From JAUWCW01 sp030609125 [NCBI: Candidatus Rokuibacteriota bacterium] (GTDB taxonomy: Bacteria; JAUVQV01): 5,077 bases of DNA. The stretch is taken from NCBI GenBank assembly GCA_030609125.1, contig JAUWCW010000176.1, forward strand, positions 1 to 5,077. Reading direction: 5' to 3'. The notes beneath the pieces are model-generated. The model searched no databases. It saw only the letters and a list, made by a program, of their open reading frames with translations, and was not told the origin of the DNA. Positions 1 to 5,077 of this stretch are shown here, in pieces (within the stretch, counting starts at the first letter, position 1; each line of letters begins with the position of its first letter). Made by a program: the position numbers and the translations under genes.

Positions 1-156
1 TGGTACGAGGCGCTTCTGGGACTGAAGGCGCGCGCCGGTTTCGAAAGTGCCGCGGCCATGACGGTGCGGACTGCCGCCGAACTTTTTCCCCGCTCCCGGA
101 AGACGGCCCGGGCAGTCGCCGAGGGATGGCGGGCGGTCGGCATCGAGGCGGAATAG
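1..156 (+). CDS. M4 family (protealysin/thermolysin-like) metallopeptidase, C-terminal end only
   Basis: The window opens inside this gene; the last 51 codons are present, ending at TAG 154-156. The visible part reads WYEALLGL, then a helix with AAAMTVRTAAELFP, and ends in AVAEGWRAVGIEAE. This matches the closing helices of the M4 peptidase C-terminal domain, where thermolysin and protealysin show a W/YY-x-AL start, a run of small residues with A-x-LF/Y, and a final AV-x-x-AW-x-x-VGI. M4 enzymes are zinc endopeptidases. The catalytic HEXXH and the zinc-binding Glu lie upstream, outside the window, so activity cannot be judged. The strongest support is the neighbour: an emfourin-type inhibitor begins 4 bases after the stop, the known gene order for protealysin-like peptidases. 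Secretion or cytoplasmic location cannot be seen from this fragment. Confidence 0.82.
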   Translation, partial: WYEALLGLKARAGFESAAAMTVRTAAELFPRSRKTARAVAEGWRAVGIEAE

Positions 157-160
157 ATCC

Positions 161-457
161 GTGCGGGTCACTTTCAGGGAGTCCGGCGGCTTCGCGGGTC
201 TCGTGCGGGGCTGCGATCTCGACACCGAAAAGATGCCGCCCGGGGAGGCGGTGAAGCTCAGGGCTCTCGTCGAGAAGTGTGACCTCAACCAGGGAGGCGT
301 CCTGGCGGAGAGTGCGCGTGACGCCCTCGTCTACGAGGTCACCGTCGAGAGCGGGGGCACCCGGCGCAAGCTCCTTTTCGATGACCTGAGCATACCGCCC
401 TCGGCCGGGCCCCTGGTGGAGTATCTTGTCGAGCGCTCCACGCCTCAGGGGGCGTGA
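161..457 (+). CDS. Emfourin-type M4 peptidase inhibitor
   Basis: A small protein of 98 residues starting with GTG at 161, 4 bases after the upstream peptidase stop, and ending with TGA 455-457. The start is chosen because it puts the family's opening strand (MRVTFRESGGFAG) at the N-terminus. The ribosome site is weak (GAGG about 12 bases upstream), which suggests translation coupled to the peptidase gene. Visible family traits are SGGFAG at residues 8-13, an LD-x-x-x-MPP turn near 20-27, an LRALVEKCDL helix near 33-42, a central YEVTVESGGTRRKLLFDD hairpin near 58-75, and a closing IPPSAGPLVEYLVER helix. This is the layout of emfourin (protealysin inhibitor), a tight-binding inhibitor of M4 peptidases encoded beside its target. 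Inference: it holds the neighbouring peptidase in check inside the producing cell. There is no signal peptide, so it should be cytoplasmic. Confidence 0.82.
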   Translation: MRVTFRESGGFAGLVRGCDLDTEKMPPGEAVKLRALVEKCDLNQGGVLAESARDALVYEVTVESGGTRRKLLFDDLSIPPSAGPLVEYLVERSTPQGA

Positions 458-459
458 TG
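447..459 (+). promoter_or_regulatory. Ribosome binding site and TGATG stop/start overlap
   Basis: AGGGGG at 447-452 lies 4 bases before ATG 457, and the A of that ATG is the last base of the inhibitor stop TGA. This arrangement favours re-initiation by ribosomes finishing the inhibitor. It decides the start of the membrane protein at 457 rather than GTG 454. Confidence 0.7.
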
Positions 460-1734
460 GAGAAAACGGGAAGATTCATCACCGTGGCGGCGGCCCTGCT
501 TCTGGCCGGCGTCATCATCCAGGCGTGGCTCGGCAGCCGGGGCGGAATCGGCGGCGACCAGTACGTCCTTTTCGATCTCGGCCTCGACTACCTTGAGGAG
601 GGCGGGCTGAGCGCGGTGGGGAAGGGGATGTCCGGCGGTGGCTTCATCCCGGGATCGCTCCTTCAGCTTCTGATCGGCGTGCCCTTCTCCGTGTGGCGCG
701 ACTACCGCTCCCCGGTGGTTCTCATCGGGCTCTTTCACCTCCTCGCCGCCGTGGTGTCGACCCTGGCGGTGCGGCGGGCGGCGGGGCCGCGGGCGGCGCT
801 CTTCTTTCTCGCCCTCTGGTGGCTCTCGCCCTGGCGACTCTATCACTCCGGGATTCTCTGGGAGCCCGCCTACGTGGTTCTTCCGTCGGCCCTTCACCTG
901 GCGGCCTGCTGGGGGCTGCGGGAGAGGGCCGGGGCCCTCTGGTCGGCGCTTCTCGTCGCCACGCTCGTTCTGACATTCCAGCTTCACGGGTCCTTCCTCT
1001 TCCTCGTTGTGCTGACGGGGGTGCTTCTTTTCCGGAAGCTGATCCGGCTGCAGTGGGAGGGGGGGCTTCTCGGCGCCGCTGTCGGGGGGCTGACTCTGAT
1101 CCCCACGATGGCGGCCTTTTCCGCCGGGACGCTCCCCTCGCCGGCACCGTCGAATTCTTTCATCGGCTACGGACTGGTCACCGTGGCGCCGCTGATAAAG
1201 AGCTTCGTGTACTGGTTTCGCCTCGGATCCCTCGATATCGGAAGACGTCTCAAGGGAGTGGTTTTTCTCGAGGAGGGGTGGGCCGGCGCCGGCTCCCTGA
1301 GCATCTTCGTAAAGGGCGCCGCCGCGGCGCTCGTTCTCCTTGCCGCGGCGTCGATCCTGATAGCCCTGGCGGCGACGTGGTGGTGCTTCCGCCGTGACCG
1401 CCGGGGGGAGGGAAGGGCCGCCGGCTGGCTCTGGCTGCGCTCGTACGCGATGGCCGGGTTCGCCTCCCTTCTCATCTCCAGCGCTCTCTCGCCGGTGACC
1501 ATCCAGTCCTGGCACGTGCTGATCGTGCTGCCGGCGGCCTGCCTCCCCGTGGCCCTGTGGCTCGACGATCTGTGGCCTCCCGCAAGGGCCTGGCTGCGCT
1601 GGGCGCTGTTTCTCTTTCTGGTCCTGCGTCTGCCGCAGATGATTGTTGTGGGGACGGGGCACGAGGCGTACCGGCTCGACCCGAACATCGAATCGAAACT
1701 CCAGGAGCGCCAGAAGACGCTCCTGCCCAGATAG
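457..1734 (+). CDS. Polytopic inner-membrane protein, possible GT-C-fold glycosyltransferase
   Basis: The ATG at 457 overlaps the inhibitor stop (TGATG) and has AGGGGG at 447-452 with 4-base spacing. An in-frame GTG at 454 would lie almost on the ribosome site, so ATG is preferred, giving 425 residues. I count about 10-12 hydrophobic segments, near residues 6-25, 64-79, 86-105, 112-125, 138-153, 161-193 (probably two), 203-222, 284-308, 330-345, 353-369 and 380-397. After the first helix comes a loop with GGDQYVLFDLGLDYLEEG (33-50), then SGGGFIPGSLLQLL (59-72); WEP at 135-137 follows a short helix, and a polar tail (400-425) ends the protein. An acidic residue in the first external loop plus many helices resembles GT-C enzymes that use polyprenyl-phosphate sugars (ArnT/PMT type). 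I cannot confirm that fold, and the function is unknown. It is co-transcribed with a peptidase and its inhibitor, so a polytopic partner of that system is an alternative. Confidence 0.75.
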   Translation: MEKTGRFITVAAALLLAGVIIQAWLGSRGGIGGDQYVLFDLGLDYLEEGGLSAVGKGMSGGGFIPGSLLQLLIGVPFSVWRDYRSPVVLIGLFHLLAAVVSTLAVRRAAGPRAALFFLALWWLSPWRLYHSGILWEPAYVVLPSALHLAACWGLRERAGALWSALLVATLVLTFQLHGSFLFLVVLTGVLLFRKLIRLQWEGGLLGAAVGGLTLIPTMAAFSAGTLPSPAPSNSFIGYGLVTVAPLIKSFVYWFRLGSLDIGRRLKGVVFLEEGWAGAGSLSIFVKGAAAALVLLAAASILIALAATWWCFRRDRRGEGRAAGWLWLRSYAMAGFASLLISSALSPVTIQSWHVLIVLPAACLPVALWLDDLWPPARAWLRWALFLFLVLRLPQMIVVGTGHEAYRLDPNIESKLQERQKTLLPR

Positions 1735-1751
1735 ATCGTGACGGACACCGG
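1735..1751. other. Convergent intergenic gap of 17 bases
   Basis: This short gap separates the plus-strand membrane-protein stop (TAG, ending at 1734) from the minus-strand radical SAM stop (at 1752-1754). I see no GC-rich hairpin followed by a T run on either strand. Termination may therefore be Rho-dependent or lie inside the facing gene, and the two transcripts may overlap. Confidence 0.8.
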
Positions 1752-2828
1752 CTATTCAGCGATCGCCGCCGCGTCGAGACAGCGGGCAAGGCCCGCCGTC
1801 GAGCCCGGCGAGCGGCCGAGGGAGCTTCTCCAGACCTCGGGGCTCTCCATGCAGAGATAGACCTCCGCGTGCCTGTCCCGCCGCCTGATGTCACGGTACA
1901 CCCGCCGGTACATCTCTTCCCTCAGGGGGCGGAAGTACCGGAGCTTTCCGTCCAGGCCGGGGACGAGCTCTCCCAGGGGGAGGTGGCTGCCGGGGAAGCG
2001 TCTTCTGATGATGGCGTCCAGGGCGGGCGGGTAGCGCAGTGACCCGAGGCTGATCCAGGCGATGTCCCCCTCGCGAAGGTGGTCGTAGATCGCCTCTACC
2101 GCCCGGCTGTAGGATCTCTCCCACCCGGGAAAACGCACCAGGGGGTCGAAGTGAAGGCCGATCCGGTAGCCGGCCCGGCGTCCCTCGGCGGCGGCCCGAA
2201 GCCTTGCGGTGAGCGGCGGCGCACCCTTTTCGTCCGCCCGCACCACTTCCTCCGCATTGACGGACCAGGAGAGTATGACCCGGCCGCGGGGGTCGATGTC
2301 GAGCAGACTCTCGACGAAGGTCGTCTTCGTCTTGAGTTCCAGAACGGCCTCGGGCCTCCGGAGAACGCGGGGCACCAGTTCCCGCGCCATGTCGGTGAGC
2401 GGCTCCAGGGCAAGGCTGTCGGCGAGCTCGCCCGTGCCCAGGCGCACGACCCGCCCCGGGTGCTTTGCGATCAGCTCGTCAAGCTCCCGGAGAGCATCTT
2501 CCCAGTCGGCGTGTACCACGAGACAGGGCTGATTGAGATAGAGCTGGAGGATGCAGTAGGTGCAGTCCAGGGGGCATCCCGTCACCAGGTTCAGAACACG
2601 ATACCCGCAGCAGACGTAGGATGAGGTGCCGGGGCACCGCTTCAGGAGCCTGCCTTTGCGGGGAGTGATGAAGACGGTGTCTTTCGAATGCCCCTCGTCT
2701 CCGGGATCGACGGAGGGTCTGGCGGCGGTGACGACGGGGACGCCGGGACATTTTTCGACAACGGTCCGGGCCACGCTGCTGCCGGCGGCTTCCGGGTGGA
2801 TGGTGATCTTCCGGATGGGAAATCTCAT
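1752..2828 (-). CDS. SPL-family (spore photoproduct lyase-like) radical SAM protein
   Basis: The protein has 358 residues. The cluster motif CPLDCTYC at residues 85-92 is C85-X3-C89-X2-C92, the radical SAM signature that binds a [4Fe-4S] cluster and S-adenosylmethionine. It is preceded by YVCCGYRVLNLVTG and followed by LYLNQPC. Further SPL-family blocks are GTGELADSLALEPL (131-144), LELKTKT (163-169), LSWSVNAEEV (186-195), IGLHFDPL (223-230), WISLGSLRYPP (258-268) and VYLCMESPEVW (323-333). True spore photoproduct lyase repairs UV thymine dimers in spores using a cysteine hydrogen donor about 43 residues past the cluster. That region here is GTGELADSL, with no cysteine, so true SPL activity is doubtful and the substrate is unknown. 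Other cysteines are at 27, 65, 73, 74, 102, 326 and 350. Its ATG overlaps the ParB-like stop by ATGA, and GAGG sits only 2 bases from the start, so translation probably depends on coupling. The length is normal for the family. Confidence 0.85.
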   Translation of the reverse strand: MRFPIRKITIHPEAAGSSVARTVVEKCPGVPVVTAARPSVDPGDEGHSKDTVFITPRKGRLLKRCPGTSSYVCCGYRVLNLVTGCPLDCTYCILQLYLNQPCLVVHADWEDALRELDELIAKHPGRVVRLGTGELADSLALEPLTDMARELVPRVLRRPEAVLELKTKTTFVESLLDIDPRGRVILSWSVNAEEVVRADEKGAPPLTARLRAAAEGRRAGYRIGLHFDPLVRFPGWERSYSRAVEAIYDHLREGDIAWISLGSLRYPPALDAIIRRRFPGSHLPLGELVPGLDGKLRYFRPLREEMYRRVYRDIRRRDRHAEVYLCMESPEVWRSSLGRSPGSTAGLARCLDAAAIAE

Positions 2829-3787
2829 TTCCTCGGCGGCCGCTTCCCGGGCTCCATGAGGAGTTGAAAGGAGTCCTCCCGGCCGAGACGCTCCAGGCGG
2901 ACGAGGGCCTCCCCGTACTCCTTCTCACCGGAGGCGGAGAAGCGCACGTGAAGCTCGCCTTTTTCGAAAAAGGGGTGCGTTGTCACCTGGAAGCCGGGTG
3001 GGAGCCTGAGACGGCGGAGCAGACGCTGGAAGGCGCGTCTGCGGGCGGCGAGAGACGGGAAGCGGCGCTCCCTGAGGACCTGCAGGGCCGAAGCGCCGAA
3101 CTGGCCGTGGCGCCTGCGGGCCGCCCGGGAGACGGAGGCGAGAAGGGCGGGGACGGACGTTTCGTCCCGCACGGAGATGTCGGCGACGAGACGGGCCCAC
3201 TCCCGCTGCCGGCCGACGCTCAGGGACGCCTTCTTGAGAAAGCGGAAGGCGGAGCGACGCTCGCTTTCCCCGAGAGTCGCGAGATAGACCGCTGTTCCCA
3301 GAGTGATGGCGCCGTCCGCCAGGAGGTCGAGCATCGTGTCCGGAAGGTGAGCGACGGAAAGGTACGCTTCAAAGCCTCCCTCTCTGCGAGGCAGCCCGAG
3401 AAGGGGGAAATACCCGCTGACGATCTTCTGCGGCGAGAGACCCAGGTCGGCAAGCTGTCTCAGGGCCGTGCATCCCTCGGCGGGATTCAGGTTCCTGAAG
3501 GCACGGTTTTCGTGAAAGTTTCTCGACCAGGCCTGGAAGGGGGAAATCTCGTCCTCACCAAAGATTTGGGCCTCGACGTGCTTTCGGCCGAGCCGGCGCA
3601 GAGCCTGCAGGCGCCGGGCACCCCTGATGACGATGTAACGGCCTCCCTTGTTCAACAATTCGGGGGGATCGAGAAGGCCCACTTTTTCGATGGAAGCGGT
3701 GAGCTCCTCGAGGCCGCCTCCCCGGGAGAACGAAAAGCGCCGGTTCCGCCAGGCTACCCGGCTCAACGGAACAGCCGCCCTCTTCAC
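2825..3787 (-). CDS. ParB-like protein (ParB/Srx N-terminal domain, KorB-like middle region)
   Basis: The start is placed at GTG 3787-3785, giving 320 residues. This gives a 4-base GTGA overlap with the upstream stop and a GGGAGG ribosome site at 3800-3795 with 7-base spacing. A start at 3874 would overlap the glycosyltransferase by 91 bases and add a low-complexity leader. Residues 25-75 match the ParB N-domain: LEELTASIEKVGLLDPPEL, then YIVIRGARRLQALRRLG. The first CTP-pocket motif is GARR (56-59) where ParB usually has GERR. The next motif, ENRAFRNLNPAE (93-104), keeps the EN-x-x-x-R-x-x-NP-x-E pattern. Residues 105-180 resemble the ParB/KorB helix-turn-helix region, including LADLGLSPQKIV and LPDTMLDLLADGAITLGTAVYLATL. 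The C-terminal third is Arg-rich and not recognised. ParB proteins bind DNA and act as CTP-dependent clamps. No parA is adjacent, so a role in segregation is unsupported; a regulator or DNA-loading partner for the SPL-like protein is a guess. Confidence 0.8.
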   Translation of the reverse strand: MKRAAVPLSRVAWRNRRFSFSRGGGLEELTASIEKVGLLDPPELLNKGGRYIVIRGARRLQALRRLGRKHVEAQIFGEDEISPFQAWSRNFHENRAFRNLNPAEGCTALRQLADLGLSPQKIVSGYFPLLGLPRREGGFEAYLSVAHLPDTMLDLLADGAITLGTAVYLATLGESERRSAFRFLKKASLSVGRQREWARLVADISVRDETSVPALLASVSRAARRRHGQFGASALQVLRERRFPSLAARRRAFQRLLRRLRLPPGFQVTTHPFFEKGELHVRFSASGEKEYGEALVRLERLGREDSFQLLMEPGKRPPRK

Positions 3788-4620
3788 GGCGCCGCCTCCC
3801 GGGCAAGCTCCAGGTATCCTTCCGCCTCTTCCTCCCGGCCGCGGCGGCGGCTCCCCTCGGCGAGAATCCTGCATTTCTCTTCCAGCACGGCCCGGACCTC
3901 GCCCGCCTCTTCCGCGCTGAGACCCCCGTTGGCCGCTAGTGAGTGCAAGACTCTGACACGGAATCTATCGAGGCCCCAGATGGTTCTGGTCAGCTGATCG
4001 GGGTGCCCCCCACGCTTCACGACCAGCGGGCGCCTGATGAGATGGACGTCGTGCCTCCTCGCCAGGGCCAGCCAGAGGGCGTAGTCTTCACAGGCGGGGA
4101 GGGATTCGTCGAATCCTCCCGCCTCGTCGAAGACCGACCGCCGCAGGATGACCGATGAGGGGCTGATGAGACTCTCCCTGAGCAGCCTCATGAAGGCCCT
4201 CCCCTCCGCCTTGGCGTGCTTTTTCCGGGGGTTGACCCTCCTGCCGTTGCGGATCCATAGCTCCTCGGTATGGCAGACGGCGGCCTCGGGGAAGGTCCGC
4301 AGGTAGCTGAGCTGCACGGCGAGCTTCTCCGGCAGCCAGAGGTCGTCGGAGTCGAGAAAGGCCAGCAGTTCGCCTCCGGCGACGGCGGCACCGCTGTTGC
4401 GGGCCGCGCTGACGCCCCGGTTTTCCTGCCGGACAAGCCTGAGGCTGGCGGAATAGGGCTTGAGAGCGGCCACCGTATCGTCAGTGGAGCCGTCGTCGAC
4501 GACGATGAGCTCGAACTCGCCGCAGGTCTGGGAGACGACGGATTCCACTGCCTCCCGGACCATGCCTGACCGGTTGAAGGTGGGGATGATCACGGAGACG
4601 ATAGGCTTGCCGGAAGACAT
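3784..4620 (-). CDS. Family 2 glycosyltransferase (GT-A fold)
   Basis: This 278-residue protein transfers a sugar from a nucleotide-sugar donor to an unknown acceptor. It opens with VSVIIPTFNRSGMVREAVESVVSQT (8-32), the standard family 2 nucleotide-binding start. VDDGSTDDT is at 41-49, ENRGVSAARNSG at 66-77, and the metal-binding LDSDDLWLPEKL at 89-100. GGFDESLPACEDYALWLALA (168-187) carries the ED-Y-x-LW acceptor and catalytic-base block. There are no membrane helices, so it should be cytosolic or membrane-associated, as in O-antigen, capsule or protein glycosylation pathways. The C-terminal 60 residues are helical and charged (EEAGEVRAVLEEKCRILAEG and after). It begins the minus-strand operon and its stop overlaps the ParB-like start by 4 bases. 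ATG 4620-4618 has no strong ribosome site (a GAGAGA about 11 bases upstream only), but the family start pattern leaves little room for another choice. Confidence 0.92.
   Translation of the reverse strand: MSSGKPIVSVIIPTFNRSGMVREAVESVVSQTCGEFELIVVDDGSTDDTVAALKPYSASLRLVRQENRGVSAARNSGAAVAGGELLAFLDSDDLWLPEKLAVQLSYLRTFPEAAVCHTEELWIRNGRRVNPRKKHAKAEGRAFMRLLRESLISPSSVILRRSVFDEAGGFDESLPACEDYALWLALARRHDVHLIRRPLVVKRGGHPDQLTRTIWGLDRFRVRVLHSLAANGGLSAEEAGEVRAVLEEKCRILAEGSRRRGREEEAEGYLELAREAAP
3785..3800 (-). promoter_or_regulatory. Ribosome binding site that sets the ParB-like start
   Basis: On the minus strand GGGAGG (3800-3795) lies 7 bases before GTG (3787-3785), inside the last codons of the glycosyltransferase gene. 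The spacing is ideal. It supports a GTG start sharing GTGA with the glycosyltransferase stop. Confidence 0.75.
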
Positions 4621-4660
4621 ATTACGGGGTATCTCTCAGAGACTGCATGAAGTTTATCAG

Positions 4661-4683
4661 TTGTCAACAATGCCTGTTGAGAA
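4661..4683. repeat. Inverted repeat, 9-base arms, 5-base spacer
   Basis: TTGTCAACA (4661-4669) and TGTTGAGAA (4675-4683) are inverted copies differing at one of nine positions, separated by ATGCC. No T run follows on the minus strand and the stem is not GC-rich, so an intrinsic terminator is unlikely. It lies about 40-60 bases upstream of the glycosyltransferase start, a fitting place for an operator. Confidence 0.6.
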
Positions 4684-4709
4684 GGCCTGTAGATAACAAT
4701 ATTCATGGT

Positions 4710-4739
4710 GTAATATTAATATGTTGTGATACATATCAA
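4710..4739 (-). promoter_or_regulatory. Candidate promoter of the glycosyltransferase / ParB-like / radical SAM operon
   Basis: On the minus strand TTGATA (4739-4734, five of six to the -35 consensus) is followed after 18 bases by TATTAC (4715-4710, four of six to TATAAT). It would give a leader of roughly 80 bases and overlaps the dyad at 4722-4741. A perfect TTGACA (4667-4662, minus) also exists but has no acceptable -10 at 16-18 bases. This is a weak call made from consensus matching alone. Confidence 0.25.
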
Positions 4740-4741
4740 CA
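4722..4741. repeat. Second imperfect inverted repeat with the same half-site
   Basis: TGTTGTGATA (4722-4731) faces CATATCAACA (4732-4741). The TGTT/AACA and GATA/TATC parts pair if two extra bases in the left arm are looped out. It shares TGTTG/CAACA with the dyad at 4661-4683, suggesting two sites for one protein. It is also just downstream of the RACo-like stop on the minus strand, so a weak AU-rich terminator is possible. Confidence 0.45.
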
Positions 4742-4744
4742 GTT

Positions 4745-5077
4745 TTATCCTGGGAACGCAAGATTGTTGATAAACAGATTCTGAAAGTTACTGCTCTCCG
4801 CCATATGCCAGGTCTTCATCGCTTTGGAGATGCCGGCCGCACGGGTGAGGGAAGAGGGTTCGAGGAGACTGAGGGCGGCACCGGCCAGCGCGGCGTTTGC
4901 CGCCACTGAAACGATTTTCTCCCAGTTGGGAGCAATGATCCCGAGAGTGGAAAGGTTCCGGGGACGGAGGGAATACCCGAATCCGCCTGCAATTGTAACT
5001 GTCTGTATAAGCTCTGTTTTAAGCCGTGACTTGCGCAGCAGAAGCTGCCAGGCCGTGGCGATGGCCGAGACGGCGAG
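4745..5077 (-). CDS. RACo-like ASKHA-domain protein (corrinoid activation / DUF4445 type), C-terminal end only
   Basis: An open frame runs from the window edge at 5077 to TAA 4747-4745: 110 codons with no start needed because the gene enters from the right. It reads TVTIAGGFGYSLRPRNLSTLGIIAPNWEKIVSVAANAALAGAALSLL, with pieces IAGGFG (29-34), LSTLGIIAP (42-50), NAALAGAA (61-68), and ends in SNFQNLFINNLAFPG. In RACo-type activators the C-terminal ASKHA domain shows AGGFG, an A-x-x-IG-x-x-P segment, a GNAAL-x-GA block and a closing F-x-x-x-F-x-x-x-x-x-FP. Here GNAAL appears as ANAAL. These proteins use ATP to reduce inactive Co(II) corrinoid proteins of methyltransferase or acetyl-CoA pathways, and carry an N-terminal [2Fe-2S] domain not visible here. 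About 65 percent of third codon positions are G/C, lower than about 86 percent in the first 50 codons of the glycosyltransferase. Whether the next operon is read through from this gene is unclear. Confidence 0.78.
   Translation of the reverse strand, partial: LAVSAIATAWQLLLRKSRLKTELIQTVTIAGGFGYSLRPRNLSTLGIIAPNWEKIVSVAANAALAGAALSLLEPSSLTRAAGISKAMKTWHMAESSNFQNLFINNLAFPG

What the first reader, a model, noticed from the sequence alone, without database searches (positions are those of the whole stretch)
1752..4620. Three-gene overlapping operon: glycosyltransferase, ParB-like protein, SPL-like radical SAM protein
Both junctions are 4-base overlaps (GTGA at 3784-3787 and ATGA at 2825-2828), so the proteins are very probably made together. 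A DNA-clamp-like ParB protein paired with a radical SAM protein from a DNA-repair family points to a nucleic-acid process; the glycosyltransferase does not fit easily and could be a modifier or a bystander. I know of no described system with this set.
Basis: partly seen in the sequence, partly recalled or inferred. Interest (0 to 1): 0.6.

Follow-up and report, generated by a model that had tools for sequence, protein, structure and literature searches.

The report
Conserved ParB-like, SPL-like, glycosyltransferase gene module
Three overlapping genes turn out to be a piece of an undescribed gene module shared by many distantly related bacteria, and it looks more like a radical-chemistry pathway that works on nucleosides and sugars than like DNA repair.

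Summary
Confirmed: a GT2 glycosyltransferase, a ParB-like protein and a spore-photoproduct-lyase (SPL)-like radical SAM protein overlap by 4 bases twice. The set recurs widely. Of 71 SPL-like loci, 46 have the ParB-like gene just upstream (sample tilted towards the paired subfamily). Over 386 genomes the glycosyltransferase, one copy each, occurs with SPL-like in 68 of its 74 genomes (20.5 expected), in 45 of them not within 5 kb: no bystander. In some lineages a nucleosidase/phosphorylase is a fourth part: adjacent, fused to the glycosyltransferase, or, in diverged form, fused to the ParB-like C-terminal domain in place of the ParB domain. DNA repair is not supported: SPL's hydrogen-donor cysteine is absent from 128 of 128 sequences, ParB's GERR glutamate from 76 of 76, and some lineages lack the ParB domain. 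Best guess (0.35): the radical enzyme makes a 5'-deoxyadenosyl adduct, a nucleosidase removes adenine, the glycosyltransferase adds a sugar, and the ParB-like protein docks the radical enzyme. One module: about 0.9; product unknown.

The parts
3784..4620 (-). GT2 (GT-A fold) glycosyltransferase, 278 aa, with a family signature (ELWIRNGRRVN, LPACEDYALWL, KRGGHPDQL)
   Evidence: PF00535 8.4e-34; A3 alignment, 41-52% identity to the window, DSDD and CEDY invariant in 9 sequences; one match per genome in 74 of 386 genomes at E<=1e-70
2825..3787 (-). ParB-like protein, 320 aa, GTG start, overlaps GT by GTGA and SPL-like by ATGA
   Evidence: homologues; model pLDDT 95.1
3452..3787 (-). ParB_N domain (residues 1-112), R-box GARR instead of GERR
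   Evidence: PadC 6ryk_B Z 11.6, rmsd 1.9 over 95 residues; position 57 is Glu in 0 of 76; G56 74, R59 73, N94 61, R98 63 of 76
3173..3451 (-). Middle, KorB/Noc-type helical domain (residues 113-205), no conserved basic residue in the recognition helix (138-146)
   Evidence: 6y93_B Noc DNA-binding domain Z 7.5, rmsd 3.0 over 114 residues; K/R fraction at most 0.38 at positions 113-152, though 0.61 at 153 and 0.71 at 111
2825..3172 (-). C-terminal domain (residues 206-320), the part kept when the ParB domain is lost and the part found fused to nucleosidase-like domains
   Evidence: model pLDDT 91.3, no PDB match at E<=0.001; fusions and short forms
1752..2828 (-). SPL-like radical SAM protein, 358 aa
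   Evidence: PF20903 7.1e-26; the A1 profile matches only spore photoproduct lyase in the PDB at E<=0.01, best 5.1e-39
2553..2576 (-). CX3CX2C radical SAM cluster motif (C85, C89, C92)
   Evidence: 128 of 128 sequences
2427..2438 (-). GTGE motif (residues 131-134); Glu134 sits where SPL has its hydrogen-donor Cys
   Evidence: alignment to 4rh0; 121 E, 6 Q, 1 D, 0 C of 128
1851..1853 (-). Cys326 of the YLCME motif, with Cys65 and Cys74 a second conserved cysteine set outside the radical SAM motif
   Evidence: C326 124, C65 121, C74 121 of 128
4712..4739 (-). Promoter-like site in the 124-base AT-rich gap upstream of the glycosyltransferase (consensus match only)
   Evidence: 9 of 12 matches; 1 found in 1650-4850, 0.2 expected in shuffles

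Best explanation
The three genes are the core of a widespread co-inherited enzyme module: GT2 glycosyltransferase, ParB-like adaptor and SPL-like radical SAM enzyme, with a nucleosidase/phosphorylase of the 5'-substituted-adenosine type as a fourth part in some lineages. Shown: gene order, co-inheritance, fusions, loss of the SPL and ParB catalytic signatures. Inferred mechanism: the radical SAM enzyme makes the 5'-deoxyadenosyl radical, which adds to (or takes H from) an unknown acceptor; a nucleosidase (linked in some genomes, perhaps the housekeeping enzyme elsewhere) removes adenine from the adduct or by-product; the glycosyltransferase glycosylates the product; the C-terminal domain of the ParB-like protein docks the radical enzyme, and its ParB domain binds a nucleotide without hydrolysing it. 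The logic is that of the hopanoid HpnH-HpnG pathway, with other proteins. That the genes form one module I put at about 0.9; the confidence below is for the mechanism.
For: Pair adjacency 46 of 71, all three 9 of 71. GT with SPL-like in 68 of 74 GT genomes, 20.5 expected, 45 of the 68 not within 5 kb; 49 of 55 GT families, 16.6 expected; 15 of 16 chosen SPL-like genomes hold exactly one GT, 12 of the 15 not beside SPL-like. 16 of 22 queried genomes without adjacent ParB-like have one elsewhere at E<=1e-28, one of them (G150) partial. Nucleosidase beside or fused on the same strand in 16 genomes of 11 families; PF01048 is the commonest family among 106 same-strand neighbours (11 of 106). Types differ by lineage: MTAN above cut-off (L034), MTAP above cut-off (L265, L266), HpnG-like below cut-off; that these share 5'-substituted adenosine as substrate is recalled. 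Fusions: nucleosidase-GT (L247, PF01048 31.2 bits, above cut-off) and diverged nucleosidase-ParB-like C-domain (L260, L264, L276). HpnH/HpnG logic: PMC12583986, passages.
Against: No substrate or product is known. The window and most genomes have no linked nucleosidase; the window genome's two PF01048 genes lie on other contigs. A linked nucleosidase could merely clear 5'-deoxyadenosine, the by-product of many radical SAM enzymes. In the L260, L264 and L276 fusions the nucleosidase domain scores below Pfam's cut-off (20.8, 20.8, 23.4 of 25.1 bits), and L276 has no NCBIfam match at 1e-5. No HpnH or ArsS model is among the NCBIfam hits of the SPL-like protein. Of 107 SPL-like genomes 63 lack ParB-like at the strict cut and 31 lack both partners. 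Many genomes are fragmented assemblies, so absences are soft.
Confidence: 0.35

Rival explanations
1. The linked nucleosidase only removes 5'-deoxyadenosine, the radical SAM by-product; the radical SAM enzyme and glycosyltransferase modify some other acceptor (polysaccharide, lipid or peptide) by hydrogen abstraction, with the ParB-like protein as substrate-presenting or regulatory partner.
For: MTAN and MTAP types occur in the linked set and handle 5'-deoxyadenosine in general (recalled); most genomes sampled lack a linked nucleosidase.
Against: The nucleosidase is fused to the glycosyltransferase (L247) and, in diverged form, to the ParB-like C-domain (L260, L264, L276); no fusion to the radical SAM enzyme was seen, which suggests a step in the pathway.
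Confidence: 0.3
2. One reading: a DNA repair or DNA-modification module, a ParB-like clamp bringing an SPL-like enzyme (and a base glucosyltransferase) to DNA.
For: ParB_N and KorB/Noc-type folds are kept, position 153 of the middle domain is basic in 0.61, SPL is the only solved relative, and a SNase-type gene lies downstream of SPL-like in Desulfobacterales loci.
Against: Hydrogen-donor Cys 0 of 128 and relay Tyr 16 of 128; GERR Glu 0 of 76; no conserved basic residue in the recognition helix; ParB domain missing in some lineages. No relative in viral contigs by the A1 scan, one weak phage match.
Confidence: 0.12
3. The ParB-like protein is a transcriptional regulator of the glycosyltransferase and the radical SAM gene.
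For: KorB and SbnI, ParB-fold proteins, are named as regulators (molecule names).
Against: The part kept and fused is the C-terminal domain, not the putative HTH; the gene overlaps its partners here and persists where they are unlinked.
Confidence: 0.08
4. tRNA or other RNA hypermodification: the radical SAM enzyme modifies a nucleoside in RNA that the glycosyltransferase then glycosylates.
For: The glycosyltransferase is a single-copy, broadly inherited family.
Against: No RNA-binding family among the matches of the three proteins; patchy distribution, SPL-like in 107 of 386 genomes; linked nucleosidase unexplained.
Confidence: 0.1

Closest known systems
Spore photoproduct lyase (SplB; PF20903, TIGR04070)
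   Same: Only solved relative; CX3CX2C and the Tyr96(Gt) position kept in 128 of 128
   Different: Hydrogen-donor Cys replaced (0 of 128), Tyr98(Gt) kept in 16 of 128, C-terminal part with YLCME outside the alignment to SPL, far below the TIGR04070 cut-off (103.1 of 400 bits)
ParB/Noc/KorB CTPase clamps and PadC
   Same: ParB_N and middle-domain fold
   Different: GERR Glu absent in 76 of 76, recognition helix not basic, C-terminal domain without a PDB match, ParB domain missing in some lineages
SbnI / SerK free-serine kinases and sulfiredoxin (ParB_N fold)
   Same: ParB_N fold used in proteins other than DNA clamps (Z 5.3-7.7)
   Different: Kinase residues were not compared; weak sequence match only
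Hopanoid side-chain pathway HpnH-HpnG with glycosyltransferases
   Same: Logic of radical SAM enzyme, PNP-superfamily enzyme and glycosyltransferase; HpnG is the best NCBIfam hit of the nucleosidases in L244, L246 and L268
   Different: Those HpnG hits score 46-53 of 187 bits; no HpnH model among the hits of the SPL-like protein; no hopanoid gene noted in the neighbour scans (the last listing 25 of 120 families)
Arsenosugar pathway (ArsS radical SAM adenosylation)
   Same: Radical SAM adenosylation (passage in PMC12159101)
   Different: No ArsS or ArsM model among the hits of the three window proteins; the GT matches TIGR04283 at 74 of 182 bits

Membership tests
Spore photoproduct lyase | CX3CX2C radical SAM motif | tested here: met
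   128 of 128
Spore photoproduct lyase | H-atom donor Cys140(Gt)/Cys141(Bs) | tested here: not met
   Glu134 aligns there; 0 of 128 Cys; 45 E, 5 Q, 1 D of 51 not brought in by the motif scan; role of the Cys in PMC3742179, passages
Spore photoproduct lyase | Tyr98(Gt)/Tyr99(Bs) radical-relay residue | tested here: not met
   Ile93 in the window; Tyr in 16 of 128
Spore photoproduct lyase | Curated equivalog score TIGR04070 | tested here: not met
   103.1 bits, cut-off 400
ParB CTPase DNA clamp | ParB_N and KorB/Noc-type middle domain fold | tested here: met
ParB CTPase DNA clamp | GERR motif with its Glu | tested here: not met
   GARR in the window; Glu in 0 of 76. Motif needed for CTP binding in PMC12207404, passages, which mutated its G and R; the role of the Glu in hydrolysis is recalled
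ParB CTPase DNA clamp | DNA recognition by the HTH | tested here: inconclusive
   fold present, no conserved basic residue in the recognition helix; no binding data
ParB CTPase DNA clamp | ParA partner gene | tested here: inconclusive
   no ParA family in the window; CbiA/ParA family in 2 of 106 same-strand neighbours; not searched genome-wide
ParB CTPase DNA clamp | parS sites | not tested
   not searched
GT2 glycosyltransferase | GT-A domain with DXD-type motif | tested here: met
   PF00535 8.4e-34; DSDD invariant in 9; chondroitin synthase 3.5e-49
Radical adenosylation pathway (HpnH-HpnG type) | Linked or fused PNP-superfamily nucleosidase | tested here: inconclusive
   present in 16 genomes of 11 families, absent beside the window genes
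[quoted passage not shown]
   needs enzymology

The most novel reading that the evidence does not exclude
A ParB domain has been taken over from DNA segregation into a radical-enzyme complex in which it is interchangeable with a nucleosidase domain: it has lost the GERR glutamate (0 of 76), sits on a docking domain without a known relative in the PDB, is missing or degenerate in 7 of 11 nucleosidase-linked loci against 9 of 68 others, and is replaced by a diverged nucleosidase on the same docking domain in L260, L264 and L276. The module makes an unknown adenosyl-derived, glycosylated metabolite in a wide range of bacteria. (Lowered from 0.22 after one search showed that the three fused nucleosidase domains score below Pfam's cut-off.)
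Probability: 0.2. Interest if true: 0.87.

Novelty: categorically new. Interest (0 to 1): 0.7.

Why it matters
A fifth to just over a quarter of the genomes sampled carry these genes (GT 74, SPL-like 107 of 386), and the named records include Desulfobacterota, KSB1, Omnitrophota, Acidobacteria and Aminicenantes. Family libraries place the radical SAM part with a DNA-repair lyase, which its residues contradict. If the pathway reading is right there is a common bacterial metabolite that I found no description of; if the domain-swap reading is right, a ParB domain works in metabolism. Either way, genes that are hard to annotate one by one become one testable system.

Tried and rejected
Phage or plasmid origin: the A1 scan of viral contigs found 28 pattern matches but no relative; one weak phage match; three weak plasmid matches for SPL-like and none for ParB-like. 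Defence system: no PADLOC match at 0.01 for GT or SPL-like, only E 0.003-0.005 for ParB-like. Other neighbours as further parts: PurC, SNase, NifU and 3HCDH neighbours look like clade synteny in Desulfobacterota and were set aside; the SNase cluster (14 loci) was not tested further. PNP genes on the opposite strand near the module (L042, L223, L202, L087, L101, L102) are not among the 16, and neither is L082 (same strand, a named record). C-terminal domain alone: no PDB match at E<=0.001, best Z 3.6; this does not show a new fold. Literature: searches listed no paper on the set; only open-access full text is held. PMC2628731 and PMC3765255 were opened for passages; the first mentions an SPL homologue in Nautilia profundicola, and whether it belongs to this family was not tested.

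Limits and dropped rows: A1 was built from SPL-like genes found beside ParB-like, so the 80 loci (best scores of at least 584) lean towards paired SPL-like genes. One search dropped 9 of 80 loci with under 1.1 kb upstream (one, L055, does have ParB-like). One search queried 22 of the 25 loci without adjacent ParB-like; 6 of the 22 have none at E<=1e-28. Thresholds (1e-40, 1e-28, 1e-70) were mine. ParB-like is undercounted: diverged copies sit between GT and SPL-like in L244-L247. 6 of 74 GT genomes and 6 of 50 ParB-like genomes lack SPL-like, though G237 has an SPL-like stretch cut short beside its ParB-like gene (L201). The family test takes N=259, the largest family number seen, as a lower bound; no test models phylogeny. 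The Poisson figures rest on rough rates and are not used. The motif contains GE, so the Glu134 count is biased for those loci; the 51 other sequences give 45 E, 5 Q, 1 D. One search saw 106 of 132 candidate neighbours (those over 450 aa or with unknown residues and two ParB-like pieces left out); L264, L265 and L266 were fetched because a nucleosidase was suspected there, and L265 and L266 are among the likely 11 matches. Of the 16 genomes, G236 rests on a fragment read by eye; G365 is above the Pfam cut-off. The ParB-domain loss test uses a 20-bit cut of mine, includes related genomes, and leaves out 4 of 15 linked loci without a ParB-like gene.
Full report
What is in the window. The window is a whole 5,077-base contig (G000:C54) of a 2.3 Mb assembly in 376 contigs; two genomes of its phylum are held, this one and one of the same order, and the other has none of the three genes at the thresholds used. 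On the minus strand three genes overlap by four bases twice, GTGA at 3784-3787 and ATGA at 2825-2828. They encode a GT2 glycosyltransferase, a ParB-like protein and an SPL-like radical SAM protein. A promoter-like site lies in the AT-rich gap before the glycosyltransferase. The flanking genes are the end of a RACo-type activator, a protein without a family, an emfourin and the end of an M4 protease. In 20 regions around relatives, no family other than the three was shared by more than 3 regions.

The set is conserved. A search of 145 genomes with the ParB-like protein gave 15 nearly full-length relatives at 23-29% identity (L003-L017). Their flanks held SPL-like genes downstream in 11 (31-47% identity) and the glycosyltransferase upstream in 7 (45-53%). 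A scan of the GTDB genome contigs with the SPL-like alignment returned at least 584 relatives, of which the best 80 were kept. In the 71 with enough upstream sequence, 46 have a ParB-like gene upstream on the same strand, 12 the glycosyltransferase, 9 both, and 3 have the glycosyltransferase directly before SPL-like without ParB-like. This sample leans towards paired genes, because the query alignment came from them. Of 22 queried genomes without an adjacent ParB-like gene, 16 have one elsewhere at E<=1e-28.

The glycosyltransferase belongs. Over 386 genomes, sampled without regard to these genes, the glycosyltransferase occurs in 74, once in each; 68 of them carry SPL-like (20.5 expected by chance). 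ParB-like occurs in 50, 44 of them with SPL-like (13.9 expected); 36 genomes show all three, and 31 of the 107 SPL-like genomes show neither partner. In 23 of the 68 the glycosyltransferase lies within 5 kb of SPL-like, in 45 it does not. Counted by family, 49 of 55 glycosyltransferase families carry SPL-like, against 16.6 expected. Among 16 chosen SPL-like genomes, 15 have exactly one such glycosyltransferase, 12 of them not beside SPL-like. Relatedness is not modelled, but the deviations are large.

A fourth part. Directly upstream of the glycosyltransferase in L244, L245, L246 and L034 lies a PNP-superfamily protein. In L247 it is fused to the glycosyltransferase (31.2 bits, above Pfam's cut-off). 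In L260, L264 and L276 a diverged nucleosidase-like domain (20.8-23.4 bits, below the cut-off of 25.1) is fused to the C-terminal domain of the ParB-like protein, directly before SPL-like (the held-out match of the L260 C-domain is E 2.9e-5). In L268, L270 and L271 a nucleosidase follows SPL-like, and in L265 and L266 a methylthioadenosine phosphorylase precedes it. In all, 16 genomes of 11 families. PF01048 is the commonest family among 106 same-strand neighbours (11 members; PurC and SNase follow with 6 each), although the 75 genomes checked have none to six such genes each.

Why not DNA repair. Among solved structures the SPL-like profile matches only spore photoproduct lyase, and the alignment puts Glu134 of the GTGE motif on SPL's catalytic cysteine. 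In B. subtilis that cysteine donates the hydrogen atom and Tyr99 relays the radical (PMC3742179, passages). Here the cysteine is absent from 128 of 128 sequences and the relay tyrosine is kept in 16. Instead Cys65, Cys74 and Cys326 are conserved (121, 121 and 124 of 128). They may hold a second cluster or supply a thiol donor, as Cys106 does in HpnH (passage and reference title); that is inference. The ParB-like protein keeps the ParB_N and middle-domain folds (model pLDDT 95.1) and much of the motif region (G56, R59, N94, R98), but the GERR glutamate is absent from 76 of 76 and no basic residue is conserved in the recognition helix. Some lineages keep only the C-terminal half (L051, L255, L047). 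The ParB domain is missing or degenerate in 7 of 11 nucleosidase-linked loci against 9 of 68 others.

How it most likely works. The linked nucleosidases are of different kinds (MTAN above its cut-off in L034, MTAP above its cut-off in L265 and L266, HpnG-like or unassigned below cut-off elsewhere). What they share, from general knowledge, is 5'-substituted adenosine as substrate, which is what a radical SAM enzyme releases or attaches. [quoted passage not shown] a radical SAM enzyme adenosylates arsenic in arsenosugar synthesis (PMC12159101, passages). I therefore propose adenosyl transfer, depurination and glycosylation, with the ParB-like C-terminal domain docking the radical enzyme. The module is shown; the chemistry is inferred at about 0.35. 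The nearest rival is that the nucleosidase only clears 5'-deoxyadenosine.

Novelty. No family test files the module under a known system, and four full-text searches listed no description of it; most subscription papers and all preprints are outside that library. On that ground I rate the module categorically new. If the inferred pathway proves right, it would share its logic with HpnH-HpnG while using different proteins.

Noticed in passing
window 1-457 +: End of an M4 (thermolysin-type) protease followed by an Emfourin-family protein (PF20242, 2.2e-16), possibly a functional pair.
   Followed up: no
window 454-1734 +: 426-aa protein, hydrophobic by eye, without any family match above cut-off.
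   Followed up: no
window 4745-5077 -: C-terminal part of a RACo-type corrinoid activator (PF14574, 4.1e-18), cut by the contig end.
   Followed up: no
G000 whole genome: The ParB-like query finds no second match at E<=0.001 in the window's own genome, so a chromosomal ParB is too distant for this query, absent, or lost in the assembly.
   Followed up: no
L107:7136-7780 and 13 further loci: A protein cluster on the same strand downstream of SPL-like (median 1.0 kb, 14 loci); the member scanned is a SNase-type nuclease with a sub-threshold Ada-type zinc match. Probably clade synteny.
   Followed up: partly
L248:3612-5018, L249:3184-4578, L262:5132-6445: SPL-like proteins of 437-468 aa whose N-terminal extension weakly matches the ParB-like C-half (about 22 bits).
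   Followed up: partly
L042, L223, L202, L087, L101, L102: PNP-superfamily genes on the opposite strand near the module in further lineages.
   Followed up: partly
L039, L260, L264, L276 SPL-like: SPL-like proteins that lack Cys65 and Cys74 but keep Cys326; three of the four follow a nucleosidase-C-domain fusion.
   Followed up: no
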